NCBI RefSeq assembly: GCF_016107525.1
Contig: NZ_JABASR010000001.1
Coordinates: 62,001-126,000, forward strand
DNA: 64,000 nucleotides
Direction: 5' to 3'
Source: Psychrobacter aquimaris
GTDB taxonomy: Bacteria > Pseudomonadota > Gammaproteobacteria > Pseudomonadales > Moraxellaceae
Positions 1 to 64,000 of this stretch are shown here, one piece after another. The translations under genes were made by a program, and so were the position numbers. Position 1 is the stretch's first letter; each line of letters opens with the position of its first letter. The notes beneath the pieces are model-generated. The model saw nothing but the letters and a program-made list of their open reading frames with translations. It searched no databases and was not told where the DNA came from.

Positions 1-196
1 TGGCTAGTCTAACGGCTTTTTTATCCCGTGTCATGTATCAGGCTGTTAATGCGTTCGCAAAAGCTGATAGAATAACGCAACTTTACCTTTTTATTATCAT
101 TTTTAATAACTTGTTTTTAATGATTTGGTTTGAATTTTCCATGCTGCGTGATGGCACGTAGCATGAACTGACAATTTGCGTTAGGAGCAATGCCCG
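1..196. other. Leader region upstream of glnS
   Basis: No gene is visible here. The stretch is AT-rich and ends in the glnS ribosome binding site (AGGAG about 10 bases before the ATG at 197). An imperfect inverted repeat at 140-165 (CATGCTGCGTG, 4-base loop, CACGTAGCATG; 10 of 11 pairs) could form a hairpin in the glnS leader. The left edge of the window may cut an upstream gene's terminator; this cannot be decided here. Confidence 0.4.
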
Positions 197-1936
197 ATGA
201 GTGAGCACTCAAGCAACAATGCACAAAAAGATGAACAAAAAAACGATTTTATTCGCAATATCATTCGTGACGATGTCAAGGCGCAAAAATATCCACAAAT
301 CGTGACGCGCTTTCCACCAGAGCCAAACGGCTACTTGCACTTGGGGCACGTAAAATCTATCTGCCTAAACTTTGGCGTGGCCGAAGAGTTTGGCGGTGTT
401 TGTAACCTGCGCTTTGATGACACCAACCCAACCGCAGAAAAGCAAGACTTCATCGACAACATCGAGAACGATGTGAGATGGCTAGGGTTTGAGTGGGCAG
501 GGGATGCGCATCATGCGTCAGGCTACTTTGACCAGTTGTATGCATGGGCTGTGCAGTTGATTGAGCAGGGCGATGCCTATGTCGATTTGCAATCGCCTGA
601 GCAAATTAAAGAAAACCGTGGTTCATTTAATGAGGCAGGCACAGCGTCACCGCATCGTGATGCCAGTGTTGAAGAAAACTTGACTCTTTTTAACGACATG
701 AAAGCGGGTAAGTTTGCAGAAGGTAAAGCTGTGTTGCGCGCCAAGATTGATATGGCAAGCCCAAACATGAACCTGCGTGACCCTGTCATCTACCGTGTCA
801 TGCATCAAGCGCATCACCAAACGGGTGATAAGTGGTGCATTTATCCCATGTATGATTTTGCCCATCCGCTTTCTGATGCACTCGAAGGCATTACCCATTC
901 ATTGTGTACGCTGGAGTTTGAAGATCATCGTCCATTTTATGATTGGGCAATTGAAAAAATTGGCTTTGATGTACCACCGCACCAGTATGAGTTTAGCCGC
1001 TTAAATGTCGATCATACCTTGACCAGCAAGCGTAAGCTTAAACAGTTGGTTGACGAGAATATCGTTAGTGGTTGGGATGATCCGCGTATGCCGACGATTG
1101 CTGGCATGCGTCGCCGTGGTTATACACCAGAGGGTTTACGTGACTTCTGTGAGCGTGTGGGTGTAACCAAAGTAGACAGCGTCGTTGATTTTCGCTTATT
1201 AGAATTTAGCATTCGTCAATCATTAGAGACGACAACGGCTCGTGGCATGGCGGTGCTTAAGCCGTTAAAAGTAACGATTACTAACTTTGCAGAAGCGGTT
1301 AGTAGTTGGGAGTCTCAAAAAGCCGATAGCGTCAATGCGCGTTTTGATGATACGACTCAGACGCTTTGGTTGACTCAGCCGAACCATCCTAATGTCGATA
1401 TGGGTGAGCGTGAGATTCCCTTTACCGAGACGCTATACATCGATCAAGGTGACTATGAGATTGAGCCTCCAGCAGGTTACAAGCGTCTATCTCCAGAAAA
1501 GCCTGAGATTCGTCTGCGTAATACTTATGTACTGGCAGTCACTGAGCATATCACTGATGAAAATGGTACTGTCGTTGAGCTAAAAGCGACAATCGATCCT
1601 GCTACTTTGGGCAACAACCCTGAAGGCCGCAAGGTTAAAGGTGTTATTCATTGGGTATCAGCCAGTCAAGGTGTGCCAGCGACAGTACGCATGTATGAGC
1701 AGCTATTTAGTGTCGAAGACCCGAGTAGCGTCGCTGACGTCCATCAAGCATTGAATCCTAACTCGTTGACTGAACTCAATGCCGTGGTTGAACCGTCATT
1801 GGTTAATGCGGACGCTGGCACACGTTTTCAGTTTGAGCGTGAAGGTTACTTTATTTCTGATAGCGAAGATCACAGCACTGATACACCGGTCTTCAACCAA
1901 ATTGTTAGTTTGCGTGACAGCTATAAGCCAGCTTAA
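197..1936 (+). CDS. glnS: Glutaminyl-tRNA synthetase
   Basis: Class I aminoacyl-tRNA synthetase that charges tRNA-Gln with glutamine in the cytosol. The HIGH signature reads HLGH at residues 48-51 after PPEPNGYL, and the KMSKS-type loop reads LTSKRKL near residue 275-280. The catalytic fold is followed by the two beta-barrel anticodon-binding domains typical of GlnRS. At 579 residues it is slightly longer than the E. coli enzyme (about 550), mostly through a polar N-terminal tail. The start is supported by AGGAG upstream. It is a single gene followed by a hairpin terminator at 2003-2036. Confidence 0.97.
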   Translation: MSEHSSNNAQKDEQKNDFIRNIIRDDVKAQKYPQIVTRFPPEPNGYLHLGHVKSICLNFGVAEEFGGVCNLRFDDTNPTAEKQDFIDNIENDVRWLGFEWAGDAHHASGYFDQLYAWAVQLIEQGDAYVDLQSPEQIKENRGSFNEAGTASPHRDASVEENLTLFNDMKAGKFAEGKAVLRAKIDMASPNMNLRDPVIYRVMHQAHHQTGDKWCIYPMYDFAHPLSDALEGITHSLCTLEFEDHRPFYDWAIEKIGFDVPPHQYEFSRLNVDHTLTSKRKLKQLVDENIVSGWDDPRMPTIAGMRRRGYTPEGLRDFCERVGVTKVDSVVDFRLLEFSIRQSLETTTARGMAVLKPLKVTITNFAEAVSSWESQKADSVNARFDDTTQTLWLTQPNHPNVDMGEREIPFTETLYIDQGDYEIEPPAGYKRLSPEKPEIRLRNTYVLAVTEHITDENGTVVELKATIDPATLGNNPEGRKVKGVIHWVSASQGVPATVRMYEQLFSVEDPSSVADVHQALNPNSLTELNAVVEPSLVNADAGTRFQFEREGYFISDSEDHSTDTPVFNQIVSLRDSYKPA

Positions 1937-2002
1937 TTTATCACTATCAGCGCCACTAGCGCTTATTTGAAAAATTACTGAACAATAGTAGTTTGCAAGT
2001 TT

Positions 2003-2036
2003 GCCCATTTCTAGTACGCTAGGGATGGGCTTTTTT
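2003..2036 (+). terminator. Rho-independent terminator after glnS
   Basis: A GCCCATTTCTAG / CTAGGGATGGGC stem with two G-T pairs and a 4-base loop is followed by six T residues. Confidence 0.8.
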
Positions 2037-2082
2037 GTGCATGATTATAAAGTGATTGATCGTAATATTTGAGGAAGTGAGC

Positions 2083-2829
2083 ATGGCAAAATTTTTGAAC
2101 AGCAGTGGGACGACTTATCATTTAGAAGAATTGATTAAAAATGCGTCTGATAGGTTGATTATCATCAGTCCCTATCTAAAGCTGAATGAGCGTATTAAAG
2201 AATTACTAGAAGATCGTAATCGTCTCAAAATTGATATTAGAATCGTTTATGGTAAGAATGATTTACACCCTGAAGAAATAAACTGGCTCAAAAATCTGAC
2301 TTTTATTCGTACTAGCTTTTGCAAAAACTTGCATGCGAAATGCTACCTGAATGAAAACGAATGCATTATCACCAGTTTGAATCTTTATGAATTTAGCCAA
2401 GTCAATAATAACGAGATGGGCGTACTTATTTATCGTAATGAAGATGCCAAACTATATGCCGATACTTATGAGGAAGCGCAACGTATTATTCGCATCAGTG
2501 ATGAAGTGCGAATGTCCCTTGAAAAAGTAACCGAAACTGATAGCAAGTCTGACGCTAATACCCAAACGGCAAGTGTAAATACTCAATCGACTACGCTGTC
2601 CACCACACAAACTGCAACGCCTAATTACTCTAAACTGACCACAGCCAAGCTTGCTAAGGAATTAGGTTTTAAGACCCAAGAGTTAAATGATAAGTTACTT
2701 GCAGCGGGGTATTTACAAGAGCAAGAGGGTGAGTTGGTTTTAACAGATGCTGGGCGTGCAGCAGGCGGTACAAGTAAAAAAGGTAAATTCGGTGATTTTT
2801 GTTTGTGGGATTCTGGAATGGTGGTTTAA
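2083..2829 (+). CDS. Phospholipase D-like domain protein
   Basis: Probable PLD/HKD-superfamily protein of 248 residues. The HKD-like motif is visible as H84-A-K86-x-Y followed by SLNL. Its N-terminal part (residues 1-140) looks like a single PLD domain. A Thr/Ser-rich linker at about 155-190 leads to a small C-terminal module (KELGF...LLAAGYL...LTDAGRAAGG) that resembles a winged-helix domain. An earlier in-frame ATG exists at 2056, but GAGG lies just upstream of the ATG at 2083, so that start is preferred. Only one HKD motif is present, so activity would need a dimer. Substrate unknown; nuclease-like or regulatory roles are possible. It lies alone between glnS and the peroxiredoxin gene. Confidence 0.75.
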   Translation: MAKFLNSSGTTYHLEELIKNASDRLIIISPYLKLNERIKELLEDRNRLKIDIRIVYGKNDLHPEEINWLKNLTFIRTSFCKNLHAKCYLNENECIITSLNLYEFSQVNNNEMGVLIYRNEDAKLYADTYEEAQRIIRISDEVRMSLEKVTETDSKSDANTQTASVNTQSTTLSTTQTATPNYSKLTTAKLAKELGFKTQELNDKLLAAGYLQEQEGELVLTDAGRAAGGTSKKGKFGDFCLWDSGMVV

Positions 2830-2979
2830 TTCATTCGTTAAGTGTATGCTAAGTTACTTAGTAATAAACAGAATAACCGCATTACAATCCTTCACAAGAC
2901 ATTCATAACCAGTTTGCTAAGATAAAATGGAATTTTTGCTGACGTGCTTTGAGTTATTATGTAATATCTGACAGGATAT

Positions 2980-3007
2980 GTTGATAATAAGAAGTACGTT
3001 GATAATA
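2980..3007. repeat. Direct repeat upstream of peroxiredoxin
   Basis: GTTGATAATA occurs at 2980-2989 and again at 2998-3007, an 18-bp period, 63-90 bases before the peroxiredoxin ATG. It could be a regulator binding site or overlapping promoter elements. Confidence 0.4.
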
Positions 3008-3069
3008 ATAGAGCGCGTGAATATCTTTGGATATTAGTGCTCATCACTAACATAGCTAAGGAATTAAGC

Positions 3070-3708
3070 ATGGCACATTTACGTTTAGGCGATACCGCAC
3101 CTAATTTTGACGCTGCAACCACGGAAGGTGACATCAACTTTCACGAGTGGGCAGGCGATAATTGGGTCGTTTTTTTCTCCCATCCAGCTGATTTTACGCC
3201 AGTATGTACCACTGAGCTTGGCCGTGCTGCGGCACTGAATGGTGAATTTCAAAAGCGTGGTGTCAAGCCAATCTGTATCTCTGTTGATGGTTTAGATGAC
3301 CATCATGCGTGGGCCAAAGACATTGGTGAGACTCAAGGTACTGAGCTAAACTTTCCAATCATTGCTGATCCGAACAAGGAAGTCGCTGAGCTGTATGACA
3401 TGATGCATCCCAATGCAGACAGCACGCATACGGTACGCAGTGTGTTCATTATTGATCCAAACAAAAAAATTCGTCTAACGCTGACCTATCCTGCTAGCTG
3501 TGGTCGTAATTTTGACGAGATTATCCGTGTCATTGATGCTCTGCAATTGTCTGATGAATATAACATTGCGACGCCAGTTGACTGGAAAGACGGTGATGAT
3601 GTCATTATTCCACCAAGTGTCAAAAACGAAGATATTGCGGCTAAATATCCTAAAGGCTATACAGAAATTAAGCCTTATCTACGTACCACGCCTGCACCCA
3701 ATAAATAA
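3070..3708 (+). CDS. 1-Cys peroxiredoxin (Prx6 family)
   Basis: Cytosolic thiol peroxidase that reduces hydrogen peroxide and organic hydroperoxides. The peroxidatic cysteine is C46 in PADFTPVCTTE, followed by the Prx6-type arrangement and a long C-terminal extension; the 212-residue length fits the family. The first in-frame ATG is at 3037, but AAGGA before the ATG at 3070 and homology to MAHLRLGDTAPNF starts favour 3070. A direct repeat lies upstream and a strong terminator downstream, so it is probably monocistronic. It is one of several oxidative-stress genes in the window, with msrB, a glutathione peroxidase and dps. Confidence 0.92.
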   Translation: MAHLRLGDTAPNFDAATTEGDINFHEWAGDNWVVFFSHPADFTPVCTTELGRAAALNGEFQKRGVKPICISVDGLDDHHAWAKDIGETQGTELNFPIIADPNKEVAELYDMMHPNADSTHTVRSVFIIDPNKKIRLTLTYPASCGRNFDEIIRVIDALQLSDEYNIATPVDWKDGDDVIIPPSVKNEDIAAKYPKGYTEIKPYLRTTPAPNK

Positions 3709-3732
3709 GTAGCGTTATTGGATGATTAGAAT

Positions 3733-3776
3733 AAAACAAAGCCTCATGACGTAAAGTTGTGGGGCTTTGTTTTATT
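3733..3776 (+). terminator. Terminator after peroxiredoxin
   Basis: AAAACAAAGCC at 3733-3743 pairs perfectly with GGCTTTGTTTT at 3763-3773; T-rich on both sides, so it may work in both directions. Confidence 0.75.
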
Positions 3777-3947
3777 TAGTTTCTGGTCAAAAAAGCAAGC
3801 TCAATAAGGCTTTGCTATGATGAGCAGAGTAGGATATAACTGTTGTGTAGAGTACGGCTAGTCTTTATCTATAATCAACAGCGTAATAACCATAATAAAA
3901 CCAGATAGCGTTGCCTCGCTTTTACCCAATCTTACAAGGAGTTTTCC

Positions 3948-4610
3948 ATGAAAAAACTATACGTCACTCGTACCGCGCCCAATCCACGTAAAGCCCTTAT
4001 TTTGTTAGCGTCAAAAGGCATCGATGTCGATGATATGGATGACGTTGACGTGATTGACATTGATTTTGCTGCCAATGAGCAAATGTCAGACGAGTTCACC
4101 AAAATAAATCCAATGCAGACCGTGCCAGTTCTAGTACTAGGTGATGGCACAGTACTCAATGATTCGCAGGCTGTATGTGAGTATCTAGACCGTGTCTATG
4201 GTGAGCGTTCGGTGATGGGTAATGATGTGATACAACGTGCGCAAGTGTGCGCTATGCGCCGCATTGCTGAGTTTGAGGTATTGTATAACTTTATGCTGGC
4301 TTTTCAGCACAGCCATCCGTCCAAAGCCCAACGCGTTGAGCAAGTACCAGAGTTTGTCGCACCATCTGTTGCCCGCGCTGTTAAAGCCCTTGGTTATTTT
4401 GAAAATATTTTAGAAGGTCGTGAGTATTTGGTCGGTGAACAATTAAGCTTTGCTGATATCGTGCTATATCTCGGTTTAGATTTTGGTAAAGTCCTTAACG
4501 TAAATCCGAATGAGCAGGGCGAGAATCTTGCACGTTTTTATCAAATGATGAATGAGCGTTTCAGTATTAAAAATATGGCAAAAGCCAAAATTGCTCATAC
4601 AAATGAGTAA
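3948..4610 (+). CDS. Glutathione S-transferase family protein
   Basis: 220-residue protein with a thioredoxin-like N-terminal domain (residues 1-85; TVPVLVLGDGTVLNDSQAVCEYLD carries the cis-Pro and the glutathione gamma-glutamyl contact Ser) and an all-helical C-terminal domain with the N-capping box SFADIVLYLG. This is the standard GST fold. The N-terminal catalytic Ser/Cys/Tyr is not obvious (YVTRTAPNPRK), so the substrate cannot be named. The start is supported by AAGGAG 8 bases upstream. It is followed by a long hairpin terminator and appears monocistronic. Confidence 0.85.
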   Translation: MKKLYVTRTAPNPRKALILLASKGIDVDDMDDVDVIDIDFAANEQMSDEFTKINPMQTVPVLVLGDGTVLNDSQAVCEYLDRVYGERSVMGNDVIQRAQVCAMRRIAEFEVLYNFMLAFQHSHPSKAQRVEQVPEFVAPSVARAVKALGYFENILEGREYLVGEQLSFADIVLYLGLDFGKVLNVNPNEQGENLARFYQMMNERFSIKNMAKAKIAHTNE

Positions 4611-4637
4611 AACTAGCGCTAAAAATTAAAAATACTA

Positions 4638-4700
4638 GATCATTGATGGTCTCAGATAGTTGATGCGATTCTCAGTTGTCTGAGACCAGTGATCTTTTAT
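4638..4700 (+). terminator. Long hairpin terminator after GST gene
   Basis: Arms at 4638-4656 and 4679-4694 (core GGTCTCAGA / TCTGAGACC) are followed by TTTTATTAT. The stem is unusually long for a terminator. Confidence 0.65.
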
Positions 4701-4904
4701 TATGCTTTTAAGTATCAAAATAGCAGTTACGATGAATCCATAAAAATAAACACTTTGTTACAACTACGGTAATCAACAGCGTTATAGTGGTGAATTGTGA
4801 CGCTTTATTAAAGTGGATATCATCAGCCCCTTATTGTTAAGTATTTAATATTAAGTATCAAATAATTTGACTTCAAGAAGGGATAACCACAAGGTATGAC
4901 TGCT

Positions 4905-5828
4905 ATGACCTCATCTGTAAGAAAATGGCCAATTCGATTCACCTTTTTACCAAGTTTGTTGGCATTAAGTTTGATATTAGGTGCTTGCCAAGACGCTTCT
5001 TTACCCAAAGAAAGTGACGCACAAGAAGGCACTCAGACAAGCGCTGATGCAGTAACTGATAATACTCAGATGGATGAGATGAGCGCTGAAGACAAAATGA
5101 TTGCCAGCCTTACACGTTATCGTTGGACATTAATGTCTGCCACGGATAAAGGCGCACAGCCATTAACTATGCTGATGGATATTAAAGACCAAGTGCGTTT
5201 GTCTTTTAGCCAATACCAAGGTGAGAATACTTTAAGCTATAGTGTTGGCTGTAATACCATGAGTGCTGGCTACCAGTTGCAAGGTCATACTTTGACTATT
5301 GACGACGGTATGAGCACTAAAATATCTTGTGGTGAGCTTGATAAGGCTGAAAATAGTTTAAGTCAGTTGATGCAAGGTGAAAGTCAATTAACATTAGTGC
5401 TAGCTAGTAGTGACAAAGATGACGCTGCTAAAGATGATAGTCCTAAGAGTGATAAGCCAATATTAACCCAAGTCACCAGTGATGCAGCAACGTTAATTTG
5501 GGAAGGCAGGCTTACCCCACAAGCCAAATATAATAGCAAAGGCGAGACCGTATTTTGGGCAGTAAGCTCGAAAATGATACCTTGCGCCGATAATGATTCA
5601 GAGATGTGTCTACAAGTGAAACCCATTACTTACGATAACCAAGGCATTAAAACGAGTAAAGGTAAGTGGGTAGTCTTTACGGGTGAAATTGATGGCTATC
5701 AGCATGATGGCATGCACGACGAAGTGTTACGTCTACAGCGCTACCAATTAGACAGTGACGAGAGTGTAGAAGGCGAAGAATATGCTTATGTGTTGGATGC
5801 GGTGATTGAGAGTGCCGTAGCAGAGTAG
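4905..5828 (+). CDS. META-domain (HslJ-like) lipoprotein
   Basis: Predicted lipoprotein of about 307 residues. A hydrophobic signal ends in the lipobox LILGAC, so the mature protein is probably anchored to a membrane. Residues about 70-165 form a META/HslJ domain, recognised by GCNTMSAGY and the later ISCGE segment. The C-terminal half contains conserved-looking cysteines (MIPCADND, EMCLQV) and resembles the small lipoprotein domain often paired with META domains. ATG codons at 4896 and 4905 are both in frame; AAGG is badly spaced for the first and well spaced (10 bases) for the second. HslJ-type proteins are linked to stress or drug tolerance, but no reaction is known. Confidence 0.8.
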   Translation: MTSSVRKWPIRFTFLPSLLALSLILGACQDASLPKESDAQEGTQTSADAVTDNTQMDEMSAEDKMIASLTRYRWTLMSATDKGAQPLTMLMDIKDQVRLSFSQYQGENTLSYSVGCNTMSAGYQLQGHTLTIDDGMSTKISCGELDKAENSLSQLMQGESQLTLVLASSDKDDAAKDDSPKSDKPILTQVTSDAATLIWEGRLTPQAKYNSKGETVFWAVSSKMIPCADNDSEMCLQVKPITYDNQGIKTSKGKWVVFTGEIDGYQHDGMHDEVLRLQRYQLDSDESVEGEEYAYVLDAVIESAVAE

Positions 5829-5892
5829 GCGGTTTAAGCCGTGTTATTTTTATAGTAAAACGATAGCGTAAATAACTTAGACAGCTCGAAAA

Positions 5893-5922
5893 ACACGCGT
5901 CATTCAGAGGCGTGTCCTTTTA
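5893..5922 (+). terminator. Weak terminator between META lipoprotein and ruvC
   Basis: ACACGC / GCGTGT arms with an 11-base loop, then CCTTTTAT; it lies between two convergent genes. Confidence 0.45.
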
Positions 5923-5962
5923 TGGTTGTTTGCTATACTTTATTATCGTTAGGATTCTTACT

Positions 5963-6547
5963 TTAACGTAAATTCCCTAGATCTTCTTCGGTCAAACGCC
6001 AGCGACCTTTCTTCTTAGAAGCACCGCGTCCACGCATGGCACTGTTTAATATTAATTTATTCATTGAATGGCTTGAGTGTGCATGACAAATGGCACAGGC
6101 AAGACCATCGGCGGCATCTTGTTGTGGCACGACATCTAGAGATAGTATGCGGCAAACCATCTCTTGTACTTGCTCTTTGGCCGCTGCGCCATAACCGCAA
6201 ACAGCTTGTTTAATCTGACGTGCAGTATATTCTGATACTTCTAAATCCAGCGCAACCATGGCGGCAATAGCAGCACCTCTCGCTTGCCCAAGTTTCAATG
6301 CTGAGTCAGGATTCTCTGCCATAAATACCTGCTCGATAGCGGTATAAATAGGCTCGTTGGCATATTTTAAATGATATTGCGTAATACGGGTCAGCCCATT
6401 AAAAATACGCTTGAGGCGTTCAGGCATCTCTTTGGTGTCTGTACGAATAGTGCCTGCATCTATATACGTTAGCTTGTCGCCTGTCTGTTGGACGATGCCA
6501 TAACCAGTCATGCGCGAACCAGGATCAATTCCAATAATAATTGCCAT
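5963..6547 (-). CDS. ruvC: Holliday junction resolvase RuvC
   Basis: Endonuclease that cuts Holliday junctions as the partner of the RuvAB branch-migration motor. The acidic catalytic residues are visible: the Asp in [12 protein letters not shown], the Glu in IEQVF and the Asp residues in [14 protein letters not shown]. The 194-residue length is a little above the usual 173, with a basic C-terminal tail ([14 protein letters not shown]). In this genome ruvC stands alone and convergent to the META lipoprotein gene, about 16 kb from ruvA and 17 kb from ruvB, so the three genes cannot share an operon. Confidence 0.96.
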
Positions 6548-6806
6548 AGTATTCCATCTTGCTTACATTTTGTTTTATCGTCAATCCTATATAAATCGGA
6601 TACGGTTTCAGGCTCGTTCAGCCTACTACTCGTAGCACTTTCACTTACCTTCCCTGTATCCAAATCATATTGAACTGACTATATGGCTTAAAAATCAGCC
6701 TTAAGTTTGATAGTATAGCAATCAATCCCCATATACATCATATGTTAGCCATCTTAATTTGCATGGCGCTTAATTTATTGGTTTTTATTTTATAGGACGA
6801 CACTTT

Positions 6807-7439
6807 ATGGGTCAGATAGTTGGTATTGCCATTGTTTGGTTTATTATCGAAATGCTACTTTGGTATTTGCTTGCTCAGTTTATGAGTGGTTGGTGGGTAT
6901 TTATGTGGTTTATTATCGCCGCAGTTATCGGTATTTCACTCATACGTAAAGGGATGGCCGCTCTCAATCCAATGGCGCAGCAAATGAAAGCGGGTGGCAT
7001 GATGAACCCATCGATGCGTCCGCAAGAATCAACCATGATGAAAAGTGTGGCCATGGCAGCGGCCGGCATTTTGCTACTCATTCCGGGTGTGCTGAGCGAT
7101 TTGCTCGCATTATTGGTAGTATTGCCACCAGTACAAAAGAAGCTTAAAGACTTTGCCAATAACTATGTCATGAATAATCAGCAAAAAATGATGGAGATGA
7201 TGGCAAAACAGATGGGTGGTCAAATGGGCGGCGGTCAAAATCCATTTGGTGGTGCTGGCGGCATGGGTGGTCAAAACCCATTCGGCGGCGCAGGTGGCAT
7301 GAATAGCCAAAATCCGTTTGGTCAACAACAGCAAAACCCATTCGGTGATGTGTTTAAACAGCATACTACTGTTGATGGTACTGCCAAAAATATTCCTAAA
7401 GATGTGAAAAAAATTACCAAATCTGCTAACGATGAGTAA
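6807..7439 (+). CDS. fxsA: FxsA-family membrane protein with Gly/Asn-rich repeat tail
   Basis: Inner-membrane protein. Residues 1-50 hold two transmembrane segments and residues 75-110 hold the family hallmark (GILLLIPGVLSDLLALLVVLPPVQ). FxsA overproduction relieves exclusion of phage T7 by the F plasmid in E. coli; its normal role is unknown. The odd part is the C-terminus: residues about 130-180 carry four NPFG units set in Gly/Met/Gln-rich spacers (NPFGGAGGM repeated), absent from short FxsA homologues. The start is supported by the TAGGA-like site upstream. It is followed by a strong bidirectional terminator shared with the 6S RNA gene. Confidence 0.85.
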   Translation: MGQIVGIAIVWFIIEMLLWYLLAQFMSGWWVFMWFIIAAVIGISLIRKGMAALNPMAQQMKAGGMMNPSMRPQESTMMKSVAMAAAGILLLIPGVLSDLLALLVVLPPVQKKLKDFANNYVMNNQQKMMEMMAKQMGGQMGGGQNPFGGAGGMGGQNPFGGAGGMNSQNPFGQQQQNPFGDVFKQHTTVDGTAKNIPKDVKKITKSANDE

Positions 7440-7473
7440 TTATCAGAGAATTGGTTAGTCAAAAATCAGGTAT

Positions 7474-7514
7474 AAAAAAAGCCCCTTTCGTCATTGACGG
7501 AAGGGGCTTTTTGG
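7474..7514. terminator. Bidirectional terminator between fxsA and 6S RNA
   Basis: A 13-bp stem (GCCCCTTTCGTCA with TGACGGAAGGGGC, one G-T pair) is flanked by A-runs on the left and T-runs on the right, so it can end transcription on both strands. Confidence 0.85.
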
Positions 7515-7565
7515 TGGCAGTAAACACATTGATTATAGGCAATATATTTACGAACCGAATGAAAC

Positions 7566-7752
7566 AACCGAAGTGCCGCTGTAAGATGGTGACCCATGAA
7601 CCGTGAAGTTCAGGGCGGATGCGTCATCATCTCTGCAGGTTTCCTGATACACCGCAAGCGGTGCAGGCATACACAATGAGACGATAGGTACCACATCCTG
7701 GTAAAGCATTATCGGCTCAGGGAATAAACATCTACTAGCCAACACTTCAGAA
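7566..7752 (-). ncRNA. ssrS: 6S RNA
   Basis: On the minus strand the segment CCCTGAGCCGATAATG matches the highly conserved 5' side of gammaproteobacterial 6S RNA. The ends close as expected: CTGAAGTG (minus strand, 7750-7743) pairs with CACTTCGG (7575-7568), giving about 185 nt, the usual length. A -10-like GATAAT lies just upstream of the 5' end on the minus strand. 6S RNA binds sigma70 RNA polymerase holoenzyme and serves as a promoter mimic in stationary phase. Unlike in enterobacteria, the ygfA/fau gene is not next to it. A 65-codon ORF over the same bases is fortuitous. Confidence 0.9.
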
Positions 7753-8002
7753 TATAATTATCTTAACCAATGGTTTGAGTGATTGCAAGTATGATTTACA
7801 GATTACTACGTAGATTTAGGGATTAGCATCATTGCTGTTGAGTGTTAACCGCCTTTTCACCTACATAAAGGTACTTTAAACGTTTAAGGGTGGGCCTAAA
7901 AGGGCGATTTTTCAGCTATTTTAAGATGTGTGTTAATATAGAGGGCTTTAAACATCCTAATACAGCATTATAGGCGTTCATTCACTTGAGGAGCGGTAAT
8001 CC

Positions 8003-9661
8003 ATGACCAATACCCAGCAACAATCAGCATTTATCGATGATAATCAGGCTCAGCTCAATAGTAAGCAGGATGGCGATCAAAATAAAAAAGTGCCGCATGT
8101 CTTAATGATATTAGATGGTTTTGGGCATCGTGAAGACGATAAGGATAATGCAATTGCTGCCGCCAATATGCCAAATTTGGATAGGATTTATCAGCAATAT
8201 CCGCATGGATTGATATCTGCTTCTGGAGAAGACGTTGGTTTGCCAGATGGGCAGTTTGGCAATTCAGAGGTTGGGCACATGAACTTGGGCGCGGGCCGTG
8301 TTCTTTATCAAGATTCGACTCGTATTTCAAGTGAAGTGGCCAATCGTGAATTTTATAAAAACGAAGCCTTAGTTAATGCGGTAAAAGCCGCGAACGAGCT
8401 TGGTGGTAACGTCCATATCATGGGATTATTATCAGATGGTGGCGTACATTCGCATCAAGACCACATCGAAGCGATGTGCCACTCCGCGTTAGTGCATGGC
8501 GCCAAAAATGTCTTTGTTCATTGTTTTTTAGACGGACGCGACACCCCACCTAAATCGGCTGATAAATATATCAATCGTCTGCGAGATCATATCAATAAGC
8601 TTAATGCTCATTATGAAGGTGGCCGCGTACAAATTGCCAGTATCATTGGGCGTTACTATGCGATGGATCGTGACAATCGTTGGGATCGCGTTCAAAAAGC
8701 TTATGAGCTTATTACTGAGGGTAAGGCTGATCGTCTTTCTACGCGTGCAGATGGCGCGGTACAAGCTGCTTACAAGGCACGCGAGACCGATGAGTTTGTC
8801 AATCCGACTGTAGTGATTGGGCGTGATGAGGTGCCATATACCGTTGATGACAATGACGCGCTGATTTTTATGAATTTCCGGGCTGATCGTGCCCGTGAAC
8901 TGGCGCAGGCTTTTGTGTTACCAGATCATGAGTTCTCGGGTTTTGCCCGTCATAAACGACCAAAGCTTGCAGCTTTTGTCATGCTGACCAAGTACTCAGA
9001 CATTTTAGCGGATAATCCCAAAACTAGCGTTGCTTATTATCCCACGTCATTGACCAATACGCTTGGCGAATATTTGCAGGATAAAGGCAAAACACAGTTA
9101 CGTATCGCTGAAACTGAGAAATACGCACATGTCACGTTCTTTTTCAGTGGTGGTCGTGAAGAAGAGTATGAGGGCGAAACACGTATTCTTGTCCCATCTC
9201 CAGACGTTGCCACTTATGATATGAAGCCAGAAATGAGCGCACCTGAAGTGACTGATAAATTAGTGGCTGCCATTGAATCAGGCAAATATGACGTGTTAAT
9301 TGTCAATTATGCCAATGGTGATATGGTTGGGCATACAGGGGTTTTTGATGCAGCTGTAAAAGCAGTAGAGGCATTGGATGTATGCGTTGGCCGTATAGAG
9401 TCAGCGGTACGCACCGCTGGTGGTGACATGCTTATCACGGCAGATCATGGCAACTGTGAGCAGATGCAAGATTATGAAAGCGGTCAAGTACATACTCAAC
9501 ACACTACTGAGCATGTGCCATTCATTTATGTGGGTGAGAAAAATCTACAAGTACGTAGTAGTGGTAAGTTGAGCGATGTCGCACCAACTATTTTGGCCCT
9601 GATGGATATTGAACAGCCCATTGAAATGACGGGCGAGAGCTTACTGGTTTCAGCATTGTAA
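8003..9661 (+). CDS. gpmI: 2,3-bisphosphoglycerate-independent phosphoglycerate mutase
   Basis: Manganese-dependent enzyme that interconverts 3- and 2-phosphoglycerate in glycolysis and gluconeogenesis. The alkaline-phosphatase-like core starts at [20 protein letters not shown] (metal Asp), with the catalytic Ser in [15 protein letters not shown], and the second metal site near the C-terminus in [14 protein letters not shown] and [11 protein letters not shown]. At 552 residues it is longer than usual (about 510) through a 30-residue polar N-terminus. The start has GAGG upstream. A strong terminator follows, so it is a single-gene unit. Confidence 0.96.
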
Positions 9662-9712
9662 GTCAGTCAATATTAGTATTTTGACCACTTGCTAGCGCTG
9701 TTAGCAGTAATG

Positions 9713-9752
9713 AAAGGGAAGAGATATTTATTGTCTCTTCCCTTTTTTTTAT
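9713..9752 (+). terminator. Terminator after gpmI
   Basis: AAAGGGAAGAGA / TCTCTTCCCTTT stem with a T-run of eight. Confidence 0.85.
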
Positions 9753-10008
9753 ATTTTTCAAGATATATTCTGCTGACTTTATATCATTTTAAATGTTTAA
9801 GGAGTGAGAAAAATATGGGCAATTATGATATTTCGTATGCTAAGCAAATTTAACACTGCTGATTGTAAGTTGAGGAGATAATATTATTTGTCGTTAATTT
9901 TACTTGCAATACTCCCCTAGTCTTAGACTGGCTCTTGGTGCTATCTTATAAGGCAAATATCATTAATATATCTATAAAAATAATTCTATTATCTAAACGA
10001 GTTCTCTT
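9753..10008. other. AT-rich intergenic region before the CtpA-type protease
   Basis: No credible gene is seen. A short ORF at about 9815 (MGNYDISYAKQI) is only a dozen codons long. The region presumably carries the protease promoter, but no consensus hexamers stand out. Confidence 0.3.
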
Positions 10009-11511
10009 ATGCGTTCTATTTATTTTATGCGCTTACCATTGACGAAGCGATTGGGCAAACACGCAATGAAGGCATTGACTGCGCCGACTATTTTTAAACC
10101 TGCATTAATGATAGGTCTGCTTGGGCTAAGCACTGCCAGTATGGTTGCACAAGCAGCGAGATCACCAGCTACTGCGACCATCAATAACCCTACCGCTAGT
10201 CTACAACTGATCAGCTTAAATAGCGACGAGATAGCTACAGAAGGTGATACTAATAATTTATCAGATATCGCTGATATGCTTGAGTCAGCCGACCAAGTTG
10301 ACGATTCGATAGACAGTGTCGCAGATGAGAGCGCCTTGACCGATGATACGGATGAGATCGATGTCAGTATTCCAGCTGAGGTTGCGCAAGTATCATTGAA
10401 TGCTATTTCTCCAGAAACGCTTAAGACGTTTGTTGCGGTAGTGGATTTGGTGCGCCGTGAATATGTAGATGCGGTCAATGATGAAGAGCTGTTCAATAAT
10501 GCGTTGAGTGGTATGTTGACTAAGCTAGATAGCCATGCTGAATTTTTAGATGCTGAGGCTTATGAAAACCTGCGAGCCTTTACCGAAGGTGATGTGGGTG
10601 ATGTCGGTATTAAAGTCACTTATCAGCCTACAGATGGCTATTGGGTGATTACAGAGGTTATTGATGCATCGCCTGCAGATACAAAAGGCATTGCTGTTGG
10701 GGATTACTTGCATCAAGTCGGTGATTTTAAGCTGGATGAATACAAAGAAAGTAACGATATCGAGCAACTTCTGACAGGAATTGCGGGTACGCAAGTAGAT
10801 ATTGTAACCTCAAAAGCTGGTCGCCGTAAACATACCACGACCTTGCAGCGTAATAACAGTCACCCCCAAACGGTTGAGGCAAGTCTCATTGACGGTATCG
10901 CTGTTATCAAGTTGCCCGCTTTTCAAAATAATAGCCGTGAAAAACTCTTGGAAGGCTTGATAGGTCTAGATGCACCTATTTCAGGTGTCTTGCTAGACAT
11001 GCGTGATAATCCAGGTGGGGTGTTAACGTCGGCGGTGAGTATTGCCAGTTTGTTTATGAGCGACACTGATGTGGTACAAGTAAAGGGTCGTCAAAGTGAC
11101 ACGCGTACGCTATCTACTCAAGGCATAGCGACACTTGAATCATTGCCAGTGGTGGTGTTGCAAAATCGCTATTCTGCATCAGCGGCAGAGGTTCTGGCCA
11201 GCAGCTTGCAGGCGCAAAAACGTGCCACGATTGTTGGTGAAGTCAGCTATGGCAAAGGGTCGGTACAGTCGGTTATCCCACTGAATGATGAGCAGGCTGT
11301 CAAACTAACGGTCGCCAACTACATGACAGCGTCAGGTAATAAGATCGATGGAATTGGTGTAGAGCCTGACATGACTTTGTCAGGTAGTGAAAGTACATGG
11401 GAGCAGCAAGCGCTCGCTTTACTAAAAACAAAAGCCCTTGATTCGGGCATTCGTTTTGTCCGAAAACCTGCCAAAGAGGATAAAGCGATGGCAGACAATA
11501 AGGTTCAATAA
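10009..11511 (+). CDS. C-terminal processing peptidase, S41 family
   Basis: Periplasmic CtpA-type serine protease. An N-terminal export signal (hydrophobic GLLGLSTASMVAQA after basic residues) is followed by an Asp/Ser-rich spacer to about residue 125, a helical dimer region, a PDZ domain (VGDVGIKV...GIAVGDYLHQVG) and the S41 core. The Ser of YSASAAEVLASSL and the Lys of GEVSYGKGSVQS form the catalytic Ser-Lys dyad. Such proteases trim or degrade periplasmic proteins including cell-wall hydrolases. In-frame ATGs at 10009, 10027 and 10066 are possible starts and none has a strong ribosome site. It is convergent with pilR and no terminator is evident. Confidence 0.9.
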   Translation: MRSIYFMRLPLTKRLGKHAMKALTAPTIFKPALMIGLLGLSTASMVAQAARSPATATINNPTASLQLISLNSDEIATEGDTNNLSDIADMLESADQVDDSIDSVADESALTDDTDEIDVSIPAEVAQVSLNAISPETLKTFVAVVDLVRREYVDAVNDEELFNNALSGMLTKLDSHAEFLDAEAYENLRAFTEGDVGDVGIKVTYQPTDGYWVITEVIDASPADTKGIAVGDYLHQVGDFKLDEYKESNDIEQLLTGIAGTQVDIVTSKAGRRKHTTTLQRNNSHPQTVEASLIDGIAVIKLPAFQNNSREKLLEGLIGLDAPISGVLLDMRDNPGGVLTSAVSIASLFMSDTDVVQVKGRQSDTRTLSTQGIATLESLPVVVLQNRYSASAAEVLASSLQAQKRATIVGEVSYGKGSVQSVIPLNDEQAVKLTVANYMTASGNKIDGIGVEPDMTLSGSESTWEQQALALLKTKALDSGIRFVRKPAKEDKAMADNKVQ

Positions 11512-11589
11512 AGCTCGTTTAAAGATAGGCTAGCGCGATATATTAACGTTAAAATATCATCATTTATCGTTATTCAAAAATAGCGAATG

Positions 11590-13302
11590 CTATGACTCAA
11601 ATTGATCCTCAGCTATCTCTAGTTTTTTCATGCGATAGCGTAAAGAGCGAAAAGTGGTGCCTAGTAGTTCAGCGGCTTGCGTTTTATTCCAAGCAGTTTG
11701 TTTTAGTGCGGTAATAATCAACTGTTTTTCTTGTTCTTGTAGGTAATGCTCTAACCCTTGAGATGGCAGTTGGCCATCCTCTAATTCGCTTAGAATTGCT
11801 TTTTCATCACGTCCTTGCAGAATAGATTGATGAGTGGCAGATTCTTCGTGATCATGACGGGGTGTATGGTTTGAGCTTTCAGCATGATTACTTGCCGAGC
11901 GTTGTATCATAGAAGGGTAGTGCTGAGTATTAGTACGATAAGGGTGCAAATTGGTCGTCACTTGCTTGGCTTGTGGCGCTATGGTCTCATCCATGGATTG
12001 AATGATTTTTTCTCTACTTTCTATCGATTGAGCGACCATTTGATTGTTTATTTGACGTTCAGAATGTTGAGTTTTATCAATAACTGCTGGCTCACTCTGA
12101 TCTTGAGAGACTGCACGGTGATGAGTCATATCAATATCAGGCAAACCCAAATGGCTGATGTCAATGTACGGCGTCTCTGCTAGGGTGACGGCACGTTCAA
12201 GGACGTTACGTAGTTCACGGACATTGCCCGCAAAGTTATGATCTTGCAAACGCTCACAAGCCTCGATGGTAAGTGTTGGAGGGTTCTCTAACTGCCATTC
12301 ATCAGCAATTAATGCTAAAAAGTGCTTGGCTAATACAGGAATGTCATCACGACGCGCATTGAGCGTTGGCAGTTTTAATTCAATCACATTGATACGGTAG
12401 TATAAATCTTGTCGAAATGCCCCATCCTGTACCAGTTGGTTTAAATTTTTGTGGGTGGCGGACAAGATACGAATATCTACAGGAACCTCTTTGGTATCAC
12501 CAATGGCTCTCACCGTTTTCTCTTGAATGGCACGCAGTAGTTTTACCTGCATGGCCAAAGGCAAGTCTGCCACCTCGTCTAAAAATAACGTGCCGCCATT
12601 GGCCTGTTGAAATAGCCCTTGCTTGTCAGCGACAGCCCCTGTAAAGCTACCTTTTTTATGACCAAAAAACTCTGATTCCATCAGCTCTGATGGTATCGCT
12701 CCACAGTTTACTGGCACAAAGCTACCATCACGGCGTGGGCTTAAATCATGAATCAATCGGGCAACCACTTCTTTACCAGTACCCGAAGCGCCTGACAAAA
12801 ATACGGGTGCTTGTGAGCGTGCCAATTTTAAAATAGTATTTTTCAGCGGATGCATCACAGCAGAATCACCAATGAGCCTACTGTCTAACAGTTTTTGTTC
12901 AGGTGAGCATTCAGCTGTGGTTTTTGCTTCATTATCTTGATGAATAACTTTTAAAGCATTTTGCACCAGTTGACGTAGGCGCGGTAACTCAAGAGGTTTA
13001 TTAACAAAGTCGAAAGCACCAAGCTTCAATGCCTCAATGGCGAGATCCATACTGCCATGAGCAGTAATAACGGCAATGGGGGTACTAGAGCTATTGCTGA
13101 TTTCTTTTACTAACTCTAGTCCTGACCCATCAGGCAGCTTTAAATCGGTCAGACAAAAATCGTAATCATTGTCTTGCCAGTATGATCTTGCTTGTGACAG
13201 AGTATATGCTACATCACTTTTAATGCCCATTTTGGTCAAAGTAATTTGCATCAATCGGCACAGATCCACTTCGTCATCAACGACTAGCGCGGTTGTTGTC
13301 AT
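11590..13302 (-). CDS. pilR: Sigma54-dependent response regulator PilR
   Basis: Activator of type IV pilin transcription, partner of PilS. Receiver domain residues 1-120 with the phosphorylated Asp in CLTDLKLPDG; AAA+ sigma54-interaction domain from about 150 to 390 (Walker A SGASGTGKE, Walker B GGTLFLDEVADLP, loop GSFTGA in place of the usual GAFTGA); Fis-type HTH at the C-terminus (TQAAELLGTTFRSLRYRMKKL). The 570-residue length is well above the usual 445 because a 115-residue Gln/His/Ser-rich linker at about 395-510 separates the AAA+ and HTH domains. It follows pilS with an 84-base gap. Confidence 0.93.
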   Translation of the reverse strand: MTTTALVVDDEVDLCRLMQITLTKMGIKSDVAYTLSQARSYWQDNDYDFCLTDLKLPDGSGLELVKEISNSSSTPIAVITAHGSMDLAIEALKLGAFDFVNKPLELPRLRQLVQNALKVIHQDNEAKTTAECSPEQKLLDSRLIGDSAVMHPLKNTILKLARSQAPVFLSGASGTGKEVVARLIHDLSPRRDGSFVPVNCGAIPSELMESEFFGHKKGSFTGAVADKQGLFQQANGGTLFLDEVADLPLAMQVKLLRAIQEKTVRAIGDTKEVPVDIRILSATHKNLNQLVQDGAFRQDLYYRINVIELKLPTLNARRDDIPVLAKHFLALIADEWQLENPPTLTIEACERLQDHNFAGNVRELRNVLERAVTLAETPYIDISHLGLPDIDMTHHRAVSQDQSEPAVIDKTQHSERQINNQMVAQSIESREKIIQSMDETIAPQAKQVTTNLHPYRTNTQHYPSMIQRSASNHAESSNHTPRHDHEESATHQSILQGRDEKAILSELEDGQLPSQGLEHYLQEQEKQLIITALKQTAWNKTQAAELLGTTFRSLRYRMKKLEIAEDQFES

Positions 13303-13386
13303 ACATCATCTCATCGTATTCAGTAGCTATAAAATGGTAAAAACCAAGAGGCCTTAATGGCAAAGTATTCCATATAACGTTAATAT

Positions 13387-15180
13387 TTATAAAATACTGG
13401 TATTAACGTTATTTTCAATTTTATTTACATTGGTATCAGCGCTAACAGCAGGTGCTATCAAGCGAAAACAGGTTTTCTCATGTTCAGGAATATAAAGCAA
13501 GCGAGTTTGGTTGGCCTCACAAAAAGCTTGTGATAAATACAGTCCCAAGCCTGTACCTGCCTGATCTGTCGTAAAAAATGGATTGAACAAATGTTCTGTA
13601 TTTTTGGCGCTCACCCCACGGCCAGCATCCAGAATATCAATTATAACATCGTTATCCGCACAATAAATCTCGATTTCCACATAGGCATGAGGGTGGGCGT
13701 AGCTACTGTAACGCAAGCCATTGTTAATTAAATTGATTAAGACTTGCTCTAATTGGTGTGTGTCGAATGATATGGTCGGTTGAGTTTTTACCCGTAGAAA
13801 GACATCGTGTCCTTGAAAGTAGTTCTCTAAGAATGTTGGCATCCAGTCTGCCAATACGATCGCCTGCTGGTTTGCGGTTTGCTGGCGAGACAGTTTTAGT
13901 ACATCTTCGATAATACGATTCACGCGTTTTGTTTGCGAAAATATCATTTGATAAAGCTCATGATTCGCGGCCATATCATCATTTGAGATATTCGCCGTTA
14001 TTGTATTATTTGCTGTATCGCCTGTTACATTGGCTTCTATAGCATCTTCCATTAATAATTGACTGGCTTGTGATATTGCTGCCAAAGGGTTTCTTATTTC
14101 GTGGGCGATACTCGCCGTCAATTGCCCTAAAGAAGCCAGCTTTAACTGTTGGGCGTTGGCTTGTTCACGGCGTAAGTCCTCTAGCATTATCAGTTTGCTG
14201 TCATCCTTTAAAGGAATGATTTGTACGCGCAGTTTACCAAATATGGAAGCGTTTGCGACTGCAGGCAAATCATAAGTAAAGGTGCGTGATTGGCCGACCG
14301 CTACCGACAAACAAGCTTTAAATAGCTGCGTATGTTGTTGGCTAAGCTGTTGTTGAAAGTTAGATAAGAGCGCACTGCGAGTATTGTTTCGAGTACCTTT
14401 TGTGTCAATAGAGGCGTTTTGCAATGATGCGGAAGGGATTTGCGAAAGACTGAGTAGTTGGTGAGCGGCAAGGTTTGCTAAGACGATATGCTGTTTGTCA
14501 ATGACGATGACACCATTAACCATTTGCGTGATGACTTCTTGGTTGATGACATTTAATCGTTCAACCTCTTTGGCGTGTCTCGCTGCTACTTTCTCAAGTT
14601 GTACTAATCGCTGTGAGATGGACCAGCTCAAACCGCCAACCGCTAAAAAGCTGGCTGACATGAGCAAAGCATCCCCTAAATTTGCCAAACTCATGCTATT
14701 GGCAATGGCATAAAAGAATTGCTGATAAATGACAAAAATAATAGCAAGTAGGGTAATAATCAAAGCTTGTGAGCCGTGTAGCAACATAAAGCTTGCTGCG
14801 ACTACCACCATATAAAGCATGGTCAACTGTAAATCAGGCGCGCCTGCTGTATATAGTAATAAGCTTAATATAATGACATCTAATACTAAACCGAAGGCCA
14901 ACTGCCGCCGCATTTGTTGATTAACAACATAAAACAAGCCGAGTAAAATGAGGCTAAGCAGGAGATAAAAGCTAAGAGCCGTTTGTTGTAAGAAGCTTGG
15001 TAGAGAGAGGCTGTTGTCAGAGTGAGCGGTGATATACACCATCAGTAGAGAAAACAGACTAACGGCAAAGCGGTAACTGCTATAGATAAGCCCTAACCTG
15101 CGTAACTGAGGTGGTGATAGCGTGTCATCGCGATGCAAATAGTGAGTAACAGCAGAGATAATATTAGTAGCAGGCTTCAT
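13387..15180 (-). CDS. pilS: Sensor histidine kinase PilS
   Basis: Inner-membrane kinase that phosphorylates PilR and senses pilin level. Residues about 25-190 contain six hydrophobic segments, followed by a PAS-like region (about 210-310, VITQMVNGVIVIDKQHIVLANLAAHQLL), a HisKA domain with phosphoryl His in SIAHEIRNPLAAISQ, and a HATPase domain (NLINNGLRYS, DAGRGVS, GTGLGLYLSQ). At 597 residues it is longer than the Pseudomonas protein (about 530); a Asn/Thr-rich insert near residue 390-410 explains part of this. A short inverted-repeat element lies 29 bases upstream of the ATG, between pilS and the preceding regulator gene. Confidence 0.93.
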   Translation of the reverse strand: MKPATNIISAVTHYLHRDDTLSPPQLRRLGLIYSSYRFAVSLFSLLMVYITAHSDNSLSLPSFLQQTALSFYLLLSLILLGLFYVVNQQMRRQLAFGLVLDVIILSLLLYTAGAPDLQLTMLYMVVVAASFMLLHGSQALIITLLAIIFVIYQQFFYAIANSMSLANLGDALLMSASFLAVGGLSWSISQRLVQLEKVAARHAKEVERLNVINQEVITQMVNGVIVIDKQHIVLANLAAHQLLSLSQIPSASLQNASIDTKGTRNNTRSALLSNFQQQLSQQHTQLFKACLSVAVGQSRTFTYDLPAVANASIFGKLRVQIIPLKDDSKLIMLEDLRREQANAQQLKLASLGQLTASIAHEIRNPLAAISQASQLLMEDAIEANVTGDTANNTITANISNDDMAANHELYQMIFSQTKRVNRIIEDVLKLSRQQTANQQAIVLADWMPTFLENYFQGHDVFLRVKTQPTISFDTHQLEQVLINLINNGLRYSSYAHPHAYVEIEIYCADNDVIIDILDAGRGVSAKNTEHLFNPFFTTDQAGTGLGLYLSQAFCEANQTRLLYIPEHEKTCFRLIAPAVSADTNVNKIENNVNTSIL

Positions 15181-15208
15181 AGATTGACCGCAATAAAGGA
15201 ACAGTTGC

Positions 15209-15271
15209 TAGGGCGTATCCTCATTTTTAGCTCATGTAGATGTCCATCGATTGAATTGAGGATACGCCCTA
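15209..15271. mobile_element. MITE-like element, short copy A
   Basis: A 63-bp element with near-perfect terminal inverted repeats: TAGGGCGTATCCTCA at the left and TGAGGATACGCCCTA at the right. The outer TA at both ends could be a target-site duplication. Its reverse complement aligns along its whole length with the copy at 17480-17543 and with the outer parts of the 174-bp copy at 23040-23213. It has no coding capacity. It fills the gap between the gacA-like stop and the pilS start, so it lies in the pilS leader. Confidence 0.8.
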
Positions 15272-15276
15272 ATGAT

Positions 15277-15912
15277 TTATGGCTGAATCAGACCATGACG
15301 AATGGCCAAATGTGTTAACTTCACATCACTATCCACCCCGACTTTTTCGTAAATACGATAGCGATAAGTGTTGATGGTTTTGACGCTGACAAATAGCTGG
15401 TCGGCGATTTGCTGCGGGCTTTGACAGTTCACGACCATCATCGCCACCTGTTTTTCACGATCACTTAGTAAGTCAAAAGGTGAGTTGGCATTATCCGACA
15501 GTAAGACATCAGCGAGTTGTTCGGCAACATCTTGGCTAAAATAACGACCACCTTGAGAGATTTTTTTGACAGCACGAATCATCTCATCGAGTGGCGTGCC
15601 TTTAGTGATGTAACCGTTGACGCCAGCTTTGATGAGCATAGAAGGGTAAGGCTGTGCTGACATACTGCTGACAGCCAATATCTTGATACCCATATCCAGC
15701 TGAATTAAGCGTTTGGTTGCTTCAAGCCCACCAATATTAGGCATATTGACATCAAGCAAAACCACATCAGGACGCAATTGTTTGGCCAGTTTGATGGCCA
15801 TGTCACCGCTGTCCGCTTCGCCGATTACTTCGATATCGACACTGTCTGACAACATACGGCTAATACCCATTCTTACCAAATCATGATCATCTACTACCAG
15901 TACTTTAATCAT
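15277..15912 (-). CDS. gacA: LuxR-type response regulator, GacA/UvrY family
   Basis: 211-residue response regulator. Receiver domain at residues 1-120 with phosphorylated Asp in DVVLLDVNMPNIGG and conserved DDHDLVRMGI at the N-terminus; LuxR/FixJ HTH at 145-205 (LSDREKQVAMMVVNCQSPQQ, then VSVKTINTYRYRIYEKV). The sequence follows GacA/UvrY closely. In relatives GacA acts with the GacS kinase to drive CsrA-titrating small RNAs; no kinase or such RNA is adjacent here. The product of this gene may be co-transcribed with pilSR since all read on the minus strand, but the inserted repeat element lies between them. Confidence 0.88.
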   Translation of the reverse strand: MIKVLVVDDHDLVRMGISRMLSDSVDIEVIGEADSGDMAIKLAKQLRPDVVLLDVNMPNIGGLEATKRLIQLDMGIKILAVSSMSAQPYPSMLIKAGVNGYITKGTPLDEMIRAVKKISQGGRYFSQDVAEQLADVLLSDNANSPFDLLSDREKQVAMMVVNCQSPQQIADQLFVSVKTINTYRYRIYEKVGVDSDVKLTHLAIRHGLIQP

Positions 15913-16340
15913 AACGATACTCTTTGTTATTTGTCAGAATGAAGGCTTTTATTGACACTAAATGACAAGAAAAATAAGGCCATCAGAGTCATTTTTTAGT
16001 TTTTGAAAAAGGTGAAATGCTGCTAACATATTAGATAGATACCGTTGTTTAATATGACAAAATACGGATAATCACAGTGTTCAAAGTTAAAATACATTGC
16101 TGAAATGTGAGTCAATGTTTCTACAATATAAAGTGGTTGTAGCAAAACTTGAATTAGGTCAAAATAAACCATTAAATCATTTTGATACAGTAAACTTAAA
16201 TGCAAACCATGATACACTAAAAATACAAAAACTCTATACGAGTACTTATAAACCCATTCATAAACGCTACGTACGTTGTTGCTATTGGTTAGTATGTAAC
16301 TGATTCTCTAATTAACAGCATCGCGACAGCAGGAGGCATA
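15913..16340. other. Divergent intergenic region, gacA-like / PBP7
   Basis: 428 bases without a credible gene. Short ORFs on both strands (64-68 codons) have no ribosome sites and look fortuitous. The region must carry promoters for both flanking genes. AGGAGG lies 5 bases before the ATG at 16341. I see no clear operator. Confidence 0.4.
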
Positions 16341-17411
16341 ATGAAGCAACTACCATTAACCAAACAGCAATTAATCGCTGCTATGATTTCATTGAGTTTG
16401 GGCAGTGTTGCACAAGCCGCACTTACTATTAATGGTAGCGCTGACAATAGTTCTAGTGCTCGCATGAGTTGGGGCGGTGCTGATAGTCTGTCTGAAGCAC
16501 GCAACATTATGTACAAGTCCAATGGTTCAGCTATCAAGAAAGTCGATACTGGCAATGGTACGACCAGCATCACTAATGCCAATAGTTTCGGCAGCAGCAA
16601 TAACAGTTACAATACGACGTATCGTGGCTCATTTGGTAGCAGTGATATGATACCTATCAGCACTGACTCGCGTAGTGTCGCGGTCATCGATGCTGAAACA
16701 GGCGAATCTATTTATGAAAAAGATGCTGACATAGCGCGCCCTATGGCCAGTATCTCTAAAGTTATGACGGCTATGGTGGTATTGGACGCTGGTCTCGATA
16801 TGCGTGAAGAGCTCACACTCGATCCAGAAGATTTCGTTGGTCCTAAGCGTGCCAGCTCTAACCTTAAATCAGGCGACCGTTTGAACCGTGCTGAAATGTT
16901 GCTGATGGCATTAATGAAATCAGAAAATCCAGCAGCAAAGAGTTTAGCGCGTAATTATCCAGGTGGCTACAGTGCTTTTATACGTGCCATGAATCGAAAG
17001 GCTCAAGATCTGGGTATGACTACTGCGTTCTTTGGCGATCCAACGGGTCTTGATAAACGTAATGTGGCTTCATCAAATGACTTGGTTAAAATGGTACGTG
17101 CCGCGGGTAATTACGATGTGATTCGCCGTTTCTCTACTACCAAGAGTTATGACTTTTTTGTTTCAAACTATTCAAGCGGTAACCGTACGTATAAAGCCAA
17201 TAATACCAGTAGCTTGGTTCGTGCTGGTGATTATCCAATTGGTATCTCAAAAACAGGTTTCATCAATGAAGCTGGCCGTTGTGTGGTCATGGAAACACGT
17301 GTGAATAACCGTCCAGCAATTATTGTCATCTTAGGAGCGAACAGCTCAGCCACACGTTGGGGTGATGCTAAAAACATTTTAAACAGTTTAGCGACACGTC
17401 GCACGGTGTAG
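16341..17411 (+). CDS. pbpG: D-alanyl-D-alanine endopeptidase, PBP7-like (S11 family)
   Basis: Periplasmic penicillin-binding protein that cuts peptidoglycan cross-links. A signal peptide (to SVAQA, about residue 27) is followed by a Ser/Asn/Gly-rich low-complexity stretch to about residue 110, then the S11 fold. The three active-site motifs are clear: SISK (SxxK) in ARPMASISKVMTAMV, SEN (SxN) in LMKSENPAAK and KTG in GISKTGFINEAGR. The small size (356 residues) and lack of a C-terminal amphipathic anchor fit PbpG rather than DacA/DacC. AGGAGG supports the start. A terminator follows at 17434. Confidence 0.9.
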   Translation: MKQLPLTKQQLIAAMISLSLGSVAQAALTINGSADNSSSARMSWGGADSLSEARNIMYKSNGSAIKKVDTGNGTTSITNANSFGSSNNSYNTTYRGSFGSSDMIPISTDSRSVAVIDAETGESIYEKDADIARPMASISKVMTAMVVLDAGLDMREELTLDPEDFVGPKRASSNLKSGDRLNRAEMLLMALMKSENPAAKSLARNYPGGYSAFIRAMNRKAQDLGMTTAFFGDPTGLDKRNVASSNDLVKMVRAAGNYDVIRRFSTTKSYDFFVSNYSSGNRTYKANNTSSLVRAGDYPIGISKTGFINEAGRCVVMETRVNNRPAIIVILGANSSATRWGDAKNILNSLATRRTV

Positions 17412-17433
17412 TCTTACTGTTTTAGTATTTATA

Positions 17434-17467
17434 AAAAAGGCTGTTATTCAATATAACAGCCTTTTTA
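17434..17467 (+). terminator. Terminator after pbpG
   Basis: AAGGCTGTTAT / ATAACAGCCTT stem with a short loop and a T-run. Confidence 0.85.
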
Positions 17468-17479
17468 TTGTGTTGAATT

Positions 17480-17543
17480 TAGGGCGTGTTCTCAACTCAA
17501 TCGGTGGATATCTAAATCGGATAAAAATGAGGGCACATGCCCA
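17480..17543. mobile_element. MITE-like element, short copy B
   Basis: A 64-bp copy of the inverted-repeat family. The left end TAGGGCGTGTTCTCA is close to consensus; the right end TGAGGGCACATGCCCA is degenerate. The internal part (CTCAATCGGTGGATATCTA) matches the reverse complement of copy A. It ends 12 bases before the thiE start; the AAGGA ribosome site of thiE begins right at its border. Confidence 0.7.
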
Positions 17544-17555
17544 AGGAAAAACTAT

Positions 17556-18224
17556 ATGACTCAAGCACTGACTGTTATAGCAGCGCCAAAGCTATACTTA
17601 CTTACCAATGATGATGAGTTTGTACTTCTCTACCAGAAATTAGAAGCCGCATTGGCGACAGGATTCATTGCGTTGTTACAAATCCGTCGCAAGAAAATCC
17701 TGTCATTGCCTGATGGTGAGTCTCATCTATACGAAGAGGCTAAACAGATAGTTGAGTTGGCGAAAGCGTACAATGTACCAGTCGTCATCAATGACAATGT
17801 TAAACTGGCTGCCAAGCTCGGTGTTGGGGTGCATTTGGGTCAACAAGATGGCGAAGTTGCCGATGCTAAGCACGAACTACAGCCAAACCAAATAATCGGA
17901 CGTACTTGTCATGGCAAGGTAGACTTGGTAAAAGAAGCAAAAAATGAGGGCGCAAGCTATGCCGCTATGGGTGCGATTGTTACCTCAAATACAAAACCTA
18001 ATGCCAATATCATCTCACGCCAGCAGCTCATAGATGGCTGTCAGCAAGATATAGCGCTATGCGTCATAGGTGGTTTGACGGCGGAAAATATCTCCGAGCT
18101 GGTAGATTTGCCAATTACTTACGTGGCAGTTGTTGGGGATATTATGGATTTGCCCGTGCATCAAGTCGCCGCCCGCTGTTATCAGTGGCAGCAGGCGTTC
18201 TCTAAATGGGAAACACCTGCTTGA
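17556..18224 (+). CDS. thiE: Thiamine-phosphate synthase
   Basis: TIM-barrel enzyme that joins HMP pyrophosphate and the thiazole phosphate to give thiamine phosphate. Family motifs in order: LLQIRRK (pyrophosphate-binding Arg/Lys), VVINDNVKLAAKLGVGVHLG, GRTCHG (normally GxSxH), the AMGAIVTSNTK segment and the C-terminal phosphate loop CVIGGLTAENI...VAVVGDIM. Several loops depart from consensus, so it is a divergent member. AAGGA sits 8 bases before the ATG. No TPP riboswitch signature is visible upstream, and no other thiamine gene is nearby. Confidence 0.82.
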   Translation: MTQALTVIAAPKLYLLTNDDEFVLLYQKLEAALATGFIALLQIRRKKILSLPDGESHLYEEAKQIVELAKAYNVPVVINDNVKLAAKLGVGVHLGQQDGEVADAKHELQPNQIIGRTCHGKVDLVKEAKNEGASYAAMGAIVTSNTKPNANIISRQQLIDGCQQDIALCVIGGLTAENISELVDLPITYVAVVGDIMDLPVHQVAARCYQWQQAFSKWETPA

Positions 18225-18272
18225 TCGATGGAACTTTGATTTGGAATGGCTGCTTGGAGTAAAAATGAATCG

Positions 18273-18602
18273 TTATTCAGCATGTTCCATACATAGGGTA
18301 GCGTAAGGCAGTGCTTGCAAGCGTTGCTCTTCAATTTGCTCGCCGCAGACTTCACATTCACCATAAGTACCGTTTTCAATACGGCTTAGCGCGTTTTCAA
18401 CATAGATCAAACTTTGGCGGGCTTCACCCATCAAGTTTGTACGCATGTCATTTTGACGATAAGAGATGGCTTGGTCTTCCCAATGCTCATTGAGGTCGTC
18501 TTGTGGGTGTTGGATATGATCTTCGATTTTATTAATGCGAGTTTCATATTCTTCTTTGAGTGCTAGTAGGTTTTGTTTAGCAGTCTGAAGGTCGATACTC
18601 AT
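18273..18602 (-). CDS. Small DksA/TraR-type zinc-finger protein
   Basis: 109-residue protein with an N-terminal coiled coil (residues 5-75, acidic-tipped region NEHWEDQAI near 38-46) and a C-terminal DksA/TraR zinc finger with ligands C83, C86, C104 and H107 (CxxC-x17-CxxH). The fourth ligand is His rather than Cys. Proteins of this family bind in the secondary channel of RNA polymerase; whether this short form does is unproven. It is shorter than DksA (about 150) and likely a paralogue. GGAG 8 bases upstream (minus strand) supports the start. It is convergent with thiE. Confidence 0.85.
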   Translation of the reverse strand: MSIDLQTAKQNLLALKEEYETRINKIEDHIQHPQDDLNEHWEDQAISYRQNDMRTNLMGEARQSLIYVENALSRIENGTYGECEVCGEQIEEQRLQALPYATLCMEHAE

Positions 18603-18941
18603 GGGGTTCTCCTAATGGGTTATTTTTATTGTTAGCATTATTTATTATCCGTGCTAATAGCATCATAAACAGGCTTATTACTAAGTGCCACCACGAAATG
18701 TTACTGATTTTTTATTAAAATCAAGTCAGTGGGCTTTAGTTATAACCTACTGAGTAAAATTTAATGGCACGTTCTTTATGAGCACGTGCTAGAAAACTGC
18801 TAGAATACACCGCCTCAAATTCTTGCTTGGTCACTTTTTTATAAAGCCACAGGAAAGAATAACTAATTTGATAAATATTTTTCAGTAATGAGTAAAAAGC
18901 CAACCGATAGATTAACAAAAGATGATACATAGGAGCAGGTA
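18603..18941. other. Intergenic region upstream of pgk
   Basis: About 340 AT-rich bases between the divergent DksA-like gene and pgk. Short ORFs across it show no family resemblance. GGAGCAGG just before 18942 is the pgk ribosome site. No terminator or clear promoter is recognised. Confidence 0.3.
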
Positions 18942-20156
18942 ATGAATTTTTTGCGTATGAGTGAGCTGAGCTTAACGGATAAAGTGGTGTTGATTCGTGA
19001 AGATCTCAATGTGCCTATTAAAGACGGTAAAGTCGCCAGCGATGCGCGTCTACAAGCCAGCTTGCCTACGATTAAGATGGCGTTAGAACAAGGCGCGGCC
19101 GTTATTGTTTGTTCGCACTTGGGACGTCCCACTGAAGGCAGTCCTGAGCCGATATATTCGCTAGCACCAGTGGCTAAGTATTTAAGCGATAAACTAGCCA
19201 CGCAACTATCAAAGCCAGTTAGCTTAAACAAGGACTATCTTACTGAGGGCGTGGCGATTAAAGCAGGCGAGGTAGTGCTACTAGAAAACGTACGATTTAA
19301 TCAGGGCGAAAAGAGAAACGATGCAGATTTAGCACAGAAATACGCTGACTTATGCGATGTATTCGTAATGGATGCGTTTGGCACAGCACATCGCGCACAG
19401 GCATCGACAGAAGGCGTTACCCAAGCCATGCATCAGGCAGGAAAAACAGCTTGTGCAGGGCCGTTATTGGCGGCTGAGCTTGATGCGTTAAGCTTAGCAC
19501 TTGAAACCCCAGCACAGCCGATGTTGGCAATCGTGGGTGGCTCAAAAGTATCAACAAAGCTAGAAGTGCTGCACAGTTTGTCTGAACTATGCTCGCAGAT
19601 TATCGTTGGTGGTGGTATTGCGAATACGTTCCTAGCGGCGCAAGGTCATAGCGTCGGTGCGTCACTTTATGAAGCGGACTTGGTTGAGACAGCTCGTGAC
19701 ATTATGACTAAGACTGAGATTTTATTACCTGAGTATGTTGTGGTCGCTGATAAAAATGAGATTGATTTTGCTGATTTTACTGGCTCATTACAACAAGCCA
19801 CTGCGACTATAAAATCTGTCGACGCGATTGGCGAAAATGACATGATATTGGATATCGCCCCAGAAAGTGCTAAGCAACTGGCGGATGCCATTATCAACGC
19901 AAAAACTATCTTGTGGAATGGTCCGGTCGGTGTTTTTGAAGTCGATGCGTTTGGTCAGGGTACGCAAATCGTGGCAAATGCCGTTAAAGATAGCCAAGGT
20001 TTCTCGATTGCTGGTGGTGGTGATACGCTTGCTGCGATTGATAAATATCAAGTAGCAGATGGCGTTAGCTACATGTCAACGGGTGGCGGTGCATTTTTAG
20101 AGTTTGTAGAAGGCAAGATATTACCTGCGGTTGCTGCCCTACAAGTTGATGCGTAA
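18942..20156 (+). CDS. pgk: Phosphoglycerate kinase
   Basis: Transfers phosphate between 1,3-bisphosphoglycerate and ADP. Two Rossmann-like domains: the N-terminal substrate domain ([44 protein letters not shown]) and the C-terminal nucleotide domain ([47 protein letters not shown]). The 404-residue length is normal. It is followed by an Ala-rich lipoprotein gene and then fba; the usual gapA/tkt neighbours are absent, so the glycolytic genes are only loosely clustered here. Confidence 0.97.
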
Positions 20157-20415
20157 CGCTTTAACGATACTTAGCAGATGAGTAACATTAGCCGTACAAT
20201 TTAACCTCCCCATCTAATGTACGCTGTATTAATAATATTTTGGCTATTATTCTTATCTTATTGTTTTAAGAGCAATAAGCGAGAGTGGTCACTGATTATT
20301 ATTAAGTAGTAATTATTTGTTTCTATAATGAAAATTATGATTGCATGTCTAATTTGTACTATATAAAATAGCGAAAATCATGTATTTGACATGCTTTATT
20401 TATGAGAGGTTTATT

Positions 20416-20781
20416 ATGTTAAAACGCCATTTATTACTTGCTAGCGTACTTGCTGGTACTTTTGCAATTACTGCATGTAGCCAACAAACAGAAGAGAACA
20501 CCGAAGCAGCTGTTGAGTCTGCTGGTGATGATGTCGCTGTTGAAACAGAAGCCGTTGCTGCTGAAGCTGAAGTTGCTGCAAAGGATGCTGGTACTGAAGT
20601 TGCCGAAGGCGCTGAAACTGCTGGTGTTGCTGCTACCAATGCGCTAGAAGACACTGGTGAAGCAGTTGTAGTAGGCGCAAATGAAGCCGTTGCCAATACT
20701 GCTGAAGTAGTTGCCGATGGCGCATCTGCTGTTGAGGATAAAGCCAGTGAAAATGCAGTAGAAGCAGAGCAGCAGTACTAA
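20416..20781 (+). CDS. Small Ala/Glu/Val-rich lipoprotein
   Basis: 121-residue predicted lipoprotein. The signal MLKRHLLLASVLAGTFAITAC ends in a lipobox with Cys at residue 21. The mature part is almost entirely Ala, Glu, Val, Asp, Gly and Thr, built from loose repeats such as AEVAAKDAGTEVAEGAETA and GEAVVVGANEAVANTAEVV, resembling LEA-like or outer-membrane helical lipoproteins. GAGAGG lies before the ATG at 20416; an upstream in-frame ATG at 20380 lacks a site. Function unknown; it may be an envelope stress or structural protein. A weak terminator follows at 20889. Confidence 0.8.
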   Translation: MLKRHLLLASVLAGTFAITACSQQTEENTEAAVESAGDDVAVETEAVAAEAEVAAKDAGTEVAEGAETAGVAATNALEDTGEAVVVGANEAVANTAEVVADGASAVEDKASENAVEAEQQY

Positions 20782-20888
20782 TTTATCAATACATGAGCAA
20801 TTGAAAATAAGCAGCTGATCTGTTAATTTATCGATTGATGAATCGGCTATTGATTTGGCGATTGCTGTATAAGCCCTCAAAATATTTA

Positions 20889-20918
20889 AAAAGCTTTGGT
20901 GATAGCCAAGGCTTTTTT
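20889..20918 (+). terminator. Terminator after Ala-rich lipoprotein
   Basis: GCTTTGG / CCAAGGC stem (one G-T pair), 6-base loop, followed by six T residues. Confidence 0.7.
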
Positions 20919-21108
20919 GTATTTAAAATCATAATTTAGAGGTTGGTCAGTAAAAAATATAACGCACGAGGCTTATCGGTTTTTTCAATCAGTTACGTAT
21001 CATATTGAACCTATCAAGTTCCTTTATATAAACTCGCTATCATTCTGTTCTGTGAATATAGTAAAGAAAGAAATAGTCGGTTAACTGCTACGAAGCGGTG
21101 GCAATTTT

Positions 21109-21117
21109 TGCTATAAT
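21109..21117 (+). promoter_or_regulatory. Extended -10 promoter of fba
   Basis: TGCTATAAT is a perfect extended -10 (TGn plus TATAAT at 21112-21117). No matching -35 is seen at 16-18 bases. Transcription from about 21124 would give a 140-base leader with a short repeat (AAAAAACACCGGTTTTTT) that can fold into a hairpin. The rest of the 20919-21264 gap shows no gene. Confidence 0.55.
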
Positions 21118-21264
21118 CACGGCGTAATAATTACGATCAAAAAACACCGGTTTTTTGCTGGTCTGGCTATTATAAGGCTAGGGTTTTAGGGCAATTGTTG
21201 CAACATCGTATTTTTAAGAATGACTTCTTAATATCATATTCAAAATTTAATCAGAGAGCGTCTT

Positions 21265-22302
21265 ATGGCTTTAATATCGTTACGTCAACTTCTAGATCAC
21301 GCCGCCGAGCATAATTACGGTGTCCCTGCCTTTAATGTCAATAACTTAGAGCAGATGCGTGCAATCATGATGGCGGCCGACGCCTGTGACTCACCTGTTA
21401 TCGTTCAAGCCAGTGCCGGTGCACGTAGTTATGCAGGCTCTGCATTTTTGCGTCACCTGATTATTGCTGCGATCGAAGAGTGGCCACATATTCCAGTAGT
21501 CATGCATCAAGATCACGGTATGTCACCAGCGATTTGCCAACGCTCAATTCAGCTTGGATTCTCATCAGTGATGATGGATGGCTCGCTCGGTGAAGACGGC
21601 AAAACGCCAATGGACTATGATTACAACGCTAGCGTGACTCGCGAAGTTGTCAAGATGGCACACGCGTGCGGTGTTTCAGTAGAAGGTGAAATTGGTTGCT
21701 TGGGTAGTCTTGAGACCGGTATGGCTGGTGAAGAAGACGGCTCTGGTGCAGAAGGCGTATTGGATCACGAGCAGCTATTGACCAGTGCTGATGAAGCAGA
21801 ACAGTTCGTTAAAGACACTAACGTCGATGCGTTAGCCATTGCCATCGGTACCAGTCATGGTGCTTATAAATTCACGCGTCCACCGACAGGCGATATCTTA
21901 TCCATTGAGCGTGTCAAAGAAATCCATGCCCGTATTCCTAATACCCATCTTGTTATGCATGGCTCTTCATCAGTGCCGCAAGAGTGGTTAAAAGTTATTA
22001 ATGAAAATGGTGGTAACATCGGTGAGACTTACGGTGTGCCGGTTGAGCAAATCGTTGAAGCGATTAAGCATGGCGTTCGTAAGGTAAATATCGATACCGA
22101 TTTACGTTTGGCATCAACAGGCGCTATCCGTAAATTCCTTGTAGAAAATCCGAGCGAATTTGATCCACGTAAATACTTTAAAGCGTCTATGGTTGCGATG
22201 TCAGATATCTGTACCAATCGATTTGAAGCCTTCGGTTCTGCTGGTCAAGCCCATAAAATTCGTCCAATTAGCCTTGAAGGTATGGTCGATTTTTATAAAT
22301 AA
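21265..22302 (+). CDS. fba: Fructose-bisphosphate aldolase, class II
   Basis: Zinc-dependent aldolase (CbbA type) that interconverts fructose 1,6-bisphosphate and the two triose phosphates. Metal and substrate motifs: [20 protein letters not shown] (zinc His and catalytic Asp), [35 protein letters not shown] and [13 protein letters not shown]. The 345-residue length is normal. With pgk and gpmI it is likely used largely in gluconeogenesis, since Psychrobacter commonly lacks a complete upper glycolysis (family knowledge, not shown here). The start follows AGAGAGCG. Confidence 0.96.
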
Positions 22303-22398
22303 GCTTAATTACTAAGAGGTAGCCGCTAGTTATTAAATAGCTTATTAAATAGCAACTAGGCTCATTTTTTATAATAGCTCTAACAGAGGTAGTGGATT

Positions 22399-23019
22399 AT
22401 GATTGGATTGATTAGTGGTCAAGTGCAGTATTTGATGGCACCGACTGCCTGTGTCATGACTACCTCTGGTGTCGGCTATGATATTGAGCTGCCGCTACCG
22501 TCATTTTGCCAGTTGCGTCTCAATGAGCAGGCGAGCATTTGGACGCATTTTCATGTGCGTGAAGATGCGCAGCTGCTTTATGGCTTTATTGATCGCAAAG
22601 AGCGCGATGTCTTTCGTCAATTGATCAAGATCAATGGCGTTGGCGCAAAAATGGCGTTAGCAATGCTATCTGCGATGTCAGCTGCTGAGCTGAAAATGCA
22701 TGTTGAGCAAGAGTCAGAGACGGCATTGACTCGTATCCCCGGTATTGGTAAAAAGACAGCGCAGCGTTTATTGATTGAACTAAAAGACAAGCTGAAAAAT
22801 ATTGAAGTTGATAACGGTAGTTTAGAGTTTGCCATTCAACCTGCTGAGGTGTCTCACGAGGGCAGCATCATCGCTGAGGTAGAAGGTGCGTTGATTAGCT
22901 TGGGCTATAAAGAAAGAGAAGCTCAGCAAGCGATTAAAGCTGCTAAAAGTAATGGCGATACCTTTGCCGATACTCAAGGTTTGCTAAAAGCCACATTGCA
23001 ACAGCTGTCAGGCTTTTGA
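22399..23019 (+). CDS. ruvA: Holliday junction branch-migration protein RuvA
   Basis: DNA-binding subunit of the RuvAB motor. OB-fold domain at residues 1-63, two helix-hairpin-helix motifs (INGVGAKMALAML and IPGIGKKTAQRLLIELKDKL) and a C-terminal three-helix RuvB-binding domain (EVEGALISLGYKEREAQQAI). The 206-residue length is standard. The usual tight ruvA-ruvB link is broken here: a 174-bp repeat element and a hairpin terminator lie in the 346-bp gap, so ruvB probably has its own promoter. Confidence 0.97.
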   Translation: MIGLISGQVQYLMAPTACVMTTSGVGYDIELPLPSFCQLRLNEQASIWTHFHVREDAQLLYGFIDRKERDVFRQLIKINGVGAKMALAMLSAMSAAELKMHVEQESETALTRIPGIGKKTAQRLLIELKDKLKNIEVDNGSLEFAIQPAEVSHEGSIIAEVEGALISLGYKEREAQQAIKAAKSNGDTFADTQGLLKATLQQLSGF

Positions 23020-23039
23020 TTTATTCAGCTCACTACTAT

Positions 23040-23213
23040 TAGGGCGTGTCCTCAATTCAATCGATTATCCTCTAAATGGGCTAACAATGGCTAAATTTTG
23101 CCAAACATTGTCAAATAGCTTATCAATATCTCGATATTATTTGCGCTACTTTCCTTGTTTGACGGCAATTTATCTCATTTTTATCACCATTTTTAAAATG
23201 AGGACACGCCCTA
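23040..23213. mobile_element. MITE-like element, long copy C
   Basis: 174-bp element with perfect 15-bp terminal inverted repeats TAGGGCGTGTCCTCA and TGAGGACACGCCCTA. The first 45 bases match copies A and B, and the right 15 bases match their other end; the internal 110 bases are absent from A and B. Copies A and B therefore look like internal deletion derivatives of a C-like element, or C contains an extra insert. No ORF. The outer TA pairs suggest a TA target, as in IS630/Tc1-mariner elements. Confidence 0.82.
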
Positions 23214-23238
23214 ATAAGTATCAATAATTCTTAAACAG

Positions 23239-23267
23239 ATAAGCGACATTCATTGTCGCTTATTTTC
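23239..23267 (+). terminator. Terminator between ruvA and ruvB
   Basis: A perfect 10-bp stem ATAAGCGACA / TGTCGCTTAT with a 5-base loop, followed by TTTCGTTTT. Confidence 0.75.
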
Positions 23268-23365
23268 GTTTTAGGCTGTGCTTTATTTAGTAGCTGCTTT
23301 ATGATGTTTTGCATGACTTATACGTAGCGTTTGGTTATGCTATTTATACCTAATTTTTTAATATA

Positions 23366-24361
23366 ATGATAAAACCTATGATGCAAGATCGTTTGATTAA
23401 TCCATTCGAAGGGGCAGGCGATGCGCCTGATTCTAATATTCGACCGGCTTTATTGGCTGAATATATTGGTCAGCCAGTGGTACGTGAACAAATGGAAGTG
23501 TTTATTGGCGCGGCACGTGGTCGGGGCGAGGCATTAGATCATACTTTGATTTTTGGTCCGCCCGGTCTTGGAAAAACGACGCTTGCCAATATTATTGCTC
23601 GTGAAATGGGTGGTAACTTGCGTTCTACCTCAGGACCTGTGCTTGAGCGCCCCGGTGATTTGGCAGCCATGCTGACCAATCTAGAAGAGGGTGATGTACT
23701 ATTTATCGACGAAATTCATCGATTGAGTTCTGTTATTGAAGAAATACTTTACCCCGCCATGGAAGATTTCCAGCTGGATATTATGATTGGCGAAGGGCCC
23801 GCTGCCCGCTCTATCAAGCTTGATTTGCCACCGTTTACCTTGGTTGCGGCAACCACGCGAGCAGGCTTGTTAACGTCGCCACTCCGTGATCGTTTTGGTA
23901 TTGTGCAGCGGCTCGAATTTTATAATATTGCTGACCTGACCACGATCGTGAGTCGTGCTGCACGTTTGATGCGTGTGCCGATGAGCGAAGATGGCGCGGT
24001 GGAGATTGCTCGCCGTGCGCGTGGTACGCCAAGGATTGCCAATCGACTATTACGCCGTGTGCGGGATTATGCTGAGGTGAGAGGTGATGGTAGTATCAAT
24101 GGCGCGATTGCTGGCAGAGCGCTTGATATGCTGGCAGTTGATAGACGTGGTCTTGATCATTTGGACAGACGTTATATTGAAATATTGCACGAACGCTTTG
24201 ATGGTGGCCCTGCAGGTGTGGAAGCAGTGGCAGCGGCGATGGCGGAAGATCGTGGTACGCTTGAGGATGTGATTGAGCCATATCTTATTCAGCAAGGCTA
24301 TGTATTACGTACAGCTCGTGGACGCGTACTGACCCAAATGGCGATTGACCAAATGTTATAA
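23366..24361 (+). CDS. ruvB: Holliday junction branch-migration helicase RuvB
   Basis: AAA+ motor of the RuvAB complex. Walker A GPPGLGKT, Walker [10 protein letters not shown], sensor 1 region AATTRAG, arginine finger region [14 protein letters not shown], and a C-terminal winged-helix domain ending [11 protein letters not shown]. In-frame ATGs at 23366, 23378 and 23381 are possible starts; none has a Shine-Dalgarno sequence. A TATAAT at 23362-23367 overlaps the first ATG, which would place a transcription start a few bases before 23378 and make the message leaderless. The protein start MMQDRLINP or MQDRLINP is therefore plausible. Confidence 0.95.
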
Positions 24362-24450
24362 TACCTATCCAAAAATATGATTAACGGTGTCAAACTTACT
24401 TAGCCTACTAGCTGTATGACTTGTTTTTCTTGCTACTCTAATTTTTGTGA

Positions 24451-24497
24451 AAAAAAGTGCCTACCTTTAATTGAGAGATTAAAGGTAGGCACTTTTT
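24451..24497. terminator. Bidirectional terminator between ruvB and D-lactate dehydrogenase
   Basis: A very strong stem (AAAAGTGCCTACCTTTAAT pairs with ATTAAAGGTAGGCACTTTT) has A-runs and T-runs on both sides, and ends both convergent units. Confidence 0.92.
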
Positions 24498-24530
24498 TCT
24501 TAATTTTAATATGATTTAGCCATAAAAATA

Positions 24531-25946
24531 TTAGCTACTAGATAAAGCTTCAGGCCATATTTTCCCCGGGTTGAGAATATTTTTAGGGTCAAGGGCTGAC
24601 TTAATCGCTTGCATCAGCACTAAGGCGTTACCGTGCTCTTGCTGCATATATTTTTGTTTGCCTTGCCCGATACCATGCTCACCTGTACAAGTGCCATTCA
24701 TTTCAATAGCGCGGGTAGCTAAGCGGCTGATAATGCCGTCAGCGGTAGCGATTTCTTCAGGATTTTCGGTATCGACCAATAACAAAACATGAAAATTACC
24801 ATCGCCAACGTGACCGACGATAGGCCCAATCATGCCCGACGCTTCGATATCTTTTGCTGTCGCACTGACGCATTCAGCCAAGCGTGAAATGGGCACACAA
24901 GCATCCGTTGATAAGGCGCTGGCTTTAGGACGTAGAGCAGAGCTGGCATGATAAGCGTTGTGCCGTGCCTGCCACAGACGTTTACGCTCCGCTTCATTGG
25001 TATCCCAAGCAAAGTCACGACCGCCGAACTCTTCGATAATATCCGTAAAGATTTTAGCTTGTTCAGCGACGCTGGCATCTGTGCCGTGAAACTCTACAAA
25101 TAGGGTAGGCACCTCATCCAGATCAAGATTAGCATATTGATTACAGGCTTTGATTTGCATCGCATCGAGTAGCTCAATGCGCGCAATCGGCAAGCACATT
25201 TGAATGGTCAGCATTACTGCCTGACAGGCATCCTCAATCGTTGAGAAGTGGCAAATGCCACTGCCAATACACTCGCTAATGCCAAACAATTTAAGCGTGA
25301 TCTCTGTGACGATACCAAGTGTCCCCTCTGAGCCGATTATTAATCTGGTCAAGTCATAACCAGCGGCAGATTTTTTGGCACGGTTACCGGTGCGGACAAT
25401 CTCTCCACTCGCGGTGACTATCTCAAGCGCGAGTACCACATCTTTCATCGTGCCATAACGTACCGCATTGGTGCCTGAGGCGCGAGTAGCGACCATACCG
25501 CCGATACTAGCATTGGCACCCGGATCTATTGGGAAAAATAGTCCTGTATCACGTAAATAATGATTGAGCTGCTCACGTGTGACGCCTGGTTGTACGGTCA
25601 CCGTCAGATCTTCATTATTGACTTGCAATATTGCATCCATCGAGTACATATCGATGCATAATCCACCATACGGGGCATTTAATTGACCTTCTAAGGATGA
25701 GCCAATACCAAATGCAATCACTGGCATTTGATACTGATTGCAAATCTCAACCGCAGCTGCTACCTCGTGCTTATCTTGTACTGTCAAGACGGCATCGGGT
25801 GGCTGATTGGCAAGCCACGTCATCGTATGTCCATGCTGTTCACGTACCGTTATATTGGTAGTAAGGTGTTTACCGAAACGGGTTTGTAAGGCAGCAATGG
25901 CTTCGCTGTGGTCTTTTTTAGCAATAGATAATTTAGAGGTAGACAT
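24531..25946 (-). CDS. FAD-dependent D-lactate dehydrogenase (cytochrome/quinone type)
   Basis: Membrane-associated flavoprotein that oxidises D-lactate or a related 2-hydroxy acid and passes electrons to the quinone pool. The VAO/PCMH FAD domain spans residues about 45-225 (VIAFGIGSSLEGQ, FPIDPGANASIGGMVATRAS, GSEGTLGIVTE); the C-terminal domain holds GHVGDGNFH and GTCTGEHGIGQGK, typical of the GlcD/Dld/LDHD group. At 471 residues it is most like the LDHD-type lactate dehydrogenases; glycolate oxidase GlcD is the alternative, though glcE and glcF are absent. It is the last gene of the minus-strand ubi run, 184 bases after ubiB. Confidence 0.85.
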   Translation of the reverse strand: MSTSKLSIAKKDHSEAIAALQTRFGKHLTTNITVREQHGHTMTWLANQPPDAVLTVQDKHEVAAAVEICNQYQMPVIAFGIGSSLEGQLNAPYGGLCIDMYSMDAILQVNNEDLTVTVQPGVTREQLNHYLRDTGLFFPIDPGANASIGGMVATRASGTNAVRYGTMKDVVLALEIVTASGEIVRTGNRAKKSAAGYDLTRLIIGSEGTLGIVTEITLKLFGISECIGSGICHFSTIEDACQAVMLTIQMCLPIARIELLDAMQIKACNQYANLDLDEVPTLFVEFHGTDASVAEQAKIFTDIIEEFGGRDFAWDTNEAERKRLWQARHNAYHASSALRPKASALSTDACVPISRLAECVSATAKDIEASGMIGPIVGHVGDGNFHVLLLVDTENPEEIATADGIISRLATRAIEMNGTCTGEHGIGQGKQKYMQQEHGNALVLMQAIKSALDPKNILNPGKIWPEALSSS

Positions 25947-26130
25947 GGGTGACTCCTATACAGGGTGTCTTCTTTACCGAGCCAATGAAAAATGAGGTAA
26001 TGTAAAAGCTAAGCTCTCACTCACTTAAATGTCGCTAAAAAGCAATGAAAGTGAGTGGGAGCTTATTGAATAAATACTAGATAGTACTGACTATTAACCA
26101 ATACTTATTTTTATTAAAAATAATAGAGTG

Positions 26131-27792
26131 TTAAGCTAAAATACGCCAAACGACAACCAAAATAGCCAATATATAAAAGATAGGCGAGAGCCAGCCAACA
26201 ACCTGTGTTGCAATAGCAATGAAAATGGCAAAGCCAGCAAGCGCCAGCCAATCTCGGCGTCGATCATTGAGCATATCCGCGCGAATTTGCTGTATCTCTC
26301 GCAGTTGACTGTCTTGGCGCGACCCTTGTGAGGCAAGGCTTTGTAAGCCTTGGTCTAGCAACTTGGGAATATCAGTGGTCGATAATAAAATCTCTGGTAA
26401 CTGCTGGCGCAGCTGTTGTAAATTACGCATCGGATCGAGCTGCTCTTTAATCCAACTGCTTAAAATCGGCTTGGCAAGTGACCAGATATCAAGGTCAGGA
26501 TACAAGTCGCGACCGAGCCCTTCGACATGAACCAAGGTCTTCAATAGCAGCATGAGTTGCGGTGGGATACTCATATGGTGCCGGCGGGCAATATCTAGAA
26601 TCTGCATTAAGACACCAGCAAAGTCGATATCATTAATAGACTTTTGTAGCATGGGACCAACAGTGCGTTTCATATCGCGCATTAGGGCATGCTTGTCTGT
26701 ATTTGGTGGAATCCAGCCCGCTCTACTGACGATATCAACCATCGCCGTAAAGTTGTTATTCATCACCGCCAACAGCATGCGCGCCACAATGAGCTGATCG
26801 TCTTTTGATAGCGTACCCATTATGGCGCAATCAAGCCCGATATAGCGCGGCTCGTGCCCTAAGTCAACCGCTGCCATGTCTGCAGTGAGCGTTTTAACGG
26901 GTGGGGTCTCTACGAATACATTACCCGGATGCATATCGGCATGAAAAAAGTTATCGCGGAATACTTGGGTAAAAAATATCGTTAAGCCTTTTTCTGCTAG
27001 TGCTGCTCGGTCATAACCAAGCTGATCAAACACTTCAATTTGCGAGATAGGAACGCCTTGGATACGCTCCATGACCATCACATTTTTGGCAGAATCATAG
27101 ACTTCTGGTACGTACATCAATGCGGAACCCAAGAAGTTGTTGCGCATCTGAGTGGTATTGTCTGCCTCTAACGTCAAATCCAACTCGTTTAACATCACTT
27201 GGCGATAGTCTTCGACAATATCGATTATATGAATGGCACGCGCCGCTTCAATACGCGCTGATGCCCAATTGGCCAGCTCACGTAGTAGCTCAAAATCAGT
27301 AATGATGGTGGTGCGGATATCAGGACGCACCACTTTTACCACCACTTCACGACCATCATGCAATGCAGCAGTATGCACTTGGGCAATCGAAGCCGCCGCT
27401 AGAGGTTTGACATCAAAGCGTGCGAACAGTGTGCCAATTGATTGACCGAGACCGTGTTTGGGGTCTTGGATTTGGGTGATGGCTACATCAGAATCAAAAG
27501 GTTTGACTTTATCTTGTAGCTGAACCAATTGTTCGATAATCTCAGGCGGTACTAAATCGCGACGCGTTGACAGTAGTTGGCCAAGCTTTAAAAACAGCGT
27601 GCCCATGTCTTCAAGCGCATACTTAATGGCATTGGGTTGATGTTTTTTACCCCAAGCAGCTGGATGTAGGCGAATTAAACGCGCCAAAGGTTGCAGCTGT
27701 GGCACGTCTTCGATAGAAAGGTGAGTATCAATACGGTAAGTTGCGGCGATGCGCCAAAGCTCAAGTAAGCGGGCGCGATGAGATAATAGCAT
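26131..27792 (-). CDS. ubiB: Ubiquinone biosynthesis atypical kinase UbiB
   Basis: ABC1/ADCK-family atypical kinase-like ATPase required for aerobic ubiquinone synthesis, thought to help extract lipid intermediates from the membrane. The KxGQ motif is in LFLKLGQLLSTR, the Ala-rich nucleotide loop in LAAASIAQVHTAAL, and the catalytic loop in FFHADMHPGN. Two transmembrane helices close the protein (residues about 505-553). Length 553 is standard. It lies downstream of ubiE and ubiJ, in the order of the proteobacterial ubiEJB operon. Confidence 0.95.
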   Translation of the reverse strand: MLLSHRARLLELWRIAATYRIDTHLSIEDVPQLQPLARLIRLHPAAWGKKHQPNAIKYALEDMGTLFLKLGQLLSTRRDLVPPEIIEQLVQLQDKVKPFDSDVAITQIQDPKHGLGQSIGTLFARFDVKPLAAASIAQVHTAALHDGREVVVKVVRPDIRTTIITDFELLRELANWASARIEAARAIHIIDIVEDYRQVMLNELDLTLEADNTTQMRNNFLGSALMYVPEVYDSAKNVMVMERIQGVPISQIEVFDQLGYDRAALAEKGLTIFFTQVFRDNFFHADMHPGNVFVETPPVKTLTADMAAVDLGHEPRYIGLDCAIMGTLSKDDQLIVARMLLAVMNNNFTAMVDIVSRAGWIPPNTDKHALMRDMKRTVGPMLQKSINDIDFAGVLMQILDIARRHHMSIPPQLMLLLKTLVHVEGLGRDLYPDLDIWSLAKPILSSWIKEQLDPMRNLQQLRQQLPEILLSTTDIPKLLDQGLQSLASQGSRQDSQLREIQQIRADMLNDRRRDWLALAGFAIFIAIATQVVGWLSPIFYILAILVVVWRILA

Positions 27793-27912
27793 GAGATATA
27801 GGTACTCTAAAGAAAGTCGAAAATAAGGTAGGCGCAGTACTTATCTATAAACTGTGCTTGTCTATAAAAAGTGCTGTCGATGATAGGATTGAGCTATCAT
27901 CGACGGCAGAAG

Positions 27913-28617
27913 CTATTGATGAAACGAGTTATTGAGAAAACGTGCCTGTTCATCTTTGATAGCAGCAAGTTTGGCCTCTTCACGTTCGACATCAGCTCGC
28001 AGTTTTAATAGTTGCTGCTTAAGGTCGTTTACTTCTGCCACCTCGATAGGATCGGGAACACTATTTCCTGCCACATCATTGGCCCAGTCGCTGACATCAT
28101 CAAAAGTGCGTTTGGCACTATGGCGCCAGCTGCCTTTAAGCTGCGATATAAGCAGATGCAACTGACTGGCCATCGGTTTACCAATAAATGGCTCAAGCTG
28201 TCCTGCGACATCTGGGTCAAAGCCCGCGACTAGTTGTTTAAGCTGCATCAGTACTTTGTAATCACCCGCGATAGGCAAGTTGCCCTCGGTACCGCGCATC
28301 AGATTCAGCAGTTGCGCTGGGTTATCTACAGTAATAGTACAGTCTGGACGACTATGACCGAGCCGTGCGCGCTCCATACTGGCTTTTTGGCGCTCGTCCA
28401 TAGCGCCACTTTGCTCAAACACGCTATCAGTCGTCACTGGCTCAAAACGCAAACGCTCATGGGTAAATAAAATATCCAAACGAATCTCAGGCATTGCCAT
28501 ATTGAGTCGCAACACTTTGCCAGCAAGCGGTGCCAATCCTGATTTGGTAATCTCATCACTAGCAATGGCAAGGTTGATCAGCTTTTCGGCACCCGCTAAA
28601 AGTAGAACAGTCAGCAT
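27913..28617 (-). CDS. ubiJ: Ubiquinone biosynthesis accessory factor UbiJ
   Basis: SCP2-domain lipid-binding protein; in E. coli UbiJ organises the soluble Ubi complex and binds its hydrophobic intermediates. The N-terminal SCP2 fold (residues 1-120, LTVLLLAGAEKLINLAI onward) is followed by a helical part ending in a coiled coil (residues 190-230, EVNDLKQQLLKLRADVEREE). Position between ubiE (95-base gap) and ubiB (120-base gap) confirms the call despite weak sequence conservation in this family. Confidence 0.88.
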   Translation of the reverse strand: MLTVLLLAGAEKLINLAIASDEITKSGLAPLAGKVLRLNMAMPEIRLDILFTHERLRFEPVTTDSVFEQSGAMDERQKASMERARLGHSRPDCTITVDNPAQLLNLMRGTEGNLPIAGDYKVLMQLKQLVAGFDPDVAGQLEPFIGKPMASQLHLLISQLKGSWRHSAKRTFDDVSDWANDVAGNSVPDPIEVAEVNDLKQQLLKLRADVEREEAKLAAIKDEQARFLNNSFHQ

Positions 28618-28712
28618 AAGGCTCTCGCATATTCAATTGAGCGCCTTTAGAAAAGCGCATGGTTTGTCAGGATTAATGGTCACGACTATCGGGTATTAGT
28701 ATTTTTTTATCG

Positions 28713-29834
28713 TTATGCTTTAAAGCCACGATGCACGGCTACGATACCAGCAGTCAAGTTATGATAATCACAGTTCTCAAATCCAGCTTGTTGCATCATT
28801 TGTTTCAGCGTCTGCTGATCAGGATGCATACGAATCGATTCAGCCAAGTATTGATAACTCTCAGAATCATTGGCAATCAGCTTGCCCATAATAGGTAAGG
28901 CGGTAAATGAGTATAAGTCATAGGCTTTAGACAATGGCTCAAATACAGGTTTTGAGAATTCTAAAATCAATAAACGACCACCTGGCTTAAGCACGCGATA
29001 CATAGATTTTAAAGCAGCGTCTTTATCCGTGACATTACGTAGACCAAAGCTGATAGTGACCAAATCAAAGCTATTGTCATCAAATGGCGCGAGTGTTTCT
29101 GCATTGGCAAGTACAAAATCGACGTTATTGCAGCCAGCATTGATTAAGCGTTCACGACCGACTTCTAGCATGGCGGCATTGATATCTGATAACACCACAT
29201 GACCGTTTTTGCCGACTTCACGGCTAAAGACTTTGGCTAAATCACCTGTACCACCAGCGATATCAAGCACATGCTGACCCGCACGCACGCCTGATAAGCT
29301 AATCGCATAACGCTTCCATAGGCGATGAATACCAAAAGACATTAAGTCGTTCATGATGTCGTATTTTTTGGCAACTGAGGTAAAAACATCGGCGACACGC
29401 GCTTGTTTTTCAGCCTTATTGACGGTCTTATAGCCAAAATGCGTTTCTTCATTACCATCCGTATCAGGCGTATGTGGATTATTGATATCATCACGCTGGT
29501 TAAAAAGCGTTTGCTTGGTGGTTTGTGCTTGTACAGAGGCATTGTCTACGTTGTTGCTGGTAGTATTATTTGGCATAGTGGTTTGTTGGCCTTGTGGCGT
29601 TCCCGTTGGTAGGTCTTGAACTTGTGTAAAGTTATTTCTCTTGCTGTTTTCGACGCCAGCATCAATACCCGTATTAAGCATGGTATTAGTCTCATAGCTT
29701 TGACGTGCTTGCACTTGTGCCGTGATATTTTGATTGTGGGTGATGCTGTCTCTGACCAGTTTATCTTGTAAATGACCATTGATCGTAGGTTTGTGATCGA
29801 GATGAGCGTTGTTATTATTGATATTATCGGTCAT
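28713..29834 (-). CDS. ubiE: Ubiquinone/menaquinone methyltransferase UbiE with long N-terminal extension
   Basis: SAM-dependent C-methyltransferase of ubiquinone (and menaquinone) synthesis. The normal domain starts near residue 130 ([27 protein letters not shown]), with SAM motif [13 protein letters not shown] and the family motif [10 protein letters not shown]. In front lies a 123-residue Asn/Gln/Thr-rich segment with no hydrophobic or folded character, absent from E. coli UbiE (251 residues). AGGA at the right distance before the first ATG supports translation of the extension, and no internal start with a ribosome site is seen. Its role is unknown. Confidence 0.94.
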
Positions 29835-29916
29835 AGCATTATCCTATTATTCACTTTTATGATTGTTTATTTGAAAGGTATAAAATAGCAGCTAACCAAG
29901 CAAATGATGCGTCCTA

Positions 29917-30627
29917 TCATACACCAAACGTCATTGGCTTACCGCCATTATCCGTCTCATGAACACGGTCAATAATCTCAAGCTCACGCTCACAAAATGG
30001 TTCGATGAAACCGCTGACACTGTCTAACGGACGCATCGCGATAAATCCAGCATTAATAAATTCATACAAGGGTTGATAGTTATAACGGTAGGCGGTGCCT
30101 TTGGCCAAGGCAAAAGCTTTTTGCAACATAAAAGAGTTTATGTATTTATCGGTACGATAGCAGACCTCTTTTAAGTGACCAATTTGGATACGTCTGATGT
30201 CGGCTTCATCGACCACTCGATAAGCGTTCAGCATGGTATCTTCATTAACGGCTAAGTCTTGAGCCAATAGCCATTCGGCTAAATGTAAATCTAGCTCTAT
30301 CGCTAAAATAGCCGCTTGTATCGCCATGCTGCCAGTTTCTAAAGCTGCTGCTGGCGCGAAACGCTCGACTTTTTGCGCTTTAGGCACAATGCGTTCTAAC
30401 TGTTTGGCTAATAATTTGAACTCATCGCCGCCATACAGTTGTGTTAAAAAATAATCTGCCATTAGTTGGTTTTGAGGTTGCTCAAACAAGTCTTTATGAG
30501 TGTTCTGAATTCGGCCACGTTGCCAGGCTTGCACCTCACTGAGTTTGGCGTTTAATGCCAAGTTTTCATGATAAGGTAGTGCCCAAAAACGGTTCAAATG
30601 TTGTTGTAAATCGGCTAAAGAGGCCAT
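29917..30627 (-). CDS. FFLEELY-motif protein
   Basis: 236-residue, mostly helical, soluble protein. The segment ADYFLTQLYGGDEFKLLAKQLERIVP (described by its YFLTQLYG core) matches the FFLEELY motif of a conserved but uncharacterised proteobacterial family, with flanking LSEVQAWQRGRI and RRIQIGHLKEV also fitting. It starts the minus-strand run that continues into ubiE 82 bases later, so it is probably co-transcribed with ubiquinone genes; this suggests, but does not prove, a role in that pathway. No catalytic residues are evident. Confidence 0.7.
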   Translation of the reverse strand: MASLADLQQHLNRFWALPYHENLALNAKLSEVQAWQRGRIQNTHKDLFEQPQNQLMADYFLTQLYGGDEFKLLAKQLERIVPKAQKVERFAPAAALETGSMAIQAAILAIELDLHLAEWLLAQDLAVNEDTMLNAYRVVDEADIRRIQIGHLKEVCYRTDKYINSFMLQKAFALAKGTAYRYNYQPLYEFINAGFIAMRPLDSVSGFIEPFCERELEIIDRVHETDNGGKPMTFGV

Positions 30628-30880
30628 GGTAAGTAAACCTACATAAAAGTAAAAAGGGTTAAAAGGTTGCGAATAAAAGGATCAAGAGGAACCGTGTATT
30701 ATACTTTTGCTTGTTGCATTTATACAAAGTGATTACAGCATGTATCTTAGATTGCGTTCACCTTAAAAGAAAATAAAGCAGAATACAAATGTCAAACTGT
30801 TACATAGCAGCGTTATTTACCGCATTGGTCAAATGCTATGATGAAGCTGACACGCTTACAATCATAGGATGATAACAGTT

Positions 30881-32566
30881 ATGAGTAAAAATAATAATAC
30901 GACTGCACCTAACGCACCACAAGCGGTCAGTGCACAATTTAGTGAGCAGATTGTTGATGAGCGCTTAACCCCTAATCCCCTGAGTCATTTTTCTATGGAT
31001 AAGGATGCGCTTAGATTGGCACTGGTCACGGCCCAATATGCCCTACGAGCAACGCGCCAACAGACGCCGCCAACCCTCAATAAACCAACAGGGCTGTTGG
31101 TATTGGTCAATGGTATGGAGCAGGCAGGCAAGGGCACTGCTGTTAAACAATTGCGCCAATGGGTAGATCCTCGGCTACTCAAGGTTGAGGCAACCATTGG
31201 TGATTGTCCTTTAGCGTATCAGCCGATTTGGCAGTTACATACCAAGGCGCTACCCCGTCATGGTGATGTGATGGTTTATTTTGGTAACTGGTATGCTGAC
31301 TTGCTTTATAACGTCATGCGTATGGCAACGTCAGCCAGTAAAGACGATAATAAACCGTCAAAAAATTCAAAATCAAAAGATAAAAAATCAGTCAACGACA
31401 AGGTATTACCGATTGCGCAATGGCAAGCGTATTTGCAGCAGCAGCTTCTTAAGCTGCAAGCAGTTGAACAAGACCTAGCCGCCAATCAAACCCGACTGCT
31501 TAAATGCTGGTTCCATGTGGATATTGAAACGTTACAGGAGCGGTTAAAGGACGGTGAAGCCGATCCGCAATTTTTGTATCAAATTGATTGGAATAGTAAA
31601 AAAGTTATCGAAACCTTTAATGAAGTGGCTACCATTCTGCTACGCCAACAAGATGACTGGATCATCATTGATGGTGATGACAAGTCAGATGCTGCTGACC
31701 AATTCTGCCATGAAGTGCTACAAGCGATGCAAACCGCGCTAGTAAGCAGTAACATCAATACCGAAAAAACCTCTGATAAATCAGAGACTAAGAAGCAAGC
31801 CAAGCAAGCACTCAAATCAGCAAAGTTTGAACCTGTAAAAATTCCTAAATTTTTAATAGACATTGATGATGCAGATATTGATAAGTCGGACTACCGTGAT
31901 GCTTTAGCAGAAAAACAAGCGCGCCTTGCGCAGTTGCTACGTGCGCGCAAAGGTCGCCATATCGTCTTTGCCTTTGAAGGAATGGACGCTGCAGGCAAAG
32001 GTGGTGCGATTAAAAGGTTGGTTGCGCCGCTCGACCCACGCGAGTATCAAATTTATAATATCAGTGCGCCAATGCTGTATGAACTTCAACATCCTTATCT
32101 ATGGCGTTTTTGGACCAAACTACCAAACGAGCAAACCGACCGTATTAGCCGTATCGCCATTTTTGATCGAACGTGGTACGGACGTGTTTTGGTTGAGCGT
32201 ATTGAGGGGTTTGCTACTGATGATGAATGGCAGCGTGCTTACGACGAAATCAATCGTTTTGAGGCGGATCTAGCCGCGGCAGGAACAATCGTTATCAAAT
32301 ACTGGTTGGCTATCGATAAAAAAGAACAACTTAAACGTTTTGAAGCGCGTCAGGAGACACCGCACAAGCAATTTAAACTGACGGACGATGACTGGCGCAA
32401 CCGTAAAAAGTGGTCTGAATACGTACAATCTGCGGCTGATATGCTGGCACGTACCGATACAGAGTACGCACCGTGGTGCGTCATCGCGACCAATGAAAAA
32501 CGTCAAGCGCGTTTGGATGTTTTAGATCATGCGATTAAGCAATTATCAGCAGTATGTAGCAGCTAA
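30881..32566 (+). CDS. pap: Polyphosphate:AMP phosphotransferase (two-domain PPK2)
   Basis: Transfers phosphate from polyphosphate to AMP, yielding ADP. Two PPK2 domains are fused: the N-terminal one (residues about 55-290) has Walker A NGMEQAGKGT and the C-terminal one (about 320-550) has EGMDAAGKGG, followed by the WYGRVLVERIEGF and lid segments. This tandem arrangement is the PPK2 class II/PAP form known from Acinetobacter. A charged Lys/Ser-rich insert (about residues 150-175) interrupts the first domain. AGGA 10 bases before the ATG at 30881 favours this start over the in-frame ATG at 30869. It stands upstream of a phosphate transporter gene. Confidence 0.9.
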   Translation: MSKNNNTTAPNAPQAVSAQFSEQIVDERLTPNPLSHFSMDKDALRLALVTAQYALRATRQQTPPTLNKPTGLLVLVNGMEQAGKGTAVKQLRQWVDPRLLKVEATIGDCPLAYQPIWQLHTKALPRHGDVMVYFGNWYADLLYNVMRMATSASKDDNKPSKNSKSKDKKSVNDKVLPIAQWQAYLQQQLLKLQAVEQDLAANQTRLLKCWFHVDIETLQERLKDGEADPQFLYQIDWNSKKVIETFNEVATILLRQQDDWIIIDGDDKSDAADQFCHEVLQAMQTALVSSNINTEKTSDKSETKKQAKQALKSAKFEPVKIPKFLIDIDDADIDKSDYRDALAEKQARLAQLLRARKGRHIVFAFEGMDAAGKGGAIKRLVAPLDPREYQIYNISAPMLYELQHPYLWRFWTKLPNEQTDRISRIAIFDRTWYGRVLVERIEGFATDDEWQRAYDEINRFEADLAAAGTIVIKYWLAIDKKEQLKRFEARQETPHKQFKLTDDDWRNRKKWSEYVQSAADMLARTDTEYAPWCVIATNEKRQARLDVLDHAIKQLSAVCSS

Positions 32567-32895
32567 TACATGATTGTTGGGTAAATTAGGGGCGCTGGTT
32601 ATAAAGCGCCATAAGTATGTATTTAACGTTAAAGGTATCCATGCAAAAAGAGTATAATCGACCATTGCATAAGGATGTTATCTGATTCAGATGCTGGCAG
32701 TTACAAATCTTGCAATATCATCATGCATTATGTGCATATATTTAATATAATAGGCGCGCAATAGCTTCTGCTATGCACGAAACTCACTGAGTGAGTAGAG
32801 TGTGTTTTATTCTTTGACACATATATATTAATAACTCTAGCACAGTTTTTTACAATTGCAGTTATTAACACCAAAGTTATCACTACGACATATCT

Positions 32896-32945
32896 AAGCC
32901 GCAAGATGCTGTAATCAGAGGATTTGGCAATATCACTTGCGGCTT
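32896..32945. repeat. 10-bp perfect inverted repeat with 30-base loop
   Basis: AAGCCGCAAG pairs with CTTGCGGCTT. The GC-rich arms stand out in an AT-rich gap; no T-run follows, so it is not a simple terminator. Confidence 0.55.
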
Positions 32946-33100
32946 TGTGACATATTGAGTGATGTGTTTTACCTTATTTACTGCCTTTACGCAAAATCAC
33001 ATATGATTAAGTAAAGGTAAGCGCTAGGATAGTTCATCAAAATAGCAGTAAGAAAAACCGTTTTTTAGCAAGCATGTTGCGTGTTTTATATACGCTATAT

Positions 33101-33121
33101 TAATGTTAGAAGCTAACATTA
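33101..33121. promoter_or_regulatory. Operator-like palindrome upstream of PiT gene
   Basis: TAATGTTA and TAACATTA separated by gaagc form a perfect 8-bp dyad about 72-93 bases upstream of the transporter ATG. Confidence 0.4.
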
Positions 33122-33193
33122 GCATCATTAATAGTCGCGCAATGTCATTAACCGCATATAATTTCAATCAGCTTACGCAGGACGTATCAACGT

Positions 33194-34801
33194 ATGGGTA
33201 TTAGCAGCAGTTCTACAGAGCCAGTCAAATCAGTCGGCTCTATGAGAATAAATCTATTTTTTGCCATTTTACTGATTGCGATGACCGCCTACTTTTTGTG
33301 GTGGGGTCTAGATTACACGATGCGTCAGCAGACGACGCTATTTATTGTGGCTACCGCTTTTGGTGTCTTTATGGCATTCAATATTGGTGGTAATGATGTC
33401 GCCAACTCCTTTGGTACCTCAGTGGGTGCAGGGACGTTGACCATTCCGCAAGCGTTGGGCATCGCAGCGATATTTGAAGTGTCGGGAGCCGTACTGGCAG
33501 GTGGTGAAGTAACCGATACCATTCGGAGCGGCATTGTCGATCTAGATGGTCTTTCAGTAACGCCCAACCAGTTCATTTATGTCATGCTGTCAGCGCTCAT
33601 CGCTGCCGCATTCTGGCTATTATTTGCCACCAAAAAGGGTCTGCCCGTTTCGACCACTCACGCCATTATTGGCGGCGTTGTTGGTAGCTCTATTGTATTG
33701 GGTATCACGTTAGGTGGTACCGAAATGGCATTATCAACGGTGAATTGGGGTACGATTGGCACCATCGCGATTTCTTGGGTATTATCACCGCTATTGGGCG
33801 GCGTTTTATCCTATTTATTATATGGACAGATTAAGAAAAACATCATTGAATATAATGATAAAACAGAGGCGCATATTGCGACTTTGAAAGGCGACAAAAA
33901 AACCTTAAAACAAAACCATAAAGAATTTTTGGACGGTCTAACAGAATCAGAACAGCTGGCCTATACGTCAGCGATGTTACGTGATCAAGAAATCTACAAA
34001 GATGATGATTGCGTCGTTGAAGACTTAGAAACCGATTATTACAAACAGCTTTATGAGATTGAAAACGAGCGCAGCAACCTTGATACCCTAAAAGCATTGA
34101 AGCAATGGGTACCTATCATTGCGGCTGCTGGTGGCGCGGTCATGGCTTCTTTGGTCATCTTTAAGGGTTTAAAGAATGTCAATAATGGCATGACGACGCT
34201 GCAAGGCTTTTTAATCATGGGTATGATCGCGGCGCTGGTGTGGCTTGCGACCTTTATCTATACGAAGAGTATCCGTGGTAAGCATAAAGAGGATTTGACC
34301 AAAGCAACGTTTATTATGTTTAGCTGGATGCAGGTCTTTACCGCCTCTGCTTTTGCCTTTAGTCATGGCTCAAATGATATTGCCAACGCGGTTGGTCCTT
34401 TTGCTGCGATTATGGATGTTATTCGTACCAATAGCATTGCCACCGAAGCCGCCGTACCACCTGCGGTGATGTTGACCTTTGGTGTTGCGCTTATCGTCGG
34501 TCTTTGGTTCATCGGTAAAGAAGTCATTCAAACGGTCGGTACCAATTTGGCAAAAATGCATCCAGCTTCTGGATTTTCAGCTGAATTGGCTGCTGCTGCA
34601 GTGGTGATGGGGGCGTCTACTATGGGGCTGCCAGTCTCAAGTACACACACTTTAGTTGGCGCGGTACTTGGCATCGGTATTGTCAATAGAGATACCAATT
34701 GGGCACTGATGAAACCTATTGGTTTGGCATGGGTGATCACTCTCCCTGCCGCGGCGGCAATGTCTGCTATTAGCTACATTTTGTTAATCAATATTTTTTA
34801 A
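33194..34801 (+). CDS. Inorganic phosphate transporter, PiT family
   Basis: Inner-membrane cation-coupled phosphate symporter. The two inverted PiT signatures are NIGGNDVANSFGTSVGAG near residue 60 and SHGSNDIANAVGPFAA near residue 395. About ten to twelve hydrophobic segments are visible, with a charged cytoplasmic loop at residues about 215-300 (DNKTEAHIATLKGDKKTLKQ and onward) splitting the two halves. The 535-residue length fits PitA/PitB-like proteins. Upstream neighbour is the polyphosphate kinase, so phosphate uptake and polyphosphate use are adjacent. An alternative ATG exists at 33242. Confidence 0.93.
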   Translation: MGISSSSTEPVKSVGSMRINLFFAILLIAMTAYFLWWGLDYTMRQQTTLFIVATAFGVFMAFNIGGNDVANSFGTSVGAGTLTIPQALGIAAIFEVSGAVLAGGEVTDTIRSGIVDLDGLSVTPNQFIYVMLSALIAAAFWLLFATKKGLPVSTTHAIIGGVVGSSIVLGITLGGTEMALSTVNWGTIGTIAISWVLSPLLGGVLSYLLYGQIKKNIIEYNDKTEAHIATLKGDKKTLKQNHKEFLDGLTESEQLAYTSAMLRDQEIYKDDDCVVEDLETDYYKQLYEIENERSNLDTLKALKQWVPIIAAAGGAVMASLVIFKGLKNVNNGMTTLQGFLIMGMIAALVWLATFIYTKSIRGKHKEDLTKATFIMFSWMQVFTASAFAFSHGSNDIANAVGPFAAIMDVIRTNSIATEAAVPPAVMLTFGVALIVGLWFIGKEVIQTVGTNLAKMHPASGFSAELAAAAVVMGASTMGLPVSSTHTLVGAVLGIGIVNRDTNWALMKPIGLAWVITLPAAAAMSAISYILLINIF

Positions 34802-34858
34802 AATAGCACTGTTAAAGCCATGTTTTAAAGTAGTGTTTTTTAAAATTAAAGCGGTATA

Positions 34859-34908
34859 GTTGTTCAATAAGACTTTGATAGCGAGATTTAATTGTTTTAT
34901 TGAACAAC
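34859..34908. repeat. 12-bp perfect inverted repeat downstream of PiT gene
   Basis: GTTGTTCAATAA at 34859-34870 and TTATTGAACAAC at 34897-34908, 26-base loop. It stands directly beside the terminator that follows. Confidence 0.6.
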
Positions 34909-34910
34909 AC

Positions 34911-34951
34911 AAAAAACGCTTATCAGCATCACGCCGATAAGCGTTTTTTTA
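34911..34951. terminator. Bidirectional terminator between PiT gene and HTH-aminotransferase gene
   Basis: AAAAAACGCTTATC / GATAAGCGTTTTTT stem with an 11-base loop; T-runs on both strands. Confidence 0.88.
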
Positions 34952-34986
34952 TGTCAAAGTAAAATTCAATTTAAACAAAGTGAATT

Positions 34987-36636
34987 CTATTCGGTACCAA
35001 ATTGCTTGCGCTTTTTGGCAAAGAAGCGTTCTAAGCGGTCCATGGCATCCTCTAAATCATGTAAGTTTGGCAAAAATACCAAGCGGAAGTGATCTGGCTT
35101 ATCCCAGTTAAAGCCTGTTCCTTGCACCATTAAGACATTTTCTTCAACAAGCAAATCCATCATAAATGCCATATCATCTTCGATAGGGTAAATGTCAGGA
35201 TCCATCTTTGGAAAGCAATAAAACGCGCCTTGCGGCATGGTACAAGAGATACCTTTGATAGCATTAAGTCGTGACACGGCCATTTCACGCTGCTTATATA
35301 AGCGTCCGCGTTCTGACGTTAGGTCTTTCATGCTTTGATAGCCACCCATTGCCGTTTGAATGGCATACTGACCTTGGACGTTAGAACACAGACGCATAGA
35401 TGCTAACATGTCTAAGCCTTCGATAAAGTCGGCGGCATGGTGTTTTTTGCCAGATACCATCATCCAACCTGCACGGAATCCTGCGATACGATGCGACTTT
35501 GATAAGCCATTGTATGAGAGCACCAATACGTCATCAGTCAAGGTGCTCATTGGGGTGTGTACCATATCATCATAAAGGATACGATCGTAAATCTCATCGG
35601 CCATGATGATTAAATTATATTCTTTAGCAACCTCAATAATTTGTTTTAGCAATTCATCACTATAAAGTGAACCCGTTGGGTTATTGGGGTTAATTACCAC
35701 AATACCTTTAGTTTTAGAGGTGATTTTAGATTTAATGTCTTCGATATCAGGGTGCCAGTTATCGTCTTCATTGCAGCGATAATGTACTGCTGTGCCGCCA
35801 GATAGGTTCGCCGCTGCCGTCCAAAGTGGGTAGTCTGGCATCGGGATAAGCACTTCGTCACCATCATTCATCAACGCCTGCATGGTCATCACAATTAGCT
35901 CAGAAACCCCATTGCCTAAATACACGTCACGGACATCAACTGCCGATAGCAACCCCTTTGATTGGTAGTACTGTAAGACGGCTTTACGCGCTGAAAAAAT
36001 CCCTTGCGAGTCGGAATAGCCGGTCGCGTCTGGCAAATTCATCGCCACATCGCGCAAAATCTCATGCGGGGCTTCTAGACCAAAAGGTGCTGGGTTACCG
36101 ACATTCAGCTTTAATATACGTTTGCCTTCTGCTTCCATCTTATTGGCTGTTTGTAATAGCGGGCCGCGAATGTCGTAGCAAACATTTTGCAATTTATCCG
36201 ATTTTTTTATTGTGTTCATAGCGTGACCACTCATAGGGTTGTTTTGTGAGTTTGTGTCTGTAGTAGGGGTTGAAGCTGTTTGACTGGCTTGTGATTCATG
36301 TATCTTGTCAGCTTGAGCGGGTGCCGTACTTTGACTGTTTTTGTTATGAGAATGAGCGCTCTTACCCACCTCTTTATCCTTATCACTGTCGTTTTTTAGT
36401 TCACCGCGTAACAGATAGCCTTCACTGCAGCCTAAAATGTGTGCGAGCGTTGGCAGCTTAGATGACACAATACCGTTGGTGCCACGCTCCCAATTCGAGA
36501 TAGCACCGCGACTGACTTTTGCACCTGCTGCAGTCATGGCTTGTGCTAATTGTTCAGCAGTGAGCCCTTTATCACGACGTAGCTGTACCAGTCTTTCAGC
36601 TTGTGTGCCTTTGCTCTTGTCATCAGCCATAATCAT
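34987..36636 (-). CDS. XRE-type HTH domain fused to AlaA-like aminotransferase
   Basis: 549-residue fusion. Residues about 12-78 form a Cro/CI-type helix-turn-helix domain (LVQLRRDKGLTAEQLAQAM, VSRGAISNWERG, LPTLAHILGCSEGYLL). A Ser/Gln/Asn-rich linker covers 80-138. From M140 the protein aligns with full-length E. coli AlaA (glutamate-pyruvate aminotransferase, 405 residues): LQNVCYDIRGPLL, NPNNPTG, DEIYDRILYD, and the PLP lysine in LSYNGLSKSHRIAGFRAGW. No ribosome site precedes M140, so the fusion is real. AAGG supports the start at 36636 or the ATG two codons later. The upstream gap carries four copies of AATGCAAG, a likely target of its own HTH. Confidence 0.9.
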   Translation of the reverse strand: MIMADDKSKGTQAERLVQLRRDKGLTAEQLAQAMTAAGAKVSRGAISNWERGTNGIVSSKLPTLAHILGCSEGYLLRGELKNDSDKDKEVGKSAHSHNKNSQSTAPAQADKIHESQASQTASTPTTDTNSQNNPMSGHAMNTIKKSDKLQNVCYDIRGPLLQTANKMEAEGKRILKLNVGNPAPFGLEAPHEILRDVAMNLPDATGYSDSQGIFSARKAVLQYYQSKGLLSAVDVRDVYLGNGVSELIVMTMQALMNDGDEVLIPMPDYPLWTAAANLSGGTAVHYRCNEDDNWHPDIEDIKSKITSKTKGIVVINPNNPTGSLYSDELLKQIIEVAKEYNLIIMADEIYDRILYDDMVHTPMSTLTDDVLVLSYNGLSKSHRIAGFRAGWMMVSGKKHHAADFIEGLDMLASMRLCSNVQGQYAIQTAMGGYQSMKDLTSERGRLYKQREMAVSRLNAIKGISCTMPQGAFYCFPKMDPDIYPIEDDMAFMMDLLVEENVLMVQGTGFNWDKPDHFRLVFLPNLHDLEDAMDRLERFFAKKRKQFGTE

Positions 36637-36702
36637 TCAAGCCTTTGTTAATTAGTTGGTAATAGAGAGAATAAAAGTAAGCATTTGTTTTACTCAAGCC
36701 GT

Positions 36703-36787
36703 AATGCAAGATATTATTGCATTATTAGTAGCAATGCAAGCTCTTTTTAAGAGGGTTATATTTGATAATGCAAGAATAACTTGCATT
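36703..36787. promoter_or_regulatory. Cluster of AATGCAAG operator-like motifs
   Basis: AATGCAAG occurs on the plus strand at 36703-36710, 36733-36740 and 36767-36774, and inverted (CTTGCATT) at 36780-36787; the last two form a perfect dyad with the spacer aataa. A partial inverted half (TGCATT) also lies at 36718-36723. Spacing is 30 and 34 bases, about three helical turns. The cluster lies 67-151 bases upstream of the HTH-aminotransferase start. The rest of the gap up to msrB (36788-37106) shows no gene. Confidence 0.65.
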
Positions 36788-37106
36788 TTAGATAAAGGCA
36801 TCTCTTTTTCTTTACTGATCTGCTAGGTATGAAGTTTCTTTGTTAAATTATTTTCAGAACTGTATCTGTATTCATTAATATGCTAAGACAATTGGCTGTA
36901 TTTTATTTATCACAGCTTTTTCAACACCTTACGCTATCACTTGTTTTTGATAACTTTCTTGTAATGTATGCCTTGAATATTGAGTGGATAAACAAGAGAT
37001 AGAGCCCATCGTTTTTATAAAAATATGGCGATAAAGTGTTAGTTTATAGCAGATAAAAGCTAATACTAATGGATGAGATAATACATACCCAAATTAAGGA
37101 TACGTT

Positions 37107-37532
37107 ATGCAAGACAATCAACTTAGCCAAGAAGAGATCAGCCAGTTAACGGAAGCTGACTGGAAAGAGCGTCTGAGTGCTGATGAGTATCACGTGATGC
37201 GTGAGAAGGGTACAGAACGCCCATTTACAGGCGTCTATAATGATGCGACTGATGATGGTGTTTACCGCTGCAAAGGCTGTGGTGCTAGCTTATTTGACTC
37301 AAGCAATAAGTTTGATGCTAGCTGTGGTTGGCCAAGTTTTGACCAAGGAATTGATAACAGCGCTATCGAGGAGCATGTGGATAATTCGCTGGGCATGACG
37401 CGGACAGAAGTCACTTGTAGTAACTGTGGCGCACATTTAGGTCATGTCTTCCCTGACGGCCCACGCGAGACGACGGGGATGCGCTATTGCATCAACTCTG
37501 TGTCTATTGATTTAGATAAATCTGACAAGTAA
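37107..37532 (+). CDS. msrB: Peptide-methionine (R)-S-oxide reductase
   Basis: Repairs methionine-R-sulfoxide in proteins. The zinc site is formed by CKGC (C55, C58) and CSNC, the substrate region reads SCGWPSF, and the catalytic cysteine sits in GMRYCINS. Length 141 is typical of stand-alone MsrB. The start has AAGGA upstream. The next gene encodes a glutathione peroxidase, so the pair forms a small antioxidant group, though a hairpin at 37569-37599 separates them. Confidence 0.96.
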
Positions 37533-37568
37533 TCGGTAGAACAAGTCGCTTAGATTGTTTTAGAGTCA

Positions 37569-37605
37569 TGGCAGGGAAGTGCGAGATGCTTCCTTGCCAG
37601 TTATT
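37569..37605 (+). terminator. Possible terminator after msrB
   Basis: TGGCAGGGAAG / CTTCCTTGCCA stem (one G-T pair), but only a weak T-rich tail. Confidence 0.45.
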
Positions 37606-37689
37606 AGCACTATGAATGTTAATGTTATTGAGACATGAGCACGGCTTAAAAAAAACAAAATAATAAATTAATCGATTTAAGGACAGATG

Positions 37690-38175
37690 ATGAGTACTAT
37701 TTATGATTTTACCGCTGAACGTATGGACGGTACTTCACAAGCGTTCTCTGATTACAAAGATAACGTACTATTAATCGTTAATACCGCGAGCAAGTGTGGA
37801 TTCACCCCGCAATTCGAAGGCCTAGAGGCGCTGTATCAGCAATACAAAGATCAAGGATTGGTCGTTATTGGTTTCCCATGTAATCAGTTTGGCAGTCAAG
37901 ATCCAGGCAGTAATGATGAAATTGGCGCATTTTGTCAAAAAAACTATGGTGTCAGCTTCCCGATGATGGCAAAAGTTGATGTCAATGGCAAAGACGCTCA
38001 TCCTATTTTTGATTGGCTTAAAGAGCAAAAGGGTGGCGTATTGACAGACGGTATTAAATGGAATTTCACCAAGTTTTTAGTTGGTAAAGATGGACAGGTT
38101 ATTGACCGCTATGCGCCAACCACCAAACCAGAAGCCATAAAAATGGATATCGAACAAGCATTGGCCAGTAAATAG
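37690..38175 (+). CDS. Glutathione peroxidase family protein
   Basis: 161-residue thiol peroxidase of the BtuE/Gpx family. The peroxidatic residue is cysteine C36 in NTASKCGFTPQ (not selenocysteine), followed by FPCNQFGSQDPG and KWNFTKFLVGKDG, giving the Cys-Gln-Trp-Asn catalytic tetrad. Such cysteine forms usually use thioredoxin rather than glutathione. Two adjacent ATGs exist (37687 and 37690); AAGGA is better spaced for the second. Confidence 0.93.
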   Translation: MSTIYDFTAERMDGTSQAFSDYKDNVLLIVNTASKCGFTPQFEGLEALYQQYKDQGLVVIGFPCNQFGSQDPGSNDEIGAFCQKNYGVSFPMMAKVDVNGKDAHPIFDWLKEQKGGVLTDGIKWNFTKFLVGKDGQVIDRYAPTTKPEAIKMDIEQALASK

Positions 38176-38291
38176 GGTCATGCTTGAAAATTTATTGGTT
38201 TTTTATAAAAATATAAATCCAATTAAAACATAGGCTTGTCAGATTAATAAATAAAAACCTATAAAATACGTTAAAAAACTGAAAATACTGT

Positions 38292-38319
38292 TTGACAGCC
38301 ATGTGTAAATCTATATAAT
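38292..38319 (+). promoter_or_regulatory. Strong promoter of the tRNA-Val/tRNA-Asp unit
   Basis: TTGACA at 38292-38297 and TATAAT at 38314-38319 with a 16-base spacer: both hexamers are full consensus. Transcription should begin near 38326, giving a leader of about 150 bases. Confidence 0.88.
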
Positions 38320-38412
38320 ACACACCCACAGCAAGGGGACTTAATTAAGTTCAATGTTGTTAGAATTTTTACTGAATTAAAGCGTGACAACTTTAAAGAT
38401 TAAACTTTCTAT

Positions 38413-38453
38413 AAAATTCCCTTTAAGGAATTTTAACTTGCGGAGTTAAAATT
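38413..38453 (+). promoter_or_regulatory. Overlapping alternative hairpins in the tRNA leader
   Basis: AAAATTCC (38413-38420) can pair with GGAATTTT (38427-38434), or AATTTTAACT (38429-38438) with AGTTAAAATT (38444-38453). Both stems are perfect and share bases 38429-38434, so they exclude each other. Confidence 0.5.
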
Positions 38454-38478
38454 GCATTGCAATTTTTAATGCTTCTCA

Positions 38479-38554
38479 GGGTGATTAGCTCAGTTGGTAG
38501 AGCGTCTGCCTTACACGCAGAATGTCGGCGGTTCGAATCCGTCATCACCCACCA
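38479..38554 (+). tRNA. tRNA-Val (anticodon TAC)
   Basis: 76-nt cloverleaf: acceptor GGGTGAT / ATCACCC, D-arm AGCTCAGTTGGTAGAGC, anticodon loop CTTACAC with anticodon TAC, T-arm with GTTCGAATC, encoded CCA. Confidence 0.96.
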
Positions 38555-38608
38555 CTACTTTAGCGAAGTGGGCCTCTTTATAAAGGTAAAATGCTAAAAA
38601 CGACCTAA

Positions 38609-38685
38609 GCAGCGGTAGTTCAGTTGGTTAGAATACCGGCCTGTCACGCCGGGGGTCGCGGGTTCGAGTCCCGTCCGCTGCGCCA
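38609..38685 (+). tRNA. tRNA-Asp (anticodon GTC)
   Basis: 77-nt cloverleaf: acceptor GCAGCGG / CCGCTGC, anticodon GTC in CCTGTCACGCC, T-arm GTTCGAGTC, discriminator G, encoded CCA. It shares a transcript with tRNA-Val, 54 bases upstream. Confidence 0.96.
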
Positions 38686-38727
38686 TATTTAAAACGAATT
38701 TAAACTTTCGAGTTTAAGCAAGTTTCG

Positions 38728-38758
38728 CCTCAAACATAATTTTGTTTGGGGTTTTTTT
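38728..38758 (+). terminator. Terminator of the tRNA unit
   Basis: CCTCAAAC / GTTTGGGG stem (one G-T pair) followed by seven T residues. Confidence 0.78.
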
Positions 38759-38919
38759 GTGTCTAAAATTTCTATTGAAGCCTTTATCCATAAAGGTTGG
38801 CTATTTTTTCTTTACGATCATATCTTTGATAAATTCAAGTGAGAAAATCTTACTCTCTAAAAATTGCTGACCACCTGCTGGGTGAACAAAAGGTGAGCGA
38901 TTTCTCGATTAAACACGCC

Positions 38920-40401
38920 CTATGATCCTTTTAATAACTGTACATTGACTTGAAAGTAATACTCATCCTTAATGGTAATACTGACTTTGCCGTTATGGGC
39001 ATTGACGATCGCTTGTACGATGGCCAATCCCAACCCTGTGCCCGAGTGCTGGCCATTGGATTTGTCATGACGATAAAAGCGCTCAAACAGTCTATCTGCT
39101 TCCGCTTGATTTAGGGGCGTCTGCAAGCGGTTAGTGATGGTGATGCTTAGCGATGGCTGCTGAACGGTTTCTTTAAGAGTGTGAGCGTTATTTTTTATGA
39201 GGCTAGCAGTCTTAGAAATGGCTGTAATAGTAATGATACTGTCGCTGGCGGCATAGTAAATCGCATTGGATATCAGGTTGGCAAACAGCCTTTGTAACAA
39301 GCTCTCATCTCCTAATACCACATCAAACTCACCTTTTTTTTCAAAAGAGATACCGCGCTCTTCGGCTATCAGCTCAAAATAATCGATGAGCTTAATTATC
39401 AGTGAGTCGGTATCGACAAGATGACGTTGTGAGTCGTAGAGACCTTTTTGAGTTTTTGCTAGCAATAGCATATTGTTAATTAGCACGGATAGTTGCTTGA
39501 GCGTGTCGTGTTGATGATGTAGCTGCTCGACATATTCTTGATGGTCTCTAGGTTTACTGAGCATCACTTGAGTTTGGGTGCTTAACGTTGCCAGTGGTGT
39601 GCGCAGTTCGTGAGCAATGTCATCTGAAAACTGTGATAGTGAAGCAAAGTTGTGTTCGAGTTTATCCATCATGGCGTTATAGGCGTCAGCCAAGGGTCGC
39701 AGCTCGCTTGGCATTTCAGATACGATGATTCTATCGTCTAACTGCTCGGCGTTGATACGTGTCATTTTTTGGCTGATGGTCGCTAAGGGGGCAAATCCTA
39801 GATAGACACTAAAAGCCGCGACTGATACCAATATAAAAGTAATCGCAATAAGTATCAGGATAAGATGGCGATTAAACTGGGCAAGGTATTGATGATGCAC
39901 ATCAATCGGTAGCGCGATTAATGCCAAACGATTAGAGTGCTCAATGACCAGCGCGCGAAAATGACGATTATTAAGCTGCAAGTCAAAGGGTTGATTGTGG
40001 TGCTGCTGCCATAGTTTTTCGATTAATTGGGTATCATTGAACTTATCAATAAAATCCTTTGGCTGACTATTAATGACTTGTCCATTATGGTCAGTGATAA
40101 TTATTTTGACTTCATAATCTGGTCGAAAGGTATCCATCACAGATGATGCTGTATTGGCTAGATGAGTGGTAGCGGTAAGGTCGTTAGCGCGTTGAGCATC
40201 GGATGGCAAATCTGTCATGTACTGCCGTAAATTAAACGCAGCTTGAGTCAATATCTCGGAATCCATTTGTTTAAAATGATTATTGACCGAACGCTGTATC
40301 CATATGTACAAAAAAGCTTGAGATATCAGCACACATACCGTTAATACTAGAGTGGTGCGCCACAGTAATGACAAGCGTCGATGCGCTGATTTATATGCCA
40401 T
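38920..40401 (-). CDS. Copper-type sensor histidine kinase (CusS/CopS-like)
   Basis: Inner-membrane kinase with two transmembrane helices (residues about 14-34 and 180-203) enclosing a periplasmic sensor domain, then HAMP (about 205-255), HisKA with phosphoryl His in DDIAHELRTPLATL, and HATPase (NLISNAIYYA, GTGLGLAIVQAIV). The 493-residue layout fits heavy-metal sensor kinases. It starts one base after the stop of the response regulator gene, so the two are translationally coupled. The copper box in the divergent promoter and the DUF411/DUF305 genes point to copper or silver as signal; this is inference from context. Confidence 0.88.
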   Translation of the reverse strand: MAYKSAHRRLSLLWRTTLVLTVCVLISQAFLYIWIQRSVNNHFKQMDSEILTQAAFNLRQYMTDLPSDAQRANDLTATTHLANTASSVMDTFRPDYEVKIIITDHNGQVINSQPKDFIDKFNDTQLIEKLWQQHHNQPFDLQLNNRHFRALVIEHSNRLALIALPIDVHHQYLAQFNRHLILILIAITFILVSVAAFSVYLGFAPLATISQKMTRINAEQLDDRIIVSEMPSELRPLADAYNAMMDKLEHNFASLSQFSDDIAHELRTPLATLSTQTQVMLSKPRDHQEYVEQLHHQHDTLKQLSVLINNMLLLAKTQKGLYDSQRHLVDTDSLIIKLIDYFELIAEERGISFEKKGEFDVVLGDESLLQRLFANLISNAIYYAASDSIITITAISKTASLIKNNAHTLKETVQQPSLSITITNRLQTPLNQAEADRLFERFYRHDKSNGQHSGTGLGLAIVQAIVNAHNGKVSITIKDEYYFQVNVQLLKGS

Positions 40402-40402
40402 G

Positions 40403-41170
40403 CTATTTCACTTCAAGAGGATTGATTTTAGAGATAGTATTAGCCTCATTACTCATATCGATGTTGGTTTCATTATTGACTGTAGCATCGCTATCTTCCA
40501 CTTCTAGTTTATAGCCCATGCCACGTACGGTATGAATGAGCTTATTTTCAAAGTCATCATCGATTTTACTTCGTAAGCGTCTTATTGCCACATCAATCAC
40601 ATTGGTATCGCTATCAAAATTCATATCCCATACTTGTGAAGCGATGACAGAGCGAGGCAATACTTCGCCTTGATGCTCAAGTAAAAACTGTAATAGAGCA
40701 AATTCTTTGGCCGTTAATTTGATAGAACACTTATCTCGATGCACACTACGTTTGGCGATATCCATTTTTAAATCAGCCATTTGAAGCACTGTGCTGGCGT
40801 AATCTGTTTGATTGGCACGGCGTAGTAAGCTTTTGATTCTGACCAGCAGCTCAGCGAAGGCAAAAGGCTTGGTGAGATAGTCATCACCGCCAATCTCAAT
40901 GCCTTTTATTCGGTCGCTAAGGTCATCTTTTGCGGTCAAAAATAACACAGGGGTGGTGTTACCAGCAGCGCGATATTTACTGACCAACTCAAAACCACTG
41001 ACATCAGGCAGCATCACATCCATCACCACGACATTGAAGTCCTCAGTCATCAGTGCATGATAACCATCTAAACCTGTTGTTTTATGCTCAACGATAAAGC
41101 CTGCCTCGCTTAAACCTTTTTTAATATAGTCGCCAAGCGATAATTCATCTTCGACTAACAATACTTTCAT
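40403..41170 (-). CDS. OmpR-family response regulator (CusR/CopR-like)
   Basis: Receiver domain at residues 1-120 (VLLVEDELSLGDYIKKGL, phosphorylated Asp in VVMDVMLPDVSG, Lys in LTKPF) and winged-helix DNA-binding domain at about 130-225 (VIDVAIRRLRSKID, TVRGMGYKLE), plus a 30-residue polar tail. The start is set at MKVLLVEDE (41170); the longer reading frame upstream overlaps the promoter. It resembles CusR/CopR/PcoR proteins, and the palindrome at 41268-41291 is nearly the known CusR box, so it probably activates both its own operon and the divergent DUF411 gene. Confidence 0.9.
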   Translation of the reverse strand: MKVLLVEDELSLGDYIKKGLSEAGFIVEHKTTGLDGYHALMTEDFNVVVMDVMLPDVSGFELVSKYRAAGNTTPVLFLTAKDDLSDRIKGIEIGGDDYLTKPFAFAELLVRIKSLLRRANQTDYASTVLQMADLKMDIAKRSVHRDKCSIKLTAKEFALLQFLLEHQGEVLPRSVIASQVWDMNFDSDTNVIDVAIRRLRSKIDDDFENKLIHTVRGMGYKLEVEDSDATVNNETNIDMSNEANTISKINPLEVK

Positions 41171-41267
41171 AGCATACTCGAACCAATTGTTTAGGGTGTC
41201 ATCAATATAAATGTTTCTATTATTATCAATCATAGAGTAATACTTGCAATAAACCTATATTCAGGCT

Positions 41268-41291
41268 TCAAGATGACAAAATTGTCATCTT
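41268..41291. promoter_or_regulatory. Copper box (CusR/CopR-type operator)
   Basis: CAAGATGACAA and TTGTCATCTTG form a perfect 11-bp dyad with a 2-base spacer. The core matches the known CusR/CopR/PcoR box AAAATGACAAnnTTGTCATTTT in 18 or more of 20 fixed positions. It lies between the divergent regulator and DUF411 genes, 85 bases from the latter start. Confidence 0.85.
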
Positions 41292-41375
41292 GGCGTCATC
41301 TGACTGTCAGAGTCGTTATGCTAGTTTGGCTTCAGTACATCCTACTTTCAATATTAAACACTATGAGAAGCCTCT

Positions 41376-41957
41376 ATGATTGCTTTTACCGTTAAGTTTT
41401 TTCGAGGGGCAGCGATCTTATCAACCGCTGTTATATTATCAGCGTGCGGGCAATCTGACATCAACGCTTCTAATGCTAGCTCATCTACTGCCAATGCCTC
41501 TAACGCCAGCAGTGGTGAGGCAAACGCTATACAGATTAAGCAAACAGTAACGCCAGCCAACAATCCAGACCTGCTCAAGAAGGTGTCAGCCACTGTCTAT
41601 AAAGATGCTAATTGTAGCTGTTGTAAAGAATGGATAGGGCACGCAGAAGATAACGGGTTAACGACGACTACTCATGATGTTGCAGACTTGTCATTATTTA
41701 AAGAGCGTTACGGTGTGCCTACTGAGATGCGCTCTTGCCATACCGCGGTTACCAGTGATGGTTATGTCATCGAAGGTCATGTTCCTGCTAAATATGTGGC
41801 TGAGTTTTTACAAAACCCACCAAAGCAAGCCATTGGTTTGGTGGTACCGGGTATGGAATATCAAGATAAATTCATGCCATACCAAATTATGCAAATAAAC
41901 AAGGATGGCACAAACCAAGTATACGCTGAGGTTGAGTTCGCAGAGCAGCAGCTATAA
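41376..41957 (+). CDS. DUF411 metal-binding lipoprotein
   Basis: 193-residue predicted lipoprotein: lipobox VILSAC near residue 24, then a 40-residue Ser/Asn/Ala spacer, then a DUF411 domain from about 70 (VYKDANCSCCKEWIGHAED, MRSCHTAV, YVIEGHVPA, GLVVPGM). The CxCC motif and the later Cys-His pair are likely metal ligands. DUF411 proteins occur with copper-resistance genes. It is preceded by a copper box and followed by two DUF305 genes on the same strand. A 13-base match to a repeat-element end follows directly after its stop codon. Confidence 0.88.
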   Translation: MIAFTVKFFRGAAILSTAVILSACGQSDINASNASSSTANASNASSGEANAIQIKQTVTPANNPDLLKKVSATVYKDANCSCCKEWIGHAEDNGLTTTTHDVADLSLFKERYGVPTEMRSCHTAVTSDGYVIEGHVPAKYVAEFLQNPPKQAIGLVVPGMEYQDKFMPYQIMQINKDGTNQVYAEVEFAEQQL

Positions 41958-41960
41958 GTT

Positions 41961-41973
41961 AGGATACGCCCTA
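41961..41973. mobile_element. Solo end of the MITE-like element
   Basis: AGGATACGCCCTA is identical to the right terminus of copy A. The matching left end is not found nearby, so this looks like a decayed remnant. Confidence 0.45.
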
Positions 41974-42046
41974 ATACTTTAGATAGATGTTTTACATTTC
42001 AGCTACTTATTGTGGTACTGATCGCGGCATTGATGGAGACTGACTG

Positions 42047-42514
42047 ATGACTCATACAGAGCAAAAACAGATGAACCCTTATATAAAGTTCACCCTTATG
42101 ATTCTGACGTCTACCGTGGTGATGTATATCATGATGTACTTCAATACTTATGAGTGGGATCATATTTATTTTAGTGAGACCAGAGCTTATATGGCACTAT
42201 ATATGGGCGCAGGCATGGTAGTGATTATGCTCGCCTTTATGACCAACATGTATAAGAAAACTAAGGTCAACTTAATGATTTATGGTCTTAGTGTGCTGAT
42301 GTTTGCCGTGGGTATATGGGGCGTCAGGTCTCAAGCAACCGTCGATCAAGTGGATTGGATGCAGGCTATGATACCGCATCATTCAATTGCGATCTTAACC
42401 AGCTCAAGAGCCGATATAGAAGACCCTAGAGTACAGCAACTTGCTGACGACATCATCGAAGCACAAAAACGTGAAATTAAAGAGATGCAGGCACTGATCG
42501 AAGCATTAGAATAA
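42047..42514 (+). CDS. DUF305 membrane protein
   Basis: 155 residues: three hydrophobic segments (about 14-30, 47-68 and 77-93) and a C-terminal DUF305 half domain (WMQAMIPHHSIAILTSSRAD and IIEAQKREIKEMQALI). DUF305 is a ferritin-like helical domain often found with copper genes, with the HH pair as a possible metal site. It lies between the DUF411 and double-DUF305 genes, in the same direction. Confidence 0.85.
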   Translation: MTHTEQKQMNPYIKFTLMILTSTVVMYIMMYFNTYEWDHIYFSETRAYMALYMGAGMVVIMLAFMTNMYKKTKVNLMIYGLSVLMFAVGIWGVRSQATVDQVDWMQAMIPHHSIAILTSSRADIEDPRVQQLADDIIEAQKREIKEMQALIEALE

Positions 42515-42640
42515 ATAGCCTTAAAACACACTACTTTTAGCACATAAATTAAATGATTTTTTCCAATTGGTGGATCTTAACTGATTTGCCAGTTTTTATA
42601 TGAATCATAACAACCAAACGATCGTAATTAAGGATCTACC

Positions 42641-43375
42641 ATGAAAATGATAAGAAACTCACGTCTTGCCATACTTGCAGTTAGTGTCAGTGCCGTGATG
42701 ATGCTTGGCGCTTGTCAGCCGACGAATGACGTAACAGATGCTACTGTCAAAGACGCGGCGGCTCCCGTTAATAATGCGACAACAGACACTACCACGGTGA
42801 ATGCGCATGCAGGTCATGATATGTCAGGCGATGCGATGACTGGCATACATGGAGAGTATAATGACTCTATGACTAAGATGCATGATGAGATGATGGCAGG
42901 TATGGCATACAACGATCCCGATGCTGCCTTTGCTCAAGGAATGCTCGGTCACCATATTGGTGCTGTTGATATGGCAGAGATTCAGCTAAAGTATGGTACG
43001 GATGCAGAAATGCGTCAGTTGGCACAAGAGATTATTGACGCTCAGAAAGCTGAAATTGAGCAAATGCAGAGTTGGCTTGTCAACAATCCTGATGCTGCTG
43101 AGCCAACGTCTGATACTGAAGCCATGCAGACAGCTTACGCTAAGGGTATGGATGCGATGCATAGTGAAATGATGGCAGGTATCGCTGACCCTAACCCCGA
43201 TATGGCATTTGCTCGCGGTATGTTGCCGCATCATATTGGCGCAGTAGATATGGCAAAAATACAGCTAAAGTATGGCAAAAATGCAGAAATGCGTAAATTG
43301 GCACAAAAAATAATTGACGCGCAGCAGCCTGAAATTGAGCAAATGCAAAACTGGATAGCCAAGCACAATAGTTAA
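42641..43375 (+). CDS. Lipoprotein with two tandem DUF305 domains
   Basis: 244-residue predicted lipoprotein (lipobox MMLGAC, Cys near residue 25). The mature part has a Thr/Asp spacer with HAGHDMSGD, then two near-identical DUF305 repeats: residues about 75-150 and 165-243. Each contains MHxEMMAG, a GMLxHHIGAVDMA segment and IIDAQ...EIEQMQ. The HH and Met residues are plausible Cu(I) ligands, as in the cyanobacterial copper protein CopM, which also has DUF305. The strong identity of the repeats suggests a recent internal duplication. Confidence 0.87.
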   Translation: MKMIRNSRLAILAVSVSAVMMLGACQPTNDVTDATVKDAAAPVNNATTDTTTVNAHAGHDMSGDAMTGIHGEYNDSMTKMHDEMMAGMAYNDPDAAFAQGMLGHHIGAVDMAEIQLKYGTDAEMRQLAQEIIDAQKAEIEQMQSWLVNNPDAAEPTSDTEAMQTAYAKGMDAMHSEMMAGIADPNPDMAFARGMLPHHIGAVDMAKIQLKYGKNAEMRKLAQKIIDAQQPEIEQMQNWIAKHNS

Positions 43376-43473
43376 ATAATGAGTGCTTAAGGATATTGTT
43401 TTGAACAGGTATTTGCTTTTTGTAGGTAGATAACAACTATACTACTTATCCATTTATAAAAAGAACAGCCATA

Positions 43474-43506
43474 AAAAAACCCTCATCAAAGAGATGAGGG
43501 TTTTGG
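43474..43506. terminator. Bidirectional terminator between DUF305 gene and tRNA-Asn
   Basis: CCCTCATC / GATGAGGG stem with a 5-base loop, A-run left and T-run right; on the minus strand it ends the tRNA-Asn transcript. Confidence 0.85.
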
Positions 43507-43557
43507 CAAATGCCATAATTGAATCAAAGATGATTCAAGAAATTTACTACTAAAATG

Positions 43558-43633
43558 TGGCTCTCCAACCTGGGCTCGAACCAGGGACACACGGATTAAC
43601 AGTCCGTTGCTCTACCAACTGAGCTATTGGAGA
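43558..43633 (-). tRNA. tRNA-Asn (anticodon GTT)
   Basis: 76-nt cloverleaf on the minus strand: acceptor TCTCCAA / TTGGAGA, anticodon GTT in GGACTGTTAATCC, T-arm GTTCGAGCC, discriminator G, encoded CCA. Confidence 0.96.
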
Positions 43634-43831
43634 ATAAGCTGCAAGTCTTTAAAACCTTACAACGAGCCTTAGAAGTCTCTAACGAGTTCTTGCTAAGTGG
43701 GGCGTATTCTAGCAAAAATAAAAAATACGTCAAGCCTTTTTTGCATAATTATCAAAGATTATTATTTTAATAAGGTTATAAGGTGTTTTGCGAGGTTTTT
43801 TGCCAAAAAATCTAGCAATTGCGAGATGAAT

Positions 43832-43863
43832 AAAAAAACGCCACATAGAGGATAGGTGGCGTC
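43832..43863 (-). terminator. Terminator after aspC
   Basis: On the minus strand a GACGCCAC / GTGGCGTT stem is followed by seven T residues. Confidence 0.8.
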
Positions 43864-43932
43864 TTCGTTTATAATCACATTTTTAAGCACATGTCTAAGC
43901 GTAGTAATTTTAAGACAGTGGCTGTTTAGTCT

Positions 43933-45135
43933 TTATTCAGCAACGTCTAAATCAGCTACCGCTTTTTCGATACGTGATAAGGCATCTTTTAGCGTCGCTT
44001 CATCAGTCGCGTAAGAGATGCGCATATAGCCACCGAGACCGAAGGCGTCACCAGGCACCACTGCAACGCCAACTTTCTCTAATAACCATTCTGAAAACTC
44101 AGTACATGATGATAGGCCAGCGGCTTTGATGAGTGGTACGATATTTGGATACACATAGAATGCGCCATCAGGACGCAGGCAAGTAATCCCTTTGATCGCG
44201 TTCAAACCATCAACAACTAGGTCACAGCGCTTCTCAAAGGCGGCTACCATCGGCTCTAGTACGCTTTGATCGCCACTGATCGCTGCTTCTGCAGCCACTT
44301 GGCTGATAGAAGTTGGGCATGAGGTAGATTGTGACTGTACCTTTTTCATCGCCCCAATCAGTTTGGCAGGGCCACCGGCGTAACCAATACGCCAACCAGT
44401 CATCGCATAGGCTTTTGACACGCCATTTAAAATAATCGCCCGCTCTTTTAGCTCAGGTGCTGCATTCAAAATATTGTAGAACTTATCACCCGTCCAGCGG
44501 ATGTGCTCATACATGTCATCTGAAACAACATAGACTTGTGGGTGCTTTTTCAGCACTTCAGCGATGGCTTTTAGCTCGTCCAACGTGTAAATCATACCTG
44601 TTGGGTTAGAAGGGCTGTTCAATACCAACATTTTGGTTTTGTCAGTGATGGCATCTTCTAGCTGCTCAGGGGTGATTTTGAAGTCTTGCTCGGCTGGACA
44701 TTTAACGATGACTGGCACGCCTTCAGCAATGATGACCATGTCAGGATAGCTGACCCAGTAAGGTGCTGGGATGATGACTTCGTCGCCAGGATTGATAAAT
44801 GCTTGGGCAAGGTTAAAGAATGATTGCTTACCACCGACGGATACTAGGATTTCATTTGGCTCATAGCTAATGTCGTTATCACGTTTGAACTTTTCAATGA
44901 TGGCTTTTTTGAGCTCTGGCGTACCATCGACAGCGGTGTATTTGGTAAAACCGTCATTAATGGCATCGATTGCTGCTTTTTTGATGTGTTCAGGGGTATC
45001 AAAATCAGGTTCACCAGCGCCCAAACCGATAATATCTTTACCAGCTGCTTTTAGCTCTTTGGCTTTATTAGTAATTGCTAGCGTGGGTGATGGTTTAATG
45101 TTATTAACACGGTTAGACAGTTGCAACTCGCTCAT
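43933..45135 (-). CDS. aspC: Aspartate aminotransferase, class Ib
   Basis: PLP enzyme that interconverts aspartate and oxaloacetate with glutamate and 2-oxoglutarate. The PLP lysine is in LNGVSKAYAMTGWRIGYAGG; NSPSNPTG, SDDMYEHIRW and the C-terminal Arg in GGYMRISYA follow class Ib enzymes (Thermus/Rhizobium type) more than E. coli AspC. The 400-residue length fits. AAGGA 7 bases upstream supports the start. Two palindromes lie upstream in the 45.1-45.7 kb gap, and a terminator follows. Confidence 0.92.
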   Translation of the reverse strand: MSELQLSNRVNNIKPSPTLAITNKAKELKAAGKDIIGLGAGEPDFDTPEHIKKAAIDAINDGFTKYTAVDGTPELKKAIIEKFKRDNDISYEPNEILVSVGGKQSFFNLAQAFINPGDEVIIPAPYWVSYPDMVIIAEGVPVIVKCPAEQDFKITPEQLEDAITDKTKMLVLNSPSNPTGMIYTLDELKAIAEVLKKHPQVYVVSDDMYEHIRWTGDKFYNILNAAPELKERAIILNGVSKAYAMTGWRIGYAGGPAKLIGAMKKVQSQSTSCPTSISQVAAEAAISGDQSVLEPMVAAFEKRCDLVVDGLNAIKGITCLRPDGAFYVYPNIVPLIKAAGLSSCTEFSEWLLEKVGVAVVPGDAFGLGGYMRISYATDEATLKDALSRIEKAVADLDVAE

Positions 45136-45676
45136 GAGAGATCCTTTTTATAGTGGAGTGGGATTGATGAAGCGCTATTATTAATTATATAACGTTTTAT
45201 ATGTTATCAGGACACGATGTCAGACAGTTTAAAAAACTGTCGCAACGAAAGTTCATTTTTGAAAATGAATAACGGTCAATAAACATAATCGCTTCTAACA
45301 GGATGGATATTTTCATTATAAACACGCTGATTAATCAGCCATTTAATTCAAAGATACTTTTGATTTTTAGTATTGTAGCATGCCGTAATTAGGCTGTCTT
45401 ATAAGGCTAGTAACATAAAATGACGGACTTATGAGCAATTTCTCCGGTGCGCTAGAACATGCAAGTTCAGTCAGTTAAGAGACGTATTGATTGCGAAACC
45501 ACAACAATAAACCTATAGCCTTGCGCTATGATTGTTTAGATTTAATAAAAAAAATGGATGATACCTTAATAAAATAAGGTCAATGCTATCAGCTGAAACA
45601 AGATAACAGGTAAGTATTTAAGATTTAGATACATGGTGAGTTTTGTACTATCAGCACAAATAAAAGGATATTTACG
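45136..45676. other. Divergent intergenic region aspC / lipid cluster
   Basis: 541 bases without a gene. It contains two close perfect dyads, GACAGTTT aaa AAACTGTC (45223-45241) and TTCATTTT tg AAAATGAA (45252-45269), 88-134 bases upstream of aspC. Promoters for both flanking genes must lie here but no consensus pair stands out. Confidence 0.45.
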
Positions 45677-46414
45677 ATGACAGATTCTACTGAAAAATTA
45701 CATATTCTCATTACTGGGGCGACGTCAGGCATTGGTAAGCAGTTAGCAAAAGACTATCTGCTAGCAGATCATCATGTATATGCAGTCGGCCGTGACGACG
45801 AAGCATTGGCTGAACTTCAGGCGTTAGGCGCAGAAACGATTGATTTAGACCTTATGGATCGAGAAAAAGTCATCGAAGCGTTTGAAAAAATCGACAATGT
45901 TGATCTAGCGATTTGCGGCGCTGGTATGTGCGAGTACTTAGACATGCCGAACTTTGACAGTAGTGTGTTTATGAAAGTCATGTCGGTAAATATGGGCACA
46001 TTGTCGCATGCTATCGAAGGGGTGTTGCCAAAATTAATCGCCTCAAAAGGTCGCTTGGTGGGAATTGGTTCAGCCTCTGCTTATGTGCCGTTTGCTCGTG
46101 CCGAAGCTTATGGCAGCTCAAAGGCTGCCATCCATTACCTAATGAAAACCTTGCAAATTAGCCTTGCACCGTATGATGTGTCGGTCAGCTTGGTCATACC
46201 TGGTTTTGTTGAAACGCCTATGACCAAACAGAATGATTTCCCTATGCCGTTTATCCAGACAACAGCGCAGGCAAGCCAAGCCATCCGCGATGGTATCGCG
46301 CGCGGTCACGATGTGATTGAATTTCCCAAAAAGCTCACTTTACCGTTAAAGGCGCTGGGTACGTTGCCAGATTTGGTGTGGCAACAAGTCAGTGAAAAGC
46401 TCAATAAAAAGTAA
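45677..46414 (+). CDS. Short-chain dehydrogenase/reductase
   Basis: Classical SDR of 245 residues: NAD(P)-binding TGATSGIG at residues 14-21, catalytic Ser in GIGSASAYVPF and the YxxxK pair in AYGSSKAAIHY. It opens a five-gene run (SDR, FAD oxidoreductase, DUF1365, CFA-like methyltransferase, DUF2177). In other proteobacteria this set acts in fatty-acyl modification; the substrate of this SDR is not known. Start supported by AAGGA upstream. Confidence 0.88.
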   Translation: MTDSTEKLHILITGATSGIGKQLAKDYLLADHHVYAVGRDDEALAELQALGAETIDLDLMDREKVIEAFEKIDNVDLAICGAGMCEYLDMPNFDSSVFMKVMSVNMGTLSHAIEGVLPKLIASKGRLVGIGSASAYVPFARAEAYGSSKAAIHYLMKTLQISLAPYDVSVSLVIPGFVETPMTKQNDFPMPFIQTTAQASQAIRDGIARGHDVIEFPKKLTLPLKALGTLPDLVWQQVSEKLNKK

Positions 46415-46480
46415 TTTATCATTATCAACAAAAATATTATCCACTATAAAAACAGCAAAAATATAGAAGGGAATGCTTTT

Positions 46481-48217
46481 ATGCCGTTTATCCGTTTCAA
46501 GCGTGCAAATAACCAAAAAATAGCCAACGACAATACAGTAAAAAATTCAGACTATCAGTCAGCGCAAAAACGTATCGCCATTATCGGCTCGGGGGTGTCT
46601 GGCCTGACCTGTGCTCATTATCTGGTGGCACAACATGAAGTAACGGTATTCGAGGCTAATGATTATATCGGTGGGCATGTAAATACCATCGATGTCGCGC
46701 TACAAGATGGCAAAAAAGCAAAGAGTAGCAATGTAGAGAGCAGTGCTATAGATACTGGGTTTATCGTCTTTAATGAGCGTACTTATCCCAATTTCTTTCG
46801 TCTACTTCATGAGTTGCAAGTGCCGTTTCAGTCGACTGACATGAGCTTTTCAGTAAAGAATACAGCGCGACATTTTGAATATAATGGTCACACGCTCAAT
46901 ACTTTATTGTCGCAGCGTAAGAATGTCCTCAATCCAAAGTTTTGGCGATTCATCAAAGATATTTTTCAGTTCAATAAGCATATCAAGCAGCTACGCCAAG
47001 ACTACGAAATGGCACGTGCTCAAGGGCAAGATGTCAGCATTTTTACTGAGCAAACCCTAGGTGACTATCTCACACAGCAGAAGTACGGTCAGCTGTTTAC
47101 CGATAACTATCTACTGCCAATGGTCTCAGCCATTTGGTCAACCAGTCTGGATGAAGTGCAAGATTTCCCATTGGTGTTTTTTGCGCAGTTCTTTGACAAT
47201 CATGGTTTGCTCGATGTGGTCAATCGTCCGCAATGGTTTACGATCAAAGGTGGCTCAAAACAATACGTTAATAAATTGATTCCGCGATTTATCAAAGCGG
47301 GCGGTAAGGTGAGAGTCAACAGCCCAGTACAGTCTGTGGTTCGTGATGGCGATCAGGTATTATTGACGGTTCAAAATAAAGGTAGTGCTGATAACACTAT
47401 CGAGAATCTTGTATTCGATGAAGTTGTTTTTGCTTGTCATGCAGATACTGCGTTAAAGATTCTAAAAGATGCGAGTACTGATGAGTCTGAGGTACTGAGT
47501 CACTTCCGCTTTACCAAAAATACAGCTGTACTGCATACCGATATCAGTGTGCTGCCGAACAAGCCATTGGCATGGGCCAGCTGGAATTATCTGATAGATG
47601 AGAATCTCTCAAATAAAACTGCGCGACAATCATCCGCTGAAAACAATACTGAAAAATCGCAAATATCAACAAAACCAGTGCTGACTTATCATATGAATAT
47701 CCTACAACGCTTGACCAAAAAGCACAATTACTTGGTTACGCTTAATCCAGCAACTGTTAATAAAAGTGTTGATGACAAGCAAGTCATTAAGCGCATCGAT
47801 TATAGCCATCCAGTGTTTGATTTAGCGATGATAGAGGCGCAAAGTAAATGGTCAAGTATCTCTAGTAACGGCTTGCACACGCATTTTTGCGGGGCCTATT
47901 GGTTTAATGGTTTTCATGAAGATGGCGTGCGCAGTGGTCTACGTGTCTGTCAGGCGCTTGGTCTTGATATTGATATAAAAGATGAGGTTGACCGAGCTCA
48001 TTTACCTGATGCTGATAGCGCACATACGCCGTTTCGTTATAAAGACCTGCCGGTAAAGGCGGATACCAAATTGCGCGCACTTAATAAGCGTGAGGTTGTC
48101 ACGGCGGCTACCAATCAGGAGTTGGTTGAGTATGCTGAGCGCTTACAGAGTGCCGTTGCTGGTGATACCAACCAACATAAAAAACGCAGTTTATTTGGTC
48201 GCCGTAAAGTGCAGTGA
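46481..48217 (+). CDS. FAD-dependent oxidoreductase (amine oxidase-like)
   Basis: 578-residue flavoprotein of the NAD(P)/FAD-dependent, amine-oxidase-like family. Dinucleotide-binding loop IAIIGSGVSGLTCAHYL starts near residue 32 and is followed by EANDYIGGHV and DTGFIVFNERTYPNF. An N-terminal 30-residue polar tail and a C-terminal basic tail are extra. In the CFA-linked cluster of other bacteria a homologue is thought to desaturate or otherwise oxidise lipid acyl chains. It precedes the DUF1365 gene with a small overlap or gap depending on that gene's start. Confidence 0.87.
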   Translation: MPFIRFKRANNQKIANDNTVKNSDYQSAQKRIAIIGSGVSGLTCAHYLVAQHEVTVFEANDYIGGHVNTIDVALQDGKKAKSSNVESSAIDTGFIVFNERTYPNFFRLLHELQVPFQSTDMSFSVKNTARHFEYNGHTLNTLLSQRKNVLNPKFWRFIKDIFQFNKHIKQLRQDYEMARAQGQDVSIFTEQTLGDYLTQQKYGQLFTDNYLLPMVSAIWSTSLDEVQDFPLVFFAQFFDNHGLLDVVNRPQWFTIKGGSKQYVNKLIPRFIKAGGKVRVNSPVQSVVRDGDQVLLTVQNKGSADNTIENLVFDEVVFACHADTALKILKDASTDESEVLSHFRFTKNTAVLHTDISVLPNKPLAWASWNYLIDENLSNKTARQSSAENNTEKSQISTKPVLTYHMNILQRLTKKHNYLVTLNPATVNKSVDDKQVIKRIDYSHPVFDLAMIEAQSKWSSISSNGLHTHFCGAYWFNGFHEDGVRSGLRVCQALGLDIDIKDEVDRAHLPDADSAHTPFRYKDLPVKADTKLRALNKREVVTAATNQELVEYAERLQSAVAGDTNQHKKRSLFGRRKVQ

Positions 48218-48258
48218 TTTTGAGAGTGAGATCAACGAACACTATTGAAGAGAATGCT

Positions 48259-49239
48259 ATGTCTATTGAAACCGACACGCCTAATAAGCTGTTACCCCAT
48301 CAGTTATTTCATGGGACGACTTGGCACAGTCGGTTACTGCCAAGTGTACATAAATTTGCGTACCCATATCGTTATTGGGGCATCAATATCAGCGCATTGG
48401 CTATAGGACAGGAACTGCCGGAAGTAAGCATAGGTATTGGTGGCAAAAATAAGATTGTAAGAAGGCTGCTTTCAAAAGGGCGACTGACCAAAGGATTGCC
48501 ATTATTTTCCGCAAAGAAAAAAGCCTTGCAGCAGTTTTGTCCTGATGATTATTTACAGGGGCTACCTTTACAAGAATCAAATAGCCTAAGTAATTGCTCA
48601 GTTAGTGATAATCATGATAATTATCGTTCAAATCCTATTCAAGCACTTAATCATCGCTTAAGCCAAGCGTTTATTGAGCAAGCGGGTAGTGCACCAACAG
48701 GCGATATTATTGGTATGCTCGTTTGCCGTAATGCGGGTATTTATTTTAGCCCAGTCAATTTTTACTTAGGTTTTGATGAGCAGCAGATGCCTTCCCACTT
48801 ATTGGCTGAAGTCTCTAATACACCATGGGATAAGCGTCATTATTATGGGTTTGCACTCAATGGCGTGGATACTGAATTTTGTCATGATAAAGATTTTCAT
48901 GTATCACCTTTTAACCCGATCGATCAGCTATATCGTTGGCAGGTTAAGGTAAAGCAACAGCCAGATAATTGCTTGCAAGTTCGTATTGCTATTGATATCA
49001 GCGATGAGCGCGGTGAGGTATTAAAAACTGGTATAAAAATGGCTGGCGTTCCAATGACCGCCACAACGATTCAAAATAGTCTACGAAAAAATCCGCTAAT
49101 GAATCTGACTTCTGTAACCCGTATTTATTGGAATGCTTTCAAGCTTTATGCGATTAAAAAAGTGCCTTATATTCATTATGATGAAAAGCTAGCCGATAGC
49201 CAACAGAACAAAGCACCGACTCCAAAAGAGATTCTTTGA
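48259..49239 (+). CDS. DUF1365 family protein
   Basis: 327-residue protein of the DUF1365 family, recognised by an N-terminal RLLPSVHKFAYPYRYWGINI segment and the later RNAGIYFSPVNFYL, EVSNTPWDKRHYYG and FHVSPFNPID motifs. Members are nearly always next to a CFA-synthase-like methyltransferase and a flavoprotein, as here. An upstream GTG at 48214 overlaps the previous stop (GTGA), but the ATG at 48259 has GAAGAG nearby and better fits the domain. The biochemical role is unknown. Confidence 0.86.
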   Translation: MSIETDTPNKLLPHQLFHGTTWHSRLLPSVHKFAYPYRYWGINISALAIGQELPEVSIGIGGKNKIVRRLLSKGRLTKGLPLFSAKKKALQQFCPDDYLQGLPLQESNSLSNCSVSDNHDNYRSNPIQALNHRLSQAFIEQAGSAPTGDIIGMLVCRNAGIYFSPVNFYLGFDEQQMPSHLLAEVSNTPWDKRHYYGFALNGVDTEFCHDKDFHVSPFNPIDQLYRWQVKVKQQPDNCLQVRIAIDISDERGEVLKTGIKMAGVPMTATTIQNSLRKNPLMNLTSVTRIYWNAFKLYAIKKVPYIHYDEKLADSQQNKAPTPKEIL

Positions 49240-49322
49240 TTATTGAAGGGCTAAAGAACAGTTAAAGATATTTATCAGCTTAACGCTCAAGCATAGAGCA
49301 TTTAAACAAGGACGAATATACG

Positions 49323-50816
49323 ATGTCAGCACGACCAACCGACCGAGCACCCGTTTCGACATTAGGGAAATTGACCACACAGATGAGTAAGGTCGTTAAT
49401 GAGAGCGCCATTTTTCAGCCCGTCAGTGCGGGAATGAATCAGTTGGCAAGAAAACTTATCTTTCGCGCATTAGCGCATATACAGTTTGGTAGCCTGACTA
49501 TAGTCGAAGCATTCAGCGCACAAGCACCTAATACCGTTAGCTTTGGTAAAGTGTCCGATACTGTCGCGAGCAGTTCGGCAGTTGGTCGCCATTCACTACA
49601 CGTCACCTTGATGATTCACGACCCTGCTGTCTATCGGCAGCTGTTGCTTGGCGGATCTATTGCGCTAGCGGACAGTTATATTAATGGTGAGTGGGATACG
49701 AACGATTTGACAGGATTGATTCGGTTGGCAGCACGTAACTTGGCGGTGTTGAATAAATTAGAAAGTCGCTTTGCAGGCGTGAGTAAGGCCTTTGAAAAGG
49801 CGAAACATCGGCTACGTAGTAATGATAAGTCTGGCGCCAAGTCCAATATTTTAGCGCATTATGACTTGGGCAATGATATGTATCAGCGGTTTTTGGACGA
49901 TACGATGATGTATTCAGCAGCAGTATATCGTACGCCTGATGTATCACTGAGCGCAGCGCAGCAGCATAAACTGGCGCTCATTTGCCAGCGATTACAATTG
50001 ACGCCTGATGATCATGTGATAGAAATTGGCACAGGATGGGGCGGTTTTGCTATTTATGCCGCCACACATTATGGCTGTCACATAACGACGACGACCATCT
50101 CTGACGCCCAGTACGATGAAGCACAGCGCCGAGTCAAAGCGGCAGGGCTGTCTGATAAAATTACACTGCTGAAGCAAGATTACCGTGAGCTGACGGGGCA
50201 GTACGACAAGCTAGTCAGCATCGAGATGATTGAAGCCGTTGGACACGAGTACTTGCCGACGTTTTTTGCCAAATGTAATAGCTTGCTCAAACCCACAGGG
50301 CTGATGGTGCTGCAAGCGATTACTTTTAATGATCAAAACTACCAAGATTATGTTAATTCAGTCGATTTTATCCAGACGCACATTTTCCCCGGTGGTTGTT
50401 TACTCTCTAATCAAGAGCTAAACAATCAGTTTACTGAACAAACCGACATGGTCATCAAGCAATTACATGATTACGGTTTCGACTATGCCCATACCTTGCG
50501 TGATTGGCGTGCCGCGTTTATGGCGCAGCGTAAAGAAATTAAAGGGCTTGGTTATGATGATGCTTTTATTCGCCTATGGGAGTTTTACTTTTGCTACTGC
50601 GAAGGTGGATTTTTAGAGCGTACTATCGGCGTGGTACAGTTGACCGCAGTGAAGCCAGATAATATTGATGTGATGCATTTTTCCGATTTGTCTTCTCATG
50701 ATACTCTCACCGATGAGCAAAGCAGCCGCCTGATTCACGATATTATGAATTCTGATGAGAGCAGTAATGCCAATAGTCATAGCCAAGATACTTCCAAACA
50801 AAATACAGTGTTTTAA
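49323..50816 (+). CDS. cfa: Cyclopropane-fatty-acyl-phospholipid synthase family methyltransferase
   Basis: SAM-dependent enzyme that adds a methylene or methyl carbon to unsaturated acyl chains of membrane phospholipids. SAM motif I is VIEIGTGWGGFAIYAATHYG (residues about 235-254), with EMIEAVGHEYL and the YFCYCEGGF cysteine region near the C-terminus. At 497 residues it is over 100 residues longer than E. coli Cfa because of an N-terminal lipid-binding-like domain and a Ser/Asn-rich tail. In this cluster the flavoprotein neighbour suggests a modified product (for instance a methylated or furan fatty acid) instead of plain cyclopropane; undecided. Confidence 0.88.
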   Translation: MSARPTDRAPVSTLGKLTTQMSKVVNESAIFQPVSAGMNQLARKLIFRALAHIQFGSLTIVEAFSAQAPNTVSFGKVSDTVASSSAVGRHSLHVTLMIHDPAVYRQLLLGGSIALADSYINGEWDTNDLTGLIRLAARNLAVLNKLESRFAGVSKAFEKAKHRLRSNDKSGAKSNILAHYDLGNDMYQRFLDDTMMYSAAVYRTPDVSLSAAQQHKLALICQRLQLTPDDHVIEIGTGWGGFAIYAATHYGCHITTTTISDAQYDEAQRRVKAAGLSDKITLLKQDYRELTGQYDKLVSIEMIEAVGHEYLPTFFAKCNSLLKPTGLMVLQAITFNDQNYQDYVNSVDFIQTHIFPGGCLLSNQELNNQFTEQTDMVIKQLHDYGFDYAHTLRDWRAAFMAQRKEIKGLGYDDAFIRLWEFYFCYCEGGFLERTIGVVQLTAVKPDNIDVMHFSDLSSHDTLTDEQSSRLIHDIMNSDESSNANSHSQDTSKQNTVF

Positions 50817-50896
50817 TAAGTGGTGTCTTAACAAGCTGTGTCTTAACAAGCGACGACGGAAACAAGCTGGAATTAAAAAATGCTAATTAAAAGGAT

Positions 50897-51313
50897 GTGA
50901 TTATGGGTTATGTATTTGTATATTTGGCTGCTGTGATTATATTTTTGGGTATTGACGCAGTTTGGCTTAAGACCATGACTGGCTTATTTTATGAAAAACG
51001 TATCGGGCATCTGCTTGCCGATGAGCCAAACATGATTGCTGCTGGCGTGTTCTATATGTTTTATCTACTGGCTCTCTGTATCTTGATTTTATATCCACAA
51101 ATCAAAGCAGGTGCTTCGATTGGTCATATCTTCTTGCTTGGCGGCTTGATAGGGCTGATGGCTTATGGTACTTATGACTTTACCAGTTTAGCGTTGTACA
51201 AAGGTTTTACACTGGACACAGCGCTGGTCGATTTTGCTTGGGGCGGCATCTTGACAGGTTCAGTGAGCGCCATTGTCGCTTGGCTTGCTTATCGCTTTCA
51301 TTGGCTGAGTTAA
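50897..51313 (+). CDS. DUF2177 membrane protein
   Basis: 138-residue protein with four hydrophobic segments, recognised as DUF2177 by FLGIDAVWLKTM, the YMFYLLALCILIL stretch and AYGTYDFTSLALYKGFTL...DFAWGG. It ends the lipid cluster; such genes commonly sit beside DUF1365 and CFA-like genes. AAGGA upstream supports the start. Function unknown, possibly a membrane helper for acyl-chain modification. Confidence 0.88.
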   Translation: MIMGYVFVYLAAVIIFLGIDAVWLKTMTGLFYEKRIGHLLADEPNMIAAGVFYMFYLLALCILILYPQIKAGASIGHIFLLGGLIGLMAYGTYDFTSLALYKGFTLDTALVDFAWGGILTGSVSAIVAWLAYRFHWLS

Positions 51314-51439
51314 AGTTAAATAGTTTAAGGTTTACATAACCTAGACCATTCAATGACAGAGGGCCGTTTGTGCTCTCTTGTGAGCTGCTGTATAAATGAT
51401 ACCTATTATAAATAAGTGTTAAACCATTCAAGGATTTTT

Positions 51440-51985
51440 ATGCCGCAATACAATACCAGCTCGACTGCCAAAAAAGCCCCGTTAAATCATGAGTTATATA
51501 TGTCGATACTCATGACGCCTGATATGGCGAATTTTATTGGCAATGTGCATGGTGGAGATTTGCTTAAGATGCTTGATCAAGTCGCTTATGCTTGTGCCAG
51601 TCGCTATAGTGGTAATTATGTGGTGACGCTGTCTGTTGACCAAGTGATGTTTCGTGAACCTATATATGTTGGCGAATTGGTCACCTTTGCGGCAAGTGTC
51701 AACTATGTAGGGAATACTTCGATGGAGATTGGCATTCGCGTCGAGGCAGAAGACGTTCGCGCCCGTACGGTACGCCATACCAACAGCTGCTATTTTACGA
51801 TGGTGGCTATCGATGATAATGGCAAACCCACACCTGCGCCGCCACTTGAGATCAAAAATCCTATGCAGCAGTGTCGTGCTGATGCCGCTCTAGAGCGTAA
51901 AAATCTGCGTCTAGAAAGCTCACATCGTCCAAGCTGCGATATAACAAATATGGTTGGGGAACTGGCTAATCCTCATGATCGTTAA
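51440..51985 (+). CDS. Acyl-CoA thioesterase, YciA-like hotdog protein
   Basis: 181-residue hotdog-fold thioesterase hydrolysing acyl-CoA. The family core is FIGNVHGGDLLKMLDQVAYACASRYSG followed by VTLSVDQVMFREPIYVGELV, close to the YciA/BACH group. AAGGA stands before the ATG at 51440; an in-frame ATG at 51416 is less likely. It follows the lipid cluster but has its own spacing of 126 bases. Confidence 0.9.
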   Translation: MPQYNTSSTAKKAPLNHELYMSILMTPDMANFIGNVHGGDLLKMLDQVAYACASRYSGNYVVTLSVDQVMFREPIYVGELVTFAASVNYVGNTSMEIGIRVEAEDVRARTVRHTNSCYFTMVAIDDNGKPTPAPPLEIKNPMQQCRADAALERKNLRLESSHRPSCDITNMVGELANPHDR

Positions 51986-52091
51986 GATAAGTAGACCATG
52001 TGTAGTAAGTTAAAAGGCTTTCAACATATGGTCTATTTGTCTGATTGAATATATAAATATCTGCGTTCAAAAAGCCTATATCGAGACCATT

Positions 52092-53213
52092 ATGAGCTTA
52101 AAATCATCGGAAACCGAGTCACATAATTCTATTTCTCATCAGTCAGCGCCGCGTAATAGTCGTGCTCGGGGTACTGGCACGCTCATTAACGCTGCCACTG
52201 CTGATGGTAATTCTCGTTCTGGATTAGACAGTGCTTCTCAGTCAGCAACCAATAAAGACAAGCAACATTCCGCTTCATTGGTAACGGTATTAATTGCCGT
52301 TGGTGCCAACCTCATCATTGCGATTGCTAAAACGGTTGCAGCATTTATGACGGGTTCTGCTTCTATGATCGCAGAGTCAGCGCATTCGTGGGCAGATGCA
52401 GGTAACGGCACCTTATTAATTGTCGCCGAGAAAAAGGCGATCAAACCTGCTGATGAAAGCCATCCGCTCGGCTATGGTAAGGAAGCTTATGTCTGGTCGA
52501 TGATTGCTGCTTTTGGTGTCTTTATGGCAGGTTCGATTGTCTCCATTTATACCGGTATCACTGAGTGGAATGCTGCGGAAAGTGAGACCAACTATACCAT
52601 CGGCTTTATTATATTGGCCGTCGCGTTTGTGCTCGAAGGGTTTTCATTAGGGCAAGCTTACTTACAAAGCAAAAAGCATGGTGAAGCGATTAATGTCAGC
52701 GCTATTGGCTATGTGGTCGATACGTCAAATCCTACTTTACGTGGTGTATTCTTTGAGGATTTAGCGGCTGTGATTGGCTTGGTTGTCGCTGCTACTGCTA
52801 TGGGTATGCATGCTTATACGGGACAGCCGTTTTGGGATGCGTTAGGTTCTATCGTTGTCGGAATATTATTGGGTGCGGTAGCTATATTTTTAATTAGCCG
52901 TAATCGTGACTTTTTGGTCGGTTATAAAGTATCAGAGAGAATACATGACTATGCGTTGAGCGAGTTACTTAATCATCCAGATATCGATAGTGTTTCGTAT
53001 TTACATTTGGAGTGGGTAGGACCAAAAAAAATATTTATGGTGGCAGCAGTCGATATCGCTGGCAATCAAAAAGAAAAAGAGATTGCCCAAAAATTTGAAA
53101 CTATCGAAAGTCAGTTCCGTGCCAACCCTCTATTTCAGGAAGCTATCCTGACTTTATCTGTACCCAATGCTGAAACTTTGAGCGTACCCAATAGTCATAA
53201 TCAAGATGCATGA
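52092..53213 (+). CDS. Cation diffusion facilitator transporter
   Basis: 373-residue CDF/SLC30-family metal efflux protein. After a 55-residue polar N-terminus, six transmembrane helices begin at SLVTVLIAVGANLIIAI. The metal-binding helix reads AESAHSWADAGN, and the second site FFEDLAAVIGL uses Glu-Asp, as in the SLC30A9-like subgroup. A C-terminal cytoplasmic domain follows (residues 280-373). The metal (zinc, manganese or cobalt) cannot be told from sequence. Confidence 0.88.
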   Translation: MSLKSSETESHNSISHQSAPRNSRARGTGTLINAATADGNSRSGLDSASQSATNKDKQHSASLVTVLIAVGANLIIAIAKTVAAFMTGSASMIAESAHSWADAGNGTLLIVAEKKAIKPADESHPLGYGKEAYVWSMIAAFGVFMAGSIVSIYTGITEWNAAESETNYTIGFIILAVAFVLEGFSLGQAYLQSKKHGEAINVSAIGYVVDTSNPTLRGVFFEDLAAVIGLVVAATAMGMHAYTGQPFWDALGSIVVGILLGAVAIFLISRNRDFLVGYKVSERIHDYALSELLNHPDIDSVSYLHLEWVGPKKIFMVAAVDIAGNQKEKEIAQKFETIESQFRANPLFQEAILTLSVPNAETLSVPNSHNQDA

Positions 53214-53293
53214 TAAAAAGAAAACAATGTGAAACTAAATCTTCGGTCTGCCATAGAAAGTAACATGGGGCGTTTAATTAGGGTTCGCTCATA

Positions 53294-53566
53294 GTGCTGG
53301 GTCAATATGCCAAGATAATGATCAATGGTATAGGCGATGCCACTGATAAGCAGACATTGGCGCAAGCTTATATTAAGGCGGCAAAAACTTACTATACGCA
53401 AGCGGAAGTTGATGCTCAAATTGATTTTCATCATATGGAAACGGGTCAAAGTATTCTCGCAAAACAGCCACAGATTATAGCAGCCTTTTTAAAGCAATCT
53501 TTGCCTGACGATACTAGTGATACAGAAGCACAACTGGTGAGCTTTTACCGCAGATGCAGAAAATAA
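53294..53566 (+). pseudogene. Truncated DUF2059 protein remnant
   Basis: The 90-codon reading frame carries only the C-terminal part of a DUF2059 domain: IKAAKTYYTQAEVDAQIDFH, METGQSILAKQPQIIAAF matches the typical ending (FTEAEL... FYxSPxGQ... KQPQ). No signal peptide or N-terminal domain half is found in any frame between the CDF gene and this start, and no ribosome site precedes it. It is followed by a stop-rich heptanucleotide repeat. It is best seen as a decayed 5'-truncated gene. Confidence 0.5.
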
Positions 53567-53581
53567 TCCAAGGTATTTTTT

Positions 53582-53626
53582 AACTGATAACTGATAACTG
53601 ATAACTGATAACTGATAACTGATAAC
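53582..53626. repeat. Heptanucleotide tandem repeat (AACTGAT)6
   Basis: Six perfect AACTGAT copies plus AAC. Because the unit length is not a multiple of three, TAA and TGA stops fall in every plus-strand frame. Confidence 0.95.
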
Positions 53627-53675
53627 CTAGCTATTTTACAACCAGTTTCTGAGCGCCAATCTTAAAGTTAGTCCA

Positions 53676-53708
53676 TAAAAAAAGGTCACTATAAAAGTGA
53701 CCTTTTTG
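53676..53708. terminator. Bidirectional terminator between DUF2059 remnant and dps
   Basis: AAAAAGGTCACT / AGTGACCTTTTT stem with a short loop; T-runs on both strands; ends dps on the minus strand. Confidence 0.85.
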
Positions 53709-53755
53709 CTGATAGAGACTATTTCAGTGGTATAGCTAATTTAGGTATAAAGTTG

Positions 53756-54238
53756 TTATTTTTTTGGCGCATTGGCACCGATAAACCAAGCGTCTTTATC
53801 AACGATACGGCTTATTTCCGTTAATAAGTCGGCAGTATCTTCATCACCAGCATCGCCAGCCGTGTTAATCGCTTCACGCAATGATGCCGCAATGGTTTTA
53901 TAACGATTGGTAAGCTCACGAACATGCTGATCGACTTCAGTGATGTCAGTAGGGTAAGTCTCTAAAATAGAGTCCTCAACGACGCGTTTAGAGATACCAT
54001 TGGCTTTACCGCCAAGGATAACAATACGCTCAGCGACCGTATCATAAGCTTCAGTTAAGCGCTCATAAGTGTCATCTAATAACTGATGGACACCGATAAA
54101 GCCAGTACCTTGCAGGTTCCAATGACATTGCTTACTGTCCATACTTAAATCAATAAGATTTGCTAAATTTGCATTTAATAGCTCTACCATTTTTTTGGCA
54201 GTTTCGTCTGATATTCCACTTGCGTAACGTTCTCTCAT
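53756..54238 (-). CDS. dps: DNA protection during starvation protein Dps
   Basis: Ferritin-like dodecamer that binds DNA and oxidises iron with peroxide. The ferroxidase-site segment reads CHWNLQGTGFIGVHQLLDDTYE, with the second helix TLTEAYDTVAERI-type pattern and the C-terminal DKDAWFIGANAP. Length 160 fits. GGAG 6 bases upstream supports the start. A 15-bp palindrome AATGAAAATTTCATT at 54266-54280 lies 28 bases before the start codon. Confidence 0.93.
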   Translation of the reverse strand: MRERYASGISDETAKKMVELLNANLANLIDLSMDSKQCHWNLQGTGFIGVHQLLDDTYERLTEAYDTVAERIVILGGKANGISKRVVEDSILETYPTDITEVDQHVRELTNRYKTIAASLREAINTAGDAGDEDTADLLTEISRIVDKDAWFIGANAPKK

Positions 54239-54609
54239 GTTTTACTCCGCTATGTGTATTATTTTAATGAAAATTTCATTTGTTGTTATTGGTATCTTGC
54301 TGATGTACTACTTGTTGATTCGTTATAAATAATAGCAGCTTAAATGAAGGTTGGAACCCTCAAGCGTTAGGCTTTATTAGGTGGTCGTGTAATGAGTTTG
54401 TTAATCATGAAAAGCTTTGTAAATTTAGCAGATATTGTGTGCGTTTTTTATAACGACGGTATTATTTATTCGTTAGAAATAGGGTGTGTGACGTCATGTC
54501 TAGGTGCTGGTGTTTCAGGAGAAGAGGGTAAGATAAACCCCCTAATTACCTTTAAAAACCCTAGCTTAGACCCCACATTGTTATAAACCTTCAGAAGAAG
54601 AAAGCCATT
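54239..54609. other. Divergent intergenic region dps / uvrB
   Basis: 371 bases. It holds the palindrome AATGAAAATTTCATT (54266-54280), probably regulating dps. A 64-codon ORF at 54392-54586 has an AGGTGG site but no recognisable features, so it is not called. Confidence 0.4.
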
Positions 54610-56721
54610 ATGCGAATGCCTGAACCGCGCTCGTCGCGTCAGTTAAATCAATTGGCCACTCAGCTACAGGGCGAAGCTGAAATTAGTGGTGTCAACGCGT
54701 CTGGGACGCAAATATCAAGTCGTGCTTTTGAGATGGTCACCGATTTTGATCCAGCAGGGGATCAACCCCAAGCAATCGAGAAGTTGGTCAACGGTATCAA
54801 CTCTGGTATGGATGAACAGTTACTGCTGGGTGTGACGGGTTCGGGTAAGACGTATACCATGGCAAAGGTCATCTCTGAGACTCAACGTCCAACCATTATC
54901 ATGGCGCATAACAAGACGCTTGCTGCGCAGTTATATGGTGAATTTAAGTCGTTTTTCCCTAATAATGCGGTTGAGTATTTCGTCAGTTATTATGATTATT
55001 ATCAGCCGGAAGCGTATGTCGCTGCCAGTGATACCTTTATCGAAAAAGACAGCGCTATTAATGATCATATTGATCAGATGCGTCTGTCAGCGACGCGTGC
55101 ACTCCTTGAGCGCCGTGATGCGATTATTGTCGCTTCAGTATCGTGTATTTATGGTCTGGGTGATCCAGAAAGCTATCTAAAAATGCTGCTGCACGTCGTC
55201 GTTGGTGACAAAATCGATCGTACTGCTACCATTAAACGTCTCGTTGAAATGCAATATACGCGTAACGAACTGGACTTTGGACGCGGTACGTATCGTTTGC
55301 GTGGCGAGCTACTCGATATTTATCCTGCTGAATCTGAGCAGCTGGCGGTACGCGTGCATTTGTTTGACAATGAAGTAGAGAAAATCACTTGGTTTGATCC
55401 ATTGACGGGTAAGACGGTACGTAGCGTGCCACGTATTACCATTTATCCAAAGTCGCACTATGTGACGCCGCGTAATAAGTTAGAAGCTGCCAGTCATACC
55501 ATTCGAGCTGAGCTTGAGCCGCGTCTGGAGTATTTCCGCGACAATAATAAATTGGTTGAAGCGCAGCGTCTTAAAGAGCGCACCCAGTATGACCTTGAGA
55601 TGATTCAGCAGCTCGGCTACTGCAACGGTATTGAAAACTATTCGCAGCATCTCTCCGGTCGTCCGTCAGGGGAAGCACCGCCGACCTTATTTGATTATAT
55701 TCCAGAAGATGCATTGCTATTCCTCGATGAATCGCATGTCACTGTTTCGCAAATCGGTGCGATGTATAAAGGCGATAGATCACGTAAAGAAAATTTGGTC
55801 AATTATGGCTTTCGTTTGCCAAGTGCGATGAATAACCGTCCGATGAAGTTTGAAGAGTGGGAGCGCATCAAGCCTAAGACCATATATGTGAGTGCCACGC
55901 CTGCATTGTATGAGCTTGAGCATAGTGAGCAAGTCGTTGAGCAAGTCGTCCGTCCAACTGGGCTGATTGATCCTGAGATTGAAATTCGTCCTGTATTGAC
56001 GCAGGTTGATGATGTGTTATCAGAGATTACTAAGCGCCGAGAAAAAGATGAGCGGGTGCTGATTACCACCTTGACTAAGCGTATGTCAGAGGATTTGACC
56101 AGTTATCTAAAAGAATACGATGTCAAAGTTGCTTATTTGCATTCGGACATTGATACCGTTGAGCGTATGCAAATCATTCATGAGTTGCGGACTGGTGTGC
56201 ATGATGTGCTGGTTGGCATCAACTTATTGCGTGAAGGCTTAGATATGCCTGAAGTGTCATTGGTCGCGATATTTGATGCCGATAAAGAGGGGTTTTTGCG
56301 TTCTGAGCGTGCGCTTATTCAGACCATTGGTCGTGCGGCGCGTCATATCAATGGTAAGGCTATCCTTTATGCTGATCGCATTACCAACAGTATGCAAAAA
56401 GCGATAGACGAGACCGACCGTCGCCGTGAAAAACAAGTGGCATTTAACCTTGAGCATAACATCACCCCAAAAGGGGCACGTCGTAGTATCACCGATAAAA
56501 TCGATACGGGTGACGATCAGAATGCCAATGACAATCAAGTGATTCCTATCAAGAGCAATCTGCCTGATGTTGATATCAGCATCTTACGCAGTCCTGATTT
56601 GCTGGCCAAAGAAATCAATCGTCTTGAAAAGCTTATGAAGCAGATGTCACGTGATTTGAAGTTTGAAGATGCGGCAAAAACGCGAGATAAAGTGCTAGAG
56701 TTAAAGGCGCATTTGATTTAG
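54610..56721 (+). CDS. uvrB: Excinuclease ABC subunit B
   Basis: DNA damage-verifying helicase-like subunit of nucleotide excision repair. Walker A GVTGSGKT near residue 78, the beta-hairpin region [19 protein letters not shown]-like Walker B LLFLDESH, helicase motif [11 protein letters not shown] and a C-terminal UVR domain for UvrC (residues 660-700, [20 protein letters not shown]). At 703 residues it has an extra 40-residue N-terminus compared with E. coli (673). Confidence 0.97.
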
Positions 56722-56810
56722 ATGGTAAGGTTTAGAATATAAAAACAGTAGGGCGGGTTAACAGATAGTTAGCTCGCCTTATTTTTGGATTATAAAAAGG
56801 AGAATAAAAA

Positions 56811-58286
56811 TTGGATACTAAAAGAATATTTGTACTGGGTAATGGCTTTGATTTAGCCCATTATCTGCCAAAAAAATATGAACATTTTATGAGTGCTATG
56901 AAGTCGATTGAAGAGAGCAAAGAAGATACGACAATTAGTTTTAATGAGCTGTTTAAAGACTATTTAACAGAAATCAGTTTGAAGGATAAAGGTAACCCAT
57001 TTATAAAAACTAAGGAAATGTATAAAACTGACGAATTAAGATTATCTAGCGATAAAATAAAAGTTTTTAAGGAAAAGCTAGAAGGGAATGGTTGGTTTCA
57101 GCATTTTAAGCATCATTTGACCGATGTAGATACGTGGATCGATTTTGAGAACGAAATCGAAAGTTTACTGGTGAAAATATGTGATTTATTTGAAATGAGT
57201 TTCGATGAAAAAACAATTGGTTACTTCTCAGATAGATTTCAAATACCTCTTCCTAATACGAATAAAAGTCGTAATTTGACTATAAAACATACAGATGTAC
57301 TATGTGGCAATTATCGCCAAGTCAATCTAATATTTTTTGATAATTTTAAATTACAAAAGATGTTTGTCCAGAATACGCTAAGTAATTTTCAGCTCATATC
57401 TAATATGTATTATAAAGCTGAAGATATACATAATCCGAACGGTTTTGGTGCAAGTAGTATTCAATATAGTGAAATTCTTGAAGAAGAGTTTGAAGAGCTT
57501 CAAGAACGCGATTCATCATATGGAAGAAGGGTTGCTAAAAGATCGTTTAAAAATATTGTAGATACAAAATTTTTAAAAAAATATTCAGGTAATTATTTAG
57601 AGTTTGAAGGCAATAGAGTATTAAGACAAATTTTGAGCCATTTAGATGGCTTCAATGACGTTTTTAAAATGTATATTAAGCTAGTAGTAAATGAGCTTGA
57701 GCCAGTAAGTGAGTTCATAAGATTTGGCGACTTGAATGAAAGTCTACAAGCAATATTTACTTTCAATTACTCTAACTCATTTGAACGTTTGTACTCTGAT
57801 GTCAAATTATTGAGTATTGACAAGGTTCAATATGTTCATGGCAGCACTAACAGTCCTAAGATTGTATTAGGCATAAGCGATTTGGAGGATGAACGCCTTA
57901 AAAAATATAAAGTATATGGGTTTGTTAAAACTCATCAAAAGTTAATTAATGATACTGACTACCAATTCCTTGACCATGAAGATCTAAATGTTAAACGTGT
58001 ATTAGGTCAATCTCTAAGTGATGTGCCTTATGAAGTTATCTTTTGGGGTCATTCTTTAGCTGATTCAGATGCAGAGTATATCAAAGCTGTGTTTGAGATG
58101 AATGCTGATGAAAACTTACCCAATGTGAAATTAAGAGTTTGGTGTTTCCAAAATGATCCTCATGAACCGTTAGCTAACTTAATTCACATTATTTCTAAGG
58201 AAGTTGTAGAGCGTTGGATGAAGAAAGGCTGGCTAGTATTTGAAGCTGCACCTGATATTTATGCAGAGAATAAAAAGGCTGAATGA
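56811..58286 (+). CDS. AbiH-like abortive-infection protein
   Basis: 491-residue protein of the AbiH family (phage abortive infection; mechanism unknown). The family's two signatures are present: N-terminal FVLGNGFDLAHYLPKKYEHFM and C-terminal YEVIFWGHSLADSDAEYIKAVF, with TFNYSNSFERLY in the middle. It starts with TTG, supported by AAGGAG 8 bases upstream; the next in-frame ATG would remove the GNGFD signature. The gene is visibly richer in A and T than uvrB and the aminotransferase around it, a sign of acquisition. It stands alone with no integrase or toxin partner. Confidence 0.82.
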   Translation: MDTKRIFVLGNGFDLAHYLPKKYEHFMSAMKSIEESKEDTTISFNELFKDYLTEISLKDKGNPFIKTKEMYKTDELRLSSDKIKVFKEKLEGNGWFQHFKHHLTDVDTWIDFENEIESLLVKICDLFEMSFDEKTIGYFSDRFQIPLPNTNKSRNLTIKHTDVLCGNYRQVNLIFFDNFKLQKMFVQNTLSNFQLISNMYYKAEDIHNPNGFGASSIQYSEILEEEFEELQERDSSYGRRVAKRSFKNIVDTKFLKKYSGNYLEFEGNRVLRQILSHLDGFNDVFKMYIKLVVNELEPVSEFIRFGDLNESLQAIFTFNYSNSFERLYSDVKLLSIDKVQYVHGSTNSPKIVLGISDLEDERLKKYKVYGFVKTHQKLINDTDYQFLDHEDLNVKRVLGQSLSDVPYEVIFWGHSLADSDAEYIKAVFEMNADENLPNVKLRVWCFQNDPHEPLANLIHIISKEVVERWMKKGWLVFEAAPDIYAENKKAE

Positions 58287-58533
58287 TCATAGCTTGAAAG
58301 CATTTTTTAGTAACTTACGCCTTATATTTCATAGCAGTATAGGTGATGACAAGTCACAGTCTCTTGTGTTGAATTGAGCTAATATTAGGATTAAAAGGAA
58401 GGGCTTCATAGGTGTAAATTAATAACTAATAATTGGTTGTATCAAAACTTGTGTTTATACCAAATGCCCCTTAATATGATATCAATGAGCAATATGAACT
58501 TATAACAACGGACGTTGAGGCACATAATCCATC

Positions 58534-59586
58534 ATGCAAAATAACAAATTCTTAGAATTAAATGCGAATGAAAACTCACTAGGCATGGCAGATTCTGCCA
58601 AACAAGCCATTATAGAATCTTTAGGTGAGGGCTTTCGTTATCCAGATAATCCACGCGCGGCGCTCATTAGCAAAATCGCCACCATCCATGGTGTGGCAGA
58701 AAACCAAATATCATTAGGTAATGGCTCGACTGAAAATATTCGAGCTACCTTACAAATGTTGCAAAATAAAGCATTAAAAGAGGGCAGACAGTTTCAAATG
58801 GTGATTCCTGTACCAACGTTTGATTGTGCAGAGATGTATGCAAATTCCATTGGCGTGCCTGTAGTCAAGATACCATTAACCGCTGAAAACTATGATTATG
58901 ATTTTGATGAACTACAAAAAGCAGCTGACGATTTTGATGGCATTAGCCTACTTTATATTTGCAATCCAAACAACCCAACTGGCATTATTACGTCAACGTC
59001 GAAGCTTAAAACTTGGATAAGTAGTGCACCAGATAACCATTACTTCTTGTTAGATCAAGCTTACTTGGAGTACGTGTCAGATCCGAGCTTTGAGAGTGGG
59101 ATTGAGTGGGTGAAACAAGGGTTGTCAGATAACCTTATTGTTATCCATACTTTTTCAAAGTTATGTGCCTTAGCCGGTATGCGAGTGGGCTACGCGATTT
59201 CTAACCCGCAAGCTATTGAGACTGTCGAAGCATTTATGTCTATGGATAATACCAACTTGTCAGGTGCGGTTGCTGCTATTGCGACGTTAAATGATGCCAA
59301 GTTTTTAGCGCTAAGTTTGCGCAATACCAATCAGTCGCGCCAGATGATTGAAACAGTATTAGACGATCTTGGCCTGCGTTACTTACCATCACAGACCAAC
59401 TTTATTTTTCATGAAATAAAAGGAGATTTAAAGGCTTATATCGATAGAATGCGCGACCATGGCGTCAAGGTCGGTCGCGAGTTTCCACCTGTTACAGGCT
59501 TCAACCGTTTAACGCTTGGCACGCCTGAGGAGATGGAAGTATTTATCAAAGTGCTAAAAAAATTTCGTGAAAAAGGCTGGGTTTGA
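58534..59586 (+). CDS. HisC-like PLP-dependent aminotransferase
   Basis: 350-residue class I/II aminotransferase of the histidinol-phosphate aminotransferase type. LNANENSLGMA and LGNGSTENI lie at the N-terminus, CNPNNPTG in the middle, and the PLP lysine in HTFSKLCALAGMRVGYA. The C-terminal GREFPPVTGFNRLTLGTPEE is typical of HisC relatives. No other histidine gene is near, so the substrate could be histidinol phosphate, an aromatic amino acid or another compound. AbiH gene lies upstream, a clear terminator downstream. Confidence 0.87.
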   Translation: MQNNKFLELNANENSLGMADSAKQAIIESLGEGFRYPDNPRAALISKIATIHGVAENQISLGNGSTENIRATLQMLQNKALKEGRQFQMVIPVPTFDCAEMYANSIGVPVVKIPLTAENYDYDFDELQKAADDFDGISLLYICNPNNPTGIITSTSKLKTWISSAPDNHYFLLDQAYLEYVSDPSFESGIEWVKQGLSDNLIVIHTFSKLCALAGMRVGYAISNPQAIETVEAFMSMDNTNLSGAVAAIATLNDAKFLALSLRNTNQSRQMIETVLDDLGLRYLPSQTNFIFHEIKGDLKAYIDRMRDHGVKVGREFPPVTGFNRLTLGTPEEMEVFIKVLKKFREKGWV

Positions 59587-59616
59587 TTAAGCCAGATAGA
59601 ATAGTTTCATAATCAG

Positions 59617-59653
59617 AAAAAGGGAGTAGCCTAGTGTACAGACTCCCTTTTTT
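59617..59653 (+). terminator. Terminator after HisC-like gene
   Basis: AAAAAGGGAGT / ACTCCCTTTTTT stem with a 14-base loop and T-run. Confidence 0.85.
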
Positions 59654-59867
59654 ATTGAAATAGGATAGGAGAGCCACAGCTAACGTCCCATTTTTACCAA
59701 CCTTAAACGCAGTTTTACATATCGCACCTTAAAAAATATCACGTCATATTATAGTATGAGTTAGTAAAGCACAGGCTACTAACTAAAAGGCGGGTTATAT
59801 GCTGGTCAGTGGCTGTAAAATTAGATGTGCTAAAGTATATTATAATTTTAAGGTCAGGGATATATCC

Positions 59868-60245
59868 ATGTTTGATATCAAATCGTTCTTTAAAAGAGAA
59901 GTAGAAAAAAAGCTCATCAATGTAGACGACTATATTTTTATGCCTGAGCGAGTAGATATGGAACTGGAAGGCGGATCATTAAACTGTGTACTCAATAGCG
60001 ATGGTCGAGTGGATATTTTTTATAGTAAGCAAGGCGTGACAGAGGTCAGCTCAGCAACGCGTAAGCATCCATTTACGGCATTCGAAACCGAGCTATATCA
60101 TGGTGTTTATGATGATGTTATTAATGACTTGGTCAAAGAAGTAGATAAGATTATTGACGGCTCTTCTAAGTATTTTAGTCGCAGTAAAATACGGCCTTTT
60201 ACAGCCACTTTGTCACAGAATCCAGTTGACAAAAACAAGTTCTAA
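59868..60245 (+). CDS. Hypothetical protein
   Basis: 125-residue soluble protein with no recognised domain. The N-terminus is basic and helical (FDIKSFFKREVEKKL), and the middle resembles a beta-rich fold (SLNCVLNSDGRVDIFYSKQG). AGGG about 10 bases before the ATG at 59868 is the only decent ribosome site; the frame can be extended upstream to 59799 but without one. It is followed by a strong terminator. Confidence 0.6.
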   Translation: MFDIKSFFKREVEKKLINVDDYIFMPERVDMELEGGSLNCVLNSDGRVDIFYSKQGVTEVSSATRKHPFTAFETELYHGVYDDVINDLVKEVDKIIDGSSKYFSRSKIRPFTATLSQNPVDKNKF

Positions 60246-60288
60246 ACTAAGGTGATGAGCTGAGTGGATGGTACAAAAACTCGGCAAT

Positions 60289-60323
60289 AAAAAGGGTGCG
60301 TTATCTATAACGCACCCTTTTTA
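60289..60323. terminator. Bidirectional terminator between hypothetical and lipoprotein genes
   Basis: AAAAGGGTGCGTTAT / ATAACGCACCCTTTT perfect stem with a 2-base loop. Confidence 0.85.
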
Positions 60324-60354
60324 TTATCTTATATTGAGGTGTTTATATCACATC

Positions 60355-60744
60355 TTATTTGACCAAACTGGTATAGCAGCTTTGTAGAGATTTTGCGACG
60401 ACTTTTGTGACCAGCTGTGTGCGATATTGCGAATCTATGGCAGCATTGCCCAATTCAACGAGCGTCACTTGCTGCGGCGCTTGCTCACTGACGCAGCCAC
60501 AAACATTACTTTTTACAGATTCTTGTTGTGTATCGGTCATCGCCACGCTCGCCACACGCCAAGCAGTTTGCTTTTCAATCTGACTGCGGCATTGATTATC
60601 AATCGCTGACTTAAAGACATTCATGCCAATCTCATTGGCAGTGCCGATAGCAGTGCCTGCATTATTATTCATGCCACCAGTCGTTGTGCATCCAGCTAGG
60701 GCAAAGGTAGCGAGCATAGCCGTTGACATTAAGATTTTTTTCAT
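60355..60744 (-). CDS. Small cysteine-containing lipoprotein
   Basis: 129-residue predicted lipoprotein: signal MKKILMSTAMLATFALAGC with lipobox LAGC (Cys at residue 19). The mature part has four further Cys residues (NQCRSQ, NVCGC, QSCYTS), likely forming disulfides. AAGGA before the ATG supports the start. No function can be assigned. Confidence 0.75.
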   Translation of the reverse strand: MKKILMSTAMLATFALAGCTTTGGMNNNAGTAIGTANEIGMNVFKSAIDNQCRSQIEKQTAWRVASVAMTDTQQESVKSNVCGCVSEQAPQQVTLVELGNAAIDSQYRTQLVTKVVAKSLQSCYTSLVK

Positions 60745-60940
60745 GAGTCTGGTCCTTTAAGATTTTTATTGGTTTTAAAGTGTCTGTTTGATAAAAATTG
60801 GCATTCAGTAGGAGTTGATGTTTGCTAGTCGAAAGGTATTCTCTCCAAGCAGGTCGTATATTATCAGCAAAATCCGTGCATGACATCATTAACCACTATT
60901 AGCGCAGAATGAAGCCATTTTTTATAAAAGCTTGACTGTA

Positions 60941-61174
60941 TCAATCTAGCCACGCATAAGGGTGATAATACGCATAGGCTTTATAACCGATATAGCCAGT
61001 AATCATCAACAAACCACCGACGATAAATAACCAAGTGGTGAGGTGTTTCCACGAAAAATTTTCAAAACTATCATTAAGCGCCGCAGAAATACTGGCGATG
61101 AAAAGCATGATGCAACCCAACAGCAGCATGAGTGTTGACGTGATTTCATAACCATCCACTCTAAAGTTCGGCAT
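60941..61174 (-). CDS. Small two-helix membrane protein
   Basis: About 77 residues with two hydrophobic segments (STLMLLLGCIMLFIASISA and TWLFIVGGLLMITGYIGYKA) separated by a short polar loop, ending in aromatic residues. The frame extends to a TTG at 61186, but the ATG at 61174 is the likelier start; neither has a good ribosome site. No family is recognised. Gene status is moderate. Confidence 0.5.
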   Translation of the reverse strand: MPNFRVDGYEITSTLMLLLGCIMLFIASISAALNDSFENFSWKHLTTWLFIVGGLLMITGYIGYKAYAYYHPYAWLD

Positions 61175-61360
61175 ACCATAACCCAAGAATAAAATTCATC
61201 TTACTTTAACGAGTTTTATAAATAGGTTAGATGGATTGTTCATGAAGTATTGCTGTATTTGGGTCGGATGTTTGTCGTTTTCTACGCTTGATACTATTCC
61301 TTGAAAGAATATTCTGCGCAAGGCAGCAAAGCCAAACCCATATATGCGTAGCTAAGTATG

Positions 61361-61398
61361 AAAAAAACCAGCTAAGGCAATGGCTCTTAGCTGGTTTT
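61361..61398 (-). terminator. Terminator after the DUF697-like gene
   Basis: On the minus strand ACCAGCTAAG / CTTAGCTGGT stem followed by seven T residues. Confidence 0.82.
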
Positions 61399-61432
61399 AT
61401 TTTATAAAGCTATTGTCTATTTTTTAACCGTT

Positions 61433-61948
61433 TTAGACATTTTTACCGTGTTGCTTTTGCTGAATATTTTTTGCGAGCTTGTAGCACTCATTGATGTGGT
61501 CATTGGCGATTTTTTTGAAAATCATATAACCCATTGTAGCGGCAACCATTTGACCACCTAGTGGAATAAATTTTGTCACTTGCTTAGCAGCGATACGACC
61601 ACCGAAGCCTTGTACCGTCTTTTTAACAATACCACGGGTCGCCATCAACCCTGCAAAATCAATAGTACGATCTTTCAAAGCACCCCAATGAATGGCTCGT
61701 GATTCTAGATCAACAGCTGCCTTACGGTCTTCAAGTAAGCCAAAGCGCTCGCTAATCTCAGGTAATAGCTGGGTAAGCATACCTGCATCTACGGCGACAT
61801 CAAAAAATGGCACAGGAACAATGGCGACGCCAGCAGAATATTTGGCACGTTTTTTGACCAGTTTTTGACATTCTTTTTTTACTTTTTCAAGGTCTAAGCT
61901 AGGGTCAATGGTATCTGGTAGTTTTTCAGCCAGTGGGGTAGTCTTCAT
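61433..61948 (-). CDS. DUF697-like hydrophobic-helix protein
   Basis: 171 residues. The segment VAIVPVPFFDVAVDAGMLTQLLPEISERFGL resembles the helical-hairpin part of DUF697 (YcjF/GTPase-associated) proteins: described here by its PVPFFDVAVD core. A Gly/Ala-rich second helical region follows (GGRIAAKQVTKFIPLGGQMV). AAGGA supports the start. It may associate with membranes. No partner GTPase is adjacent. Confidence 0.55.
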   Translation of the reverse strand: MKTTPLAEKLPDTIDPSLDLEKVKKECQKLVKKRAKYSAGVAIVPVPFFDVAVDAGMLTQLLPEISERFGLLEDRKAAVDLESRAIHWGALKDRTIDFAGLMATRGIVKKTVQGFGGRIAAKQVTKFIPLGGQMVAATMGYMIFKKIANDHINECYKLAKNIQQKQHGKNV

Positions 61949-62276
61949 AAAACATCCTTATAAATAATTAAAATAAAAAATTAGATTAAAAAGTCTCAAT
62001 AGATAGCAAGTATCTCAGTTGTTTACTATTTTATGGATTTCTAAGCGGCATACAATCATTGCTTTGTAGCAAAATGCAGAAAATTGCGGTCACTATGCAC
62101 CGTTTTTGTAAATAAAGGGTCAGGGTGTATTGAACATTCACAAATAGAGCATGAGTCATTTGCTCTACGCGGGTAATAAAGTATGGTTTATCACAATGTA
62201 ATGCAATAAAGAATGATAAACCAAGCCGCTTAAAATTGTCGTTGTGACCCTCTGCTAAAGCCAGTAGAATACGCAT
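61949..62276. other. Divergent region before recJ
   Basis: 328 bases without a supported gene. An 81-codon minus-strand ORF at 62031-62276 shows no family features and no ribosome site. The recJ start has only a weak upstream site. Confidence 0.35.
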
Positions 62277-64000
62277 ATGCTAAATTTAACCCCCCGTTAT
62301 ACCAGCACTCGCATCGACGAGTTGCCCACCGCGCTGCAACCACTTGCCGCCCAATCATTGACGCTTGCTCGCCTATACGCAGGTCGCGGCATTACCCAGC
62401 CTGATGAGCTAGAGACGCAACTCTCTGCTCTACTGCCAGCCGAAATGCTACATGGTGTTACAGAGGCAGTGCGTCTATTAGATGTCGCTATTGATAAGGG
62501 TCAGCGCATCCTTATCGTGGGCGATTTTGACTGTGATGGTGCGACCAGTACCGCATTGATGATGCGGGCGCTCACAAAAATGGGTGCAGTCGTTGACTTT
62601 TTAGTACCCGACCGCTTTAAATACGGCTATGGTTTGACATCAGAAATTGTCGAATTGGGTATTGAGAAGTATCATCCCGAGGTGATAGTGACCGTCGATA
62701 ACGGTATCTCAAGCCATGAAGGCGTGGCACGTGCGCAAGCCGATGGCGTCACCGTGATTATTACTGATCATCATTTGACGACTAAAGAAACACCGCCTGC
62801 GGAAGCTGTGGTTAATCCCAATCAGCTCGATTGTCACTTTAGCAGTAAAGCGTTAGTGGGCGTGGGCGTGGCATTTTATGTGCTCGGACGCTTAGCCAAG
62901 CTGCGCCGCGAAGCTGGTAAATCTACCGTGCAAGTCAGTCAATATTTGGATTTGGTGGCATTAGGAACGATTGCCGATGTTGGTGTGCTTGATAAGAACA
63001 ATCGCATTTTAGTGCATCATGGACTGGCGGCTATCCGGCAAGGACGCTGCTCGCTCGGTATCTTGGCACTCCTTGAACAAGCAGGGCGCGATCCTAAGCA
63101 GTTGCAGGCGCAGGATTTTGGTTTTGTCTTAGGACCTCGTATCAATGCCGCCGGTCGTATGGACAATATGAGCATCGGTATTGAGTGTCTGTTGACGGAT
63201 GACTGGAGTACGGCACAGCGTTTGGCGCAAGAGCTTGAGCAGTTAAACCGGACACGTCGACAGGTAGAAGGTGAGATGCGTGCGCAAGCGGATAGCATCG
63301 TGCAGACATTAGCCACTGCTGATACAGACATGGATGATGAGGCTACGGTGGATGACCACGAAAGCGGCGATGTCATTGTTCAAATTAGATCTGAGAAAAA
63401 AACGGTTAATAAGCATAAACGCAGTATCGTTTTATACCAAGATGATTGGCATCAAGGGGTCATCGGCATCGTCGCTGGACGGTTAAAAGAGAGTCATTAC
63501 TTGCCAAGTATTGTCTTTGCGCCATCAGATACAGAGCGTACGGGTGACAATGATGCTATTAAAGGGTCAGCACGGTCTATCGCTGGCGTGCACATTCGTG
63601 ATGCGATTGAACAGGTGGCTGAGCGCTATCCTGATTTAATCAGTCATTTTGGTGGTCATGCGATGGCAGCTGGTTTGACCCTTAAACGCCATAATTTTGA
63701 GGCATTTGTAACAGCTTTTAATGACATCATGACACAGATGGATGATGAGGTGTTTGCAGAGCAGAAATTCACTGATGGGCCTTTGCAGGCGAGTGACTTT
63801 AGCTTATGGTTCGCGGAACACTTAGCAGATGCCAGTATTTGGGGTCATGGCTTTGCACCACCAATATTTGATGGGGTCTTTGAGGTATTAAACTTTAAGA
63901 TATTAAAAGACAAGCACCTTAAACTTTCGCTGCGTTACCCTGATGTGCAGTATCCGATTGAAGCAATTTATTTTAACTTCGATAGCGAGGAATGGGATTA
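62277..64000 (+). CDS. recJ: Single-stranded-DNA exonuclease RecJ (3' end beyond window)
   Basis: 5'-3' single-strand exonuclease of the RecF repair pathway and mismatch repair. The ATG at 62277 opens a frame with no stop to the window end (574 codons so far). DHH-family metal motifs are present: VGDFDCDGATST (DxDxDG), VTVDNGISSHEG, TDHHLT (DHH) and the DHHA1 motif GGHAMAAG. An acidic insert near residue 345-375 (DTDMDDEATVDDHESGD) is not typical. Only the C-terminal OB-like end is missing. Confidence 0.95.
   Translation, partial: MLNLTPRYTSTRIDELPTALQPLAAQSLTLARLYAGRGITQPDELETQLSALLPAEMLHGVTEAVRLLDVAIDKGQRILIVGDFDCDGATSTALMMRALTKMGAVVDFLVPDRFKYGYGLTSEIVELGIEKYHPEVIVTVDNGISSHEGVARAQADGVTVIITDHHLTTKETPPAEAVVNPNQLDCHFSSKALVGVGVAFYVLGRLAKLRREAGKSTVQVSQYLDLVALGTIADVGVLDKNNRILVHHGLAAIRQGRCSLGILALLEQAGRDPKQLQAQDFGFVLGPRINAAGRMDNMSIGIECLLTDDWSTAQRLAQELEQLNRTRRQVEGEMRAQADSIVQTLATADTDMDDEATVDDHESGDVIVQIRSEKKTVNKHKRSIVLYQDDWHQGVIGIVAGRLKESHYLPSIVFAPSDTERTGDNDAIKGSARSIAGVHIRDAIEQVAERYPDLISHFGGHAMAAGLTLKRHNFEAFVTAFNDIMTQMDDEVFAEQKFTDGPLQASDFSLWFAEHLADASIWGHGFAPPIFDGVFEVLNFKILKDKHLKLSLRYPDVQYPIEAIYFNFDSEEWD

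Follow-up and report, generated by a model that had tools for sequence, protein, structure and literature searches.

The window analysed here, a 64,000-nucleotide stretch of the Psychrobacter aquimaris contig NZ_JABASR010000001.1, encodes a predicted alanine transaminase of the AlaA type that carries an N-terminal HTH domain of the XRE (Cro/CI) class. The fusion is real and very probably regulatory; the enzyme itself is ordinary, and what is unusual is the repeated acquisition of different domains. Matching DNA sites accompany the fused domains, and the fused domain therefore very probably makes AlaA the controller of its own production. The gene, its parts and its neighbour are as follows.

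34987-36636, minus strand: whole gene, HTH-AlaA fusion, 549 aa plus stop (ORF call, Pfam, solved-structure match, conservation in the genus)
36400-36597, minus strand: XRE (Cro/CI) HTH, residues 14-79 (Pfam HTH_19 and HTH_3; PHROG; dN/dS 0.025)
36220-36393, minus strand: linker, variable and probably disordered, about residues 82-139 (identity, dN/dS, pLDDT)
34990-36210, minus strand: predicted AlaA alanine transaminase, residues 143-549 (Pfam, solved relative, alignment)
35497-35499, minus strand: PLP lysine K380, equivalent to K240 of E. coli AlaA (alignment and PMC4094517)
37107-37532, plus strand: msrB-like gene, divergent neighbour of HTH-alaA (ORF; pair common to most genera with and without the fusion)

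The XRE assignment proposed in the first-pass annotation was borne out by two Pfam models above their cut-offs in the window protein, HTH_19 at residues 14-79 (E 2e-7; 31.3 bits against 30.2) and HTH_3 at residues 18-75 (25.6 bits against 23). The recognition helix lies around VSRGAISNWE, and the PHROG matches of the domain are phage-repressor-like. All Pfam matches at the N-terminus were to XRE-type HTH families and none to a GntR-type winged HTH, while Aminotran_1_2 occupies residues 174-533 (E 6e-60). The fusion gene is present in 40 other genomes of the genus, with open frames of at least 524 aa; this conservation, together with low dN/dS, confirms that the HTH-linker-AlaA arrangement is not a chance frame.

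The closest solved structure is E. coli AlaA (4cvq), which matches over residues 134-540 (E 7e-169), and the enzyme half is 58% identical to an E. albertii AlaA; with plain AlaA proteins of proteobacteria it shares about 58-62% identity. The residues mapped from the active site described for the E. coli enzyme are Y15, I17, R18, P20, Y68, S105, Y129, N179, Y210, S239, K240, R248 and R378 (PMC4094517); their equivalents in the window protein (alignment A3) are, in order, Y154, I156, R157, P159, Y207, S245, Y269, N319, Y350, S379, K380, R388 and R518, all of them invariant. The catalytic lysine and the substrate-binding residues thus appear complete by alignment, and the earlier description of a full-length AlaA half with its lysine intact stands. 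The enzyme half can be placed among the AlaA-type alanine transaminases, with that activity predicted. E. coli AlaA (4cvq; PMC4094517) has the same enzyme half and the same active-site residues, but no DNA-binding domain. The next best AlaA match in the window genome has 27% identity, leaving the fusion as the sole close AlaA there.

Selection on the three parts was compared over 30 loci of the genus (mean identity, median dN/dS). The HTH (94% identity, dN/dS 0.025) resembles the enzyme part (93%, 0.012), whereas the linker has drifted (27%, 0.65); strong purifying selection thus acts on the HTH in its own right. Comparison across the genus thus establishes both the architecture and the selection on the HTH. 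In the single, low-confidence model of the window protein, HTH helices are placed at residues 12-23, 27-36, 43-50 and 58-67, with no structure over about residues 72-158 and a linker pLDDT of about 25. Both this model and that of the Acinetobacter form considered below (mean pLDDT 66) are of low confidence, and Foldseek gave no significant match for the latter.

The region upstream of the gene contains palindromes of the type TGCAAG-N5-CTTGCA, arranged around a proposed promoter.

36767-36787, no strand: operator palindrome 1, AATGCAAGAATAACTTGCATT, 64 bp from palindrome 2 (0 expected by chance)
36702-36724, no strand: operator palindrome 2, TAATGCAAGATATTATTGCATTA, spanning the proposed -10
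36733-36740, no strand: operator half-site AATGCAAG, spanning the proposed -35 TTGCAT, 17 nt from the -10
36711-36716, minus strand: proposed -10 TAATAT, 74 nt before the ORF

The placement of the half-site and of palindrome 2 leads us to read TTGCAT-N17-TAATAT as a promoter over which the operator sites lie, although TTGCAT is a weak match to a -35 and a generic promoter scan did not list this promoter. This layout recurs in the genus. At least one TGCAA-type palindrome precedes the gene in 29 of 30 genus members and both do so in 24, the exception being a locus (L016) with 182 nt upstream before the contig end, within which a site would nonetheless be expected. The hexamer enclosed by palindrome 2 is TAATAT in 27 of 29 loci and TAAAAT in two; in 25 of the 29 it is preceded, at a distance of 18 nt, by a CTTGCA or TTTGCA half-site.

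The sites are largely peculiar to alaA. The pattern AATGCAAG-N3..9-CTTGCATT has a single match in the window, before alaA (chance expectation 0). TGCAAG-N5-CTTGCA has one copy in the window genome, located 133 bp upstream of the ORF, and 40 of the 45 genus genomes contain one or two copies each. The looser ATGCAA-N5..9-TTGCAT is found at four further places in the window genome, where a reversed control pattern gives two matches per strand. The sites also follow the domain: 33 of 48 XRE-fused loci in the family have a TGCAA-type palindrome (0.05 in shuffles), against none of the 72 other alaA loci, which have another N-terminal domain or none (120 loci in total). The XRE-fused genera beyond the Psychrobacter- and Moraxella-like groups are without a TGCAAG-type operator, and in one group TTTGTCAG-N5-CTGACAAA takes its place. 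Palindromes that are linked to the domain and nearly unique to alaA are read as a sign of autoregulation, and the suggestion that the enzyme controls its own gene is accordingly upgraded to probable; the companion suggestion, that it controls other genes as well, is so far hardly supported. Operator copies elsewhere are rare.

Several loci depart from this pattern. In three XRE-fused loci (L070, L243 and L244) the TGCAAG palindrome is replaced by TTTGTCAG-N5-CTGACAAA and the recognition helix reads VSRAAI in place of VSRGAI, perhaps reflecting a change of specificity. One Moraxella-type alaA (L092, genome G063) lacks the HTH, and the TGCAA palindrome is absent as well. A record of Moraxella phage Mcat18 (KR093642.1, positions 1-1676; L246) contains a complete HTH-alaA gene that starts just inside the annotated attL, and a second phage record, Mcat15, matches HTH-alaA likewise; either the end of the prophage was set within the alaA promoter of the host or alaA is part of the phage.

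The family-wide search for the architecture covered 149 genomes, and N-termini were read at 120 alaA loci. Besides the XRE fusion seen in the first-pass annotation, alaA of this family shows fusions to other, unrelated DNA-binding domains: 48 loci carry an XRE domain, 25 an StbA-like domain, 7 a second HTH-like domain (G13, so called by sequence pattern alone, with no match to a family model) and 4 a domain related to an IncQ2 plasmid protein (G11), while 36 have none. No Pfam family was matched by the non-XRE domains. The divergent msrB-alaA pair is kept in most genera, fused or unfused, and the locus is therefore a single orthologous one. In the enzyme tree, G13 and G11 form one group each and the unfused genera fall outside the crown; unfused rows are scattered within Acinetobacter, and the HTH-less Moraxella-type row lies among XRE rows. 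Samples of the class and of the phylum, and 71 named loci, yielded no such fused domains outside the family; those long frames before alaA outside it that were checked look like read-through and contain no recognisable domain. One genome of the family (G020) has two unfused alaA genes (L236 and L237), whose products share 65% and 57% identity with the window enzyme.

The StbA-like domain is in frame with alaA in about 123 of 176 Acinetobacter genomes; matches were obtained in 125, two of which hold solely stand-alone, plasmid-like copies. Against NCBIfam StbA_2 the N-terminus scores 25 bits (E 2e-5), below the equivalog cut-off of 100, so that the domain is considered a relative of StbA and not StbA itself. 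The solved StbA (7pc1) is matched at E 3e-5, or 3e-6 with a profile, and these matches point to a distant relationship, which is based on sequence. Stand-alone plasmid-type proteins 53-56% identical to the Acinetobacter domain (G551:C2:4725-4886, G498:C5:11838-12002 and NZ_CP098733.1) are of the type from which the domain was likely captured.

This form has sites of a different kind. Upstream of each of the 25 fused Acinetobacter loci stand between three and five AGCAAA-type repeats, one pair of which is set at a distance of 11 bp (10 bp in a single locus); each of the 16 unfused loci has at most one such word. The trait and the repeats agree in 39 of 39 tree rows, where gains and losses on supported Acinetobacter branches are few and amount to one independent pair. 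Of five genomes tested, four contain the exact triple-repeat pattern a single time, at alaA; in the remaining one (G110) the second repeat carries a base change. The sites bound by R388 StbA are 9-bp direct repeats with 2 bp between them, an 11-bp period (PMC3098194), and the Acinetobacter fusions thus share with it both domain type and 11-bp direct-repeat layout (PMC3098194; 7pc1). R388 StbA is, however, a plasmid stability protein that is not joined to an enzyme, and the likeness is that of the Acinetobacter form and does not extend to the window gene.

The G13 genes carry yet another palindrome, ATAGG-N6-CCTAT, 45-53 nt before the start in all seven (0 of 113 other loci), whereas no clear operator was found upstream of the four G11 (IncQ2-like) fusions. 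With palindromes accompanying XRE, direct repeats the StbA-like domain and a palindrome of its own G13, each of these domains has its own putative operator, a pairing likewise established by comparison of sequences. XRE regulators are known to use palindromes and StbA direct repeats, and the operator geometry agrees with both. On balance we favour the reading that one and the same locus took up at least three unrelated DNA-binding domains in independent events, including a relative of a plasmid stability protein; each domain would have brought its operator along or evolved one, and, as every fused form keeps an internal start, the gene would yield both a repressor-enzyme and a plain enzyme.

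The internal start lies at the junction of linker and enzyme.

36226-36232, minus strand: RBS-like GAGTGGT before the internal ATG (sequence; anti-SD pairing)
36217-36219, minus strand: Met140 within the ORF, candidate start for a short, plain AlaA (Met retained in 84 of 84)

A methionine is present within the 22 codons before the enzyme in all 84 fused genes of the family, against a Met frequency of 1.3% elsewhere in the linker. Anti-SD pairing at the internal starts averages -4.8 kcal/mol, a figure slightly favoured by choosing the best-pairing Met in each gene; the corresponding averages are -4.1 for the start codons of unfused alaA and -1.7 for the remaining linker codons. The retained methionine and its pairing make a short plain AlaA from this start likely. 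Such a form would fit a need for enzyme that exceeds the supply by the repressor form. The methionine could also be a relic of the old start, but the drift of the linker speaks against this. The proposal that absence of the HTH from close relatives, with a separate start at M140, would tell against the regulator idea was answered in both directions: the HTH is found throughout the genus, but M140 does resemble a second start that was kept.

From these comparisons we infer DNA binding, repression by dimers, a short form and, possibly, ligand control, which may be combined as follows. The long product, HTH-linker-AlaA, would form the usual AlaA dimer and so pair two HTH domains, which would bind the palindromes over the alaA promoter and repress it. 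AlaA started at M140 would supply the plain enzyme, and mixed dimers would be possible. We hold it likely that AlaA regulates itself in this manner, with the captured domain repressing alaA and the gene giving a long regulatory and a short enzymatic form; unrelated DNA-binding domains would have led to the same solution several times in the family. In E. coli AlaA the N-terminal arm is mobile and folds into the active site upon binding of a substrate mimic (PMC4094517), so that DNA binding could depend, through the equivalent arm, on the state of substrate or cofactor, a suggestion to be taken with caution since the linkers are long and unstructured. A response to pyruvate, alanine, glutamate or PLP state, as put forward in the first-pass annotation, may be conceivable.

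The ligand link is the one point denied by the strongest alternative, a fixed autorepressor that sets the level of the enzyme while the enzyme half senses nothing, which is otherwise compatible with the core of the proposal and to which we give slightly less than an even chance. The near confinement of the sites to the alaA promoter agrees with it, as does the fact that several domain types serve and that their long, variable and probably disordered linkers speak against tight coupling of active site and DNA binding; against it, the domain adjoins the arm that is mobile in the E. coli active site, and fusion was favoured repeatedly over a separate repressor gene. A protein that is mainly a regulator with a wider regulon and the enzyme half as sensor, as in the MocR regulators, is improbable: the order of HTH and PLP fold matches, but the active site is complete, the gene is the sole close AlaA in the genome (next best 27%) and operator copies elsewhere are rare. 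That the N-terminal domains are fusion by-products, the repeats belonging to another regulator, is very improbable, since the HTH has a low dN/dS and the operators come and go with the domain and differ in kind for each, even though several lineages are without the domain or have lost it.

GabR and PdxR, of the MocR subfamily of GntR regulators, likewise consist of an N-terminal DNA-binding domain, a linker and a fold type I PLP domain, but the DNA-binding domain is a GntR-type winged HTH and other genes are regulated, whereas in the family of the window gene XRE, StbA-like or other domains are placed on a housekeeping AlaA. The nearest solved relative of the enzyme half is, unlike in MocR, plain E. 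coli AlaA. The distinction from MocR drawn at first reading, an XRE-type HTH and a full-length enzyme half, therefore holds, and the fusion is of the bifunctional enzyme-regulator kind. PutA, BirA and NadR are metabolic enzymes that carry their own DNA-binding domain and control genes of their own pathway, with enzymes and domains different from those of the AlaA fusions. We know of no bifunctional enzyme-repressor that gained unrelated DNA-binding domains repeatedly within one family. No description of an alaA fusion was found in a literature search of partial coverage; the architecture may already be annotated, presumably under the automatic model name 'bifunctional HTH-domain containing protein/aminotransferase'.

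If the proposal is true, the family offers a natural repeat experiment on enzymes becoming regulators, with the same enzyme and locus, different domains and matching operators, and the question of why an alanine transaminase needs self-control becomes directly testable. It would also predict that in Acinetobacter, A. baumannii among them, a housekeeping enzyme has a regulatory form; one A. baumannii copy is annotated simply as an aminotransferase.
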